Assembly (NCBI RefSeq): GCF_901472535.1
Contig: NZ_LR590470.1
Location: 310,001-374,000 of the forward strand
Direction of reading: 5' to 3'
From: Sphingobacterium daejeonense
Lineage (GTDB): Bacteria > Bacteroidota > Bacteroidia > Sphingobacteriales > Sphingobacteriaceae
DNA: 64,000 bases
Shown here: positions 1 to 64,000 of the stretch, in pieces
Position numbering within the stretch: the first letter of the stretch is position 1
Layout: each line of letters opens with the position of its first letter
The notes under the pieces: model-generated
The model's input: the letters and a program-made list of their open reading frames with translations, nothing else
The model's database searches: none
What the model was told of the DNA's origin: nothing
Made by a program: the position numbers and the translations under genes

Positions 1-330
1 GTCGAGCACTTTAATCTCAAAATATTTTTCAATATTTCTTAATTGAGATGGTGACAGTTCATCGTCGAATACCACCATATCTATTTCCTCAGCCTTAATA
101 TATTCCTTGATTTCATCTAATTTCCCTGACCCTACAAATGTTGCTCGGTCTGGAAAAGCCAATTTCTGCGTAAAGACGCCCTTGGTTATACCACCTGCGG
201 TGGTAACCAAAAACTCTAATTCTTCTAAATATTCTTTAGCGGTTTCATCAGAAACATCAGGAGTGATAACACTTACCAATACTGCTGTTTCTGGCTTAAC
301 TGCCGTGTCATGTATTTTAAATCTTGCCAT
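1..330 (-). CDS. hflX: GTPase HflX, N-terminal part (cut by window edge)
   Basis: The first 110 codons of HflX, a ribosome-associated GTPase that splits stalled or stressed ribosomes. The reading frame starts with ATG at 328-330 and runs without a stop off the left edge. The visible part is the HflX N-terminal domain: the segment FVGSGKLDEI matches the family's G(S/K)GK(L)xEL signature, followed by a conserved VVFDDELSPSQLRN stretch. The G domain with its Walker motifs lies outside the window, so GTPase identity rests on the N-terminal domain only. It is the last complete start before recG on the same strand; the 93-base gap holds no gene. Confidence 0.88.
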   Translation of the reverse strand, partial: MARFKIHDTAVKPETAVLVSVITPDVSDETAKEYLEELEFLVTTAGGITKGVFTQKLAFPDRATFVGSGKLDEIKEYIKAEEIDMVVFDDELSPSQLRNIEKYFEIKVLD

Positions 331-423
331 TTATTGTTTTATGATATAACAAGTATGATTTGAAATGGTTCATACTCGTTTTAAGCTTGTTTCAGAGGAA
401 ACAAGTTTACAAAGGTACGGAAT

Positions 424-2532
424 TTAGGAGATTTTGTCCCAAGAAATAGCTGGCGCACTTCGGTTAAGGTACTGAGCCAATAATTGATGCTGTGGTTCTT
501 TTAGATTTGGATCCTCATTAAAAATCTGGATCACCAATTGCCTTGCCTCTGAAAGAATGACTTGATCTTTTGCTAGATCAGCAATTTTCATCTCCAACAC
601 GCCAGACTGTTGGGTACCTGATAAATCGCCCGGACCTCGCAGCTGAAGGTCAACCTCGGCAATTTCAAATCCGTCGTTCGTCCTGACCATGGTTTCAAGA
701 CGAGTTCTGCCTTCTTTGCTCAATTTGTTGCTGGACATCAAAATACAGAACGATTGTTCTGCGCCACGCCCAACACGACCCCGAAGCTGATGCAACTGAG
801 AAAGACCAAAACGTTCGGAATTTTCAATAACCATTACCGAAGCATTTGGCACATTCACACCTACTTCAATTACAGTCGTAGCCACCATAATCTGGGTTTT
901 CGCCCTTGATAAATCGTTGCATCTCGAAATCTTTATCCTTCACCGGCATCTTTCCATGAACGATACTGATTCGGAAATCCGGAAGCGGAAACTCTCGCAT
1001 TAATCCTTCAAGACCTGCTTCCAGATATAGAAGATCCATTTTCTCGCTTTCCTTAATCAATGGGTAAACAATGTAGACCTGCCTGCCTTTGGCAATCTCT
1101 TCCCGCATAAATCCAAACACCCGCAGACGTTGGTTTTCAAAGAAATGAACCGTCTTAATGGGCTTTCTTCCCGCTGGGAGTTCATCGATAACAGAAATAT
1201 CCAGGTCACCGTACATCGTCATTGCCAATGTTCTTGGGATAGGTGTGGCAGTCATCACCAACATATGAGGTGGGATAGTGTTCTTTCGCCAAAGCTTGGC
1301 TCTTTGTTCAACACCAAATCGATGTTGCTCATCGATAACAACAAAGCCGATGTTCTTGAATTTTACCTTATCCTCGATTAATGCATGCGTTCCTATTAAT
1401 ATATCTAAAGTTCCGTCCTCTAGTTCTTGATGTATGATTGCGTCTCTGTTTTGCGGGAGTCGACCCTGTCAACAGCCTAACATTGCAAATATCATCTCCC
1501 AAAAGAGATTTTAGACCATTGTAATGTTGGTTGGCTAATATTTCGGTAGGCGCCATCATACAAGCTTGAAAACCATTGTCCAAAGCTATTAACATGCTCA
1601 TCAAAGCAACTACTGTTTTTCCAGATCCTACATCCCCTTGTACCAATCTGTTCATTTGAGCACCAGTATTACAGTCAAGCCGTATTTCTCTGACAACACG
1701 TTTTTGTGCATTTGTTAATGGAAAAGGCAATCTTTCATTGAAAAATGTATTGAATTTTTCGCCTACTTCATTAAAAATATGGCCCTTGTATCTTTGTGTA
1801 TTTAATTGTTTGTTTTTTAAGCAGCCTCAGTTGGATGAAAAACAGCTCTTCAAATTTAAGCCTTCGTTCTGCTGCTTTCATCAGCTGTTCATTTTGAGGA
1901 AAATGAATGCTTAATAATGCCTGTTGCAAAGGCATTAAGGTATATTTTTCAAGAATATAAGGAGGGAGTGTCTCTACAACAGCTCTTAATGTTGTCTCCA
2001 GTGCTGTTTGTTGAAGTTTTTGGATTCCTTTACTGTCGAGATTGAATTTCTTCAGTTTTTCAGTTGATGAATAAACAGGCTGCATGGTCATGTTGCCTAC
2101 TTTTTTTGCCTGCTGATTATATAGCTCCATTTCCGGATGAGTGATGGAAATTGTGCCATTAAATTCTGTCGGTTTACCATAAATAATATATGCAGCACCA
2201 ACTTTTAATCCTTTCTTCAACCATGCCAAGGATTGGAACCATACCAATTCCATCATTCCAGTATCATCCTTGAACTGTGCTACCAAACGTTTTCCACGCT
2301 TCTCGCCAATTTCTTGAAGACTCATCAATCTTCCCAAAACCTGTGCTCCAACCATATCAGGATGCAACTCGCGGATTTTGTAAAACTTGGTCCGGTCAAT
2401 ATATCGAAAGGGATAGTCCTGAAGCAAATCTCCAATCGTAAAGATTTGAAGTTCTTTCTTCAGCACATCGGCCTTTTGTGGGCCTACGCCTTTCAGATAT
2501 TCGATGGGAGTAATTAAAGATAAATCTGCCAT
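424..2532 (-). CDS. recG: ATP-dependent DNA helicase RecG (three frameshifts)
   Basis: RecG drives branch migration and reversal of stalled replication forks. The protein (about 700 residues, normal for the family) begins with a wedge/OB domain (GVGPQKA near residue 15), then the helicase core with Walker A GDVGSGKT, motif II DEQHRFG, motif III TATPIPRT and the motif VI region QLHQLRGRVGRG. The frame breaks near 1777, 1450 and 897, and each time similarity resumes at once in another frame, which points to single-base sequencing indels rather than a dead gene. I chose ATG at 2530-2532; a GTG 18 bases upstream is possible. Downstream on the same strand lies hflX. Confidence 0.93.
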
Positions 2533-2612
2533 AGGAATAGATAATCCCACTAAATTAATAAAATTTGGAATTCTCTAGCATGGCAGATTTATTTTCGTTG
2601 TCTATGGCAAGC

Positions 2613-3003
2613 CTAATTGTTGTAAATAAACTCTAGTTTACCGTCTTTACAGATAACTCCATTGGGCGCTTGAACAACAGAACAGTCAGATACGATTTTG
2701 TATTTTATATTAAATTCTTCTTCTGCCTGAGAATAATCTTCCACCATATCTTTGAACTTGTCTACATCAATAGATTTTGAATAAGCGATGTAACCTTGTG
2801 GACCTCCACACGCTTTGGAACCGTAGGGAATAAATTCCCAATCATTAGAGTCTGTACAAGGAACGGAGTTTGCCAAATCCGTGATTTCGTCAAACATGTT
2901 TCTCAATTCAAGTTCGTCCTGAGCTCTATCGTCATCAGTGTTTTTTTTCGCACGAAGTGAATCCAATAAGTAGGGTAATCAATAAAAAAAATGTCGTTCT
3001 CAT
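2613..3003 (-). CDS. Small lipoprotein of unknown function (one frameshift in poly-A)
   Basis: A start ATG at 3001-3003 opens a clear lipoprotein signal peptide (MRTTFFLLITLLIG, lipobox FTSC, then EKK). The frame then runs into a stop at an eight-base A/T homopolymer (2941-2948), while an open frame continues right after it (residues TDDDRAQDELEL onward) to the stop at 2613. Removing one A joins them into a protein of about 129 residues. The mature part is acidic with two or three cysteines (SVPCTDSND, SKACGG, VSDCSVV, GVICKDG), which could form disulfides in the periplasm or at the surface. I do not recognise the family. Confidence 0.6.
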
Positions 3004-3425
3004 AATGTAAAATGTTTAAAGGTTTATCGTCAGTGTATGGAATTATAACGTGATTAATAAGTATTGCGCTACTTACAGCAATCATAACGAGAACAATTCA
3101 TATTCCCATTTCGTTGAAATTATAAACAAGGAACCTGTTTAGGTTGGAATTTATGAGAAGAAGTTTGAAAATTAAAAGTTGTTTTTTGACTAAAAAAACG
3201 AAAGGTCTCTTGATAGAGACCTTATGAGCATGATTATCTTAGGTAGATGTAGGGCAAGATTAAATATTGGATAAACATTCAATTTTATCCATTTAAAAAT
3301 TGGCTTTTGTTACCTTTTCTAGAGAAATCTTGAATCAGGCGCGAAAAGTTGATTGAATCATTGATGAACAGTCGAAATTAAAAATAGTTTAAAAAAAATT
3401 TCGACTCTTTGACATAAGGTCCTGA
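3004..3425. other. Intergenic stretch without a gene
   Basis: The 422 bases between the small lipoprotein and ridA hold no ORF with coding character. The only structure seen is the ridA terminator hairpin at 3192-3223. The rest is A+T-rich and should include the lipoprotein promoter, which I could not place with confidence. Confidence 0.5.
3192..3223 (-). terminator. Rho-independent terminator after ridA
   Basis: Stem AAGGTCTC / GAGACCTT (3202-3209 with 3216-3223) with a six-base loop. On the minus strand it is followed by a run of seven U (A-run 3192-3198 on the plus strand). It lies 200 bases beyond the ridA stop. Confidence 0.7.
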
Positions 3426-3812
3426 TTATGATTTCCAAGCAATTACAGAGATTTCAACATTAACCTCTTTGGGAAGAGTCTTAACTGCTACGCATTCTCT
3501 CGCTGGTTGATTGTCTTTAAAGTATTCTGCATATACTTCGTTTACAGTTGCGAAGTAATCCATGCTGCTCAAGAAAATTGAAGTCTTTACAACATCTGAA
3601 AAATCATAGCCTGCATTTTTTAAGATTGCCCCAACATTTTTTAATACTTGATGTGTTTCGTCTGCGACACCTGTTGTTATTAATTCCATCGATTCAGGAA
3701 TCAAAGGGATTTGGCCAGATACATATAAGGTTTTGTCAGCTTTAACTGCTTGATTGTAAGGGCCAATCGCCGCTGGTGCTGTGTCAGTGTTTAAGATTTC
3801 TTTTTGTGCCAT
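3426..3812 (-). CDS. ridA: RidA family reactive intermediate/imine deaminase
   Basis: A 128-residue single-domain protein, full length for the YjgF/YER057c/UK114 family. RidA enzymes hydrolyse reactive enamines and imines such as 2-aminoacrylate made by PLP enzymes, in the cytosol. Visible signature: IGPYNQAVKA near the N-terminus, VSGQIP, and the PARECVAVKTLPK segment that carries the substrate-carboxylate-binding Arg, followed by VEISVIA. The gene is intact and monocistronic, with its own downstream hairpin; it is divergent from nagA with a 77-base gap. Confidence 0.95.
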   Translation of the reverse strand: MAQKEILNTDTAPAAIGPYNQAVKADKTLYVSGQIPLIPESMELITTGVADETHQVLKNVGAILKNAGYDFSDVVKTSIFLSSMDYFATVNEVYAEYFKDNQPARECVAVKTLPKEVNVEISVIAWKS

Positions 3813-3889
3813 ATTAAAAATATTGATGGTCTAATATACGATTAGACAATTGGATTTTCAACAAAAGAGAACAATAACTAACTTGCAGT

Positions 3890-5003
3890 ATGAATCAGAA
3901 ACTAGCCCTTGTAAACGGTAAGATTTATACCGAGTATCAAATTTATGATCAACATGCACTTCTAATAGATGGCGATAAAATTGAAGGAATTGTTCCACAA
4001 CATGATGTCCCAGGCAATTTTCAGGTGATCGATGTACAGGGTGCGAATATATGTCCAGGATTGATAGACCTGCAGATTTATGGTACTGCTGATGATCTAT
4101 TCTCAGCGGAGCTTACAGTTGAATCAATCCATAGAATTGAACAGAACCTGTTAAAACAGGGATGTACATCTTTTGTATTGTGTTTAGCAACCAATACACT
4201 CGAACTGTTTAAGCAAGCTATTCGAGTTTTTGGAATTGCGAACCCTAAGGTGGCATTGGGGTTGCACCTTGAAGGACCTTTCTTAAACGCAGCAAAAAGA
4301 GGAGCCCATCCTGCAGAGCTAATCCAAAAAGCAACCGTAGATCTTTTGAAATCAGTCGTGGAAGGGAATGAGCATATCGTGAAGATGATGACCGTAGCCC
4401 CTGAACTAACTTCACAAGCTTGTATAGACTATTTAAATGAAAACGACGTTTTAGTTACGGCGGGACATAGTGCAGCTACTTTTAAGGAAGCAACAGAAGC
4501 ATTCGACAACGGAATTCCTGCAGTAACACATTTATGGAATGCGATGTCATCACTTCATCATCGTGATATCGGTCTGCCTGGAGCAGCATTTAACCATGAT
4601 GAGGTATGTGCATCCATAATTGTAGATGGGATCCATGTAGATTTTGAAGCGGTGAAAATTTCAAAAGAAATGATGAAGGAACGATTGTTTCTCATTACAG
4701 ATGCAGTTGCAAAATGTGATAAAGGGATCTATCAGCATGTTTTCAATGAAGACCATTACACCATGCCCGATGGAACATTGTCAGGTTCTGCGCTTAGCAT
4801 GTTGAAAGCCGTAGAAAACTGTGTCAATAAAGTGGGAATTAGCCTTGATGAAAGCCTGAGGATGGCAAACACTATTTCCTTCGAGATTGATCAAAAGGAA
4901 CGATTTGGGCAATTTGAACTCAGGTTCTGTGGCAAATGTACTCGTGTTTGATCAAGATTTTAAAGTGCAAAGTGTTGTTTTTCAAGGAGAACAGATTATT
5001 TAA
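3890..5003 (+). CDS. nagA: N-acetylglucosamine-6-phosphate deacetylase (one frameshift)
   Basis: NagA converts GlcNAc-6-P to GlcN-6-P and acetate in the cytosol, the step after MurQ in MurNAc catabolism. The amidohydrolase barrel shows HLEGPF (metal Glu), VTAGHSAAT (His), THLWNAMS (His) and LITDAVAKCD (catalytic Asp). The frame breaks near 4918; the typical C-terminal GSVANVLVFD segment continues in the next frame to TAA at 5001-5003, giving about 370 residues as in the family. The N-terminal metal motif is QIYGT rather than the HxH seen in many amidohydrolases, as is normal for NagA. First gene of a co-directional block that carries namZ and murQ. Confidence 0.92.
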
Positions 5004-5075
5004 TTTATAAAGAATAAGTTACAATTAGTAGGAAACCTCACAAAAACCTTAGTTTTGTGGGTTAAGAACGAATTT

Positions 5076-6721
5076 ATGATGAGAAGATTTATTAATCTTT
5101 GCCTTTTTGTGCTGATGGTGGCGGTAGTGCTGTCATGTAATTCCAGAAAAAGAGGGAAAGTATTGCAACAGCCAACAACTGCTGTTAACAAAGATGTACC
5201 TGCAGAAACTCCAAAACCAGTTGAAAAACCTGTAGAGCCTAAAACGAATACCAAACAGCATACTGAAAAAGCGCCCGTGAAAAAACCAGTTGAAAAACCA
5301 GTTTTCAAAGCTAATCTTCCAAATGTTCCAAGAGAGTTTAGAGCAGCGTGGGTAGCAACTGTTGCTAATATAAACTGGCCAAGTAAAAACAACCTGACTA
5401 CGGAGCAACAGAAAATAGAAGCGATCAAATTGTTGGATCTATTGAAGAACAACAATTTTAATGCAGTTATTTTTCAAGTTAGACCATCTGCAGATGCATT
5501 GTATAAGTCAAGCTTAGAACCTTGGTCTTATTTTTTGACCGGAACAACAGGAAAAGCTCCTAATCCATACTATGATCCATTGGAATTTTGGGTGGAAGAA
5601 GCTCATAAACGTGGCCTAGAACTTCACGTATGGCTAAACCCTTATCGCGCACACCACAGTAATGGCGGAACAGTAACCAGTGAGTCTTTGGTCCGTAAAT
5701 CCCCAAATAATGTCGTTCGTTTGAGAAATGGAATGTATTGGTTCGACCCTGCAAGCCAAGAAACTCAAAACCATGCTGCAGCAGTTGTTATGGATATCGT
5801 AAAAAGGTACGATATTGATGGAGTTCATTTTGATGATTACTTCTATCCATATGCAACCTACAACGGTGGTGCTGATTTTCCGGATGACAAAACTTGGTTT
5901 GCCTATAAAAAATCAGGCGGTAATCTTTCAAGACCTGATTGGAGAAGAGATAATGTCAACAAATTTATTAAAAGAGTATATACTGAAATCAAAAAAGAAA
6001 AACCTGCTGTTAAGTTTGGTTTGAGCCCATTCGGCATCTGGAAACCTGGATATCCTTCTGGAGTAACAGGATCTTCTCAGTACGATGAACTTTATGCTGA
6101 TGCTAAATTATGGTTGAATGAAGGTTGGATAGATTATTTTACACCGCAACTATATTGGCCTATTGACCCTCCAAGACAAAGCTTTACAAGCTTATTGAAA
6201 TGGTGGCAATCAGAAAATAGACATAACCGTCACCTTTGGCCTGGATTAAACACTGTAGAAGTAAGAGCTGCGAATAGGGCTGATGAAATTAAAAGACAGA
6301 TTGCAGTAACTAGGGAAGTTATCCCTAATAGCGTGGGTGCAGTTCACTGGAGTATTGCAGGCTTGACAAAAAACCCTGCGTTATTAAAAGCATTGCATGA
6401 TGGGACCATATTCTCAAAAAGCATTGGTGCCAGCTTCACCATGGTTGTCTTCAAATCCAATTCTGAAGCCAACGCTATTGTTGACGAATCAGCCAAGCAG
6501 CGTTTTCGTGAAATGGCTTCATAAGCAACCAGAGCAAGTGTTTAAGTGGGGTGGCATATGCTCGTTATGGCAATTCTTGGGATATCCAGATTCTGGATGG
6601 ACCACAGTCTGAATTAAGTTTGCCTAAAAACAAGGATGGACATAAATTGAATGCAGTGGCCGTAAAACCAATCGACAGATTAGGTAACGAAGGCGACTAT
6701 GCAGGTGAAGCTATTGAATAA
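5076..6721 (+). CDS. GHL10 (DUF187) glycosyl hydrolase lipoprotein, DigH/YddW-like (two frameshifts)
   Basis: A lipoprotein (signal MMRRFINLCLFVLMVAVVLS, lipobox ending LSC) with a Lys/Pro/Glu-rich linker containing three KPVEKPV-type repeats (residues about 45-75), then a GHL10 TIM barrel: EFRAAWVATV, RPSADALYKS, VWLNPYRAHH, GVHFDDYFYP, GLSPFGIW, DYFTPQLYWP. The C-terminal domain (WLHKQPEQVFKW, ARYGNSWDIQIL, AVKPIDRLGNEG) looks like a fibronectin-type fold. The frame breaks near 6400 and 6553 and continues to TAA at 6719-6721, about 548 residues. E. coli DigH (YddW) of this family cuts peptide-free peptidoglycan glycan strands; the same role here is inference, strengthened by the NamZ-like neighbour. 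Confidence 0.88.
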
Positions 6722-6744
6722 TAGAAAAAATTTGAAACATTGAG

Positions 6745-6784
6745 AATCGGCAGGATGAGAATATCATTCTGCCGATTTTTTTTA
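6745..6784 (+). terminator. Rho-independent terminator after the GHL10 gene
   Basis: Stem AATCGGCAG / CTGCCGATT (6745-6753 with 6769-6777), extended by ATGA/TCAT inside, followed by a run of T. It ends transcription from the GHL10 gene, so namZ probably has its own promoter. Confidence 0.85.
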
Positions 6785-7079
6785 CACTCGATACAAACTA
6801 GCGTAAAAGTCACATAAATGTTACTTATAGGTGTACTTTATACACATTTACGTGCAATCGGTTGCGGAGCTAAACCCATTAATCAGCTAAATTTCAACGA
6901 TTCTAAGGAAATTTATTCAGAAGACCCGAACAACTTCTCTTCTGATTTAATGCGTGTTTCATGCGTATTTTTTGCCAAGTCTGACAGAATTTGCTATTCA
7001 GTTTGCTTTATTATGCGGTATTTGTTTTTAAATTTATGCAGGTTTTATAGCCAAACTAAATGAACCAAGCAATTAATTA
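6785..7079 (+). other. Intergenic region upstream of the NamZ-like gene
   Basis: The 295 bases after the terminator contain one short open frame (6818-7063) with a Cys- and Phe-rich translation and no coding signature, which I reject. The region likely holds the namZ promoter, but no clean TTTG / TAnnTTTG pair was found. Confidence 0.4.
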
Positions 7080-8315
7080 ATGGGAAACATACTCTTATAT
7101 TCTGCCGTCTTAGGTCTTTTGTTAACCAGCAGTTGTGGAGCCAACAAAAACACAAATGCTGGTGCTGCTCAAAGCCAAAACTGTTGATTCTATTCAGCAA
7201 CAAGCGATTGTTCCAGCTGCGGACCAACTTTCTGCCTATTTACCTTTGCTAAAAGGCAAAAAAGTAGGATTGATGGGCAATCAAACTTCTGTAGTGGGTA
7301 AACAGAATGAACACCTAGTTGATGTTTTATTAAGAGAAAAAGTTGACCTGAAATTTGGTTTCGCACCAGAACACGGTTTCCGTGGTGATATCGAAAGAGG
7401 AGAAAAGGTGAGCAACGATGTGGATTCTAAAACCGGACTTCCATTATTCACCCTGTATGGCGGCAATGAAAAACAAGATTCTATCGTACAATCCATCGAT
7501 GTCATGATTTTTGACCTTCAAGATGTGGGAGCACGTTTCTATACGTATATAACTTCTTTGCATCGCGTAATGGAGCTTTGTGCAAAACACAATAAAGAAT
7601 TGATCGTGTTGGATAGACCAAACCCTTGCGGTGACCAAGTTGATGGTCCCGTGCGCAAAGACGATAAATTCAAATCCAATGTTTCTTACCATATAAAATC
7701 GCCATGGTTCATGGACTTACAGTCGGCGAATTGGCAAAAATGATCAATGGTGAAAAATGGTTGGAACAAGGTAAACAATGTAAACTAACCGTTATTCCAG
7801 TTCAGAACTATACACATTCTAGTATGTATGAGCTGCCTGTAATTCCATCTCCAAGCTTGCCAAACCACCTTTCTGTCCGTCTTTATTCATCTTTATGTTT
7901 ATTTGAAGGAACAGACATTTCTGTTGGTCGTGGTACAGACTGGCCTTTTCAAGTAGTAGGATACACGAATCCAGTGTATGGAGATTTTACTTTTACTCCA
8001 ACAGAAAAAGCCGGTATGGCAAAACATGTGGAAGGAAAAGGAGCTGTAAACTATGGTTTGGACCTTCGTGGACTAGATGCTGACAAACAAAAATTCACTT
8101 TAAAATACGTACTCGATTTCTATAACAAAATGCCAGATAAGTCTAAGTTTTTTGCAAGAGCAGAATTCTTCGATAAACTTGCTGGAACAGATGAATTGAG
8201 AAAACAGATCCTTGCAGGAAAAACCGAAGATCAAATCCGCGAAAGCTGGAAACCTGAATTGGATGAGTACAAGAAAATGAGGAAACAATATTTGATCTAC
8301 CCAGATTTCGAATGA
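7080..8315 (+). CDS. namZ: DUF1343 / NamZ-like exo-beta-N-acetylmuramidase lipoprotein (two frameshifts)
   Basis: NamZ (B. subtilis YbbC, founding member of GH171) removes MurNAc from the non-reducing end of peptide-free peptidoglycan fragments. ATG at 7080 starts a lipoprotein signal (MGNILLYSAVLGLLLTSSC). The frame breaks near 7180 and 7697; the joined protein is about 410 residues. Family marks: GLMGNQTSV, FAPEHGFRGD (acidic active-site segment), DLQDVGARFYTYI, DRPNPCG, MVHGLTVGE, YELPVIPSPSLPN, EGTDISVGRGTDWPF and the C-terminal KPELDEYKKMRKQYLIYPDF. The lipobox suggests anchoring to the outer or inner membrane. The gene lies between a DigH-like lipoprotein and susCD and upstream of murQ. 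Family assignment is firm; substrate is inferred. Confidence 0.92.
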
Positions 8316-8331
8316 AAAACAAGCATGTGAG

Positions 8332-8351
8332 GGCTCAATATTAATTGAGCC
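8332..8351 (+). other. Hairpin between namZ and susC, no U-run
   Basis: Perfect stem GGCTCAAT / ATTGAGCC with a four-base loop, 17 bases after the namZ stop and 116 bases before susC. Without a U-run it may act as an mRNA processing or stability element rather than a terminator, which would let namZ and susCD share a transcript at different levels. Confidence 0.45.
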
Positions 8352-8466
8352 TATTCGCATTAACGAGATCTCTTAGATCCTAGAATGAATAAAACCGGTA
8401 GCCCAAAGTAATGGTGTAAAACCGAATTATGATAACAAAAATTATAAATTATTAACTATTAAAGCA

Positions 8467-11400
8467 ATGCGAAGACTTCTACTCTTTTCTATCGCTCTAG
8501 GCTTAACAATGCCTACTTATGCGTCTTTTAACGCAAACAAAGGTGTTGTTGCACTAGGAAACCATGCTGGCTGGACAAAGGCTTCATCGGTGCTGCAAAA
8601 TACCGTAACGGGTACTGTAAGCGGACCGGACGGACCTATTGCTGGAGCAACCGTATCTGTTGTTGGTACATCTGTTAGTACAGCTACCGATGACAGCGGT
8701 AAATTCTCCATTTCTGCTGCTGTAGGATCTACATTAAGATTCTCTTTCGTAGGTTTCGAATCCAAAGAAGTTACCGTAGCAGGTAACACAATGAATGTTA
8801 CACTTCAATCAAGCAGCGACTTACTGGATGAGGTAGTTGTGGTTGGTTATGGTACACAAAGGAAAGGTAACTTAACAGGTGCCGTTTCGACTATTAGCGT
8901 AAAGGATAACTTGGAAGGTCGACCAATCGCTGACGTGGGTCGTGGTATTCAAGGGGTAACCCCAGGTTTAACCGTAACCATCCCTAGTGGTGAGGTCGGA
9001 TCAGATCCTAAAATAAAAATTCGTGGGGCCATCGCGTCTTTGCAGGCTCAAGGAGATCCATTAATCCTTTTGGATAATGTGGAGATTCCAAGTATACAAT
9101 ATGTAAATCCGGATGATATCGAGTCTATCACAGTGTTGAAAGATGCTGCTTCTTCATCAATCTATGGTGCTAAAGCAGCCTTTGGTGTTATCTTGATTAC
9201 TACAAAAACAGGTTCAAAAACTGAAAAAATAGATATTAGTTATTCCAATAACTTTTCGTTCCAAAACCCATTTAAGAAATATGACATGGGTAGAATAAAT
9301 GCTCTAAAATATACTAAAGATGCAATGGAACGTGTTGGTTCTAATATTTCAGGAGCTTTTTATTATGTAACTCCTGAAAGTTATGAATTAGCGAAACAAT
9401 GGGAAGAAACTTATGGGGGTTCGATTGGAAAGGATGACCCTACAGTTTTTGGACGTGACTGGATTGTTGACCCAACTAATCCAAATCGTAAGTTAGGTTT
9501 AAGAACTTATGACCCATATGAATATATGGTTAGAGAATGGGCGCCAACAATTACCAATAATGCCTCTTTAAATGGAAGTGTTGGTAGAACTAAGTATACA
9601 GCTACATTTGGTCATATCTCTCAAAGTGGTATGTTGAAAGCTGGTGATTCTGATAAGTTCAAAAGAGCAAATGCTGCAGTGAGGATATCAACTGACGTAA
9701 ATGATTATTTGACATTGCGTGCAGGAGCTTTATTCGCTCAAAGGAACAAGACTTATCCATATGCAACAAACTCAACAACCGCTGACCCTTGGTACTACAT
9801 GTACCGTTGGAGTTCTGTATATCCAATGGGTTTGGATGAAAATGGAAGCCCTATCCGCAGTCCGTGGTCAGAATATGAAGCTGCTAATGAAGCTTCAATG
9901 AAACGTAACTACATCAATTTGAATGCTGGTGCAACAGTGAACATGACTAAGGATTGGAAACTTGATGTAGACTACAACTTTACGAATGAAGATTATGATT
10001 GGTTCAGGCCAGGAACACGGTTTACAGCTGCTGATAGCTGGATTGCGCCAGTAAAACGTTTGGATGCAAACGGTAACCAAGTGTATGTAGACAATACAGG
10101 TGCGGTTGTTTCTGCAGGTGCACCAGGTGCAATTGCAGCCTATGATCTTAATACTTATCAATATACTGGGCCAGGTGCAAATCCAGACCATGTATATGCT
10201 AGGGCAGCATACGAATACAAGCATACTTTGAATGCATTCTCAACTTATAACCTAAACCTTGATCAAGGTCATGAATTCAAGTTTATTTTAGGAGCGAATT
10301 TGGTTTCTGACAATGGCAAATACAACTGGACTCAGAAAACTAACTTGCTAGATATTACAAATCCACAATTTGATCTTGCTTCTGGTGTTATTACTGGTAG
10401 CGGTGGTACGTATTGGACCAGTCAAGTAGGTTTCTTTGGACGTGTCAACTATGCGTACAAAAACAAATATTTATTGGAGGCAAATGCACGTTATGATGGT
10501 TCCTCAAAGTTCATCGATCGTTTGAAATGGAGATGGTTTACTTCTGCTTCTGCAGGTTGGGTGGTTTCTGAAGAAAACTTTATGGAATGGGCTAAACCAG
10601 CATTATCGCATTTGAAATTCAGAGCTTCTTATGGTATCATCGGTAACCAAGCTGTTCCACCAAGCCTTTATAGTCCTACTATGGAAGCATATGAATCAAC
10701 ATGGGTGGGTGGATCTAATAAATTCTACTCAGTTGGATCTCCAAAATTTAGTTTAAGAGAAATTAGCTGGGAAGATTTAGAAACCAAAGATATCGGTTTA
10801 GATGCTAGATTCTTGAACAATAAATTAGGGTTAGTATTTGATTATTATATCCGTACTACTAAAAACATGTTTGCACCATTTGAAGGTACAACATGGACCC
10901 TTGGTGGTGCAGCTCCTCAAGGTAACTTCGGAGATTTGAAAACCAAAGGATATGAAATTGCCGTAGATTACAACCACAGATTTGAAAATGGACTTGGCAT
11001 TAATCTTCGTGCAAACTTTGATGATGCAGTATCACGATTCTATAACTACACAGCATCTCGATTGATGAGTGCTAACTATGATGGTCGTGCATATGGCGAT
11101 ATTTGGGGATATGAAACGGATAGATTATTTCAAAAGGATGATTTTGTACTAGATGCTGATGGTAATCCACAACTGATCAAGTTGACTGAAGATATGACTA
11201 AATATTTTTCAGATGGACAAGGTGAAACTTATCAATTATCCGATGCGAATGGCAAGCCTGTTTATCAACCTCGTTTAGAAAATTCGGCGACATTCAATTT
11301 TGGGCCTGGAGACGTGAAATTCAAAGATTTGAATGGTGATGGCGAAATTGATAACGGTGACGGAACAATCGATAATCCAGGTGACATGAAGATCATAGGT

Positions 11401-11944
11401 AACTTTACTCCTCGCTACAACTATGGATTCCGTATTGGTGCAGACTTTAAAGGATTTGATTTCTCTATTTTCTTCCAAGGAACCGGAAAAAGAGCTCTTT
11501 GGGGACAAGGAGGATTGGCAATTGCCGGTTTCAATACAGCTGATGGGGCAATGCCTTCAGCAATCGTGGATGATTATTGGACTCCTGAAAATACAGGCGC
11601 TTACTATCCTGCTGCATTTAATAATGCAGGAAGTAACTCTGCCAACAATATGCAAGTTCAATCCAAATATTTGTTGGATTTATCCTATACTAGGATTAAG
11701 AATATAACATTTGGGTATGTATTGCCTAAATCATTCATCGCTCCAGCGAAATTGAGCAATGTACGTGTATATGTTGCCTTGGAGAACTTCTTTACTTGGG
11801 ATAAATTAAATGGTTTGCCTATTGATCCCGAGGTAGAAAATGGATTCTCAATGTTTAATGAATCAAACTTATAATGGTGGTAGAACTGGTGTTGGTACAC
11901 CTACCTTCAAATCCGCTTCATTCGGGTTACAGTTGAACTTCTAA
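8467..11944 (+). CDS. SusC/RagA family TonB-dependent outer-membrane transporter (frameshift near the end)
   Basis: TonB-dependent importer of the SusC class, about 1158 residues. Order: signal peptide (MRRLLLFSIALGLTMPTYA), carboxypeptidase-regulatory-like domain (VTGTVSGPDGPIAGATV), TonB-box-like DEVVVVGYGTQ, plug (RIRGAIASLQAQ, SIYGAKAAFGVILITTKTG), then the 22-strand barrel. The frame breaks near 11862 and the barrel's last strand (SASFGLQLNF with terminal Phe) follows in the next frame to TAA at 11942. It forms a lidded complex with the SusD encoded 12 bases downstream. Its place between namZ and murQ points to glycan fragments of peptidoglycan as the cargo; that is inference. Confidence 0.95.
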
Positions 11945-11955
11945 TTCTAAAAACA

Positions 11956-13813
11956 ATGAAAAAATTATCATATTTAATTTTAGGTTCGGCATTGCTTTTT
12001 ACCAGTTGTGAAAAGTTATTGGATAGACCAGATCTAAATGTAATGGTAGACTCTGAAGCTACCTATTGGAGAAATGAAAACGATTTGCGTCTTTATGCAA
12101 ATGATTTTTATCCAAATTACTTTGTTGGCTACAATTCAGCTTGGGGAACTGCCTATGCTCCAGTAATCGGATATAATTTTTCAGATGATTTAACATCAGA
12201 AAACCAACAATTGGCTCTTTTAGGGTCAGTGCCTACCAATTTAGGCTCAACTGCAACAGCAACTTCAACCCTAAGACCAGAGCATCCTGGGCCTAACTGG
12301 AACTTCTATTGGGTAAGAAAGGCTAATATTATGATCGATAGAATCGAGACTTTTGCAAAGCCTAAATTGACTGATGATGAATATAAGCATTGGTCTGCAG
12401 TAGGAAGATTTTTCCGAGGATTTGAATATAGCCGTTTAGTGAGCAACTTTGGAGATGTTCCATATTACGATGCGCCAGTTTCACCAGATGACTTTGAAAC
12501 TCAATATAAACCACGAACAAATCGTGGCGAAGTAATGGACAAAGTATACGATGACTTTAAATATGTCATGGAAAATATGCGCGAAAATGATGGAGTAGGC
12601 TATGTGCACCGTTATGCCGCAGCTGCTCTAATTTCCAATATGATGTTATTTGAAGGGTCATGGCAACATTATCACAACCTTGATAAAACAAGAGCTAAAA
12701 AATATTTAGAATTAGCACGTGACGCTGCTCAGTATGTAATGGATTCTGGCAATTACACTTTTGACGCTGATTTTAAAAGCCTATTTGCATCTGAAAGTTT
12801 ATCTAGCAATAAAGAGGTGATATTTTACAGAACTTATGACGATGCTTTAGCTATTCGTCATTCCGTAGGTTCTTATAGTAATGGTACTGAAAATCAAGCG
12901 CGTTCAGCGAATTTAAATCTAATAGAGGCATTTATTTGTAATGATGGTCAAACCTTTCAAAGCTCCACTGTAGAAAATGCCAAAAACTTTAGACTTCAAG
13001 AGTTGATTAAAACTCGTGATCCACGTTTCGAAGCAACATTTATGGACACAGTCAACGCTCCTGCTATCGGAACATTGGTATATGCTTATAAATTTGCGTC
13101 ACGAGAGGCGTTGACTTATTTGAACAGTGGTAAACCATATCCACCAAAATGGGGTTCAAACACAAATACGAATGATGCTCCTGTTGCTCGCTTGGCAGAA
13201 GTGGTGTTGAACTGGATTGAGGCTAAGCAGATCTTAGCTGAGAATTATGGTGGTGCAGCCGTTTCTCAAGGAGATCTTGACAAATCGATTAATGCAATCC
13301 GTTCTAGACCATTAGATGCTGAAGCTGAAGCAAAAGGCGTGAAACAAACTGCTCCGTTGATGCTTAGCGCATTGCCAAACGATCCACTTAAAGATGCTGA
13401 TGTTTCTCCTTTAATGTGGGAAATCCGTCGTGAACGCCGTATGGAATTTGTATTCGAATATGCAAGAATTCAAGATATACGCCGCTGGAAAAAAATTAAC
13501 TTATCTGAACTTTGAAAAAGAGAGCTATAAATTAGGGCCATGGGTAATTGGACTGAAAGATTTCGGTGATAAAAATAACCCTGGTAAAATTTTAGCTGCA
13601 TTTAAAGACAGGTTGAAAGTAAAAACAGCGGATGGTAAAATCATTACTTATGATGGTACAAATGATGCGGATATGGTCGGTTTCTATGTGGTTAGAAACT
13701 TCACTAACAGGCTCCCTGTTGAAAATAAACATTATCTAGCGCCAATGAGCATCAACTTGATGCAAGAGTATGCTGATAGAGGTTACACCTTAACCCAAAC
13801 TCCTGGATGGTAG
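11956..13813 (+). CDS. SusD/RagB family nutrient-binding lipoprotein (one frameshift)
   Basis: Surface glycan-binding lid partner of the upstream SusC. Signal and lipobox are clear (MKKLSYLILGSALLFTSC). TPR-like SusD fold signatures: YWVRKANIMIDRIE, EYKHWSAVGRFFRGFEYSRLVSNFGDVP, LAEVVLNWIEAK and the C-terminal WEIRRERRMEFVFE. The frame breaks in an A7 run (13490-13496); with six A the protein reads on (KLTYLNFEKES) to TAG, about 618 residues, within the range of the family. Translationally close to susC (12-base gap) and followed by a hairpin, so susCD is one unit. Confidence 0.95.
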
Positions 13814-13827
13814 TTTAATATTACTTA

Positions 13828-13857
13828 AGCAAAAGGTCGAGAAATTGACCTTTTGCT
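13828..13857 (+). terminator. Hairpin after susD
   Basis: Stem AGCAAAAGGTC / GACCTTTTGCT (13828-13838 with 13847-13857), loop of eight bases. The U-tract sits inside the 3' arm, so it may end transcription only partly before the phosphoesterase gene 15 bases downstream. Confidence 0.6.
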
Positions 13858-13871
13858 ATCATATCTATGCT

Positions 13872-15706
13872 ATGAAAAGAATTCTATTTTTGCTGTTCCT
13901 ATTACCTTTTACCTTATTTTCTCAAAATTTCAAGTTCGCTCAGGTAACCGATACACATGTGGGCGGTGCTACAGGAGCTGATGATTTACGCAGAACCGTT
14001 CTGGACTTAAATCAACAGCAGGGCATTGACTTTGTGATTCTCTCCGGAGATGTTACTGAGTTCGGATCTGACGACGAGCTGGCATTGGCCAAACAGATCT
14101 TGGATAGTTTGAACTTGCCGCTGTATGTGATTCCTGGAAATCACGACAGCAACTGGTCGGAAAGTGGAGCAAATAGTTTCAGGAAGGTTTTTGGAGCTGA
14201 AACGTTCTTTTTTGAACATAAAGGAATACAATTTATAGGAACCACCTCAGGTCCCAATATGCGAATGAGTCCGGGTCAAGTGCCTCGGGAAAACCTCGTC
14301 TGGATGGATTCTGTGTTTCAGGCTAACCCTGACCAGGGAAAGCCATTGATTGCCGTCAACCATTACCCCCTAGATTCTTCACTCAATAATTGGTATGAAA
14401 ATATCAATCGTATCAAAACTCGGAATGTACAATTGGCTTTGTGTGGACACGGCATAACAAACCATCTATATGATTGGGAAGGGATACCGGGCGTCATGTC
14501 TCGATCGAACCTTCGTGGTAAAGAAGAAGTTGGAGGCTATAATATCATTACAATTTCTCCAGATTCTGTGTTCTTTCAAGTTAGAAAACCGCAAGTCGCT
14601 ACTGAAAACTATTGGTTGAAATTGCCGCTGCAAAAGATCAATCCGAATGCTTCCGAAAATGTCAAAAGACCAAATTATGATCTAAATAACAACAGTCAGG
14701 CTAAGGTGGTTTTGGGAATATGAAGACCATGGCGATATCGGCGCAGGAATATCTACCGATGGCAGATCCATGTTCACCGCGAATACAGTCGGCGAAGTTT
14801 ATGCCTTGGACTTAAAATCGGGTCAAAAGAAATGGTCATTTAAAAACAGGCGGGAAAGTGTATTCTACACCTGCTTACCATAAAGGGGTTGTGATTGTAG
14901 GTTCTTCTGACCATTTTATTTATGGGCTGAATGCGAAAACAGGGGAGCTTATTTGGAAAACAGAGGCAAATAAAGCCGTTTTGGGATCTCCTGCAGTTGC
15001 AAAAGGCAAAGCTTATATTGGAGCTTCAGATGGAATATTTCGTGCTATCGATGTTAAATCGGGCAAAACCATATGGACTTTTGACCAGGTAAAGGGATAT
15101 GTATCCACTTTGCCTACACTTGCGGACGGAAAAGTAATTTTCGGAAGTTGGCAAAATGGTTTTTATGCATTAGATCAAAAGTCGGGCAAATTAATCTGGG
15201 AATGGAGTAATGGTCATGCCAACCGTATGTTTTCTGCTGCAGCATGTTATCCGGTCGTAGTGAATGACAAAGTATTTATAGTAGCTCCAGATCGGTTTAT
15301 GACAGCTATTGACCTGAAGACAGGCAAAACTATATGGCGCGAAAAGAAAGATGATTACCGAGTTAGAGAGTCTATGGGCTTATCGAAGGATAAGAAGCTG
15401 GTTCTCGCGAAAACAATGGATGGCGAGTTGATTGGAGTGCCTAACAATGCTGATAATAATGGACATCAGCTCGAAGGCAAAATTAAAAATTACATATGAA
15501 TTAGCTCCGACTTGCTATTTATAGCAATTCAAAATATATATTTTGTACCTAGCGATAAGGGATTGTTGACTGCCGTAGATCCAAAATCTGGTGAAACAGC
15601 TTGGCAGTACAAGATATCCAATGGTATGATCAATCCGCCTCTGGTGCTGAAGGACAGAGTTGTTGTCAGTACAATGGATGGAAAAATCGTAATGTTAACC
15701 TATTAA
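13872..15706 (+). CDS. Secreted calcineurin-like phosphoesterase fused to PQQ-type beta-propeller (about three frameshifts)
   Basis: About 610 residues: signal peptide (MKRILFLLFLLPFTLFSQ), metallophosphoesterase domain with VTDTHVGG, LSGDVTEFG, PGNHDSNW, NHYP and LCGHGITN, then after a break a quinoprotein-like propeller with repeated blades (EVYALDLKSGQKKW, YGLNAKTGELIW, RAIDVKSGKTIW, YALDQKSGKLIW, TAIDLKTGKTIW, TAVDPKSGETAW). The frame shifts near 14712, 14848 and 15490-15515, but similarity is continuous, so one polypeptide is likely. The usual GHxH metal motif reads GHGI here, a lost His or a local base error. The propeller lacks any sign of true PQQ use and probably binds a ligand or partner. 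Exported; substrate unknown. Confidence 0.82.
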
Positions 15707-15719
15707 ACCTGTATTAATA

Positions 15720-18190
15720 ATGCATAAATTATTGTCCATAATGGTTTTTGTTCTATGTGCAATTCAAGTATTTGGACAAGAGAATTCCTGGATCCGTATC
15801 AATCAATTGGGTTATTTGCCACATAACAAAAAGGTTGCGGTCTGGGTAACAAAGTCCAATAATGGAATCAAAAAATTCAATATCGTAAATAAGGCTACCA
15901 ATAAATCTGTGTTCACTGGGAAAGCTGGCAAAGAGTTTGGAAAATATGGCCCTTTCACAAAAGGCTATAGGTTAGACTTCAGTAAATTCACTAAGGATGG
16001 TGAATATTTTGTTTTGGCTGATGACGGCACGAAATCACCAACCTTTAAGATCAATGCTGATGTATACAAAGGTACTGCTGATTTTGCCCTTCGCTATATG
16101 CGTCAGCAAAGAACATTGTTCAATCCCTACTTAAAGGACAGTTGCCATACGCATGATGGATTTACCATGTATGCCAGTTCGGTTGGAATGCCTGATAGCA
16201 CAAGAGTAGAAGTTGCCGGTGGATGGCACGATGCTTCTGATTATTTGCAATATGCGACGACTTCGGCAAATGCAACTTATCATCTATTAGCTGCATATCG
16301 CGATTTCCCATCTGTATTCACTGATGAGAAGTTAGCGAATGGATTGGATGGTAAAAATGGATTTCCCGATGTGTTGGATGAAGCCATTTGGGGTTTGGAC
16401 TGGTTGGTAAAGATGCACCCGCAGCCCAATATCATGTTCAATCAGATTGCAGATGATCGTGACCATACCAAAATGAGATTGCCGGGACAGGATTCCGTAT
16501 ATGGAAGAGGTCATGAAAGACCTGTGTATTTTATTGATGGAAACCCTCAGCAAAGAGGCAAATTCATGAACAATACTACCGGAACAAGTTCAACTGCGGC
16601 CAAATTTGTCAGTGCCTTTGGACTAGGCCATCAACTATTAAAAGAACAGAACTCACAATACGCCGATTTACTGAAAGAAAAAGCTGGTACGGCGTATCAA
16701 TATGCTTATATCAAGCCGGGAGTAACCCAAACGGTATCTGTCAAATCTCCTTACATCTATGCTGAAGACAATTGGGTAGATGATATGGAATTGGCCGAAG
16801 CAACCATGTTCAACCTAAACAATAATCAGGACCATATCCAAAAAGCCCTGGATTTTGCAAGACAGGAAAAAATAACTCCTTGGATGCAACGTGATACGGC
16901 CAATCATTACCAATATTATCCTTTTATTAATCTTGGTCATTTTGAATTGGCTAAATCATCCGATGGAAAAGTAAAGAAAGAAGCGCTTCAATATTATAGG
17001 GAAGGAATTGAGGAAGTAAATGCACGTGCCCAAGAAAATATGTTTTTGCGTGGCGTGCCATTTATTTGGTGCAGCAATAACCTAACAACATCCTTTGCCA
17101 TTCAATGCCTATGGTATAGGGACGCATCGGGTGACAAACAATTTGAAGAACTAGAACAGGCTAATATTGATTGGTTGTTTGGTGCGAATCCTTGGGGAAC
17201 CAGCATGGTTTATGGATTACCTGAGCATGGTGACACACCAACGGAGCCACATTCAGCGTTTACATATTTACACAACTATCCCATAGACGGTGGGTTGGTC
17301 GATGGACCGGTTTATTCTGCCATATATAATAATCTGATAGGGATACAACTGTATAAGCCTGATACGTATGCACAATTTCAAAGTGACCTTGTAGTTTATC
17401 ATGATGATTTTGGGGATTACAGTACGAATGAGCCTACAATGGATGGAACAGCATCCTTGATTTATTTACTTTCCGCGAAGGAGGGTGAATCAAAAAAAAA
17501 AGAATAATTGATTCGCAAGGAGCGATTATTCGTGGTGACAGCAGTAAAAGGCAGATAAGCCTGATTTTTACTGGCGATGAATTCAGGGAAGGTTTGCAAA
17601 CTGTTGCACAAACCTTGGAAAAAACAGATGTCTCTGGCAGCTTTTTCGTGACCGGGAGATTCTTAGAGGATAAAAAAGGCCGCTAAGATTTTGAAAAAAT
17701 TAAATGCAAAAGGGCATTATGTAGGGCCACATTCAGATCAACACCTACTATATGCGCCTTGGGAGAATAGAGATAGCTTATTGTTGAGCAAGAGTGAATT
17801 TGAAGCAGATCTCATGGCCAATATTCAGAAACTGAAGGCAATAGGAGTCACGGAGATCAATAAATTTGTTGCACCGTATGAGTGGTACAACAAACAGATA
17901 GCAGAGTGGAGCAATGATTTGGGACTTGAGCTCTATAATTTTACTCACAGGCTTAAGGACTGCAGCTGACTATACGTTTCCTGAAATGGGGTAAGCGGTA
18001 TATATCATCAGAAGCGATTGTGAAGCAACTGCTTGATCATGAGATTGATAATGGGCTGAATGGATATATTGTGATCATTCATCTAGGTACAGATCCTAAA
18101 AGAGTAGATAAATTATTTAATCAATTAGAAAGACTAATTGATTTATTGAAGAATAAAAATTATAAATTCGTCCCTTTAGAAGAAATATAA
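15720..18190 (+). CDS. GH9 glycoside hydrolase fused to NodB-type polysaccharide deacetylase (about four frameshifts)
   Basis: Signal peptide (MHKLLSIMVFVLCAIQVFGQ), an Ig-like CelD N-terminal domain (IRINQLGYLPHNKKVAV), then a GH9 (alpha/alpha)6 barrel with GGWHDASDYLQY (general-base Asp pair), FGANPWGTSMVYG and GDYSTNEPTMDGTASLIY (acid Glu). At an A10 run (17492-17501) the frame changes and a NodB domain follows: SLIFTGDEFREG, GSFFVTGRFLED, VGPHSDQHLL (H-x3-H metal pair), FVAPYEWYN, IVIIHLGTDP, ending KFVPLEEI at 18190. Further breaks near 17685, 17950 and 17990. Total about 820 residues. GH9 includes cellulases and exo-glucosaminidases; pairing with a deacetylase suggests an amino-sugar substrate, which is inference. 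Confidence 0.82.
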
Positions 18191-18202
18191 AGGATGCGTG
18201 TT

Positions 18203-18236
18203 TTTGCGTTTTTTATTAAAAAGTCGCATATTTACG
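18203..18236 (+). promoter_or_regulatory. Possible promoter of murQ
   Basis: TTTG at 18203-18206 and TATTTACG at 18229-18236, spaced 22 bases, a partial match to the Bacteroidota TTTG / TAnnTTTG consensus. It lies 25 bases before the murQ start and just after the GH9-NodB stop. Confidence 0.3.
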
Positions 18237-18260
18237 AAAAGTTATTGAAAAGTATTGCAA

Positions 18261-19091
18261 ATGCAGAAGGTTATGATCAACACAACGGAGAAAGATTCCA
18301 ATTATCAGGACTTGGATAAAATGTCAGTTCAAGAGATCCTGGCGAATATAAATAATGAAGATAAGACTGTTCCAGTAGCTGTTGAGAAGGTAATCCCTCA
18401 AATTGAGGCTTTGGTAAAAGTTGTTGTTGATAGGATGAAATCCGGAGGCCGTTTATTTTATATCGGTGCGGGTACTTCAGGGCGTTTAGGGATTTTGGAT
18501 GCATCAGAATGTCCACCTACTTATGGTGTTCCATTTGACTGGGTTATAGGTCTTATTGCTGGTGGGGACACTGCGATCCGCAAAGCTGTTGAATTTGCTG
18601 AGGACGATGTTGAACAAGCGTGGAACGACCTTGAAGAATATGCAATTAATGAAAATGACTTTGTAATCGGCATTGCAGCATCAGGGACTACACCTTATGT
18701 AATCGGAGGGTTGGAGAAAGCCAATGAAATGGGAATTGCAACAGGTTGTTTGGTTTGCAATGGAAATTCTCCTATTGCTGCGAGAGCTCAATATCCTATA
18801 GAGGTAATCGTTGGTCCTGAATTCGTAACAGGTTCAACCCGAATGAAGGCAGGGACAGCACAAAAACTTGTGCTTAATATGATCAGTACGGCGGTGATGA
18901 TCCAATTGGGACGAGTAAAAGGGAACAAAATGGTCGATATGCAACTTTCTAACCATAAGTTGGTCGGCAGAGGTGTTCGAATGGTAATGGCTGAAACAGG
19001 AACGGATGAAGAAACTGCAACAGCATTGATTGAAGAGTTCGGAAATGTCCGCAAAGCGATCGATAACTATAACCTTAAAAAACTTAATTAA
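18261..19091 (+). CDS. murQ: N-acetylmuramic acid 6-phosphate etherase
   Basis: MurQ cleaves the lactyl ether of MurNAc-6-P to give GlcNAc-6-P and D-lactate, the committed step of MurNAc use, in the cytosol. The 276-residue SIS-domain protein is intact and full length. Marks: NINNEDKTVPVAVEKV, YIGAGTSGRLGILDASECPPTYG, AGGDTAIRKAVEFAEDD, GIAASGTTPYV, EFVTGSTRMKAGTAQK and NKMVDMQLSNHKL. ATG at 18273 is an alternative start that would match shorter homologues. Its product feeds NagA, encoded 14 kb upstream in the same orientation. No kinase gene for making MurNAc-6-P is beside it. Confidence 0.97.
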   Translation: MQKVMINTTEKDSNYQDLDKMSVQEILANINNEDKTVPVAVEKVIPQIEALVKVVVDRMKSGGRLFYIGAGTSGRLGILDASECPPTYGVPFDWVIGLIAGGDTAIRKAVEFAEDDVEQAWNDLEEYAINENDFVIGIAASGTTPYVIGGLEKANEMGIATGCLVCNGNSPIAARAQYPIEVIVGPEFVTGSTRMKAGTAQKLVLNMISTAVMIQLGRVKGNKMVDMQLSNHKLVGRGVRMVMAETGTDEETATALIEEFGNVRKAIDNYNLKKLN

Positions 19092-19104
19092 TCTCGACCT
19101 ACCT

Positions 19105-20590
19105 ATGTCACCAATTATCCTTCTAACCTTTATTGTGGTGTATTTTGGATTCTATTGGCTGTATCTCATTTTACATCCAAGAAATCATCAGATAACTCTA
19201 CATTCTTTGTGGCAAACAGAAATGCCAAATGGTACATGGTTGCTTTTGGTATGATCGGTACCGCCTTATCTGGAGTAACTTTTATTTCCGTTCCTGGAGA
19301 TGTAGGAAATGCCCCAGCTGGACTGGAACCAAATAATTTTAGTTATTTCCAATTTGTATTGGGGAATGCAATAGGGTTTATAATTATTGCTTATGTGCTC
19401 CTGCCGCTCTATTACAGAATGAACCTTACTTCTATCTATACCTATTTAGAGGAAAGATTGGGGCATAAATCCTATAAATCCGGAGCTATGATCTTCTTGA
19501 TCTCCAGGACAATAGGGTCCGCGTTTAGGCTTTATCTTGTTGCAATCGTATTGCAGCGTTATATTTTTGATGCTTGGGGTGTGCCATTTATTCTGACCGT
19601 TGCGGTCTGTTTAGTTCTGATATGGCTATACACCAACAAAGGTGGTCTTAAAACAATCATCATCACAGATACGCTCCAGACTACTTTCCTTCTCTTGGCG
19701 GTATTGTTGTCCATTTATTTTTATGGCGGATGGTCTTGGGTTGACGCTATTCGAAGCATTTGAAAAAGTTAAAGAAAGCTCTTATTCCAAAATATTTATT
19801 TGGGAGAACCTATTGGGCGACCCTAGAAATATTTGGAAACATGTGATTGGAGGTATTTTCGTAACTATTGCAATGACAGGTCTAGATCAAGACTTGATGC
19901 AAAAAGAACCTGAGTATGAAAACCATTAAGGAAGCTCAAACCAATATGATGACTTTCACAGGTATATTTGTCATTATCAATATCTTTTTCTTGTGCGTTG
20001 GGGCATTATTGTATTTCTATGCAGATGCGAACGGTATTAGTGTTGCTGATCTGGGTAAATCTGATTATTTGTATCCAGAAATTGCATTGAGACATCTATC
20101 TATCTTTACCGGGTATTATATTTATGATGGGTCTTACTGCAGCTACATTTGCTACAACGGATTCTGCCCTGACTGCTTTAACAACTTCATATTGTGTGGA
20201 TTTCTTGAACTTTAATAAGAAAGAAAATCCTAATGATCCAAAATTGGTGAAACAACGTAATATTGTGCATTTGGCATTTTCAGTGGTCATGCTTTTGGTT
20301 ATTCTACTGTTCCATGTCATCAATGATGAATCTGTTGTTTCTGCAATTTTCAAGATCGCGGGGTATACTTATGGACCTTTGTTGGGTTTGTTCTCATTCG
20401 GTATTTTGACCAAAAGACGAGTGAACGACAACTTGGTTCCTTTTATCTGTGTGATCTCTCCAATTTGATTTTCTTGTTGACGCAATATGTATTGCCTCAA
20501 ACAGCATACAAGATCGGTTTCGAACTGATCGTATATAATGGCTTGATTACGTTTATCTTGTTGTGGTTGACTTTCCCCTGGGAAAGTTAG
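19105..20590 (+). CDS. Sodium:solute symporter (SSS family), probable amino-sugar importer (about five frameshifts)
   Basis: Joined over breaks near 19150, 19755, 19918, 20115 and 20465, this is a protein of about 495 residues with some 13 membrane segments. Family marks: WYMVAFGMIGTALSGVTFISVPG, YLEERLG, RTIGSAFRLYLVA, MTGLDQDLMQK, MGLTAATFATTDSALTALTT (sodium-site TM8 region) and KIAGYTYGPLLGLF. It follows murQ by 13 bases, so the two form an operon. From memory, an inner-membrane transporter (MurT) beside murQ serves MurNAc uptake in Tannerella forsythia; a MurNAc or amino-sugar role here is inferred from that and from context. Confidence 0.85.
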
Positions 20591-20628
20591 AAAACCAATG
20601 ACAGCAGTTAAATAAGCCATTTCATTGA

Positions 20629-20660
20629 TTTGTGTGTGCAAAAAAATAACAGTAAGTTTG
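20629..20660 (+). promoter_or_regulatory. Promoter of punA
   Basis: Exact Bacteroidota-type match: TTTG at 20629-20632, 20-base spacer, TAAGTTTG at 20653-20660. Transcription would start near 20667, about 15 bases before the punA ATG. It separates punA from the symporter transcript. Confidence 0.7.
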
Positions 20661-20681
20661 ATTAAATAGTTTTTTGCACAC

Positions 20682-21497
20682 ATGTATCATATGATTGAAG
20701 AATCTATCCAATCTATACGCCGTAAAATCGGCGATTTCACCCCCGAATTCGGTATCATCTTAGGCACTGGCCTTGGAAAACTTGTAGAGGAAATCGATGT
20801 GGAATCTCAAATGATGTATTCCAATATCCCAAATTTCCCAATTTCTACCGTTGAATTTCATACAGGAAAACTGATTTTCGGAACATTAAATGGCCGCAAG
20901 GTCGTTGCCATGCAAGGACGGCTTCATTATTATGAGGGCTATACGATGCAGGAAATAACCTTCCCTATTCGCGTCATGAAAGGTCTGGGCATCCAAAAAT
21001 TATTTGTATCCAATGCATCTGGATCCCTCAACCCGGACATCCGAAAGGGTGATATCGGTATTATTGAAGACCATATCAACCTGTTGCCGGACAATCCGCT
21101 TCGCGGAAGCAATGATGATGACTTAGGTCCAAGGTTCCCAGATATGAGTCAACCTTATAATTTCAAAATGGTAGACCAAGCTATGGACATTGCCTTCAAT
21201 CTTGGAGTTAGGGCGCATAAGGTAGTCTATGTTTCAGCACCGGGGCCAAATTTGGAAACACGTGCCGAATATAGGTACATGCGTATCATTGGTGGCGATA
21301 TCGTAGGAATGAGCACCGTTCCGGAGGTCATTGTAGCAAATCACATGGGGATTCCCGTTTTTGCCATATCTGTCATTACAGACGAAGGTTTTCACAGAGA
21401 TTTAAAACCAGTTTCATTACAAGAAATTGTTGACGTAGCCTCAAGTGCAGAACCTAAAATGACAAGTATTTTAAAAGAATTAATTGCAATGCAATAA
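20682..21497 (+). CDS. punA: Purine-nucleoside phosphorylase
   Basis: Trimeric-type PNP, which splits guanosine and inosine type nucleosides with phosphate in the cytosol. Intact, 271 residues from ATG at 20682 (ATG at 20691 is also possible). Marks: GIILGTGLGKL (phosphate loop), AMQGRLHYYEGY, VSNASGSLNPDI, VSAPGPNLETRAEYR, GMSTVPEVIVANHMG and the base-site segment VITDEGFHRD. It has its own promoter and is followed 56 bases later by the porin gene, an arrangement I have seen in related genomes. Confidence 0.96.
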   Translation: MYHMIEESIQSIRRKIGDFTPEFGIILGTGLGKLVEEIDVESQMMYSNIPNFPISTVEFHTGKLIFGTLNGRKVVAMQGRLHYYEGYTMQEITFPIRVMKGLGIQKLFVSNASGSLNPDIRKGDIGIIEDHINLLPDNPLRGSNDDDLGPRFPDMSQPYNFKMVDQAMDIAFNLGVRAHKVVYVSAPGPNLETRAEYRYMRIIGGDIVGMSTVPEVIVANHMGIPVFAISVITDEGFHRDLKPVSLQEIVDVASSAEPKMTSILKELIAMQ

Positions 21498-21553
21498 TTT
21501 TGGTTTTTTGCGCTATTTTTGATGGCATAAAAAATTGTACCGATCTGTTGAGT

Positions 21554-23538
21554 ATGCTTAGAAGGTTACTGTTTGTTTTGATATTGTTTAGCCTTGTTCC
21601 TAAACTCTATGCCCAGACTGAAGATGAATTCAGCTCTGCATTGGACTCTGCACGAAATGCTGAAGACAACAAGAAGGATTCCGTAGTGTTTACAGCTAAA
21701 TATGTGCGCTTTACAAATCTCGCAACCATGAAGAAGGGAACCAAAACCTTTCAGATAGATACTTCGCATGTCAATTTTCAATATTACAATAAGCAGAAAC
21801 CTGCCTTGGAATCCTTCCATTCATTTAGGGGCATATGGATTGGCAACCCGTGATTTATTGTTTACTCCCAATAAATCCATTTGGTTTTCAGTCTGGGTAC
21901 CATGCCTTGGAAAGATACCTGGTACATCCCGATTCAATTCTTTATTATAGAGCTCGAGCAAGATATTCGGAACTCTACGCCGTGGGATTTTTCTTCGATG
22001 ACCAGGTATTTCGTGCTAAGCTTGCACAAAATATAAACCCAAACCTGAATATCGGAGCAGAATATCATGCAACCAATACGGATGGTTTTTATAACAACCA
22101 GCAATATAGCGATCGTAAAGGTGCAGTGTTTGCCTGGTACGAATCTCCGAGCAAAAGATATAACCTCCTTTCAAATTTCACTTTCAATACGCTGGATGCT
22201 ACCGAAAATGGATCTGTCAGGAATGATACCCTCTTTAGGGATACCTCAAGTAATACCTCGCCTTCAAGATATCCAGTTCGGTTGGACGGTATTCAATCCA
22301 ATCGCCCTTATAACAAATGGAAAGACCTCGGTTTTTTCTTGAGGCAATCATATTATTTGGGAAGAATTGATACAGTGAGCGGCAAGGTCCGGATGCTGAG
22401 ATTCATCCAACCAATATCTTAGCTCACAATTCTAGCATTCGCCAACAAAAGTTTATCTTTTTCAAGAATCAAGCGGATCTATACAATGCATTTCCATACA
22501 ATAACTTGATTCGCGTAGACGATACCACAAAAATTACTACCATTAGCAATGATTTCACCTATGGTTTTTACCTCCGTGGAAAGAGCTTAAAGAATGAGGC
22601 GAAGGTCGAACTAGGGTTCCAGAATGATCTGATATGGTATGCTGACAGTGTGTTGAGCAAGTTTTATCAAAACAGTATGGTGAAAGGGGCTATTGGATAT
22701 AAGTTCTCTGACCGTGTTGATGTGAATTTCATTGCCAACCAGATTGTCGTTGGTCGTAACATGGGTGATTTCCTTTACGAAGCCCATGCTGATGTTCATC
22801 TGAGCGATGTGTTGGGTAAATTGAGGATTGGTGCCTATTCACAGAACAAGTCGCCAGAAATGATAATTCGAAAATGCCAATCTTGCTTATCATTCCTGGA
22901 AAGAGGAAGACCTAAACTTGGAGAAGATCAAGACTCAAAATCTATCCTTTCAATATGCAAACAATAAAGTTGGGTTCTCAGGGAAACTGGAATATTTCCT
23001 GATCAACAGCTACACCTATTTCAAAGAATTGCCTAATCCAACAAACAATCTGCTTATCAGCAAACAAATCGAACCTGCCCAAGAAGGTAATTTGAATCTG
23101 TTAAAACTAACTGTAGAACAGAATTTCAAGTTCCGCAGGTGGCATTTGGATAATAGAGTGGTTTATCAGAAATCGGATAAAATGGATGTTTTGGCAACCC
23201 CCGAGCTTTATACATGGCACAGTTTATATTATGCCAATATATTGTATAATGTTATGGACTTTAGGATCGGTATGGATGTGAGGTTCAATACTCCATTCCG
23301 TACACCTTCATATTCCATTAACTCTGGACAATTCTACAATGACAACCTTGGCATTGAGTTCTCAACCTACCCAGTTGCCGATGTTTGGTTTACAGGAAAC
23401 ATAGACCGCGTGAATCTTTTTATAAGTTATAACTTCGCCAATCAACATGTTTATCCTCGCGGATATTACTCTGTTAGAAGATATCCAATGACTCCAGCAT
23501 ACCTGAGATTCGGGGTGTCTTGGAAGTTTTATGATTAA
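21554..23538 (+). CDS. Putative outer-membrane porin (Porin_10-like beta-barrel; three or more frameshifts)
   Basis: Signal peptide MLRRLLFVLILFSLVPKLYAQ, a short acidic N-terminal stretch, then many alternating beta-strands (TNTDGFYNNQQYSDRKG, DLGFFLRQSYYLGRID, YGFYLRGKSLKNEAKV, EGNLNLLKLTVEQNF, PRGYYSVRRYPMTPAYLRFGVSWKFYD). About 660 residues when joined over breaks near 21830, 22389 and 22865. The C-terminus carries an aromatic residue next to the end, as in outer-membrane barrels. I place it in the Bacteroidota putative porin family (Porin_10) by overall pattern; transported solute is unknown. Lies in the same direction after punA. Confidence 0.72.
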
Positions 23539-23586
23539 GATAAGATTTGAGATATAAGACGCGCAACTTGATAAATAAGGAGTTTA

Positions 23587-23617
23587 ATGGCTGGTAGAGA
23601 TACCGGCCATTTTTTTG
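23587..23617 (+). terminator. Rho-independent terminator after the porin gene
   Basis: Stem ATGGCTGGTA / TACCGGCCAT (23587-23596 with 23601-23610, one G-U pair), four-base loop, followed by seven T. Confidence 0.88.
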
Positions 23618-23659
23618 TTCAGACTTTTGTTTTGGGGTTAGGGATTTTGTTTCATTTCT

Positions 23660-23870
23660 ATGAGCTTTCATACGGACCTTCCGGATCTTTTTGTTTCCAA
23701 AGCATTGCTTGCCAATTTAGCACCTTGGGTTCTGCATTCTGACCTCTCTGCTGAAAGTCCACTTTCTTCAACCATGGACAAAGTAACTGCCACGAGTGTA
23801 GAAATGGCAGGGCTTCCTTTGGTAAAAGGCGGGAGTTATAAGATTGTTGAGGCTTTAAAGTCCATTATGG
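23660..23870 (+). pseudogene. Fragment of a FAD-dependent oxidoreductase (phytoene-dehydrogenase-like)
   Basis: About 70 residues (FHTDLPDLFVSKALLANLAPWVL, SPLSSTMDKVTATSVEMAG, LPLVKGGSYKIVEALKSI) match the middle of NAD(P)/FAD-dependent oxidoreductases of about 520 residues. The N-terminal Rossmann FAD motif and the C-terminal half are absent on both sides, in every frame. It is therefore a relic, not a frameshifted gene. The family call comes from the VKGGSYKIVEAL pattern and is moderately sure. Confidence 0.6.
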
Positions 23871-23894
23871 GAAATGCGACTCTAATTTTTAAAT

Positions 23895-24562
23895 TACTGA
23901 AGAAAAAGCTTGTAAGGTTGTTGCTTTCTCTACCGCGCTTTCTAAAAAGGTAGAAATAGTTTATGGTAATATGGGGATGGTAACAGAATACATTAATCAG
24001 GACCCTCTTTACTTAAAAACTGCGTTGAGTTATGAGAAGAATTCAATTAAGGCTATTTACTCTGCCATTATTGAGGGTAAGTGTTGTTTTTACGGAACTT
24101 GTGATTATGAGGTGGGTCGGATAACTAGTTAAACCTTAGATGGATATTCCTGTTGCAAATACGAATATAATGCAGAAGGCTATTTAAGCAGGGTAATGTG
24201 TTATTTGGCTGAAATAAATAAAGTGAAACTCGTTTATGCAAACGGAAATATATGCGCAGTTGATTTAAACAGGATTGATGGTGCTACTACCTTTGGGAAT
24301 GATAACTTGAAACTTTTACATGCCTTTTGGTTTTGCAATCACGGACGTGCTGGAAGGAATCATGCATGATGCAGATATTGCGCTTTATGATTCTGGATTT
24401 TTTGGAAAGTTACCTAAAAACAGGTTTTTGAAAATTATAAATTATCCAATGGAGGGAATAAAGGAGGTGAATATTTCTTATAAAGAAGACTTGAATGGAA
24501 AGGTTGTTTTATTTAATAATGGATTTTATGAGAGTGCTCTTGGTTTGGAGTGCAAAGGTTGA
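23895..24562 (+). pseudogene. Decayed gene of unknown function, possibly DUF4595-like
   Basis: One frame reads from about 23895 (KVEIVYGNMGMVTEYINQD, YEKNSIKAIYSAIIEG) to an in-frame TAA at 24130, then goes on in the same frame (YEYNAEGYLSRVMCYLA, KVKLVYANGNICAVDL). After a frame change near 24318 it ends at 24562 (DSGFFGKLPKNRFLKII, VNISYKEDLNGKVVLF). The alternating short strands with YNAEGYLSR resemble secreted DUF4595-type or YD-like repeat proteins of Bacteroidota. No clear start or signal peptide remains. The in-frame stop as well as the shift argues for real decay. Confidence 0.45.
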
Positions 24563-24667
24563 GGTTTAAGATATTCGATTGTAAAGGGGGTAAATAAATG
24601 GATTTTTTTATGGAATTTGTGCATGAAATTATTCATTTATATATAGTCAATCTTTAAACGAATAATT

Positions 24668-25745
24668 ATAAAAAGATTCATTTCAATTCTAGCACTAACA
24701 ATTGGTTTATTTCTATTTTGTTCTATCAATGTCCATTTTCACAGGAAGCTGATAAATTAAGCGAAATAAAATCTTTTGATGATAAGTGGAAGGATTTGAA
24801 AAGTGTTAGTTATGGCTCGAATGTAATCGAGAAGCCGTTTTTTTCTTCTGATACACTCCCAAAAATTGTTAAAGTAGAAATTTTATTTGGACCTAAAAAA
24901 GAGGTCGTAGCTTCAAAAAATTATTTGAATAATGAAGAGTTTGAAGCCACAAATCTCTAGAATTCAGAAAAAACTTATGGTCTTATCCGGATAACAAATA
25001 TTATGAATATTCTAAGAATTATCCACATCACCCAATATTTAGTCAAGGAAGATTAATAGATTCAATAACTTATTACTTAGATAAAGATCTTTCAGGGATT
25101 CAAATTACACGATACAATCATTGATGGTTTGGAGTGTGTTTATTTTAAGTTTAATGATCATGACAAGGATGGTATGTATAGGGTACTATTCTTCAGGAAT
25201 TTAAGATTCTTATTCTGAAATACAATTTAACAATGTTGTGAAAGATAAATTAGATTTTGATTTTGCTAATTTTTCATTACCATCAGATGCCATTCCCGCT
25301 GTTGAGGATACGACGAAATTGTTAGGCAAGGGTGATGATAATACTATTTAGAATGCTAAAGAACTGAATGGGAAAGATCATTTTTCTAAAGATTTTAAGG
25401 TTAAAATAACCTTGCTTTTCCTAACTATTATGGATTGTCCAGCAAATGAGATTTCCATTAAATTGCTGAATAAATTGAAAGAGAAATATACTGCTGAAGA
25501 AATCCAATTGAACGGCGTCTTTTCAGAAAGTCCGAAAAGATTTGAAAGTTAAATTTAATTTTAAAATATAGACTTTTCTATTATAGGAAATGGAAGGCCA
25601 ATTGAGAAATTGTACCATGCTAAGGGTTCTCCTATTTTTTGCCTGATTGATAAGGATGGGAAAATCTACTTCGGTCAGTTTGGATATAATGACAAGTTGC
25701 AGGAAGGATTAATCAGGAATATTGCGGAGATGACAATTCAATAGT
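24668..25745 (+). pseudogene. Decayed lipoprotein with C-terminal thioredoxin-like (TlpA/AhpC) domain
   Basis: A signal-peptide-like stretch without a usable ATG (IKRFISILALTIGLFLFCS) is followed, over several frame changes, by coding-like segments (KWKDLKSVSYGSNVIEKPFF, FRKNLWSYPDNKYYEYS, VKDKLDFDFANFSLPSD), then a thioredoxin-fold part: KELNGKDHFSKDFKVKITLL, a MDCPANE segment in place of the usual WCxPC, and KGSPIFCLIDKDGKIYFGQF with the cis-Pro. In-frame TAG at about 25350. With both stops and shifts, and no start codon, this is a pseudogene; the active-site cysteine pair is also missing one Cys. Confidence 0.5.
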
Positions 25746-25942
25746 TATGAATAAGTGATTGATTAATTTAAACGATAAATTATAATCCAAATGTCATAAA
25801 CTTACGATTGTTTATAATCATTCTAAATAATATATATCTTTACTACCAAAGAAAAAGCAGTTTCAATTATACAGAAGTCCTGTTTACCCGCATGAAGATA
25901 GGCGTGCGGGTAATGCAGGCACAATATTAAGATTGCCGGTAT

Positions 25943-26266
25943 ATGAATAAATGTAGCCTAAAAATTCTTTCTAAAAATGACTTAGGTTTCATAAGTATGC
26001 CTGAGGATCAAAATATCATCCACCTTTGTTTCAACAATATTCTTATAAATTTCAGCAAAGAAGATTTTTTCACTTTTAGGAGGATTGTAAAAGATATATT
26101 TAAAGAAAATGAACCCATCCCATTTCCCGATGGCAGAGAGCGAATTCTTCTTAACAGTCCATATCAGGGGATAAATTTTTCCTTCAACCAATTTGAAATG
26201 GGAGAATTGGTCAGGTCTTTAGATGAAGCATATTATATGGAGAGAATCTATTCATATCTTCAATAG
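25943..26266 (+). CDS. Small protein of unknown function, 107 residues
   Basis: Intact ORF from ATG at 25943. Soluble, no signal peptide or membrane segment. Conserved-looking features are HLCFNNILINFSKEDFFTFRR and a C-terminal MGELVRSLDEAYYMERIYSYL helix. The shape resembles short Bacteroidota proteins annotated as DUF6686-type, but I am not sure. It lies alone between the decayed tract and the tRNA genes, with normal codon use. Confidence 0.55.
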   Translation: MNKCSLKILSKNDLGFISMPEDQNIIHLCFNNILINFSKEDFFTFRRIVKDIFKENEPIPFPDGRERILLNSPYQGINFSFNQFEMGELVRSLDEAYYMERIYSYLQ

Positions 26267-26396
26267 AACCAATTTATAGACTTGACAATTATATTTTTCA
26301 GCTTTGATAAATCCACTTTATTCACATAGTTGTAAAATTAAATATTTGGCTTTGAATTGTTTGCTGAAGATCATTCAAAAAATATCTATAAAATAT

Positions 26397-26426
26397 TTTG
26401 TAAATCAGAATTAACCCCTATATTTG
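26397..26426 (+). promoter_or_regulatory. Promoter of the tRNA-Val pair
   Basis: Exact consensus: TTTG at 26397-26400, an 18-base spacer and TATATTTG at 26419-26426. Transcription would begin near 26433, 13 bases before the first tRNA. It is the cleanest Bacteroidota-type promoter in the window. Confidence 0.82.
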
Positions 26427-26445
26427 CACACCGCAACAGCGAAAA

Positions 26446-26523
26446 GGAGAATTAGCTCAGCTGGTTCAGAGCATCTGCCTTACAAGCAGAGGGTCACTGG
26501 TTCGAATCCAGTATTCTCCACCA
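26446..26523 (+). tRNA. tRNA-Val (anticodon TAC)
   Basis: Full cloverleaf: acceptor GGAGAAT / ATTCTCC, D-arm GCTC...GAGC, anticodon arm TCTGC-CTTACAA-GCAGA with anticodon TAC, T-arm CTGG-TTCGAAT-CCAG, discriminator A, and an encoded CCA (26521-26523). Confidence 0.96.
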
Positions 26524-26534
26524 AAAATAAAAAA

Positions 26535-26609
26535 GGAGGCTTAGCTCAGCTGGTTCAGAGCATCTGCCTTACAAGCAGAGGGTCACTGGTTCGAATCCAG
26601 TAGCCTCCA
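26535..26609 (+). tRNA. tRNA-Val (anticodon TAC), second copy
   Basis: Same body and anticodon as the copy 11 bases upstream. Only the acceptor stem differs: GGAGGCT / AGCCTCC, with both sides changed so that pairing is kept. Discriminator A; CCA is not encoded. Co-transcribed with the first copy. Confidence 0.96.
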
Positions 26610-26619
26610 CTACCGAAAG

Positions 26620-26647
26620 AAAAGCATCAAGAAATTGGTGCTTTTTT
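26620..26647 (+). terminator. Rho-independent terminator after the tRNA-Val pair
   Basis: Stem AAAAGCATC / GGTGCTTTT (26620-26628 with 26637-26645, one G-U pair), eight-base loop, followed by T. Confidence 0.8.
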
Positions 26648-26702
26648 ATTTTTGGTAAAATCTCATTTTCGCCCAAGTTTGGGGTCCGTTTCAAAGCAAT
26701 GT

Positions 26703-26960
26703 ATGTTATACTCATTATATTCCTCCAAAATGGACCATTATTATATCGGTTTTACCAAAGACATCACAAACAGGTTACGAAGACACAATACCAAAAACAA
26801 AGGTGTTACAAATAAAGCCGAGGATTGGGAAATTGTGTATAGAGAATATTTCGATGATAAGTTAGATGCTATGTAAAGAGAAAAAGAAATTAAGAGTTGG
26901 AAAAGCAGGGGCTTAATCGAGAAATTAATTGCCTTAGCTAGTTCAGGTAAATTCTACTAA
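26703..26960 (+). pseudogene. GIY-YIG endonuclease-like ORF with an in-frame stop
   Basis: A single-domain GIY-YIG protein of the short URI type: LYSLYSSKMDHYYIGFTKD (the GIY...YIG pair reads LYS...YIG), TNRLRRHNTKNKG (Arg and His), WEIVYREYF, then DAM, an in-frame TAA at 26874-26876, and REKEIKSWKSRGLIEKLIALA to TAA at 26958-26960. The stop replaces the usual Lys in the AMKREKEIK motif, and the start is short of the normal YVYILYS opening. The ORF lies between an intact tRNA-Val and a relic of a tRNA-Val 3' end, so it is probably the cargo of a small insertion at that tRNA. Confidence 0.78.
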
Positions 26961-26971
26961 AAGTCGGAAGT

Positions 26972-26999
26972 GGTCAATGTTCGAAACCAGTAGCATCAA
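26972..26999 (+). repeat. Relic of a tRNA-Val 3' end (imperfect direct repeat of 26582-26609)
   Basis: The sequence GGTCAATG-TTCGAA then ACCAGTAGC-TC matches the T-arm and 3' acceptor strand of the tRNA-Val at 26535-26609 with one deletion and about five mismatches over 28 bases. It directly follows the GIY-YIG ORF, and the two repeats are about 390 bases apart. Confidence 0.65.
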
Positions 27000-27032
27000 A
27001 TTTCCTTGGAAAGCAATATTTTGTTAGGATTA

Positions 27033-27056
27033 AAGGTTGGTGAGGACACCAACCTT
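27033..27056 (-). terminator. Hairpin after the DUF1080 gene
   Basis: Perfect ten-base stem AAGGTTGGTG / CACCAACCTT with a four-base loop, 14 bases beyond the stop of the minus-strand DUF1080 gene. Only a short U-run follows, so termination may be weak. Confidence 0.5.
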
Positions 27057-27069
27057 GGCAAAGTCCTCT

Positions 27070-27786
27070 CTACAATTCTTTGATTGCAATATTCCTGAAA
27101 CTAACAGAGTCTGTATGGTTTTGGAAGGCAATTTTTCCTTTAGGGTATGTTCCAAAGTCGGGGTAATTCTTCATATTGCTGTTTGCGATTTTTTGTTTGA
27201 AAGCCGATGTGTTGATACTGTCCTGAAAGGTTATTTTATCGTTGAGCCAGAATGTTACCTGTCCGCCTTGCTGTTTTATCTTGCCTTTGTTCCACTCGCC
27301 GTAAGGGTTTGGGTATGAATTTGAGCCGATGCATTCTACCGAGTACAAGCATCCTGCCCAATGGGTTGAATCAACTTGGTGCCTTGGTTCTGCATTGGCA
27401 TTGTCGAGAAGTTGCATTTCTAGCCCTGTTGCAAATGTCGCCGCATAAGTGCTGTCTTCTTTAACATTGATAAATACACCGCTATTGCCTCCTTTTTTTA
27501 CTTTCCATTCAAAGTCAAGTTCGAAATTTTCATATTCTTTGTCACTTATCAAGTCTCCAAATTCTCCTTTACCTTTAGGGTCACAGATCAACTCGCCATT
27601 TTCGACTTTCCATTTGGACTCTAGAATGCCTCTGTTGTACACATGCCAGCCATCCAGATCTTTGCCATTGTAAAAAGTAGTAGAGTCATTGGAGGTTTCC
27701 GTGCTTTTATTCGTGTTGGGTTGGTTGCAGGAAGCAATTCCCAATGATAGTGAAATTGCATAGATTGAAAGGTTCTTGATTGACAT
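27070..27786 (-). CDS. DUF1080 (3-keto-disaccharide hydrolase-like) lipoprotein
   Basis: Intact, 238 residues. Signal MSIKNLSIYAISLSLGIAS with lipobox ending ASC, then a concanavalin-like jelly roll of the DUF1080 family: FYNGKDLDGWHVYN, WKVENGELICDPKGKG, GDLISDKEYENFELDFEWK, GGNSGVFI, TGLEMQLLDN, WNKGKIKQQGGQVTFWLN, IAFQNHTDSVSFRNI. Members have been shown to hydrolyse 3-keto-glycosides made by dehydrogenases. The substrate here is unknown. Monocistronic on the minus strand; the FMN reductase gene starts upstream in the same direction after a 120-base gap. Confidence 0.9.
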   Translation of the reverse strand: MSIKNLSIYAISLSLGIASCNQPNTNKSTETSNDSTTFYNGKDLDGWHVYNRGILESKWKVENGELICDPKGKGEFGDLISDKEYENFELDFEWKVKKGGNSGVFINVKEDSTYAATFATGLEMQLLDNANAEPRHQVDSTHWAGCLYSVECIGSNSYPNPYGEWNKGKIKQQGGQVTFWLNDKITFQDSINTSAFKQKIANSNMKNYPDFGTYPKGKIAFQNHTDSVSFRNIAIKEL

Positions 27787-27910
27787 GCTGATTGATTTTT
27801 ATGTTATAAAATTAAATGTAGAAATAAAAATCAATAATATCTGGGTACGAACCTCAGTTATGGGATGTATAAAGAAATTATGACAAACGATGTGGTAGAA
27901 TTGAATTATT

Positions 27911-28432
27911 CTAATACCTTGCTATCTCATCTATTTGTTCCAGGATGAATTTTAATGAAAGGGGGTCGTGAAATTCCTCCTCTGTATTCAATTCAGTTTG
28001 GATCAGTGGGATATGTATTTTTAGGGGCAGCACATGCATTCTCAGGTAATTGCACACTCCTGTGAAGTGGTCTACACCGCGAACATTTCCATATTTCCCG
28101 GTTGCTACTCCCACTAATGCTGCTTTTTTATGGTAGAATGATGCTGGAAATGCGCAAGCATCAATAAAGACTTTTAGGACTCCGGGATAGCTGCCATTAT
28201 ATTCGGGTATGATAAAGACAAAAACTTTGGCCGCGGATACTTTTTCTTGGATCTCGGCGAATGCTTCACTACGTTTTCCATAAAGGTCTGTTACAATAAT
28301 ATCAGAAGGAAGATCTTCGAGGGAAGAATTTCAAATTCTTCACCACGTTTCATCAATTCTTTTTGATAGAATTTAGCAACTTTTAGGGAGTTTGAGTGTT
28401 TTTCTGTTTGTGCCTGAGATAATTAAATTCAT
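27911..28432 (-). CDS. NADPH-dependent FMN reductase family flavoprotein (two frameshifts)
   Basis: Flavodoxin-fold reductase of about 174 residues when joined over breaks near 28400 and 28335. ATG at 28430-28432 opens MNLIISGTNRK (flavin phosphate loop), then KFYQKELMKRGEEFEIL, LEDLPSDIIVTDLYGKR, VFIIPEYNGSYPGVLKVFID (the conserved PEYNGS flavin motif), KKAALVGVATGKYGNVRG, ending LEQIDEIARY. Family members reduce FMN, quinones or azo dyes with NAD(P)H. Specific role unknown. Confidence 0.85.
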
Positions 28433-28648
28433 TGTTTGTTGTTACTTGTGAAAAGCAATAGTGTTCGGTATAAATACCTAAATCTATTTTTCGTATCTTA
28501 GCATCCTGAGTTGGCAGAATGTGTTTCGCTTCAAAATTAACAAATTTAACATCATTTAAGTGTCTAATATCAATAAGGTGTGTTAATTTGCATGTCGAAG
28601 CGGAGTAATGCCAATTTGAATTATTTTCAAAAAATTTGAGGAATCACA

Positions 28649-29446
28649 ATGGGAAAGATTATTGCCATAGCCAATCAAAAAGGAGGAGTTGGTAAGACAA
28701 CCACCTCCATCAATCTTGCTGCGAGTTTAGCTGTGTTAGAGTATAAGACCTTGTTGGTGGACGCGGATCCGCAAGCAAACTCAACATCTGGTATTGGATT
28801 TGATCCTCGAGCAATCAAAGCGAGCATTTACGAGTGCTTAGTAAATGACGTAACAGCCAAAGAAGCTATACAACAGACAGATACTCCGAATCTTGATTTA
28901 TTGCCAGCGCATATCGACTTAGTTGGTGCTGAGATTGAGATGATCAACTTGGATGAGCGTGAATATAAAATGAAACGTCTTTTGGACGAAGTTAAGGATG
29001 ACTATGATTTTATCATCATTGACTGTTCTCCTTCCTTGGGTCTTATTACAATCAATGCTCTTACAGCGTCGGATTCAGTTATAATTCCTGTTCAATGTGA
29101 GTATTTTGCATTGGAAGGATTGGGTAAATTGTTGAATACCATAAAAATTGTTCAAAACAGGTTGAACACTGAGTTAGAGATTGAGGGGATTTTGTTGACG
29201 ATGTATGATGTACGTTTGAGGTTATCGAATCAAGTTGTGGAAGAGGTACGCACTCACTTCAATGATTTAGTTTTTGACACAATTATTCAGCGTAATACAC
29301 GTTTAAGTGAAGCTCCAAGTTTTGGAATCTCAGTGATTATGCATGATGCTTCATGTAAAGGTGCGATCAATTATTTGAATTTAGCACGTGAGATTCTACA
29401 AAAGAATGGATTATTAAAAGAGAATAAGCAAACTGTAACAGTATAG
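28649..29446 (+). CDS. parA: Chromosome partitioning ATPase ParA (Soj)
   Basis: Intact, 265 residues. Deviant Walker A KGGVGKTTTSINLA at the N-terminus, DADPQANST, IIIDCSPSLGLITINAL (Walker B) and the C-terminal RNTRLSEAPSFG. ParA drives separation of chromosome origins with ParB bound at parS. The parB start follows one base after the parA stop, so they are co-transcribed. No perfect parS was found nearby. Confidence 0.97.
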   Translation: MGKIIAIANQKGGVGKTTTSINLAASLAVLEYKTLLVDADPQANSTSGIGFDPRAIKASIYECLVNDVTAKEAIQQTDTPNLDLLPAHIDLVGAEIEMINLDEREYKMKRLLDEVKDDYDFIIIDCSPSLGLITINALTASDSVIIPVQCEYFALEGLGKLLNTIKIVQNRLNTELEIEGILLTMYDVRLRLSNQVVEEVRTHFNDLVFDTIIQRNTRLSEAPSFGISVIMHDASCKGAINYLNLAREILQKNGLLKENKQTVTV

Positions 29447-29447
29447 T

Positions 29448-30369
29448 ATGGCAGCACAACAGCGGAAAACAGGATTAGGTAGAGGTTTGGGGGCATTGCT
29501 TCAGCAAGAAGCAGTTGAAAGTCCTAAGAAACAGACTGCTGAAACTCCTGCAAGTAAAACACCGAGCTCTCCTGCCGGTAGCATAAACTTCATAAAAGTA
29601 GATCAAATATCGATAAACCCATTTCAGCCACGTACAGATTTTGACGAAACTGCCTTGCGCGAATTATCAGAATCCATTGAAGTTTCAGGGTTTAATACAG
29701 CCTATCACTGTGCGTCAAGTTGGTAAAAATGAATATCAATTGATTAGTGGTGAGAGAAGGTTAAGGGCGTCTAAACTAGCTGGTATTACTGAAATTCCTG
29801 CATATGTTCGTACAGCGAACGACCAACAGATGTTAGAAATGGCATTGATCGAGAATATTCAGCGTGAAAACCTGAATGCTATTGAAATTGCACTTAGTTT
29901 CCAACGGATGATTGAAGAGTGCAGTTTGAAGCAGGAGGAATTGGGAGATCGTGTTAGTAAAAACCGTTCTACGGTAACCAACTATTTACGTTTATTAAAA
30001 CTCCCACCTGTCATTCAGGCGGCTATTCGTGATGGGGATCTTTCCATGGGTCATGCTAGAGCATTGATTAATGTTGGTGAGATCGAGAAGCAATTGTTTA
30101 TTTTCAAGGAAATCGTTGAGAAGGGCTTGTCTGTTCGAAAGGCAGAGCAGTTGGTTCGTGAGGTGCAACAAGCGAAAGATAAAAAACAAAAGGGCAAGAA
30201 GGAGGCTGCACTTAATTTTCAATATCAAAAGATTGAAGATGATTTGGCTTCAAAATTTGCCACTCGCGTTAAATTGAACGTGAAATCTACTAAAGGAAAG
30301 GGAGCGATTGAGATTCCTTTCAACTCGGAAGATGATCTGAGCCGAATTTTAGAGTTGCTAGACTGGTAA
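29448..30369 (+). CDS. parB: Chromosome partitioning protein ParB (one frameshift)
   Basis: About 306 residues. N-terminal GLGRGLGALL, CTP-binding ParB/Srx domain with INPFQPRTDF, ISGERRLRASK and ALIENIQREN(L), then the HTH region (LGDRVSKNRSTVTNYLRLLKLP, GHARALI) and a C-terminal dimer domain. The frame breaks near 29690 within GLIQPITVRQ and resumes immediately. The TAA stop overlaps the ATG of the next gene (shared A at 30369). Confidence 0.95.
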
Positions 30370-31114
30370 TGTATAAATATTTATTGCTCTTTGGGATGAT
30401 TTTATCTTTTACTTGCTCAAAGTGCCAAGTAAAGGATACTATTCCTGACTCTACAAAAATGGTTCAGGTTCAGGATTCTCTTAAAAAGGGAGAACAGGAT
30501 ACCACAAAAAAGGAAACTCGCGCTGAGCGTCGGGCTCGCAAAAAGGCCGAAAAGGAGCGTGAGAAGTTTTACTATAAGGATATTTTGAAGGATTCTGCTC
30601 GATTGGAAATTGAAAGATTAAGTCGAGTAGCCTGGAAAAGATCATTGATTTTGCCGGGATGGGGACAATACACTAACGGAGGTTTATGGTGGGTTAAAGT
30701 ACCGATTATCTATGGTGGTTTTGTTGGGGAGCCTTGACTTTCAATTATTGGCAATGGTACTATAAGGAATTCTTGGGTGAGCTCCAATATCGAGAGGAAT
30801 TTGGTCAACCTTCAAACCATGAATCTTTGGGGATCAACAGTAATTGGACTGTCCAAGGATTGGTTCAACAAAAAGATTACGCGCGAAGGAACCGAGATTT
30901 GACTATCTTAATTAGTGTGGGGTGGTATGGGTTGAATGTTGTTGAAGCCTATGTAGATTCAATTTTGAAAAATCGTTGGAATATAAGTAATGACCTAAGC
31001 TTTAAATTATCACCTACTTTTATTCCTAATTATGCATATACACCAGGTGTTGGAGCATTCTCGGGTGGAGGTTTTGCCTCTCCGGGGGTAAAGATGACCA
31101 TTACCTTAAAATAA
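30369..31114 (+). CDS. DUF5683 membrane protein (one frameshift)
   Basis: About 248 residues: signal peptide (MYKYLLLFGMILSFTCSKCQ), a strongly charged segment (KETRAERRARKKAEKEREK), then the DUF5683 domain with WKRSLILPGWGQYTNGG and hydrophobic segments (VPIIYGGFVG, LTILISVGWYGLNVVEAYVD), ending GGFASPGVKMTITLK. The break is near 30732. Function unknown; it is consistently placed between parB and dapB in this phylum and overlaps parB here. Confidence 0.82.
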
Positions 31115-31129
31115 AAACCAATTAACTGT

Positions 31130-31875
31130 ATGAAAATCGTTTTATTAGGATACGGAAAAATGGGGCAATTGATTGAACGCTTCGCCATGAAAAGAGGGCA
31201 TGAAGTTGTTTTGATCGTTGATGAAAGCAATAGAAGTTCCATTACATCCGAGGATTTGGAAGATGCTGATATGGCCATTGATTTCAGTACTCCTGATGCT
31301 GCCCTAGAAAATATTAGTTTATGTTTTGAGTCAGACCTTCCACTTGTTGTTGGTACCACTGGATGGTATGAGCACTTGGAGGAAGTAAAGGAAACTTGTC
31401 TGGACGCTGATCAATCTTTGTTTGTATGGCTCAAACTTTAGTATTGGAGTTAATATTTTCTTCCATATCAACAAGATGTTGGCTAATGCTATGAATCCGT
31501 ATAAGCAATATGATGTTCAAGTTGAGGAAATTCATCATATTCACAAATTGGATGCTCCAAGTGGAACAGCGATTACAATAGCTGAGGGAATTTTGGAGAA
31601 TAGTGATGATAAAAAATCTTGGGTTAATTCTGTTGAGGGTTCTGGAGAAGAAATTATTCCTAAGGCGGATGAGTTGTTGATTGAAAGTTTGAGGATAGAG
31701 GAAGTTCCGGGCACCCCATACTGTGTTATACAGTTCTGAGGTTGACCAAATCGAGTTTAAGCATACTGCTCATAGCAGAGAGGGTTTTGCTTTAGGTGCG
31801 GTTATTGCGGCGGAATGGCTTTTTGGTAAAAAAGGATTTTACCAAGTGACGGAAATGTTTGATTTTAATAAATAA
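31130..31875 (+). CDS. dapB: 4-hydroxy-tetrahydrodipicolinate reductase (two frameshifts)
   Basis: DapB reduces the dihydrodipicolinate precursor in the lysine/diaminopimelate pathway. About 247 residues. NAD(P)-binding GYGKMGQLIE, DFSTPDAALEN, VVGTTGWYE, catalytic VEEIHHIHKLDAPSGTA, and C-terminal HTAHSREGFALGAV. Breaks near 31428 and 31722 with immediate continuation; since DapB is essential for peptidoglycan, these are sequencing errors. Fifteen bases after DUF5683 and four before lepB, so same operon. Confidence 0.95.
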
Positions 31876-31878
31876 TAT

Positions 31879-33321
31879 ATGTGGTATATCATTTTAGCCA
31901 TATACATCATAGGGTCTGCTTACGGTCTATTTTTATTATATAGAAAAGCGGGGAAACAAGGCTGGGAAGCTATCATTCCTATTTATGGACAATATGTGAT
32001 GGCTCAGCTGGTTGGAAGGCCAACATGGTGGATAATTTGGCTTTTCATTCCGATCGTGAATGTTTTTATTTTTTACGATCTGTTCTTGAATTTTATAAAG
32101 GCGTTTGGTAAGAGACGATTTTGGGAGAATGCCGCTGCGGTTTTAGTTCCTTTTATTGTATTGCCGATGTGGGGAAGAGATCCTAATGTTAAATATTTGG
32201 GTATCTCTACATCCGAGGAGTTCAAAAAGAAATACCCTTATAAAAAGTCTGTTGGCAGAGAATGGGCTGATGCAATCATCTTTGCGACAGTTGCTGCCAC
32301 CTTAATCCGTGGATTTTTAATCGAGGCATACATGATTCCAACCGGATCAATGGAAAGAAGTTTGTTAGTTGGGGATTTCTTGTTTGTAAGTAAGTTAAAT
32401 TATGGTCCAAGAATTCCAATGACACCAATTGCGTTTCCTTTTGCGCATCATACCATGCCAATTACTGGAGGTAAAGCCTATTCAGAAGTTATCAAACTTG
32501 ATTATAAGCGATTACCTGGATTTCAGGAAATCAAGCGCAATGATGTCGTTGTATTCAACTATCCTATGGAAGCAGATGCTCCATTTAATAGACCTGTAGA
32601 TAAACGGGAGAACTATATCAAGCGCTGTGTTGGTATGCCAGGTGACATTGTTTCTATGGAAAGAACAAAGTTATTCGTAAATGGCCAACCTGCATTTACT
32701 GACGATGATTTTCAGACCAACTATCTTGTTTTGTCAGATCCTAATGGTTTGAATTTACAGCGGATAAAGGAAATGCGCATTGAGCTTGATCCTTTTTATA
32801 CTGATCCAAATATGGGTCAATATGGAATGCATATGACGAAGGAGGAAGCTGAAATAGTGAAGAAATGGAGTAGCGTTAAGGAATTCAAAGAGATAATCTA
32901 TGAACCTGGTGATGCGAATCCTAATTTCACAGCATTTCCATTCTATACAAATGGTATTATCTGGAATTATGATAATTTCGGGCCAATTCAAGTGCCTAAG
33001 AAAGGCTGGACAGTCAAATTAGACAGTCTAACAGTTCCTCTGTATGAAAGAGCAATTACTGTTTACGAAGGAAACACATTTGATAAAAGAACTGATGGAT
33101 ATTATCTGAACGGCAATAAAGTAGATAGCTATACTTTTAAAATGGATTACTACTGGATGATGGGAGACAATAGACATAACTCTTTGGATTCAAGGGGATG
33201 GGGTTTTGTGCCAGAAGATCATATTGTTGGTAAAGCATTATTTACCTGGTTGAGTTGGGATGAGGATGGTTCTTTCCTATCTAAAATCAGATGGAATAGA
33301 ATTTTTAGGCCTATTCATTAG
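31879..33321 (+). CDS. lepB: Signal peptidase I with DUF5684-type membrane N-terminus
   Basis: Intact, 480 residues. The first 110 residues form several membrane segments ([55 protein letters not shown]) of the DUF5684 type, followed by a LepB domain with catalytic Ser in [15 protein letters not shown], catalytic Lys in [11 protein letters not shown], and [25 protein letters not shown] long insert (about 270-400) is usual in Bacteroidota. It removes signal peptides of exported proteins at the inner membrane. Last gene of the par operon. Confidence 0.95.
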
Positions 33322-33335
33322 GTACCAAGAATAAA

Positions 33336-33370
33336 AAAACGGGAGTCAATCATAAATTGACTCCCGTTTT
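33336..33370. terminator. Bidirectional terminator between lepB and pdxJ
   Basis: Stem AAAACGGGAGTCAAT / ATTGACTCCCGTTTT, five-base loop, with A before and T after, so it can serve both converging genes. Confidence 0.93.
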
Positions 33371-33382
33371 TTTTGCTAAAAG

Positions 33383-34099
33383 CTATTTAAGGCAAGCTAA
33401 ATATCTTTTTATAGTTTCTTCTAATCCTAAGTATAAAGCATCAGCAATAAGTGCATGGCCGATACTTACCTCCAGAAGGCCTGGGATATTTTGTTTGAAA
33501 TATTGTAGATTGTTAAGGTCAAGATCGTGGCCAGCATTTAGCCCTAAACCAACTTCTTGTGCTTTGATTGCAGCCTTAACATAAGATTCAATTGCTTGTT
33601 CTTTGTTTTTAGGGAAATCTGTAGCGTACGCTTCAGTATACAGTTCTATTCGATCGGTTCCTGTTTCAGCAGCTGCCTCTACCATATCTTCAACAGGGTC
33701 AACAAAGATAGAAACGCGAATGCCATGATTTTTGAACAACTTTACCATTTGTGATAGATAATCACGGTTATTTATGGTGTCCCAACCATGGTTAGAGGTT
33801 ATTTGACCTTGTTCATCAGGGACTAATGTGACTTGAGCTGGAGTGTTCGCCAGCACAAGGTCTACGAACTTTTGTTCTCTACAATTTCCTTCAATATTAA
33901 ATTCAGTTGAGATTTTTGATTTCAGATCATAAACATCTTGATACCTAATATGTCTTTCATCTGGTCTTGGGTGAACAGTTATACCTTCTGCACCAAATCT
34001 TTCACATGCTAAAGCTGTCTCCAGGACATTTGGGACATTTCCTCCACGAGAGTTTCTCAGGGTTGCGATTTTATTGATATTTACTGATAGTTTAGTCAT
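33383..34099 (-). CDS. pdxJ: Pyridoxine 5'-phosphate synthase
   Basis: PdxJ condenses 3-amino-2-oxopropyl phosphate with deoxyxylulose 5-phosphate to give pyridoxine 5'-phosphate (vitamin B6). Intact, 238 residues, TIM barrel. Marks: [69 protein letters not shown] and [12 protein letters not shown]. Divergent from cdaA. A TAAATTTG -7-like element lies at 34117-34124 on the minus strand. Confidence 0.96.
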
Positions 34100-34116
34100 A
34101 GTTTAGTTCATTTTTA

Positions 34117-34124
34117 CAAATTTA
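34117..34124 (-). promoter_or_regulatory. Possible -7 element of the pdxJ promoter
   Basis: CAAATTTA on the plus strand reads TAAATTTG on the minus strand, an exact TAnnTTTG match 18 bases before the pdxJ start. No TTTG is seen at the -33 distance, so this is weak. Confidence 0.35.
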
Positions 34125-34207
34125 CAGTTTTAGGGAGCCATATTCCTTATAAATTCTGATTTTAAATAGGTCTATCAATGGATAATATTTTTTAAATTGC
34201 AGGAAGT

Positions 34208-35002
34208 ATGGATGGATTGGACTTTAATCTATTGAGAGGCTTTAGGCTGCTGGATTTTATTGATATATTGCTCGTTGCAATTATCATTTACTATGTCTAT
34301 AGCTTAATCAAAGGTACTATTGCGGTCAACATCTTAATTGGAGTTGGTCTGTTTTATGGTATTTATTTGGTTGTAAAGCAAATGGAGATGCGCCTTCTGA
34401 CCGAGATTTTCGGTGGTTTTATTTCCGTAGGATCCATTGCGTTGATTGTCGTATTCCAGCAGGAAATCAGGCGCTTTTTACTCCATATTGGTAAGAATAT
34501 TTCCCTTAGACGTAAAAAATTCCTTTGGTCTATTTTTGGTGGCAAGAAATCTTCTCACAGGGATAATTCTGAATTTATTAAGCCTATTGTCGAGGCATGT
34601 CAAAATATGTCAAAATCTAGGACCGGTGCCTTATTGGTTTTTTCTAGGTATTTTGATGAAGAATACTATCAAACCAGTGGAACAATGATTGATGCGCCAG
34701 TATCTAAACGTTTGCTGGAAAGCATATTCTTTAAAAACTCCCCACTTCATGATGGAGCAGTTATTATTGTTGATGATCGAATAATGACCGCAAGTTCTGT
34801 TTTGCCATTGTCAGATAGTGAAGATCTTCCTCCACAATTTGGTTTGCGTCATAGGGCAGCGATTGGGGTTACAGAAGTATCAGAAGCTGTTGCTGTTATT
34901 GTATCTGAAGAAACAGGAGAGATCTCATTTGCTAAAGATGGCAATATCAATATGAATCTTACAGCAGACGAGTTAGAGAAGATTCTTGCGGAAGAACTGT
35001 AG
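34208..35002 (+). CDS. cdaA: Diadenylate cyclase (c-di-AMP synthase), CdaA type
   Basis: Intact, 264 residues. Three N-terminal membrane helices (DFIDILLVAIIIYYVYSLI, VNILIGVGLFYGIYLVV, SVGSIALIVVF), then the DAC domain with both catalytic motifs: DGA in KNSPLHDGAVIIVDD and RHR in FGLRHRAAIGVTE. It makes c-di-AMP from ATP at the membrane; c-di-AMP governs potassium and cell-wall balance. Divergent from pdxJ. Confidence 0.96.
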   Translation: MDGLDFNLLRGFRLLDFIDILLVAIIIYYVYSLIKGTIAVNILIGVGLFYGIYLVVKQMEMRLLTEIFGGFISVGSIALIVVFQQEIRRFLLHIGKNISLRRKKFLWSIFGGKKSSHRDNSEFIKPIVEACQNMSKSRTGALLVFSRYFDEEYYQTSGTMIDAPVSKRLLESIFFKNSPLHDGAVIIVDDRIMTASSVLPLSDSEDLPPQFGLRHRAAIGVTEVSEAVAVIVSEETGEISFAKDGNINMNLTADELEKILAEEL

Positions 35003-35106
35003 TTTACTGAATATTATTTTTAGTTATCTGTTTTTTAGTGAACAAATGTTTTTGTTTGATAAATTTTAGATAACTTTATTCAAATTATAATACTAAAATT
35101 ATTGTT

Positions 35107-36015
35107 ATGCATTTCGACGAGAAAAAACCTATAGATATAGTGTTGAATGATTTGTTTGACCATTACCGTGAGAACGTTTCAGATGTTGATAAAATAACTG
35201 CAGCTCTTTTGGAACGTGGTGTCGTTCAATCCCAATCAGATATTGTTAATGATCATATTGCATTTAGAACCCTTGGTGTACCCAATCTAGGAATCAATTC
35301 CTTCGAAAAGATATTTTTATCCTTTGGTTTCAAGAAAATGGACTATTATTATTTTGAGGGGAAGAAATTAGATGCTTATTGGTATGCTCCACCGAGTGAT
35401 AACTATCCTCGAATATTCGTTTCTCAGCTTCGGGTTTCAGAATTGAGTCAAGCAGCACAAGATATTATTCTGAAATATACAGCACCTATTGTTTCAGACC
35501 CTGTTGATGATTTGGACCTGAACAATGGGCAGCAAGTTGCGGATTTTTTACAGAAGCCTTTATGGGATTTGCCGACATCGGAGGAATATGAAACTCTTTT
35601 GGCAGAAAGCGAATATGCCGCATGGGTAATCTATAATCGATATTATTTAAACCATTATACCATCTCTATCCATGAATTAAAGGATGGATATAACACCCTT
35701 GAAGAGTTCAATGCATTTTTGGAAAGCATTGGCGTCAAATTAAATACTTCTGGCGGGAAAATAAAAACGAGTGAGGACAACTTACTAAGACAGAGCAGTA
35801 CTGTTTCTGCTTTGTATGAAGCAAAATTCGCTGATGGGAGGTCCTTAGAGATTGCAGGAAGTTATGTTGAATTTGCGGAACGAAGTGTATTGCCCCAATT
35901 TAAGGATATCGCAAAGGAAGATATAAAACGAGAACATCGCCGTGATGGTTTTGAAACCAACAATGCGGATAAAATATTTGAAAGTACATATACCTCACAA
36001 ATTAAAGGATCATAG
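35107..36015 (+). CDS. DUF1338 protein, 2-oxoadipate dioxygenase/decarboxylase (HglS)-like
   Basis: Intact, 302 residues, cytosolic. DUF1338 proteins have a VOC-type metal site; P. putida HglS turns 2-oxoadipate into D-2-hydroxyglutarate in lysine breakdown. Visible marks: NDHIAFRTLGVPNLGI (His metal ligand and Arg), YWYAPPS, LRVSEL, RYYLNHYTISIHEL (second His) and GSYVEFAERSVLP (Glu). The next gene, a FAD-linked oxidase, begins 3 bases after the stop, so the two are one operon, which fits oxidation of the D-2-hydroxy acid. The substrate is inferred. Confidence 0.82.
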   Translation: MHFDEKKPIDIVLNDLFDHYRENVSDVDKITAALLERGVVQSQSDIVNDHIAFRTLGVPNLGINSFEKIFLSFGFKKMDYYYFEGKKLDAYWYAPPSDNYPRIFVSQLRVSELSQAAQDIILKYTAPIVSDPVDDLDLNNGQQVADFLQKPLWDLPTSEEYETLLAESEYAAWVIYNRYYLNHYTISIHELKDGYNTLEEFNAFLESIGVKLNTSGGKIKTSEDNLLRQSSTVSALYEAKFADGRSLEIAGSYVEFAERSVLPQFKDIAKEDIKREHRRDGFETNNADKIFESTYTSQIKGS

Positions 36016-36018
36016 CTT

Positions 36019-38942
36019 ATGGAAGAGCAGTTAACCCTGCTTTCAGAACAATTAAGTGGTGAGTTATTTTGGGATGAGAAGATGCGTCTGTTATATTCAA
36101 CAGACGCTTCTGCTTATCGAGAAATGCCACTAGCAGTAGCTTATCCAAAAGATAAGCAAGATCTGTTGTTGCTTATTAAGTTTGCAAAAGAGAATAAAAC
36201 GTCCTTAATACCAAGAACTGCGGGCACTTCTCTTGCTGGGCAAGTGGTAGGTAAGGGTATTGTTGTTGATGTCTCAAAATACTTCACTGAGATTTTGGAG
36301 GTCAACGAATCCGAGTCCTGGGTTCGCGTGCAACCTGGTGTTATTCGCGATGAACTTAATATGTACCTAAAGCCTTATCAATTGTACTTTGGGCCAGAAA
36401 CTTCCACAGCTAATCGCGCAATGATTGGCGGAATGGTTGGGAACAATTCCTGTGGCTCCAATTCTTTAATCTATGGAAGTGCAAGAGAGCATACCTTAAA
36501 AGTGCAAGCTTTGTTAAGCGATGGATCTGAGGTGGTTTTTAAAGCATTGAGTTTTGATGAATTTGATTTCAAATGTCGCCAACAGGATTTAGAGGGGAAA
36601 AATATATCAGCAGATTCGAAGTATACTGAGTAATTTCCAAAATCAAGTTGAGATAAGAGAGAATTTTCCTAAACCTTCCATTCATCGACGTAATACTGGC
36701 TATGCGGTTGATATGTTGTTGGAAACAGATCCATTTACTGCAGGAACAGAACCTTTTAATTTCTGTAAGTTAATATGTGGGTCAGAAGGAACCTTAGCTT
36801 TTATAACAGAGATAAAACTTCATGTTAATCCGTTGCCAATCAATCCTAGTGGTTTATTGTGTGTACATTTTCATTCACTTGAAGATGCTTTAAAAGGGAA
36901 TCTTATCATTCTAAAACATAGGCCATTGGTAAGCGAACTGATGGACCATTATATTTTGGAATGTACAAAGAATAACCTTGAGCAATCAAAAAATAGGTTT
37001 TTTGTAGATGGTGAACCAGCCGCCATATTAATTGCTGAATATGACGGTAAGGATCAGGAGGAAATATTGGCTAGAGTAAAGTTGGTTGAGGAGGATTTAT
37101 TAGCCCATGGCTTGGGTTATCATTTTCCATTGGTACTTGGAGAGGATAAGAAAAAGGTTTGGAATTTGAGAAAAGCTGGATTGGGTCTATTGAGCAATGT
37201 CCCTGGAGATGATAAGCCGGTTGCAGTAATTGAGGACACAGCAGTAGATGTTGAAGATTTACCAAGCTACATCAATGATTTCAATCAAATATTAAAGAAA
37301 TATAATCTGTATGCAGTTCATTATGCGCATGCTGCAACTGGAGAATTACATCTCCGTCCAATTATCAATTTAAAAACTGAAGAAGGGAATAAGCTGTTTC
37401 GAGAAATTGCAACAGAGATTGCCCATTTGGTTAAGAAATATAGAGGTTCACTGAGCGGAGAACATGGGGATGGGCGTCTACGTGGGGAGTTTATACCTTT
37501 GATGATTGGAGATCATAATTATAAATTATTAAAGGATATAAAAAACACTTGGGATCCTCAAGGGATTTTTAATCCCGGAAAGATAGTTGATACTCCTGGG
37601 ATGAATACTTTTTTGCGGTATGAACCAGGACAAAAGGAAAGGCAAATAAAAACTGTTTTCCGGTATCCCAATCAAACTGTTCTTCAGCATGCAGAACAAT
37701 GTAATGGATCTGGCGATTGCAGGAAGACTCATTTGTCTGGAGGGACCATGTGCCCTTCTTATATGGCAACAAAAAACGAAAAGGATACTACCAGAGCTCG
37801 AGCGAATATTTTAAGGGAAATGCTGACGCACTCAGATAAAGCGAATCCATTTGACCATGAAGAGATCAAAGAAGTTATGGATTTGTGTTTGAGTTGTAAA
37901 GCCTGCAAATCAGAATGTCCATCGAGTGTTGACATGGCAAAGTTAAAGGCTGAGTTTTTACAAGGCTATTATGACAGCCATGGAGTTCCTTTTAGATCCA
38001 GGATGATTGGGCATGTAGATTCAATGACTGAGTTGATGCAACCTATCGCTGGATTGTACAATTTAGTAGTTGGGAATAAGTTCACAGGGGACATCGTCAA
38101 GAATATTTTAGGATTTGCTCCAAATAGGAATATCCCGAAAATTTCATCTACTACACTAAGGAAATGGTTCCAACAAAAAGATAAGCCGTTTTCTGGAAAT
38201 AAAAACCGCTGTAAAGTCAGTTTATTTTTTCTGTGATGAATTCACGAATTTCAATGATGTTGAAATAGGGAAAAAAGCCATTCTTTTATTGGAAAAGCTA
38301 GGTTATGAGGTCTTAATGGTGCCGCATGCATTTTCAGGAAGAGCTTTATTGTCAAAAGGTTTGTTGCGGGATGCCAAAAAATTGGCCAACAAGAATGTAG
38401 AGATTTTCAAAAATCGATTGAATGCTGATACTAAACTTGTGTCCGTAGAACCATCTACCATCTTGACATTTCGTGACGAGTATGTTGATTTAGTAGATGA
38501 ACATTTGCTTGCGGATGCTGAAAGGATTGCCCCCCTGGCATTGACCATTGAAGAATTTATCTGGGAAGAATATTTATCTGGCAATATTTCTTCGACCCAA
38601 TTTGTAAATCAGGAGGAGCAGATATTATTGCATGGACACTGTCAACAAAAAGCTTGGGGGCTTATGCCAATTGTCTCTAAGGTTTTGGAGATTCCTGCTA
38701 ATTATAAGGTGAAGAATATTCCATCAGGATGTTGTGGTATGGCGGGTTCTTTTGGGTATGAGAAGGAGCATTATGATATTTCGATGAAGATAGGAGAATT
38801 AGTGTTGTTCCCGACCGTTAGGGAAAAGTCCGATTCTACCCTTGTTGCAGCTCCTGGCGCAAGCTGTAGGCATCAAATTATGGATGGAACGGGTGTAGCT
38901 TCAAAACATCCGGTTGAAATCCTTTATAAGGCTTTGAAATAG
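36019..38942 (+). CDS. FAD-linked oxidase with C-terminal Fe-S/CCG domain, D-2-hydroxy acid dehydrogenase-like (two frameshifts)
   Basis: About 974 residues, the YdiJ-like layout. FAD-binding PCMH domain (LIPRTAGTSLAGQVVGKG, GGMVGNNSCGSNSLIYGS), FAD-oxidase C domain (HYAHAATGELHLRP, SGEHGDGRLRGEF, DPQGIFNPGKIVD), a 4Fe-4S segment (HAEQCNGSGDC, CLSCKACKSECPSSVD) and two CCG-type cysteine motifs (HGHCQQKA, SGCCGMAGSFGYE). Breaks near 36600 and 38205. The family oxidises D-lactate or D-2-hydroxyglutarate and passes electrons on. Being joined to the HglS-like gene favours D-2-hydroxyglutarate to 2-oxoglutarate. Confidence 0.88.
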
Positions 38943-38965
38943 GTCAATTAAAATTGTCATTCAAT

Positions 38966-39002
38966 AAAAAACGGGCATCATTAATACAATGCCCGTTTTT
39001 TT
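38966..39002. terminator. Bidirectional terminator between the FAD oxidase and DUF2911 genes
   Basis: Stem AAAACGGGCAT / ATGCCCGTTTT with a ten-base loop, flanked by A and T runs; it suits both converging genes. Confidence 0.9.
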
Positions 39003-39021
39003 ATTATGAATGTTACTTCAA

Positions 39022-39869
39022 TTATTTTTTAGCTGCATTTAAAGCTTGAGTATTTAGTTTTACGTATTCTTGGTTATTAGCTGCTTTAGCCATTGCTAAT
39101 CCTTCTTCTGCTGCTTTAATAGCACCAGCTTTATCTCCAGCTTTAGCAAGTACTAAGGATTTCCAATATTTTACGTGTGGAGCCTTTGTGTTGCCTTTAT
39201 CGGCTTCCTTCATCCATTCAACTGCCTTTTGCATATCTAAATCATTTGCAAAATAGTACATGGCAGCCTGGAAATAAGGTTTTTTCTGTCCTTTCATTGC
39301 CTCGTCGATACTTGCAAGGATTTCTTGCTTTTGATCAACAGCGATATTGAAAGACACTTTTGTTTTTTCCCAGCTCAATGAAAGATCCAATGCTTGTTCA
39401 TGAACATTGTCAAATTCAATGGTAAACGTTTCTACATGAGACGGCAGAGTTTGGGGCTTTACCTTTACTCTTAATACATCATCTGCTTCTTCATAGGTAT
39501 ATGCACCCCCATTGTTTAGCATTGTTGTTAAAGACAATTGTCCATTCATCTTTTCCAGGGATAGTAAATAGGGCATAAGTTCCAGCAGGAAGTTTTTTGT
39601 CCTTCAATTGAAACCTCGGATTGAAAAGTAATATTCGTGGCATCGTTTGCACCAGTACGCCAGATTTGATCGTAAGGCACTAAATCACCGAATACGGTCC
39701 TGCCTTTAGCACTTGGGCGTTGATAAACAACACTTACCTGTTCTATTCCCAAATCTTGAAGGATGAATTGTGTGCTACTCGGCTGCGGTAACTTTAACTG
39801 AGCTTCTGCTTGAGAAGAAGTGAAAACAAGCCCCGCCGCAACAAGGATAGTTAATGCTAATTTTTTCAT
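39022..39869 (-). CDS. DUF2911 periplasmic protein with TPR-like C-terminus (one frameshift)
   Basis: About 282 residues. Signal peptide MKKLALTILVAAGLVFTSSQAEAQ, then the DUF2911 domain: PQPSSTQFILQDLGIEQVSV, YQRPSAKGRTVFGDLVPY, QIWRTGANDAT, LPAGTYALFTIPGKDEW. The C-terminal third has helical TPR-like repeats (KPYFQAAMYYFANDLDMQKA, SLVLAKAGDKAGAIKAAEEG). The break lies near 39585, in an A6 run. Function of DUF2911 is unknown. Monocistronic on the minus strand. Confidence 0.85.
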
Positions 39870-39909
39870 AATCATTTTAATAGAATATCCGAAGATAAGA
39901 AACTCCCCT

Positions 39910-39946
39910 AAAAAAACAATGGAGTTAGATAACTAACTCCATTGTT
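39910..39946 (-). terminator. Rho-independent terminator after the MFS gene
   Basis: Perfect 14-base stem AACAATGGAGTTAG / CTAACTCCATTGTT (39915-39928 with 39933-39946), four-base loop; U-run on the minus strand from the A-run at 39910-39916. It lies 11 bases beyond the MFS stop. Confidence 0.9.
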
Positions 39947-39956
39947 AAGCTTTATT

Positions 39957-41232
39957 TTAAGCATTTGTTTTCTTTCTGACTTTATGCCCTGCGACTGCAT
40001 AATATAAGATGTACAGGTAACATGGTAATGCGATCCAGTATGCTTGATGAGAATTGGTTGCGTGTGCCAATTGACCGTACAACAACGGAATAACAGCACC
40101 ACCGGCAATACCCATTACTAAGATTCCTGATGCAGCACTAGTGAATTTACCAACACCTTTCAATGCAAGAGGCCAAATTGCTGGCCATACTAATGAGTTT
40201 GCCAATCCTAATAGACCAACTAATGTCAATGACACCATTCCATCTGTAAAAGCAATACCCACAGTAAGGATAATTCCTAGAATAGCACAAAGTTTTAATG
40301 CAGTTTCTTTGTGCTAGGTATTTAGGGATAGCGATAATTCCGATGATATATCCGACTACCATTGCTCCCATTGTAAATGAGGTAAAGAATTTAGCAGTAT
40401 TTAAAGGTATTCCCAAATAAGTTCCGTATGCAATAATAGTATCACCCGCCAAAACTTCAACTCCTACATAAGCGAATAATGCGATGAAACCAAGTAATAC
40501 GTGAGGGAAATCAAATATACTATGTTTAGATTCAGTAAGATTATGGTGAGTTTCGTCTTCCTCTTCATCACCTTTCACTTCTGGAAGGTTAGATTTGGAA
40601 ATCCAAAAACCCAAAAGAACTAATACCACCACTATACCGATATAAGGATTTACCACTTGGAGTGCAATTTTACCCAAAGCAAGGCTAGACTCTTCTGGTG
40701 TCATGCTTGCCAATTGGTTTTTCACGGCATCAGCTTCATCAAGTTTTAAGAAGTAACCCAAAATTATGGGAGCTAGTGCTCCTGCAAATTTGTTACATAT
40801 CCCCATGATACTGATTCTTTTAGCTGCGGTTTCAACCGGCCCTAAGATTGTGATATATGGATTTGATGCTGTTTGTAGAATTGCAAGTCCACCCCCCATG
40901 ATAAATAGTCCCAATAAAAATAGGATATAGGTTCTTGAATATGCAGCTGGAATAAACAAAAGTGCCCCAACAGCCATGATGCCTAAGGAAACAGCCATTC
41001 CGTTTTTGAAACCAAACTTGTTAAGTACCCAAGTAGATACTGGGGCCATAACCAAATAAGCGATGTAAAAAGCAAAAGTTACAAAATAGGATTGTACCTC
41101 AGTTAATTCACAAGCTATACGTAAATAAGGAATCAATAAAGAGTTTAACCAGGTCGCAAAACCAAAGATAAAAAACAAGGATCCAATGATGATCATAGGT
41201 CCTACGGTAGATTGATTATTTTGAGTTGTCAT
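39957..41232 (-). CDS. Sugar MFS transporter, FucP/NagP type (one frameshift)
   Basis: About 425 residues with 12 membrane segments. Marks of the fucose/glucose/galactose:proton symporter family: FFIFGFATWLNSLLIPYL, AFYIAYLVMAPVSTWVL, GLFIMGGGLAILQTASNPYI, NKFAGALAPIILGYF, and late ANSLVWPAIWPLALKGVG and VMGIAGGAVIPLLYG. The break is near 40312 within YLAQKETALKLC. It imports hexose or GlcNAc with protons across the inner membrane; the exact sugar is not readable from sequence. Confidence 0.9.
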
Positions 41233-41330
41233 AAATTTGATTTACAGATTAAAAATAAGGTAGCCACAAGGCTAATAAAATAATTCGATATTTTAAAACG
41301 GAATTTGAAAGGCAATCGATTGCATTTGCT

Positions 41331-41363
41331 GTAAAAAAAGAGACACTACTAGCGTAATGTCTC
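41331..41363 (-). terminator. Terminator of the kinase-DinB-thioesterase operon
   Basis: Stem GAGACA / TGTCTC (41340-41345 with 41358-41363) extended by TAC/GTA after one mismatch; A-run 41333-41339 gives a U-run on the minus strand, 74 bases beyond the thioesterase stop. Confidence 0.65.
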
Positions 41364-41436
41364 CATAAAACCTAAACCGTATCTTAAAACCATATAGATA
41401 TGATATTTGTTCAACACATGTTACAACAAATTGTTT

Positions 41437-41862
41437 TTAGATTTTCGGCTTTTTTATAACTGCAATGGTAAGTCTTGATATACAAACCAATTGATTTCTT
41501 TCATTGTGTATCTGAATATCCCATACATGGGTCGTTTTTCCGATATGATAAGCTTTACATGTCGCTCTAACGACCCCTTTTGTAACTGGTCTCAAATGAT
41601 TGGCGTTGATTTCCAACCCTACTCCGGCGAATTCTTCAGCATCAATGACCATGTTTGATGCAATGCTACCTACCGATTCTGCCAGAACACAAGATGCTCC
41701 ACCATGTAAAAGCCCGAAAGGTTGTTTTACTTTTTCGTTGACTGGCATTTCAGCAACCAAGGCATCAGGGGTGATCGACACCGCTTTTATCTCTAAAAAG
41801 CCGGTCATGTTAATTGCGAATAGACTATTGATTTCCTCTAAACTGTATTCTCTATACCACAT
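41437..41862 (-). CDS. Hotdog-fold acyl-CoA thioesterase (PaaI/MenI type)
   Basis: Intact, 141 residues. Single hotdog domain with the catalytic segment PFGLLHGGASCVLAESVGS, then GLEINANHLRP and the YHIGKTTHVWDIQI strand. The family hydrolyses acyl-CoA or aroyl-CoA thioesters; it most resembles 1,4-dihydroxy-2-naphthoyl-CoA thioesterase (menaquinone pathway) or YdiI, but the specific substrate cannot be read. The start overlaps the end of the DinB gene by 11 bases. Confidence 0.9.
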   Translation of the reverse strand: MWYREYSLEEINSLFAINMTGFLEIKAVSITPDALVAEMPVNEKVKQPFGLLHGGASCVLAESVGSIASNMVIDAEEFAGVGLEINANHLRPVTKGVVRATCKAYHIGKTTHVWDIQIHNERNQLVCISRLTIAVIKKPKI

Positions 41863-42388
41863 CGTCGTTCAATTTTTGGTCTTTTAAGTAGCGTGCTTTT
41901 AAAATGATTACATGATGATTTAAATGTCCTGCGATAATATAAAGGAATGCTCTAACACTGATTAAACGGTCTGAAGCCATACCTTTTCTGTTTAATTCTG
42001 TTTCATCAAACGAATTGAACAGGTACATGTTTGCTTTGCGAAGGTGAATAAATTCTTCCGCAATATCAGCCAATTTGCGTTCATTATGTCTGCCATTGGC
42101 AACAAATTCATCTTGTTCAAATGGAGAAAGTGCCGTCATGTCATTTCTTCCAAATCTTAATGCCCTATAGGTCATGATTCTTTCACAATCAAGGATATGG
42201 CATAAAACTTCTCTGATGGTCCATTTTCCATCTGCATAGCTGAATGAACCCAATTCTTCAGGGATTGATGCAATAAATTCGGGGAATGTTTCGATTTGAT
42301 CGTTTAGTTCTTCCATTACATCACCCGTTATGGTTTCGATGTAATCATTGAAAATGGCTGGATATTCGTCAGATTTGAGTGGGTTCAT
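41852..42388 (-). CDS. DinB family protein (putative metal-dependent thiol transferase)
   Basis: Intact, 178 residues, four-helix bundle. Metal His residues in REVLCHILDCERIMTYRAL and AGHLNHHVIIL fit the DinB/YfiT pattern of three spaced His. Family members use bacillithiol or other thiols or hydrolyse amides; the role here is unknown. It overlaps the histidine kinase gene by 20 bases and the thioesterase gene by 11, so the three are translated together. Confidence 0.88.
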   Translation of the reverse strand: MNPLKSDEYPAIFNDYIETITGDVMEELNDQIETFPEFIASIPEELGSFSYADGKWTIREVLCHILDCERIMTYRALRFGRNDMTALSPFEQDEFVANGRHNERKLADIAEEFIHLRKANMYLFNSFDETELNRKGMASDRLISVRAFLYIIAGHLNHHVIILKARYLKDQKLNDDVV

Positions 42389-43601
42389 AGCGTAAATTAC
42401 TTTTTAATACAATTCTAAATGTTGTACCTTTTCCTATTTCGGATTCTTTAACAAAAATTTGTCCTCGATGATAATATACCATTCTCTTAGTCAAACTAAG
42501 TCCTAATCCCCATCCTCTTTGTCTTGTGGTATATCCTGGTTGGAATATGGTTTCCCAATTGGACCTTGGGATTCCCTTTCCCGTATCGCTAATGTCTATA
42601 AAAATTTCTTCTTTTGCAATGTTTTCAGAAATGTTCACCGTTATCTTTCCTTCTCCTTCGATAGCATTTACGGCATTTTTCAATAGATTTTCAATGATCC
42701 AATCAAAGACTTGCACGTTCAATTTTGCCTCTACTTGTTGGTCCCCTGTTAATTCAAATGTCACTCTTTTACTTGTTCTAACTTTGAAATAGTTGACATA
42801 ATCCTCGACGATCTCGTAGATCACTTGGGTAGAAAGTGATGGTGTTGATCCGATTTTTGAAAATCGGTCTGCAACAATTTCGAGACGTTTGACATCTCTT
42901 TCCATTTCATCCAATAATGAGTTGTCTCTGCCTTCATAAGTTGCCCTGGCTAACTCAAGCCAACCCATCATTGACGAAATGGGGGTACCGAGTTGATGGG
43001 CAGCTTCCTTAGCCATTCCTACCCATACAAGGTTCTGCTCTGAGTCCCTGATGGAATTGAAAACAGTATAGGCTACTATTAAGAAGACTGCAATTAATGA
43101 CAATTGGATATAAGGGAAAATCCTTAATTGACTTAAGGCTTTGGAATCATGGTAATATACGAGCCATTTTTCTCCATTGTCTAATGAAATCTGAATTGGG
43201 GGATGAGATTTCTTCATCCTAGCCAGTTGTTTTTCAAAATATGGTGGATCATAAACTAGATCGCTTGTTGAATCTTGTGTGGAAGGGTGAATATTTGTTT
43301 TTGCACTGTCGAGATCACGCCAGAAAATAATATCTCCGGATTCTTTGGTAATTATGGCTGGCAAGCTTAAACTATCTCTGACTGCATAGATAAAACTGAT
43401 GAATTGATCGTCCACATCAGGCATCGAAACAATACTTTGCGTGCTCATTGCCCAAACTTCGGCTTTCGTACGTTCGGATTTAGACAATGATTTAACAAGA
43501 TAATTGGTATAAAGAAGCGATGCTGCGGCGATTAATGCTGCAAATAAAAACAGAAAAAATTTCCATTGTTGTTTATTGTACCTGTACGGGTGCTGCTTCA
43601 T
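42369..43601 (-). CDS. Membrane sensor histidine kinase
   Basis: Intact, 410 residues. Two membrane helices (FFLFLFAALIAAASLLYTNY near 15-35 and IQLSLIAVFLIVAYTVFN near 180-200) flank a periplasmic sensor domain of about 145 residues. The kinase part has the H-box in KEAAHQLGTPISSMMGWLEL, N-box NLLKNAVNAIEG, G1 DTGKGIP and G2 RGWGLGLSLTKRM. No response regulator lies next to it, so the partner is elsewhere. First gene of the three-gene operon. Confidence 0.93.
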   Translation of the reverse strand: MKQHPYRYNKQQWKFFLFLFAALIAAASLLYTNYLVKSLSKSERTKAEVWAMSTQSIVSMPDVDDQFISFIYAVRDSLSLPAIITKESGDIIFWRDLDSAKTNIHPSTQDSTSDLVYDPPYFEKQLARMKKSHPPIQISLDNGEKWLVYYHDSKALSQLRIFPYIQLSLIAVFLIVAYTVFNSIRDSEQNLVWVGMAKEAAHQLGTPISSMMGWLELARATYEGRDNSLLDEMERDVKRLEIVADRFSKIGSTPSLSTQVIYEIVEDYVNYFKVRTSKRVTFELTGDQQVEAKLNVQVFDWIIENLLKNAVNAIEGEGKITVNISENIAKEEIFIDISDTGKGIPRSNWETIFQPGYTTRQRGWGLGLSLTKRMVYYHRGQIFVKESEIGKGTTFRIVLKSNLRYEPTQI

Positions 43602-43661
43602 AAATATTAAAGTGAACCAAAATAATCATTTTCAGATTGCTTCGAGAAAGAAAAGTAATAA

Positions 43662-45212
<1,551 letters not shown>

Positions 45213-45234
45213 GAATCAACTTAAATCAAATTAT

Positions 45235-46113
45235 ATGAAACAACTAACTAAATTAATGCTAGGGTGCTTAGCGATTGCTATCGTGCTTTTCACATCCTGT
45301 TCAACTAATGGAAAGGTAAGTGCTGCAGGATCAACAAAGGCCAAAGGTCCATTCCCTGAAGAGAAACTGGGTTGGAAATTGGGTTCCCAAGCATATACAT
45401 TTAGGCTTTTCAGTTTCGCAGAAGCCTTAGACAAAATCGCTAGTGCCAACCTTCGTTATGTTGAAGCATTCCCAGGGCAAACAATAGGTGCCGGAAGTAC
45501 CGAAAAAATGACTTATGAGTTGTCTCCAGAAGGTAGAAAAATAGTAAAACAATTATTGAAAGACAGAGGAATTACAATTCATGCATATGGTGTTGTTGGA
45601 GCAAAAGATGAAGCTGAATGGGAAAAAGTTTTTCAATTTGCAAAAGACTTTGGAGTTCAAGTGATCAATTCCGAACCTTCTGAAGAACAATTGGATTATT
45701 TGTCCAAACTATGTGACAAATACGACATCAAGTTAGCTATTCACAATCACCCTGATCCTTCTCATTATTGGAACCCTGATGTAGTTTTAAAGGCACTTGA
45801 AGGCAGAAGCCCTCGAATGGGTGCTGCAGCAGATGTAGGTCACTGGATGAGATCTGGCTTAAATCCTATTGAATCACTTAAAAAATTGGACGGAAAAATC
45901 TTCCATGTCCACTTTAAAGATTTAAATGAGTTTGGAAACAAAAAAGCCCATGATGTAGTGTGGGGAACAGGAAAACTAGGTATGAAAGACGTCATTGCTG
46001 AATTGAAACGTCAAAATTTCAAAGGAATGCTTTCAGCAGAATATGAATATAATTGGGAAAACAGCCTTCCTGAGGTAACAGAAAGTGTAGTGAATTTTAG
46101 AGCAGCGCTTTAA
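45235..46113 (+). CDS. Sugar phosphate isomerase/epimerase-like TIM-barrel lipoprotein
   Basis: Intact, 292 residues. Lipoprotein signal (MKQLTKLMLGCLAIAIVLFTSC) followed by an AP-endonuclease-2 / xylose-isomerase-like barrel. Candidate metal ligands: YVEAFPGQ (Glu), INSEPSEEQ, LAIHNHPDP (His), AADVGHWMRSG (Asp, His), FHVHFKDLNEFG (His, Asp) and LSAEYEYNW (Glu). Such exported isomerases often occur with 3-keto-sugar enzymes in Bacteroidota; here none is adjacent (DUF1080 is 18 kb away). Function unproven. It begins 22 bases after gltX. Confidence 0.87.
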   Translation: MKQLTKLMLGCLAIAIVLFTSCSTNGKVSAAGSTKAKGPFPEEKLGWKLGSQAYTFRLFSFAEALDKIASANLRYVEAFPGQTIGAGSTEKMTYELSPEGRKIVKQLLKDRGITIHAYGVVGAKDEAEWEKVFQFAKDFGVQVINSEPSEEQLDYLSKLCDKYDIKLAIHNHPDPSHYWNPDVVLKALEGRSPRMGAAADVGHWMRSGLNPIESLKKLDGKIFHVHFKDLNEFGNKKAHDVVWGTGKLGMKDVIAELKRQNFKGMLSAEYEYNWENSLPEVTESVVNFRAAL

Positions 46114-46132
46114 TAAGATTTAAAATTTGGAG

Positions 46133-46164
46133 AAGGGTGCTAATGGAAATTAGTGCCCTTTTTT
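46133..46164 (+). terminator. Rho-independent terminator after the isomerase-like gene
   Basis: Stem AAGGGTGCTAAT / ATTAGTGCCCTT (46133-46144 with 46149-46160, two G-U pairs), four-base loop, then T-run. Confidence 0.88.
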
Positions 46165-46183
46165 CTTGAGTATTATTTTTCTG

Positions 46184-46663
46184 TTAATAATTTGAAATCC
46201 ATTGTTTCAAGACTTTATTAGCTGAAAATGATTCTTTCCAGATTTCAATACGATATCTGTCGATAGGCATTTGATCATCAACACCTTGGTAAGCTTCATC
46301 AAGATTGTAAGAGGATGCCCTAACCCTATAACTGCCATTTTCTAGAGCTACGGTCTGGATAACAGAACTTAAAGGACAATCTTGAATTTCTAAAGTACCT
46401 GATTTAATTTCAATACTAGCTTCTACGATATGATCAGCATTTGGATCTTCGTTCACTGGTGGACTGTTTAATATTTCCAAATCCCCCATCACCGTGCAAT
46501 AATCATTTTCAATTGAAATACCTAAAATTCCATTTTCACAAGCTAATCTTTCATGAAGTGCTGCATCACTCCAGAATTCTAAGTCGTCTGTTTCTCCATC
46601 GGTACCTTTGCCCACGACATAAAATTGGCCATATTGTGTGAAAAAATTTAAGTTATATATCAT
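46184..46663 (-). CDS. Protein of unknown function, 159 residues
   Basis: Intact, soluble, acidic, no signal peptide. Begins MIYNLNFFTQYGQFYVVGKG, has LEFWSDAALHERLACENGILGI in the first half and MPIDRYRIEIWKES near the end. The pattern (strand, then W-[ST]-xxA helix, then late YRIE(I)W) is faintly like ComJ/Nin, the inhibitor of the NucA nuclease, but I would not rely on it. No nuclease gene is adjacent. It converges on the isomerase-like gene and is flanked upstream by a 320-base A+T-rich gap. Confidence 0.6.
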   Translation of the reverse strand: MIYNLNFFTQYGQFYVVGKGTDGETDDLEFWSDAALHERLACENGILGISIENDYCTVMGDLEILNSPPVNEDPNADHIVEASIEIKSGTLEIQDCPLSSVIQTVALENGSYRVRASSYNLDEAYQGVDDQMPIDRYRIEIWKESFSANKVLKQWISNY

Positions 46664-46982
46664 TCTTATATTGGTTATTGTTTCACTAAAATAAATAAAT
46701 CCTAACTAATTACATTGAGTAATTGATAAAAAAATAAATAAACCGATATATAAAAATAACCTTTATTAAAAATATTAATCTTAGATATTATAATGTTACC
46801 CTAAGTAAAAAAATAGCGTAAAAAAGATTTTGTAATAATTAAGAATAATTAAGGTGGTTTTTTAAAATTTTATAAAAGGTGAAAAGAGAATAGCTTCACT
46901 AAAATGTTGCTTATTGTAGGTAACTAAAGAAAATTATTAAATAATTGATAATCAGTCTTGAAGATTGTTTTTTATGACATTT
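46664..46982. other. A+T-rich intergenic stretch without a gene
   Basis: About 320 bases, well above 70 percent A+T by eye, between the unknown gene and the SNF2 helicase end. It contains many TTATT/AATAA tracts, no ORF of note, no convincing terminator and no repeat. It probably holds the promoter of the unknown gene. Confidence 0.5.
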
Positions 46983-49867
46983 TTAACTGAAAAGCTCACT
47001 TATATCTTCTTTACTAAGAGATTTTACAAACCCTTCTTCAGTGGTTATTAAGGAACTAGCCAATGATTTTTTCATCCCTTGCAATGCTAAGATCTTTTCT
47101 TCGATCGTATCTTTTGCAATGAATTTATAAATAAATACGTTTTTGGTTTGACCTATCCTGTGGCTTCTGTCGATAGCCTGTTGTTCAACCGCAGGATTCC
47201 ACCATGGGTCTAAAATAAAGACATAGTCAGCTTCCGTAAGGTTCAAGCCAACACCTCCAGCTTTTATAGAAATTAAGAAAACTTTTGTTTGTTCATTTTC
47301 TTTAAAATCTTTCACTGCGGTGTTTCTATCTGTTGTTGATCCGTCTAAGTATGCGTATTTGATTTTGTTTTTATCGAAGTATTCTCTGAAAATTTGCAGA
47401 TGTCTTACGAATTGTGAGAATATTAATACTTTATTTCCTTCTTTTAGGATCGATTGCATTGTTTCGATGGCGGCTTCAAAACTTTCCAGAACCATCGGTA
47501 TATTGGCTATCAATCATTAAAGGGTGATTTGCTAACTGTCTTAATTTTGTCAATCCTTGCAGCAGTGCGATTTGGGAAGCCTTACCGGAAAAGGCACCGT
47601 CTAAAAGGGCATTCCTATATTCTGATTTTACAGTTTCATAATATTCAGATTGTTCATCTGTCATGCTACAATAAAAAATCTGCTCTGATTTTGGAGGTAA
47701 TTCCGTGGCTACCTGTGACTTTGTCCTTCTTAATACAAAGGGTTTTATGATGGCCTGTAATCTGCGGGCCTTCTCCTCATCTTTTTTCTTCTCGATGCTG
47801 TGGACAAATTCCTTTTGAAAATAAGTGTAGTTTCCTAGTAAGCCGGGATTTACAAAAGACATTTGCGACCATATGTCTGCTACTGAGTTCTCTACAGGAG
47901 TACCGCTCAAGGCTAGTTTATTCTTGCCTTTGATATGTTTGATCGCAGAATAGGATTTGGACCTAGGGTTTTTTAATATTTTGGCTTTCATCTAGAATGA
48001 CATAGTTGAAATAAAACCCAGATAACAACTCTTCATCTATGCGTGCAACTCCGTAAGTTGTGATAATAAGGTCGAAATGACTGAAAGCAAAGTTATCTTT
48101 ACTTCGATAGGTGCCAGTATGTAATAGCACTCTCAATTTGGGTGTAAATTTCTCGGCTTCTTTCTGCCAGTTGAATATCAATGAGGTTGGAACGATCAGT
48201 AAAGATGTCTTAGGTTGGTCTGTTCCTGTTAGTTGTTCCTTTTGATGTTGTAAAAGAGCAAGCGTCTGAACTGTTTTTCCTAAACCCATATCATCAGCAA
48301 GTAATCCTCCAAAACGATATTCTCCTAGAAAATGAAACCAATTGTATCCTGCTTTTTGATAGGGTCTTAAGGACCCTTTGAAACCTACTGGAGTGTCGAC
48401 ATCGTTAATTTCGTCAAATTCGCCAAGTTTGTTGAGCTTGCGCTGCAGGGTTACTTGAGTGTGCTCTGAAATATCGTGTACTAAACCTATGTGAGCACGG
48501 CTTAATCTGATGCCTTCTTTTTGAGAAGAGAACTGGAATAAATGCTCATATTGAGAAAACCATTCTTGTGGAATGATTGCTATTTCTCCATTTGGTAATT
48601 CGAATTCCTGAATTTTATTTAAAATATGCTGACGTAAATTGATGAAAGGAATTTCATAATCGCCAAATCTTACAATAGCGCTGATATCAAACCAGTCATT
48701 CTTTTCTGAAACCTCAATGCTAATGCTGGTTTTTCCAATCAAGAATTTCTTGTCGCTATCGGTTTGAACAATATGAAAACCGGCATCCGTCAATTCTGAT
48801 ATATGATCATTTACCCATTCAATGCTAGAAGGACGCAATCCAGAAAGTGTTGATTTGGGGTGATAAGATCCAAATAGGGCATCAGCTTTTTCTAGGCCAA
48901 AATCCTCCAAAGTATCTGCTTTATTTTCTTCCCATTGTAAAGATCTTTTTATTCTAAAGAACTTGTGGGACTGATTTTCCTTGTCAAAGACATATCTGAC
49001 AGTAACAGGGTGTTGAGCTCCAGCAGGGAAACAGTATTCTCCATATTGAAAAAATAACTGCAACTGCGCCTCCTGGTCTGGACTGTAAACAATTCGAAGT
49101 TGAGGAACTGCTTGCTCCCTATAATTGATAATGTCTAATCCTTCAGCATAGACATGGTGTTTTTCAATTAATGTGGTAACAAAAGTTTCGAAATATTTCT
49201 TTTCTGTATTTCGGGGAATTGAAATATATCTTTTATTTAAAAATGGAGTTAACTTTTTGCCTTCCAGCTCCTCATCAAAATGGTAAAGTACGTTTTCGAG
49301 CAATAGCCAAGCTTGTTGATTAACAATGACATCAGCATTTTTAAACATAAATTCCATTCTGTGACCATCGTATTTCAATGTTGGGAAATACCGAGTTTCA
49401 TTTTCGTTCCTGCGGAAATGGAATAATATGCTGGTTGATTTTTCAGCAATCCTAAGTTCTTGCTCTGCAGGATAGCCATCTTTGCTCATTAAAAACAATG
49501 GTTTGTCACCAATGTTATTTAAGATCTTGAGAAGTCTATTTTCAATTTTAGGACGAATATGATCGAATAACTTGTCGTTGAATATTTTGCTGAAATAGTC
49601 TGCCGGTCTTACTGCTTTTTTATGAAAACGCTTGATGACTTGAGTCTGCTCAATCTCATCACATAGTCTGATTAATTCATAATCAACATCATCCAGAGCA
49701 TTGGCAAATTCGTCGACTGTATTGCTAAAAACTCTTTTGTAGGAGAGGGAATAGGAGCCATTTTGATTTAAATGGACAATATGAGGTTCGATAAGATAAC
49801 CCAAATAGGGATGTTTCCCTAATGAGTAGACTAAACGGTAAGAAGTTAGAGTATCGACCTGCTGCAT
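46983..49867 (-). CDS. SNF2/Rad54-type DEAD-like helicase (RapA-like; two frameshifts)
   Basis: About 960 residues. The N-terminal 480 residues are a family-specific region without a clear known domain; then SNF2_N with motif I LADDMGLGKTVQTLALL, LLIVPTSLIFNWQKEA (Ia), Walker B variant LDESQNIKK, SGTPVENS (III), then helicase-C with FSQFVRHLQI, SIKAGGVGLNLTEADY and DPWWNPAVEQQAIDRSHRIGQ. Breaks near 47985 and 47495. Such enzymes remodel protein-DNA complexes with ATP. It is not linked to restriction or defence genes here, so a housekeeping role is likely. Confidence 0.92.
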
Positions 49868-49944
49868 CCTATTATTCCTGCTAAGAAAAGCTACTAATAT
49901 ACGTGTATTAGGTCTTTTTCTCCAAAATTAAGCAGGTTAAATTA

Positions 49945-50733
49945 TTATGAAATATTGATTTTTCCTTCAAATACTTGAATTGCAGGTCCGGAAAGATAAA
50001 CATTGCTAAAATGATGACCTTTTTTATGAAAAGAAATTTCAAGTTGGCCGCCAATAACTCGGATAGGGATTGTAAAGTCGCCGTCTTTCCCGGATTGTAG
50101 GGCAACACTCATGGCAGATGCTACAGCACCAGTTCCACAGGCATAAGTCTCATCTTCAACACCACGTTCAAAAGTTCTTACGAAATAACCCTCACCTTCT
50201 TCTTCGATGAAATTAACATTGATTCCTTTTTCACCATAGGTAGAATTGTTTCTAATAGCATAGCCATCTTGGTAAACATTTTTGCTTGCTAAATCTTTTA
50301 CAAACTCTACATAGTGAGGTGATCCCGTATTTAAAACAAAGGCATCTCCGTCCATGCTATATTCTTGAACGTGTATCATGCCAAGATTTACGGTATGGTC
50401 TTCAATACTAGCTTCATGCCTTCCGTCAACTGCCAAAAAGACAGTATCGTTCGTGATGATCCCGAGGTCTCTTGCGAAAGCAACTAAGCAACGGCCTCCG
50501 TTTCCGCACATAGTACCCTCTTTTCCATCAGCATTGAAGTACAACATTTGGAAATCATAATTATTTATATTTTGAAGGAGCATCAATCCATCACCACCAA
50601 TTCCAAACCGGCGGTCACACAGATTTTGAATTAAATGATGGTTATTGCTATCAAATTCAGAATTTCTGTTGTCGATTAGAATAAAATCGTTGCCTGCTCC
50701 TTGGTATTTATAAAATTTGATTTCTTTTAACAT
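49945..50733 (-). CDS. dapF: Diaminopimelate epimerase
   Basis: Intact, 262 residues. Interconverts LL- and meso-diaminopimelate for lysine and peptidoglycan. Both catalytic cysteines are present: MCGNGGRC and YACGTGAVASA. Also YQGAGNDFILIDN at the start and NTGSPHYVEFV. Divergent from htrA; SNF2 helicase gene follows in the same direction after 77 bases. Confidence 0.97.
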   Translation of the reverse strand: MLKEIKFYKYQGAGNDFILIDNRNSEFDSNNHHLIQNLCDRRFGIGGDGLMLLQNINNYDFQMLYFNADGKEGTMCGNGGRCLVAFARDLGIITNDTVFLAVDGRHEASIEDHTVNLGMIHVQEYSMDGDAFVLNTGSPHYVEFVKDLASKNVYQDGYAIRNNSTYGEKGINVNFIEEEGEGYFVRTFERGVEDETYACGTGAVASAMSVALQSGKDGDFTIPIRVIGGQLEISFHKKGHHFSNVYLSGPAIQVFEGKINIS

Positions 50734-50853
50734 TTTGTTGGGTTTCTGCTGTAAATTTAATATTCTTGTTACAATTAACCGAGCTTTTGTTAAATCATGT
50801 TAAATGTTTGACAAAGCAGCATCCTGTTAACATTTTTTAACTGACAAAACTCG

Positions 50854-50882
50854 TTTCTGCAAATCGAATGGTATTACATTTG
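50854..50882 (+). promoter_or_regulatory. Probable htrA promoter
   Basis: TTTC at 50854-50857 (one mismatch to TTTG), 17-base spacer, exact TACATTTG at 50875-50882. This puts the start near 50889 and leaves a 5' leader of about 37 bases. Confidence 0.5.
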
Positions 50883-50925
50883 ACTTAACAAACATGAATT
50901 AAAAATAGTTAGATTAATTATATAT

Positions 50926-52467
50926 ATGAAAAAAATAGGAGCAACATTATTAGCAGCCATCGTGGGAGGAGCCATAGCCGTGGGAGGGTTTAAGCTCTTT
51001 GAAAACAAACAGATGGACAACATGACGTTCGAAGAGCGTCAAAAAGTATATTATGCAAACAACCCAGGGGAGGAGATACTTTCTTCTACTGGAAATCCAG
51101 ATTTTACACAAGCAGCAGCAGCAGTTACTCCCGGTGTTGTGCATATCCAAGTGACCATGACTAGTCGTGGCTCTCGTGGTGGTGGCAGCGGTTCTCCTTT
51201 CGATATGTTCGAAGAGTTCTTTGGTGTACCACAACAACGTGGACAAGCGCGTCCGCAAACTGCATCTGGATCTGGTGTAATTATCTCGCCTGACGGTTAT
51301 ATTGTAACAAATAACCACGTGGTTGAGGAAGCAGACAAAATCGAAGTGGTTTTGACTGACAAGCGTAAGTTTGAAGCAAAGGTGATCGGTAGAGATCCTA
51401 ACTTTGACTTGGCGTTAATAAAAGTGAATGCGAACAACTTGCCTATTGTTAAACTAGGAAATTCTGACAATGTTCAGATTGGAGAGTGGGTTTTGGCAGT
51501 AGGGTATCCACTAGGATTACAGTCTACCGTGACGGCAGGTATTATCAGTGCCAAAGGACGTAGGATAGGAATTCTAGATGAGCCGACTCAAGGCCGTGGT
51601 TATGGCAATATGGGTCAACAAGAACAAATGATTAGCAACGCTGTTGAGTCGTTCTTGCAAACTGATGCTGTTATTAATAGAGGTAACTCAGGTGGTGCAT
51701 TGGTAAATGCAAGAGGTGAATTGGTAGGTATTAACTCTGCTATCGCATCTCCAACCGGAACTTATGCTGGTTATGGTTTTGCAATTCCAATCAACTTGGC
51801 GAAGAAAATCGTTGACGACTTCAAAGAATTCGGTAGTGTAAAACGTGGTTATGTAGGTGTAACATTTACTGAGATCAACGATGCATTGCGTGCTGAAAAA
51901 GGAATTGATGATGTAAACGGACTTTATGTACGTGATGTGTTGAAAGGTGGAGCTGCGGAAGCTGCAGGACTTAAACCAGGTGATATCTTGACTAAAATTG
52001 AAGGACGTGTGATTTATAGTACTCCTGATCTTCAAGAATATGTGGCAAGATTGCGCCCTGGCGATAAAGTGAAAATCACCTATAAACGCGATGGCAAAGA
52101 GAAAGATGTGTCATTGACTTTGAAAGGCGAAGAAGCAAAAGCAAAAACTGAAGATGATAAACCTAGTGCATCAGCTACAGAAATCTTCAATAAATTAGGA
52201 GCTAGCTTTGTGCCTGCATCTGATGCTCGCAAAAAAGAACTTGGAATCAACTCAGGTGTTGTAGTTTCTCAAGTGCACAGAGGTGGTGTTTTTGAATACT
52301 TCGGTGTAGAAAGAGGCTTGGTAATTACTGAAGTTAATGGAAAACCAGTAAATAATGTTGATGACGTTGAGTCTGCTTTAGGAAGCACTCGAAGAGACAT
52401 CGTCAGAATAACTGGAGTGCCAGAAAAAGGAAGTACAGTACAATTCAATGTTCCATTGAGGTACTAA
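50926..52467 (+). CDS. htrA: Periplasmic serine protease DegP/HtrA (Do family)
   Basis: Intact, 513 residues. N-terminal signal anchor (MKKIGATLLAAIVGGAIAVGGF), Gly/Ser-rich loop with GSRGGGSGSPFDMFEEFFG, trypsin-like domain with the triad His (TNNHVVEEAD), Asp (DPNFDLALIKV) and Ser (NRGNSGGALVN), and two PDZ domains (RGYVGVTFTEIN..., NSGVVVSQVHRGG...). It degrades or refolds misfolded envelope proteins. Own promoter and terminator. Confidence 0.97.
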   Translation: MKKIGATLLAAIVGGAIAVGGFKLFENKQMDNMTFEERQKVYYANNPGEEILSSTGNPDFTQAAAAVTPGVVHIQVTMTSRGSRGGGSGSPFDMFEEFFGVPQQRGQARPQTASGSGVIISPDGYIVTNNHVVEEADKIEVVLTDKRKFEAKVIGRDPNFDLALIKVNANNLPIVKLGNSDNVQIGEWVLAVGYPLGLQSTVTAGIISAKGRRIGILDEPTQGRGYGNMGQQEQMISNAVESFLQTDAVINRGNSGGALVNARGELVGINSAIASPTGTYAGYGFAIPINLAKKIVDDFKEFGSVKRGYVGVTFTEINDALRAEKGIDDVNGLYVRDVLKGGAAEAAGLKPGDILTKIEGRVIYSTPDLQEYVARLRPGDKVKITYKRDGKEKDVSLTLKGEEAKAKTEDDKPSASATEIFNKLGASFVPASDARKKELGINSGVVVSQVHRGGVFEYFGVERGLVITEVNGKPVNNVDDVESALGSTRRDIVRITGVPEKGSTVQFNVPLRY

Positions 52468-52476
52468 AATAGAAAT

Positions 52477-52520
52477 CAATAAAAAACGGACTGCCCATAG
52501 CAGTCCGTTTTTTTATTGAT
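52477..52520 (+). terminator. Rho-independent terminator after htrA
   Basis: Stem AAAAAACGGACTGC / GCAGTCCGTTTTTT, extendable by TCAAT/ATTGA outside, five-base loop, T-run. Strong and nearly symmetrical. Confidence 0.93.
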
Positions 52521-52529
52521 TGCGATATG

Positions 52530-52592
52530 AGTATTGAGATATGAGATATCAAAACGCTATTTGCCTTAATATCACATATCACATATCTCACA
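52530..52592. repeat. Inverted repeat with 20-base arms
   Basis: AGTATTGAGATATGAGATAT (52530-52549) is the reverse complement of 52573-52592 with one mismatch; the 23-base centre holds further TATCACATATCAC repeats. A similar motif (GATTTGAGATATAAGA) lies near 23548. It is not a terminator since one precedes it. It looks like a dispersed palindromic repeat unit. Confidence 0.7.
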
Positions 52593-52628
52593 TCTCAATA
52601 CTAATTACTAATTCCTATATTTGAAACC

Positions 52629-53062
52629 ATGAAAATATTAATGGTGTGTTTAGGGAATATCTGTCGTTCTCCTTTGGCTCATGGTATTATGGAGTTTATG
52701 GTTAAGGAAAATGGCCTGGATTGGGAGATAGATTCGGCAGGAACTGGAGACTGGCATGTTGGTCATGCTCCGGACAAAAGATCGGTACAAGTGGCAAAAG
52801 ATAGGGGTATTGATATTTCCGGTCAACGAGCACAATTGTTTGATCCAGCATTCTTTTCAAGCTATGACCGTATCTTGGTTATGGACAGACAGAATTACAA
52901 TGATGTTGTGTCAATGGCGGGTTCACAGGAAGAAAAAGAAAAGTAACATTGTTTTTGGACAATGATATTGTTCCTGATCCATATTACGATTCGAATATGT
53001 TCATTCCAGTCTTTGAATTGATAGAATCCCGTTGTAAGCAACTAATTAAAGACTGGGCATAA
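52629..53062 (+). CDS. Low-molecular-weight protein-tyrosine-phosphatase (one frameshift)
   Basis: About 144 residues. N-terminal CX5R loop MVCLGNICRSPLAHG with nucleophile Cys and Arg, IDSAGTGDWHVG, YDRILVMDRQNYNDV and, after a break near 52935 in a GAAAAAGAAAAG tract, the acid Asp in VPDPYYDS. Family roles include removing phosphate from Tyr kinases and protein-Arg in the cytosol. Fourteen bases before the next gene. Confidence 0.93.
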
Positions 53063-53076
53063 AAGGATAAAATCAG

Positions 53077-53424
53077 ATGCAGGCTGCAGAAATAAATAAG
53101 AAGTGGAAAGCGTTACAGGAAGCTGTAGCAGAAAACTTTGATATGGACATCCCTGATATTAAGGTGATGCTCTTTTTAATCGGAGTTCAAGAATTGGGAA
53201 AAGGGCCAAAAGAATTTTCTAAGCGCGAGAAGGAGGAATTGATGCACATCGCAACATGCAGACTCTTCAGCAGTTTGGGTTTTTATGAACTGGAAGGACA
53301 AGATGAGCAAGGATGGCCACATTGGAAACTTGTCAAACCTATTCCAAATTATACCTTAATGGAACAGGAAATGATTATCAAATCCCTGATAATTGATTAT
53401 TTTGAAGAATTAAATTTCATTTAA
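53077..53424 (+). CDS. Conserved small protein of unknown function, 115 residues
   Basis: Intact, soluble, helical. Marks: NFDMDIPDIKVMLFLIGVQELG, FSKREKEELMHIATCRLFSSLG and EQGWPHWKLVKPIP. I recognise it as a Bacteroidota gene kept beside similar neighbours, but know no function. It is packed between the phosphatase and cyclophilin genes (15 and 4 bases), so likely one operon. Confidence 0.65.
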   Translation: MQAAEINKKWKALQEAVAENFDMDIPDIKVMLFLIGVQELGKGPKEFSKREKEELMHIATCRLFSSLGFYELEGQDEQGWPHWKLVKPIPNYTLMEQEMIIKSLIIDYFEELNFI

Positions 53425-53427
53425 TAT

Positions 53428-54189
53428 ATGAGAAGAATTGTATTATTGTTCGCCTTTGTGATGGGCTTGAGTTTTGTTTATGCACAAACTCCTAAAAACT
53501 ATTATGTTGAAGTAAAGACCGGTAAAGGCAACGGTATCATAAAACTTTATAATGAAACAAGAAAACACAGAGACAACTTTGTCAATCTTGTAAAAGAAGG
53601 ATATTTCGATTCTTTATTGTTTCACCGTGTGATCCATAATTTCATGATTCAAGGTGGTGACCCGGATTCTAGGTATGCCGCAAGCAGACAGAAATTGGGA
53701 AATGGTGGACCAGACTATAAGGTCCCAGCAGAAATTCAAACAGGATTGATCCATAAAAAAGGTGCCTTGGGTGCTGCTCGTGACAATAACCCAGCAAAAG
53801 AATCCTCAGCATCACAATTTTATTTAGTACATGGTCGTGTGTTTAGCGAAACAGCACTAGATTCTTTGGAAAGATTCAGACTAAAAGGTAAAAAACTAAG
53901 CCCTCAGCAGAGAGAAACTTATTCCACAATTGGCGGTGCTCCACATTTAGATGGAGAATACACTGTGTTTGGAGAATTAATCGAGGGTATCGGAGTAGTT
54001 GACAGTATTGCAGCAGTAAAAACTGATGACAATGACCGACCTTATAATGATGAAAGGTTTGCTATGAAACTTTTGGATAGAAGACAAGCGTTAGATCTTG
54101 AGCGCAAATTGCAAGGTCTTCCTCCTAAAAAAGGATTCTTTACCAAGCTTTTCGATTCAATGAAATCAAGAACCTATAAACTTCCATAA
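53428..54189 (+). CDS. Exported cyclophilin-type peptidylprolyl isomerase
   Basis: Intact, 253 residues, signal peptide MRRIVLLFAFVMGLSFVYAQ. Cyclophilin core: GNGIIKLYNETRKHRDNFVNL, LLFHRVIHNFMIQGGDPDSR (catalytic Arg in FHRV), KGALGAARDNNPAKESSASQFYLV and YTVFGELIEGIGVVDSIA. An insert (VFSETALDSLERFRLKGKKL) extends a loop, as usual in Bacteroidota. It speeds folding at X-Pro bonds in the periplasm. Two bases before xth. Confidence 0.95.
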   Translation: MRRIVLLFAFVMGLSFVYAQTPKNYYVEVKTGKGNGIIKLYNETRKHRDNFVNLVKEGYFDSLLFHRVIHNFMIQGGDPDSRYAASRQKLGNGGPDYKVPAEIQTGLIHKKGALGAARDNNPAKESSASQFYLVHGRVFSETALDSLERFRLKGKKLSPQQRETYSTIGGAPHLDGEYTVFGELIEGIGVVDSIAAVKTDDNDRPYNDERFAMKLLDRRQALDLERKLQGLPPKKGFFTKLFDSMKSRTYKLP

Positions 54190-54191
54190 TC

Positions 54192-54956
54192 ATGAAGATT
54201 ATAACATATAATGTAAATGGTATCCGAGCAGCCTTAAAGAAAGGGTGGTTAGATTGGTTTAAAGCTGAAAGTCCTGATGTTATTTGTATACAAGAGATCA
54301 AGGCTTCACCTGACCAAATACCGGAACTAGTCTTATTAGAAGAGATGGGTTACGAGCATTATTGGTACCCAGCTCAGAAAAAAGGCTATAGTGGAACAGC
54401 CATATTTACCAAAATTACCCCAAATCATATTGAATATGGTTGTGGCCATGAGGATTATGATTTTGAAGGGAGAGTGATTAGGGCAGATTTTGATAAGGCA
54501 TCAGTGATGAGTGTGTATTTTCCTTCGGGAACTACTGGAGATGTTAGACAAGATTTCAAATATAAGTTCCTGGACGATTTTCAGCTATATAGCAATGAAC
54601 TATTGAAAGAAAAGCCAAATCTTGTTGTTTGCGGCGATTTCAATATTTGCCATAGAGCAATTGATATCCATAACCCGAAATCAAATGCGAATAGTTCCGG
54701 ATTTCTTCCGGCAGAAAGAGAGTGGATGGAGAATTTCATTAATTCAGGATATATAGATTCTTTCAGACATTTGAATCCTGATCCGCACCATTACACGTGG
54801 TGGTCCTACAGAGCTGGAGCTCGTGGCAGAAATCTGGGATGGCGGATTGATTACAACATGGTCTCCAACAACCTTAAAGACAATATAATTTCCTCAAGAA
54901 TAATTCCCCAAGCAGTGCACTCAGATCACTGTCCTGTTGAATTGATTCTAGGATAG
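54192..54956 (+). CDS. xth: Exodeoxyribonuclease III
   Basis: Intact, 254 residues. AP endonuclease/3' exonuclease of base-excision repair. Marks: MKIITYNVNGIRAALKKG, VICIQEIKAS (metal Glu), YSGTAIFTK, VVCGDFNICH, LGWRIDYNMVS and SDHCPVEL (catalytic Asp-His). Last gene of the operon, directly followed by a terminator. Confidence 0.97.
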   Translation: MKIITYNVNGIRAALKKGWLDWFKAESPDVICIQEIKASPDQIPELVLLEEMGYEHYWYPAQKKGYSGTAIFTKITPNHIEYGCGHEDYDFEGRVIRADFDKASVMSVYFPSGTTGDVRQDFKYKFLDDFQLYSNELLKEKPNLVVCGDFNICHRAIDIHNPKSNANSSGFLPAEREWMENFINSGYIDSFRHLNPDPHHYTWWSYRAGARGRNLGWRIDYNMVSNNLKDNIISSRIIPQAVHSDHCPVELILG

Positions 54957-54958
54957 AG

Positions 54959-54991
54959 AAGAAAAGTAGACTGAATAAGTCTACTTTTCTT
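54959..54991 (+). terminator. Rho-independent terminator after xth
   Basis: Stem AAGAAAAGTAGACT / AGTCTACTTTTCTT (54959-54972 with 54978-54991), five-base loop, followed by T-rich sequence. Confidence 0.88.
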
Positions 54992-55012
54992 GTTTTATTC
55001 CTATATTTAAGT

Positions 55013-55201
55013 ATGGGAAGGAAAACAGCAATTTTCTTATTAATAGTTACCTACTTAATGTTGGTTTGGTATGCTGTAGCTATTTTTCAAGATTATAAAA
55101 CGGGGCAACTTTCCTATAAGCTTTTTTTGACACCTATTTCATTAATGCTCACAGCTTATATTTTCCATTCTCAATTGCATCGACCCACAAAGCAAGACTA
55201 G
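55013..55201 (+). CDS. Small membrane protein, 62 residues
   Basis: Intact ORF from ATG at 55013 with two membrane segments (TAIFLLIVTYLMLVWYAVAIF and LFLTPISLMLTAYIFHSQL) joined by a short charged loop. It begins 22 bases after the xth terminator. Unknown function; the good start and positive-inside ends (MGRKT, HRPTKQD) make it likely real. Confidence 0.6.
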   Translation: MGRKTAIFLLIVTYLMLVWYAVAIFQDYKTGQLSYKLFLTPISLMLTAYIFHSQLHRPTKQD

Positions 55202-55268
55202 AAATCCCAATTCCAAAACAAATTTGAATTCATAATATTCAAACAAAGGTTCTGTTTATATTATTATA

Positions 55269-55297
55269 TTTATCTTTAAATATTGTTAATAATTTTG
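55269..55297 (+). promoter_or_regulatory. Possible proBA promoter
   Basis: TTTA at 55269-55272 (one mismatch), 17-base spacer, exact TAATTTTG at 55290-55297, about 35 bases before proB. Confidence 0.4.
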
Positions 55298-55331
55298 CAA
55301 TGTTTAAATCAATTTTTGATTAATTCCTAAA

Positions 55332-56363
55332 ATGAAAAAACCTATACTCGTCATAAAGTTTGGTTCCGCTGCTATAACAACCGATGGTGAAATTGATGAA
55401 AGAATCGTTCTGGAGATAGCTAGACAATGTGCTCAGTTGCAACCTAAGTACAACATTGTAATAGTGTCTTCTGGAGCCGTCGCAGCCGGCAAAAAATATA
55501 TTCCTAAATATGCAGGAACTTTGGCTCAGAAAAAAGCTGCCGCTGCAATAGGGAATCCTCTATTAGTAAGAACATATGGTACATATTTTAAACCTTTTAA
55601 AATTGCGTTAGCCCAAAGTCTTTGTGAAAGACATCACTTTGCAAATCGGGGGCAGTTTCTACAATTGAAAAGTACTTATGAAACGCTATGGAAAAATAAT
55701 GTAATTCCAATTGCCAATGAGAACGATGTGGTAAGCAATAAGGAACTCAAGTTTTCTGACAACGATGAACTCGCAACATTAATTGCAGTTGGATTTGGAG
55801 CTGAACAAATCCTCTTCAGCACTTCAGTTCCTGGAGTTTTGGATGAGAATAATTCTGTGATTCCCGAACTTAAGGTCATTGATAAAAATGCATTGGCACT
55901 AGCTAGATCTGAAAAATCAACTGTGGGATTAGGTGGTATGATTTCGAAACTGAATTTTGCCAGGTTAGCAAATCAGATGGGAATTAAGGCTGTCATTTTC
56001 TCTATGAAAACAGAAGATGGAATTCTTAAAGCTGTTGCTGGAGAAACTGGTACAGTATGTCTAGCGCAAGAGAAAAAAGTATCTTCCCGAAATAAATGGC
56101 TGGCCAGTGGAAGTCTGATTACGGGTCTTGTTCAGGTTGACAAAGGTGCTATTGCTGCTTTAAACAAACGGAAAAGCCTCTTGGCAGTAGGTGTTAATAA
56201 AATAATCCAAGACTTTGAAGTAGGAGAAGTATTTCAGATTGCTGATGAAGATCACGTAATACATGCCGTGGCTAAATCCAAGATTGATTCAATATCATTA
56301 AAGTCGAAATCCGAAAAGAAGAATATTGAAATTGCACATGCAGATGATATTGTGCTATTATAA
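55332..56363 (+). CDS. proB: Glutamate 5-kinase
   Basis: First step of proline synthesis. Intact, 343 residues: amino-acid kinase domain (VIKFGSAAITTDG, IVSSGAVAAGKKY, VIPIANENDVVS, FSDNDELATLIA, VGLGGMISKLNFA) and a C-terminal PUA domain. TAA overlaps the ATG of proA (shared A at 56363), so translation is coupled. Confidence 0.96.
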   Translation: MKKPILVIKFGSAAITTDGEIDERIVLEIARQCAQLQPKYNIVIVSSGAVAAGKKYIPKYAGTLAQKKAAAAIGNPLLVRTYGTYFKPFKIALAQSLCERHHFANRGQFLQLKSTYETLWKNNVIPIANENDVVSNKELKFSDNDELATLIAVGFGAEQILFSTSVPGVLDENNSVIPELKVIDKNALALARSEKSTVGLGGMISKLNFARLANQMGIKAVIFSMKTEDGILKAVAGETGTVCLAQEKKVSSRNKWLASGSLITGLVQVDKGAIAALNKRKSLLAVGVNKIIQDFEVGEVFQIADEDHVIHAVAKSKIDSISLKSKSEKKNIEIAHADDIVLL

Positions 56364-57622
56364 TGGATAAAATGGAAAAAACAATATTACCTCAATTAGA
56401 AAACAGTAGGATAGCGAAAAGAGCGATTTCCAAGCTAAATATTTCTCAAAAGTCACAAATCCTGAATGCTATTGCAGATGCGTTGCTGAAGAATTTAGAA
56501 GAAATTCTTATCGAGAATAAAAAGGACTTAGAAAGAATGGACCCTCAAGATGCAAAGTTTGACAGATTGAAATTGACGAAAGCTAGAATTGAAGATATAG
56601 CTGAGAGTGTTCGTTCGGTGTCCAAGCTAGAAGATCCTACAGGCAAAATGTTGAATACTAAGATTTTGCCAAATGGCTTGTTGGTTGAGAAAAAGACTGT
56701 CGCATTGGGGGTAGTGGGTGTTATTTATGAATCTAGACCCAATGTAACGATTGATGTTGCGGTTCTGTGCATTCAATCTGGTAATGTCTGTTTATTGAGG
56801 GGAGGTTCAGATGCCTGGTACAGCAATACCTATTTGGTAGGATTAATCCAAGACGTATTGGAAATTTTTGGTACTGATCCTAATATCGTCCAATTGTTGC
56901 CAGCAGATCGCGAGTTGGTTACAGAATTATTAACTGCCGTTAAATACGTAGATATTATCATTCCTCGAGGTTCACAAAGTCTGATTGATTTTGTTCGTGA
57001 AAATGCTAAGGTTCCGGTAATAGAAACAGGTGCAGGAGTTTGTCATACGTATATCGATCATACCGCTGACCTTCAACAGGCAGCTAAAATAGTAGCTAAC
57101 GCTAAAATATCAAGGCCCTCTGTTTGTAATGCTCTAGACAGTATTCTGGTTGATAAAGAAGTATTGGATGAATTTGTTCAAAGACTTGCCCCGTATTTTG
57201 AAGAGGCTGAAGTGAAAGTATTGGCAGATGAGAAATCTTATGCTGTATGGAAAAACCAGAACTTCAAAAATCTGGACAATGCTGAACAAGATGATTTCGG
57301 ACGGGAATTTTTGGATTTAATCTGCTCAATGAAAGTGGTTAATGGGCTTGACGAAGCTTTAGACCATATAGCAAGGTATTCGTCCAAGCATTCTGAATGC
57401 ATTGTTTCTTCGGATGCAGGAAATATTGCGAACTTTATGAATTCAGTGGATGCTGCTGCAGTTTATTCAAACGCTTCTACTAGATTTACTGATGGAGGTG
57501 AATTTGGGTTAGGCGCAGAGATTGGGATATCCACACAAAAATTACATGCAAGGGGACCATTTGCACTAGAAAAACTAGTCACAGAAAAATGGTTCGTCAC
57601 AGGCGATGGACAAATAAGATAA
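56363..57622 (+). CDS. proA: Glutamate-5-semialdehyde dehydrogenase (gamma-glutamyl phosphate reductase)
   Basis: Second step of proline synthesis, reducing gamma-glutamyl phosphate with NADPH. Intact, 419 residues. Marks: GVVGVIYESRPNVTIDVA, LLRGGSDA, IIPRGSQSLIDFV, catalytic Cys in TGAGVCHTYID, RPSVCNALDSILV and ARGPFALEKLVTEKW. ATG at 56372 is a possible second start. Forms an operon with proB. Confidence 0.97.
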   Translation: MDKMEKTILPQLENSRIAKRAISKLNISQKSQILNAIADALLKNLEEILIENKKDLERMDPQDAKFDRLKLTKARIEDIAESVRSVSKLEDPTGKMLNTKILPNGLLVEKKTVALGVVGVIYESRPNVTIDVAVLCIQSGNVCLLRGGSDAWYSNTYLVGLIQDVLEIFGTDPNIVQLLPADRELVTELLTAVKYVDIIIPRGSQSLIDFVRENAKVPVIETGAGVCHTYIDHTADLQQAAKIVANAKISRPSVCNALDSILVDKEVLDEFVQRLAPYFEEAEVKVLADEKSYAVWKNQNFKNLDNAEQDDFGREFLDLICSMKVVNGLDEALDHIARYSSKHSECIVSSDAGNIANFMNSVDAAAVYSNASTRFTDGGEFGLGAEIGISTQKLHARGPFALEKLVTEKWFVTGDGQIR

Positions 57623-57624
57623 TT

Positions 57625-58008
57625 ATGGGAATTAGATTTGAAAAGGATACAATACTGAATTGGGTTAATGATATGGCCAAATATTTAAGGCTAGTGGTGG
57701 ATCATTATGAACATTTTGATAAAGAAAAAGAAACGCTGGATATTGAAAAGGGATATACAGAATTCTTTAAAAAAGAAAGGTCATTTTTTCAATCCTCAGA
57801 TACCTCAGAGATAGAAAAATTCATTAGTTCCTTGGAGCCGGAACAGCTTAGACCTTTAGCTCAATTACTTATGTATGACGGAATAATCCATAAAGATAAA
57901 GCGCTTTTGAAAAACGCAAGGTATATTTTTGAGTGGAATATGAATAAAACCAATTCATTTTCTTTTGATGATTATGGATTTTTGGCAATGATTGATAAAG
58001 AATTGTAA
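57625..58008 (+). CDS. Unknown protein downstream of proA, 127 residues
   Basis: Intact, soluble, helical, from ATG at 57625, two bases after the proA stop. Marks: LNWVNDMAKYLRLVVDHYEHF, EKGYTEFFKKERSFF and LAQLLMYDGIIHKDK. Tight spacing and the terminator that follows make it the third gene of the pro operon. No family recognised. Confidence 0.65.
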   Translation: MGIRFEKDTILNWVNDMAKYLRLVVDHYEHFDKEKETLDIEKGYTEFFKKERSFFQSSDTSEIEKFISSLEPEQLRPLAQLLMYDGIIHKDKALLKNARYIFEWNMNKTNSFSFDDYGFLAMIDKEL

Positions 58009-58064
58009 ATAACCCTTTGATTCAACAAAATGAAGGATACAATTAATGTATTATAAATTGAAAG

Positions 58065-58098
58065 AAGCAGCAGTAATACAATTTACTGCTGCTTTTTT
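58065..58098 (+). terminator. Rho-independent terminator of the pro operon
   Basis: Stem AAGCAGCAGTAA / TTACTGCTGCTT (58065-58076 with 58083-58094), six-base loop, T-run. Confidence 0.9.
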
Positions 58099-58555
58099 TA
58101 TGAATTTGAAATATGTCTAGTTTATATCCAATTAGGATGTGAATAAATCAATCTCATTTTTTATTGATTGATATGAAAATTTGGCAATGATTGATAATAT
58201 TTAATGAAAATTATATTTATAAATCATTTATTTGTTAAATAAATGGCAATTTTTGATAAATTAAATATAGTAAAATGGAGTTTTAAGCTCCATTTTTTTT
58301 GTTTGTGGAATCTTAAAGACAAAAACACCTCCCTATGTTACACGAATTATTGAAATTCCTTAAAAATTGAATTATCTAAGTCCTTCAATTGTAATTTTTT
58401 AGCTAAAATATTATCAAAGATTAAAATTAGTTGTATAATTTATCCTGTTTTTGCAAAAAATCTGTTATTATTGAAAAATTAAGCTAATTATTATAGGTGA
58501 GCTGACCACTCACTTAGAAGTACAAAGCAATTATTCAACAAACAAACAATTTATT
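58099..58555 (+). other. Long 5' region of the second susC, with an isolated hairpin
   Basis: About 457 bases without an ORF, rich in A+T (repeated ATTGATTGATA and AAATAAAT tracts). It contains a terminator-like hairpin at 58272-58300 that serves no visible gene, then TGAGCTGACCACTCA, an imperfect palindrome, at 58498-58512, shortly before susC. The region probably holds the susC promoter and a leader or small RNA. Confidence 0.5.
58272..58300 (+). terminator. Isolated terminator hairpin upstream of susC
   Basis: Stem AAAATGGAG / CTCCATTTT (58272-58280 with 58288-58296), seven-base loop, eight or more T. It lies 174 bases after the pro operon terminator and 255 bases before susC. Confidence 0.65.
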
Positions 58556-61500
58556 ATGAAACACAATTTACTCAGCTTTGTTCTGCTGTTTATGCTCTCC
58601 ATTGGTTTGGTAAACGCGCAGAATCGTCAATTGAGCGGAAGGGTAACAGATTCAGGAGATGGTTCTCCATTAGCAAATGTATCTGTAAGAGTGGTAGGTG
58701 CATCCACGGCAACCCAAACTAATGCTCAAGGAAATTACACCCTTACTGTAAGTGAAAACTCAAAAGTAGAATTCTCATTTATTGGTTACCAATCACAAAC
58801 ACAATCTGTAACAGGTAGGTCAACAATTAATGTTTCATTAGTTTCATCTTCAGATGAACTTGATGAAGTAGTTGTAGTAGCTTATGGTACAGTAAAAAAA
58901 TCTGATTTTACAGGTTCTGCTACACAGATCGGGTCGAAAGAAATTGATAAAAGACCTATTTCAAACGTCTTGACCGCATTACAAGGTGCAGGTCCTGGTA
59001 TTCAAACTAGTACACCTTCAGGTGCACCAGGTTCATCACCAACTATTCGTATTCGAGGTCTAGGTTCGTACTCTGCTGGACAAGGTGCATTAGTCGTTGT
59101 TGACGGAGTTCCATTTGATGGTGGAATGGCCAATATTAACCCTGCTGATGTTGAATCAGTAACTGTATTGAAAGATGCTGCTACAATTGCTATGTACGGC
59201 TCTCGTGGTGCAAATGGGGTAATCATGGTTACAACTAAAAAAAGGTAATGCCGGAAAATCAGAACTTAATGTCTCTGCACAGTATGGTTTTAACGAAAAT
59301 GGTGTACCTGCATATAACACTGTAGACGCTGGCCAATATTATGAATTAATGTGGCAAGCATACACTAACAACCTTGCTTACGGATCAACTGCAATTCCGA
59401 TCGATATCGCTAGACAACTTGGATCTGGTGTTCTGCCAAGAAATGATAAGGGTTTACAGTTATATAACGGTAAAACTTACCAAGATATCGTTCAATATTT
59501 AGGTAACTATAATGCATTTGATGTTAGCAATGAAACTTTAGTAGGAGTTGACGGTAAATTAAACCCGGCAGCTAAATTCAGATATGAAGGCTTTACTTCA
59601 TGGGAAGATGAAGCATCTAGAAAAGGTAATCGTAATGAATACAATGTTAACTATTCAGGTGGTTTTAACTCAACAGATATCTACTCTTCATTAAACTATT
59701 TGAAAGATAATGGATGGGGATTACGTTCATCTAATGAAAGATTCCAAGGAAGACTAAACGTTAATACAAAAGTAACGGATTGGTTAAAAACTGGTATCAA
59801 CATCAATGCAGCGACCATTAACTACAACTTTGCAGCTGATGGTGCTAGCAGTATCAATAACCCTTTCTATTTCTCTAGAGCAATTGCTCCAATTTATCCT
59901 GTTTATGTACATGATCCAGCTACTGGTAAATTAGTATATGATGAGTTTGGTGCAAAAAGATACGATTACGGTAACTTAGTTTCTGAATTCGGATTATCTA
60001 GACCTTTCAATAGTGGTCGTCATGCAATTGCGGAAACAATGTTTAATTCAAGCGCTGCAAATCGTGATTTCTTCGGTGCAAGAGCGTATATTGATATCAA
60101 TATCCTCCCTTGGTTGACGTTTTCAACAACTTTCAGCCCAGATATTCAAAACTACAAATCTGAAGGTTATGAAAACACAATTGTAGGTGATGGTGCTCCA
60201 GCTGGTCGTTATAACCAATCTTGGAACAGACAACTTTCTTATACATTCAACCAATTGTTAAGAGCAAATAATACATTTGGAAACCATAATTTACAAACTG
60301 TATTAGGACACGAATTCTACTCTTATAAATATGAAAGTATTTATGGTATGAGAACTGGTCAAGGATTCCAAGGAGTTAATATTTTCGAAAACTTTACAGA
60401 CATCAGTTCATTAACTTCTGGTATCAATGAAAATACTATTGAAAGTTATTTTGGACGTGTAAACTATAACTACAACAGCAAATACTATTTAAGTGCAATG
60501 ATCAGAGCAGATGGAAACTCTAAATTCCCTTCTAACTTGCGTTGGGAAGAGTTCTGGTCATTAGGAGCTGCTTGGAGATTGGATCAAGAAGATTTCTTCA
60601 AAAACGATTATGTTAACTTGTTGAAATTAAGAGCTTCTTATGGTAAATTGGGTAACTCTGATGTGGGTTATTATCCTTACCAAAAATGGTTATGAAATCG
60701 GTTATAACAATGCTTCAACTCCAGGTTCAATCTTCGCATCTTTAGGTAGTGATAACCTAACTTGGGAAACTCAAAAACCTTTGGACTTCGGAGTAGACTT
60801 TAGCTTATTTGACAATAGATTATCAGGTAGTTTTGAATATTATTACAGAAACTCTGATGGTTTGTTATTCAGTGTAAACCAACCATATCATAATGGTGGT
60901 ACTTGGGCTGGATCATTTGCTGTTCAACAGAACGTGGGTGCTATGACAAACAAAGGTATTGAAGCAACTGTAACAGGTAACTTAATAAGAAAACCTGAGT
61001 TTAACTGGAACCTTACATTCAATGTGACTACTGTAAAAAATGAAATCACTAAAATGCCAGTTGAAACTCCTGAAATTGTAAGCAGCCCATATAAACGTGC
61101 AGTTGGAAGATCATTATATGATTTCTATACTAGAACATATTATGGAGTTGATCCTGAAACAGGAGAAGCTTTGTACCTTGGTTTAGAAGATGGTGTAGAA
61201 TTCGACCCTGATAACGCTACTCACCGTTTAATTGATAATGGAAATGGCAGAGTAGATACAGTTACAACTAACCAAAATGCTGCTAGACAGTCTTGGTTGA
61301 ATAAATCAGCTCTTCCTCCAGTTTACGGAAGTATTATTAATGACTTCACCTACAAAAACTTCGACTTTAGATTTGTCTTAACATATAGTCTAGGTGGACA
61401 TTTCTATGATGGATACTATGGAGGTTTGGTAAGTTCTGGACCAGCAAATGGTGCTAACTTACACCAAGATCTATTAAATGCTTGGAAAGAACCAGGTGAT

Positions 61501-61803
61501 ATTACAGATGTGCCAAGAATGGATGTTGGTAGAACAGCTCAACATGGTGCTACGTCTTCAAGATACTTAACAAAAGCTTCGTATTTGAATATTAGTGCAA
61601 TCAACGTTGGGTATAGAATTCCTGAAGTATACTCTAATAGAATTGGAATTAAAAGAGCAAGAGTTTATGCAAGTGCTGAAAACTTGTTCTATTGGTCTGC
61701 TAAAAAAGGATTCAATCCACTAGGTGGAATTACTGGACCAACTGGTAACAGTTCATATACTCACGCAAGGACTATAAACTTTGGTATTAACTTCGGATTA
61801 TAA
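58556..61803 (+). CDS. SusC/RagA family TonB-dependent transporter, second locus (two frameshifts)
   Basis: About 1082 residues. Signal MKHNLLSFVLLFMLSIGLVNAQ, carboxypeptidase-regulatory-like domain (LSGRVTDSGDGSPLANVSV), TonB-box-like DEVVVVAYGTVKK, plug (IRIRGLGSYSAGQGALVVVD, MYGSRGANGVIMVTTKK), barrel, terminal INFGINFGL. Breaks at an A6 run (59239-59244) and near 60688. The susD starts 4 bases downstream. No enzyme genes lie beside the pair in the window, so the substrate is unknown. Confidence 0.95.
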
Positions 61804-61807
61804 GGAA

Positions 61808-63310
61808 ATGAAAATATTAAATAATACAAATATAAAGCTGCCTGTTTTAGGGACAGTATTTACAGCACTCCTGTTGTTTACAGGGTGTAAAAAGGATGCT
61901 TTGCAAAAGGATCCAAGTGAAATGATTAACACTGAAATCGTATTTGCAACTACTGATAATGCATATTCAGCAATTAATGGTATGCACAGATTGATGTATT
62001 ACCAATGGTATAGCAATCAAGCAGCAGGTGGACAATCAGGAAACATGATCTATATGGACGCGTTGGGTGAAGATTTTGTAATGACTGCCCAAGCTAATGG
62101 ATGGTTCATTTCTGAATATAAATGGCAATCTCATAGAAGTGCAACTTCGTCGATTAACCAATTCAATTACGGCTTTTATTATGCATTAATTGGTAATGCC
62201 AATGAAATCATTAATAATATTGATAATGCAGTAGGACCAGACGAAGACAAAAACTTCATTAAAGGACAAGCTTTAACCTATAGAGCATGGTGTTATTTCC
62301 AAATGATCCAATTATTTGGAAACAGATATGTAAAAGGGGGTGATAATTCAGGGTTAGGTCTTCCCTTGATTCTGGAAAGAACAAAAGGGGCTAAACCAAG
62401 AAATACTGTAGAAGAAGTATATGGTCAAATTAACAAAGATTTGGATGATGCAATTGCATTATTTGGAAATGCAGCTTCTAGACCAAATGTATCCCACTTA
62501 AATATCGATGTTGCAAAAGGGGTAAAAGCAAGAGTTGCTTTGACTCAGCAAGATTATGTCGCTGCAGCAAAATTTGCTAAAGAAGCGCGTGCGGATTATA
62601 CTTTGATGACCCAAAATCAATATCTGAATTCATTTGTTAATATTGATAATCCAGAATGGATTTGGGGTATACACCAAAGAGAAGATCAACCTACTTATTT
62701 CTATTCATTTTACGCATATGTTGGTAACTTTAGCTCAACCAATACTCGTGGTAACCCAAAAGCTATCAACTCTCTATTGTACGATAAAATCTCTAGTACA
62801 GATGTTAGAAAAAGATTATGGGACCCAACTGGAGCAGACAATAGCTTCCCATTAGCAGCAAGTGGAGTTCGTAAACCGTATATGACCAGAAAATTCACCC
62901 TTCCAAATCCTGGAAATAGTAATGGTGATTTGATGTTCATGCGTGCTTCGGAGATGTTTTTAATCGAATCTGAAGCTTTGGCAAGAACTGCAGGAATGGA
63001 AAATCAAGCAAAAGAAGTTTTGTTAGAATTAGCTAAGACTAGAGATGCTAACTACACCTTATCTACAAATACTGGTGCAAATTTAATTGAAGAGATCTTG
63101 ACTCAAAGAAGAGTTGAGTTATGGGGAGAAGGTTTCAGATTTTATGATTTAAAAAGATTAAATCTGCCATTAAATAGAAATGGAGCCAACCATATCGCTT
63201 CTTTGGCAGTAGAATTCTCTGTCCCTGCTGGCGCTAAAGAATGGCAATTCTTAATCCCTCAAGGTGAAATCGACAGAACATTAGGTGTTGTTGTCCAAAA
63301 TCCTTTGTAG
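61808..63310 (+). CDS. SusD/RagB family lipoprotein, second locus
   Basis: Intact, 500 residues from ATG at 61808. Lipoprotein signal (KLPVLGTVFTALLLFTGC), then SusD fold: NEIINNIDNAVGPDEDKNFIKG, QALTYRAWCYFQMIQLFGNRYV, DLMFMRASEMFLIESEAL and LTQRRVELWGEGFRFYDLKR. Surface partner of the upstream SusC. Confidence 0.96.
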   Translation: MKILNNTNIKLPVLGTVFTALLLFTGCKKDALQKDPSEMINTEIVFATTDNAYSAINGMHRLMYYQWYSNQAAGGQSGNMIYMDALGEDFVMTAQANGWFISEYKWQSHRSATSSINQFNYGFYYALIGNANEIINNIDNAVGPDEDKNFIKGQALTYRAWCYFQMIQLFGNRYVKGGDNSGLGLPLILERTKGAKPRNTVEEVYGQINKDLDDAIALFGNAASRPNVSHLNIDVAKGVKARVALTQQDYVAAAKFAKEARADYTLMTQNQYLNSFVNIDNPEWIWGIHQREDQPTYFYSFYAYVGNFSSTNTRGNPKAINSLLYDKISSTDVRKRLWDPTGADNSFPLAASGVRKPYMTRKFTLPNPGNSNGDLMFMRASEMFLIESEALARTAGMENQAKEVLLELAKTRDANYTLSTNTGANLIEEILTQRRVELWGEGFRFYDLKRLNLPLNRNGANHIASLAVEFSVPAGAKEWQFLIPQGEIDRTLGVVVQNPL

Positions 63311-63330
63311 GTAAAAATTAACAATACAAT

Positions 63331-63358
63331 AAAAGCCGGGCAATTGGCCCGGCTTTTT
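63331..63358. terminator. Bidirectional terminator between susD and acyl-CoA dehydrogenase
   Basis: Stem AAAAGCCGGGC / GCCCGGCTTTT (63331-63341 with 63347-63357), five-base loop, A before and T after. Confidence 0.93.
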
Positions 63359-63385
63359 GTTTTAGTCACTATTGTTTATTATTAA

Positions 63386-64000
63386 TTATACCTTTTCTAT
63401 CTCAAAAACTTCTCTTGCAATTACCAGTCTCTGAATCTCTGAAGTTCCTTCATAGATCTGTGTAATCTTAGCATCACGCATCAATCTTTCTACATGGTAC
63501 TCTTTGACATATCCATAACCTCCGTGGATTTGTACTGCCTCAACCGTATGTTTCATAGCCACTTCAGAGGTATTCAGCTTGGCCATGGCAGCTACCTTTC
63601 CATAAGGTAATCCTTGGTCTTTTGTCCAAGCCGCTTTATAGGTCAGCAATCTGGCGGCCTCAATATCCACTTCCATGTCTGCCAGTTTAAATTGAATCGC
63701 TTGATGATCAGAAATGGGTTTTCCAAAAGTTTTTCTTTCTTTGGAATACGCTAATGCCAGGTCATATGCCCCAGCAGCAATCCCCAAAGCTTGTGCTGCA
63801 ATTCCAATCCTTCCGCCATCCAATGTTTTCATGGCAAACTTAAATCCAAAACCATCTTCACCTATTCTATTTTCTTTAGGCACCTTGACATCAGAAAACA
63901 TTAAAGAATGTGTATCCGAACTCCGGATCCCCAATTTATTTTCCTTAGGACCAATGCTGAAGCCTTCAGTTCCTTTTTCAACGATTAGGGCATTGATGCC
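63386..64000 (-). CDS. Acyl-CoA dehydrogenase, C-terminal part (cut by window edge)
   Basis: 205 residues in frame to the right edge. C-terminal half of a short/medium-chain acyl-CoA dehydrogenase: [79 protein letters not shown] and the catalytic Glu in [18 protein letters not shown] enzyme of fatty-acid or amino-acid oxidation; chain length cannot be told from this part. Confidence 0.95.

Follow-up and report, generated by a model that had tools for sequence, protein, structure and literature searches.

A decayed GIY-YIG unit beside tRNA-Val in Sphingobacterium daejeonense and a candidate class of minimal tRNA-attached elements

Described systems that resemble the units

The closest known system to the units considered here is that of SegB, a free-standing GIY-YIG homing endonuclease of T-even phages, which cuts within tRNA genes (PMC13096335). 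The segB gene adjoins tRNA genes of many isotypes and SegB drives tandem amplification of the tRNA-segB segment, likely through homology of the 5' region of a tRNA with the 3' end of segB; its cleavage motif is RAWTSGAAC (PMC13096335). This motif is the reverse complement of a T-loop sequence of tRNAs, GTTCSAWTY, a remark of our own that is absent from the available text of PMC13096335. The units share with SegB the presence of a GIY-YIG gene beside tRNAs of many isotypes and the tandem amplification. However, SegB is phage-borne, whereas the units are found in bacterial chromosomes and encode proteins of one domain, 80-90 aa long, with a putative cutting activity; moreover, no palindrome-marked tRNA copy is described for SegB in the part of PMC13096335 available, while the units carry one.

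Other systems share single traits with the units. REP/RAYT systems likewise associate short palindromes with a single nuclease gene and include copies that do not contain the ORF, but their nuclease, according to the accessible part of PMC2817692, is a tyrosine (HUH Y1) transposase, whereas the only ORF of the units is GIY-YIG; furthermore, in the units the palindrome is located inside a tRNA copy, and the one palindrome that was searched for has no dispersed copies in the genomes examined. Integrative elements with attachment sites at tRNA 3' ends also show the tRNA 3' end at both borders and keep a functional tRNA; the units differ in having no integrase, a size of only ~0.35 kb, a terminator that is also repeated, and the palindrome. 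The fold and the catalytic core are those of the UPF0213 and SLX1 structure-specific nucleases, although SLX1 differs in having the partner SLX4 and additional domains; we know of no description linking these nucleases to tRNA copies. The literature searched, which was open access with few subscription papers and preprints, yielded no account of GIY-YIG elements linked to tRNA genes in the chromosomes of bacteria, and to our knowledge neither the palindrome-marked tRNA copy nor the duplication of the terminator nor the ORF-less derivatives have a match there or elsewhere. This kind of element is apparently undescribed, and it occurs beside many tRNA genes across Bacteroidota and occasionally beyond.

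The tRNA-Val locus of Sphingobacterium daejeonense

The window, i.e. the whole stretch of 64,000 nucleotides that was analysed, contains two tRNA-Val genes followed by a dead ORF and a decayed tRNA copy:

26446..26523, forward strand: tRNA-Val(tac), first copy, intact (ARAGORN; Rfam RF00005)
26535..26610, forward strand: tRNA-Val(tac), second of the two, intact; the element is attached here (ARAGORN; Rfam RF00005)
~26621..26648, forward strand: terminator-like hairpin and T-run 3' of the tRNA (sequence)
26699..26960, forward strand: GIY-YIG ORF, pseudogene (PF01541; alignment to L073 and L072)
26932..26949, forward strand: D-arm relic of the partial tRNA copy (local alignment; alignment to L073)
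26952..26969, forward strand: decayed palindrome replacing the anticodon arm (alignment to L073; pattern search of relatives)
26972..26999, forward strand: relic of the variable loop, T-arm and acceptor 3' strand of tRNA-Val (alignment score against shuffles)

A first-pass annotation, made from the letters alone, had recognised an intact tRNA-Val, a terminator and a GIY-YIG ORF with one stop, and ARAGORN, the sequence itself and PF01541 bear this out; it was also right that the tRNA-Val at 26535-26610 is intact, but it had overlooked the other tRNA-Val(tac) just 5' of it. The terminator-like hairpin is nearly identical in sequence to one at an empty site (L008) of a relative (G013). The ORF starts with the ATG at 26699 and scores 53.3 bits against the Pfam GIY-YIG family PF01541 with one TAA inside (26874-26876), the part before the stop alone reaching 40.8 bits. 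In the alignment with L073 as reference, a 2-bp deletion is found soon 3' of the ATG; this deletion and the internal TAA make the ORF a pseudogene. When the stop is read through, the frame enters the D-arm relic and terminates at a second TAA (26958-26960), within the palindrome.

Beyond the ORF, the best local alignment of the tRNA to the relic covers 26972-26997 with a score of 15.5; 1000 dinucleotide-preserving shuffles of the region reached at most 14.0, and no other place in the window exceeded 12.0. The damaged copy of the T-arm and acceptor that had been proposed at this place is therefore real, and the two tRNA tails do lie ~390 bp apart; the copy is however longer than proposed, extending from the D-arm to the acceptor, with a palindrome instead of the anticodon arm. 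In the window this palindrome reads TTCTACTAAAAGTCGGAA, while its counterpart in L073 is perfect, TTCCGACTAAAAGTCGGAA. No second terminator is recognisable 3' of the relic. The whole stretch from the ATG to the acceptor end aligns continuously with the element L073 (G083), and also with L072 (G103), from two other species of the same genus; the window element is probably a decayed member of a class of minimal tRNA-attached selfish elements.

Architecture, tRNA association and protein of the units in relatives

The common order in relatives is an intact tRNA, a terminator, a GIY-YIG ORF of ~80-90 aa, a palindrome-bearing pseudo-tRNA and often a second terminator, for an intact unit of ~0.35 kb. 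The ORF lies immediately 3' of the terminator in G034 (L014), in G010 (L027, Val-gac type), which is Sphingobacterium paucimobilis from its sequence identity with L037-L039, in G077, in G097 and in others; in these the pseudo-tRNA beyond the ORF comprises the D-arm, the palindrome for the anticodon arm, and an intact T-arm and acceptor 3' strand, and is followed by the terminator repeat. The tRNA-Val array itself is widespread in the genus, and in most species the terminator is followed by no GIY-YIG gene. These relatives support the earlier suggestion that tiny GIY-YIG units form a class found next to tRNA genes, the far border repeating the tRNA tail: the architecture recurs at 14 tRNA isotypes, in many Bacteroidota families, in Chlorobiota and in Patescibacteria. 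Scan matches were found in Pedobacter, Mucilaginibacter, Chitinophaga, Flavobacteriaceae, Balneolaceae, Chlorobiota and Candidatus Terrybacteria, at tRNAs that include Val, Met, Pro, Asp, Lys, Arg and Thr; at some of these loci a recognisable second tRNA copy is absent.

That first description had missed much of the anatomy, namely the palindrome, the duplication of the terminator, the tandem arrays, the ORF-less copies and a mirrored topology in which the intact tRNA stands last. The latter is found in L045, L090, L125 and L155, where the ORF reads into the 5' end of the tRNA; in L045, L090 and L155 a palindrome-bearing truncated tRNA copy precedes the ORF. Three Mucilaginibacter units (L051, L053, L054) have no adjoining intact tRNA, yet each contains a pseudo-tRNA-Met with its palindrome; L053 and L054, at least, also have a terminator-like hairpin. 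A homing endonuclease of a group I intron in tRNA was also considered and rejected: the tRNA is uninterrupted, the ORF is placed between tRNA copies and not within an intron or intein, and Rfam analysis of seven loci returned tRNAs only, with no match to an intron family.

Units are also found in tandem, with a period of 354-363 bp. G034 contains six Met-type units in tandem (363-bp period), and at orthologous tRNA-Val sites, whose flanks are 90-92% identical, G097 carries three complete units plus a truncated one (3.5 units), while G034 has one and a short remnant. Several draft contigs begin or end inside or beside units (L037, L041, L044, L052, L053, L070, L075, L080, L096), as expected for collapsed tandem arrays, so that the unit copy numbers in drafts are minima. 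Tandem pseudo-tRNAs without an ORF occur in L188, as three copies of 120 bp, and in L193, L194, L201 and L072. Such ORF-less units, ~97-144 bp long and with the same palindrome, resemble non-autonomous copies; those of L188 are located upstream of tRNA-Met.

Related tRNA loci without the unit, whose existence the first-pass annotation had left to be checked, are found both among the tRNA-Val arrays and at tRNA-Met. The tRNA-Met locus is patchily occupied in the family: a unit is present in L188, L192, L194, L196, L198, L199 and L203 and absent from L189, L191 and L195, whose left flank is collinear with that of the filled sites. No match was found between the right flanks of filled and empty tRNA-Met sites, so that these element-free alleles give no exact insertion junction.

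The strength of the tRNA association was estimated on 70 GIY-YIG loci picked by Pfam domain alone, blind to tRNAs, from 99 Bacteroidota genomes; the sample, made of the top match from each of 30 genomes and of 40 others among the matches listed, is high-scoring and not random. An intact tRNA on the same strand within ~260 bp was found at 16 of the 70 loci (14 just upstream, 2 just downstream) and a tRNA on the opposite strand at none, against ~0.3 loci expected by chance, as we estimate from ~50 tRNA genes in 4 Mb. The enrichment of tRNAs near GIY-YIG ORFs, proposed earlier as a check, is thus far above chance. All collected loci include 61 non-redundant cases with a tRNA upstream; in 49 of them part of this tRNA is repeated on the far side of the ORF.

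Of these 49 partial copies, 42 contain a palindrome whose stem is 6 bp or longer; the same test on the 49 intact tRNAs was positive in 14, mostly with stems of 6-7 bp, and two of the "intact" tRNAs that scored (L072, L073) are pseudo-tRNAs themselves. With stems of at least 7 bp the figures are 33 partial copies and 5 intact tRNAs. The style TCC...GGA is common across isotypes, as in TCCGCC..GGCGGA, TCCCGAC..GTCGGGA and TTCCGACT..AGTCGGAA. Among 18 Met-type copies, two of the six stem pairs change on both sides (C-G to T-A), giving 11 double changes, a number reached in none of 500 shuffles, although it counts sequences and not independent events. The position of the palindrome differs between isotypes: Met, Val and Lys units have it instead of a segment of the anticodon arm, the Arg units L090 and L155 have it within the D-loop, and for one Asp unit (L124) it falls in the T-arm. 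These positions point to putative cut sites in the anticodon arm, D-loop and T-arm, respectively, rather than at the tRNA 3' end, where the first-pass annotation had suggested cutting. The Val-type palindrome TTCCGACT..AGTCGGAA occurs only at the pseudo-tRNA locus (3 copies in G083, 1 in G103) and is absent from the other six of the eight genomes of the genus searched; hence it is not dispersed.

Tyr5, Tyr16, Gly18, Arg26, His30 and Glu62 are invariant in 23 members, a pattern to be expected for active GIY-YIG nucleases. The dN/dS ratio is 0.03-0.23 in the five pairs where dS could be computed, two dS values being high and imprecise; the ORF is under purifying selection. Most ORFs stop shortly past the GIY-YIG core, and the structure model consists of one domain (mean pLDDT 82.5); a separate DNA-binding region after the catalytic domain is absent from the unit proteins, both in sequence and in the model. 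The nearest structures are UPF0213 BH0048 and Slx1 (E 0.002-0.03, probability 1.00), in agreement with the sequence comparison. The stop codon falls within the tRNA copy in 24 of 47 ORFs, often in its D-arm or palindrome. C-termini of the GSNP type, which the first-pass annotation had attributed to such proteins and ascribed to a translated T-loop, occur in none of 64 tRNA-linked proteins, and this argument is not supported.

In a tree of 123 proteins the tRNA-linked members cluster (14 changes against 40.5 when shuffled), and among them tRNA isotype tracks nuclease clade (19 changes against a shuffled mean of 30.9 and minimum of 27). One Met clade covers Sphingobacteriaceae, Chitinophagaceae and Balneolaceae, and is inflated because some of the Met set was retrieved with tRNA-Met DNA. 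Viral contigs, phages and plasmids searched with the L027 protein and the alignment gave no relative at the limits used, the viral scan being weak because it relied on a single peptide pattern.

Possible propagation of the units and alternative readings

Taken together, the idea put forward in the first-pass annotation is largely right and partly supported overall. The units are, on balance, likely to be minimal tRNA-targeted selfish elements that would behave like free-standing homing endonucleases. In a chromosome without the element, the nuclease would cut the corresponding tRNA gene at the position held by the palindrome in the broken copy. Repair of the break would then use a template that carries the element, with the tRNA and terminator providing the homology, and would thereby copy the unit in while preserving a working tRNA. 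The palindrome-bearing copy may no longer be cuttable, or its hairpin may be recognised by the nuclease; unequal recombination between the repeated tails could then account for the tandem arrays as well as for single units, remnants that lack the ORF, and losses. The ORF is probably expressed by transcription running on from the tRNA promoter, as the distance from the terminator to the ATG is in many units no more than a few to some tens of bases. Membership of the SegB-type homing endonucleases is putative: the catalytic residues, the setting outside introns and the element-free alleles fit it, but it is not established, as the cutting is deduced and the proteins have no separate DNA-binding domain. 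The latter point weighs against homing, as do the unmatched right flanks of filled and empty sites and the tree, whose branches are weakly resolved in an alignment of 80 columns. Furthermore, the intact tRNA beside the nuclease gene would stay a target unless cutting in the donor is limited, and within one tRNA isotype descent with loss would also explain the presence of the units.

A rather unlikely alternative is a GIY-YIG equivalent of REP/RAYT systems, in which transposition would be driven by the palindrome: a structure-specific nuclease would act on the DNA hairpin that the palindrome forms, and the tRNA would be no more than a favoured landing place. The TCC...GGA palindromes of most units with their compensatory changes, the branched-DNA nucleases as nearest folds, the ORF-less tandem copies, the portable pseudo-tRNA of the Mucilaginibacter units and the direct repeats flanking tRNA-free ORFs of a sister clade (14 of 30, as against none of 95 control places) are all in its favour, while the confinement of the palindrome to the pseudo-tRNA locus in the Val-type hosts tested and the clustering of nucleases by isotype, which points to the tRNA as target, are difficult to accommodate. 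The recurrence of the arrangement at 14 isotypes in distant families, with strand specificity, is in turn at odds with a tandem tRNA duplication followed by decay, in which a host GIY-YIG gene would be present by chance. We regard this as improbable, even if tRNA-Val genes form tandem arrays in the genus and the window copy itself is dead; palindromes at corresponding places, arrays of ORF-containing units and purifying selection on the ORF leave this reading strained.

Very little probability is assigned to a regulatory or addiction device at the RNA level, with the nuclease or the pseudo-tRNA transcript acting on tRNA maturation or cleavage and not on DNA: the patchy presence, the arrays and the ORF-less copies look selfish, and the characterised GIY-YIG nucleases known to us all act on DNA, although the ORF is joined to the tRNA transcription unit and its end, together with the palindrome, would produce a tRNA-like transcript with a hairpin for the anticodon arm. 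Finally, direct repeats of the tRNA 3' end at both borders could recall the relic of a classical integrase-type element that used this end as attachment site. This has a negligible probability, and for the class it is refuted by the intact ~0.35 kb units, in which the GIY-YIG ORF is the sole ORF between the repeats and no integrase gene is found; the location of the terminator within the repeat and the tandem arrays of the unit also contradict it.

Outside the tRNA-linked members, the tRNA-free GIY-YIG ORFs of the sister clade (among L101-L169, L001) are often flanked by direct repeats, several of which have the style of dispersed palindromes (GAGCGGAGTCGA, TGTCATTCTGAG..., ATACCCGCTTTCGCGGGTATGACA); in the genome of the window, related repeats such as CCCTTCGGCTACGCTCAGGGACCGAACATCC are found on both sides of L001 (G000:C1:2555537-2555749). 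It is conceivable, and we put it forward only tentatively, that UPF0213/SLX1-type GIY-YIG nucleases power a broad and unrecognised group of mini-elements, with a tRNA branch containing palindrome-marked pseudo-tRNAs and a sister branch flanked by direct repeats of REP-like palindromes. If so, many palindromic repeats of Bacteroidota would be mobilised by GIY-YIG proteins, as a counterpart of REP/RAYT with a different enzyme. The units, ~0.35 kb with one gene of ~85 codons, would be among the smallest autonomous mobile elements known; they would account for the abundance of lone GIY-YIG proteins in Bacteroidota, would represent a harmless parasitism of essential tRNA genes by a nuclease and would extend to bacterial chromosomes a link with the amplification that SegB was recently shown to drive in phages.

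The pseudo-tRNAs also have a consequence for annotation. Palindrome-bearing copies of tRNA-Val in L072 (1457-1525, 1832-1900, 1976-2044) and L073 (1938-2011) are labelled by ARAGORN as tRNA-Ile(tat), tRNA-Leu(taa) or tRNA-Phe(aaa), and are not reported by the Rfam tRNA model; pseudo-tRNAs with a palindrome for the anticodon arm are thus a source of false tRNA-Leu, tRNA-Phe and tRNA-Ile calls. The two tRNA-Arg units L090 (G003) and L155 (G109), from different families, have an identical palindrome in the D-loop, CCTGCCTGCCGGCAGGCAGG; in frame it reads PACRQAG, a peptide seen in many metagenome-derived proteins.
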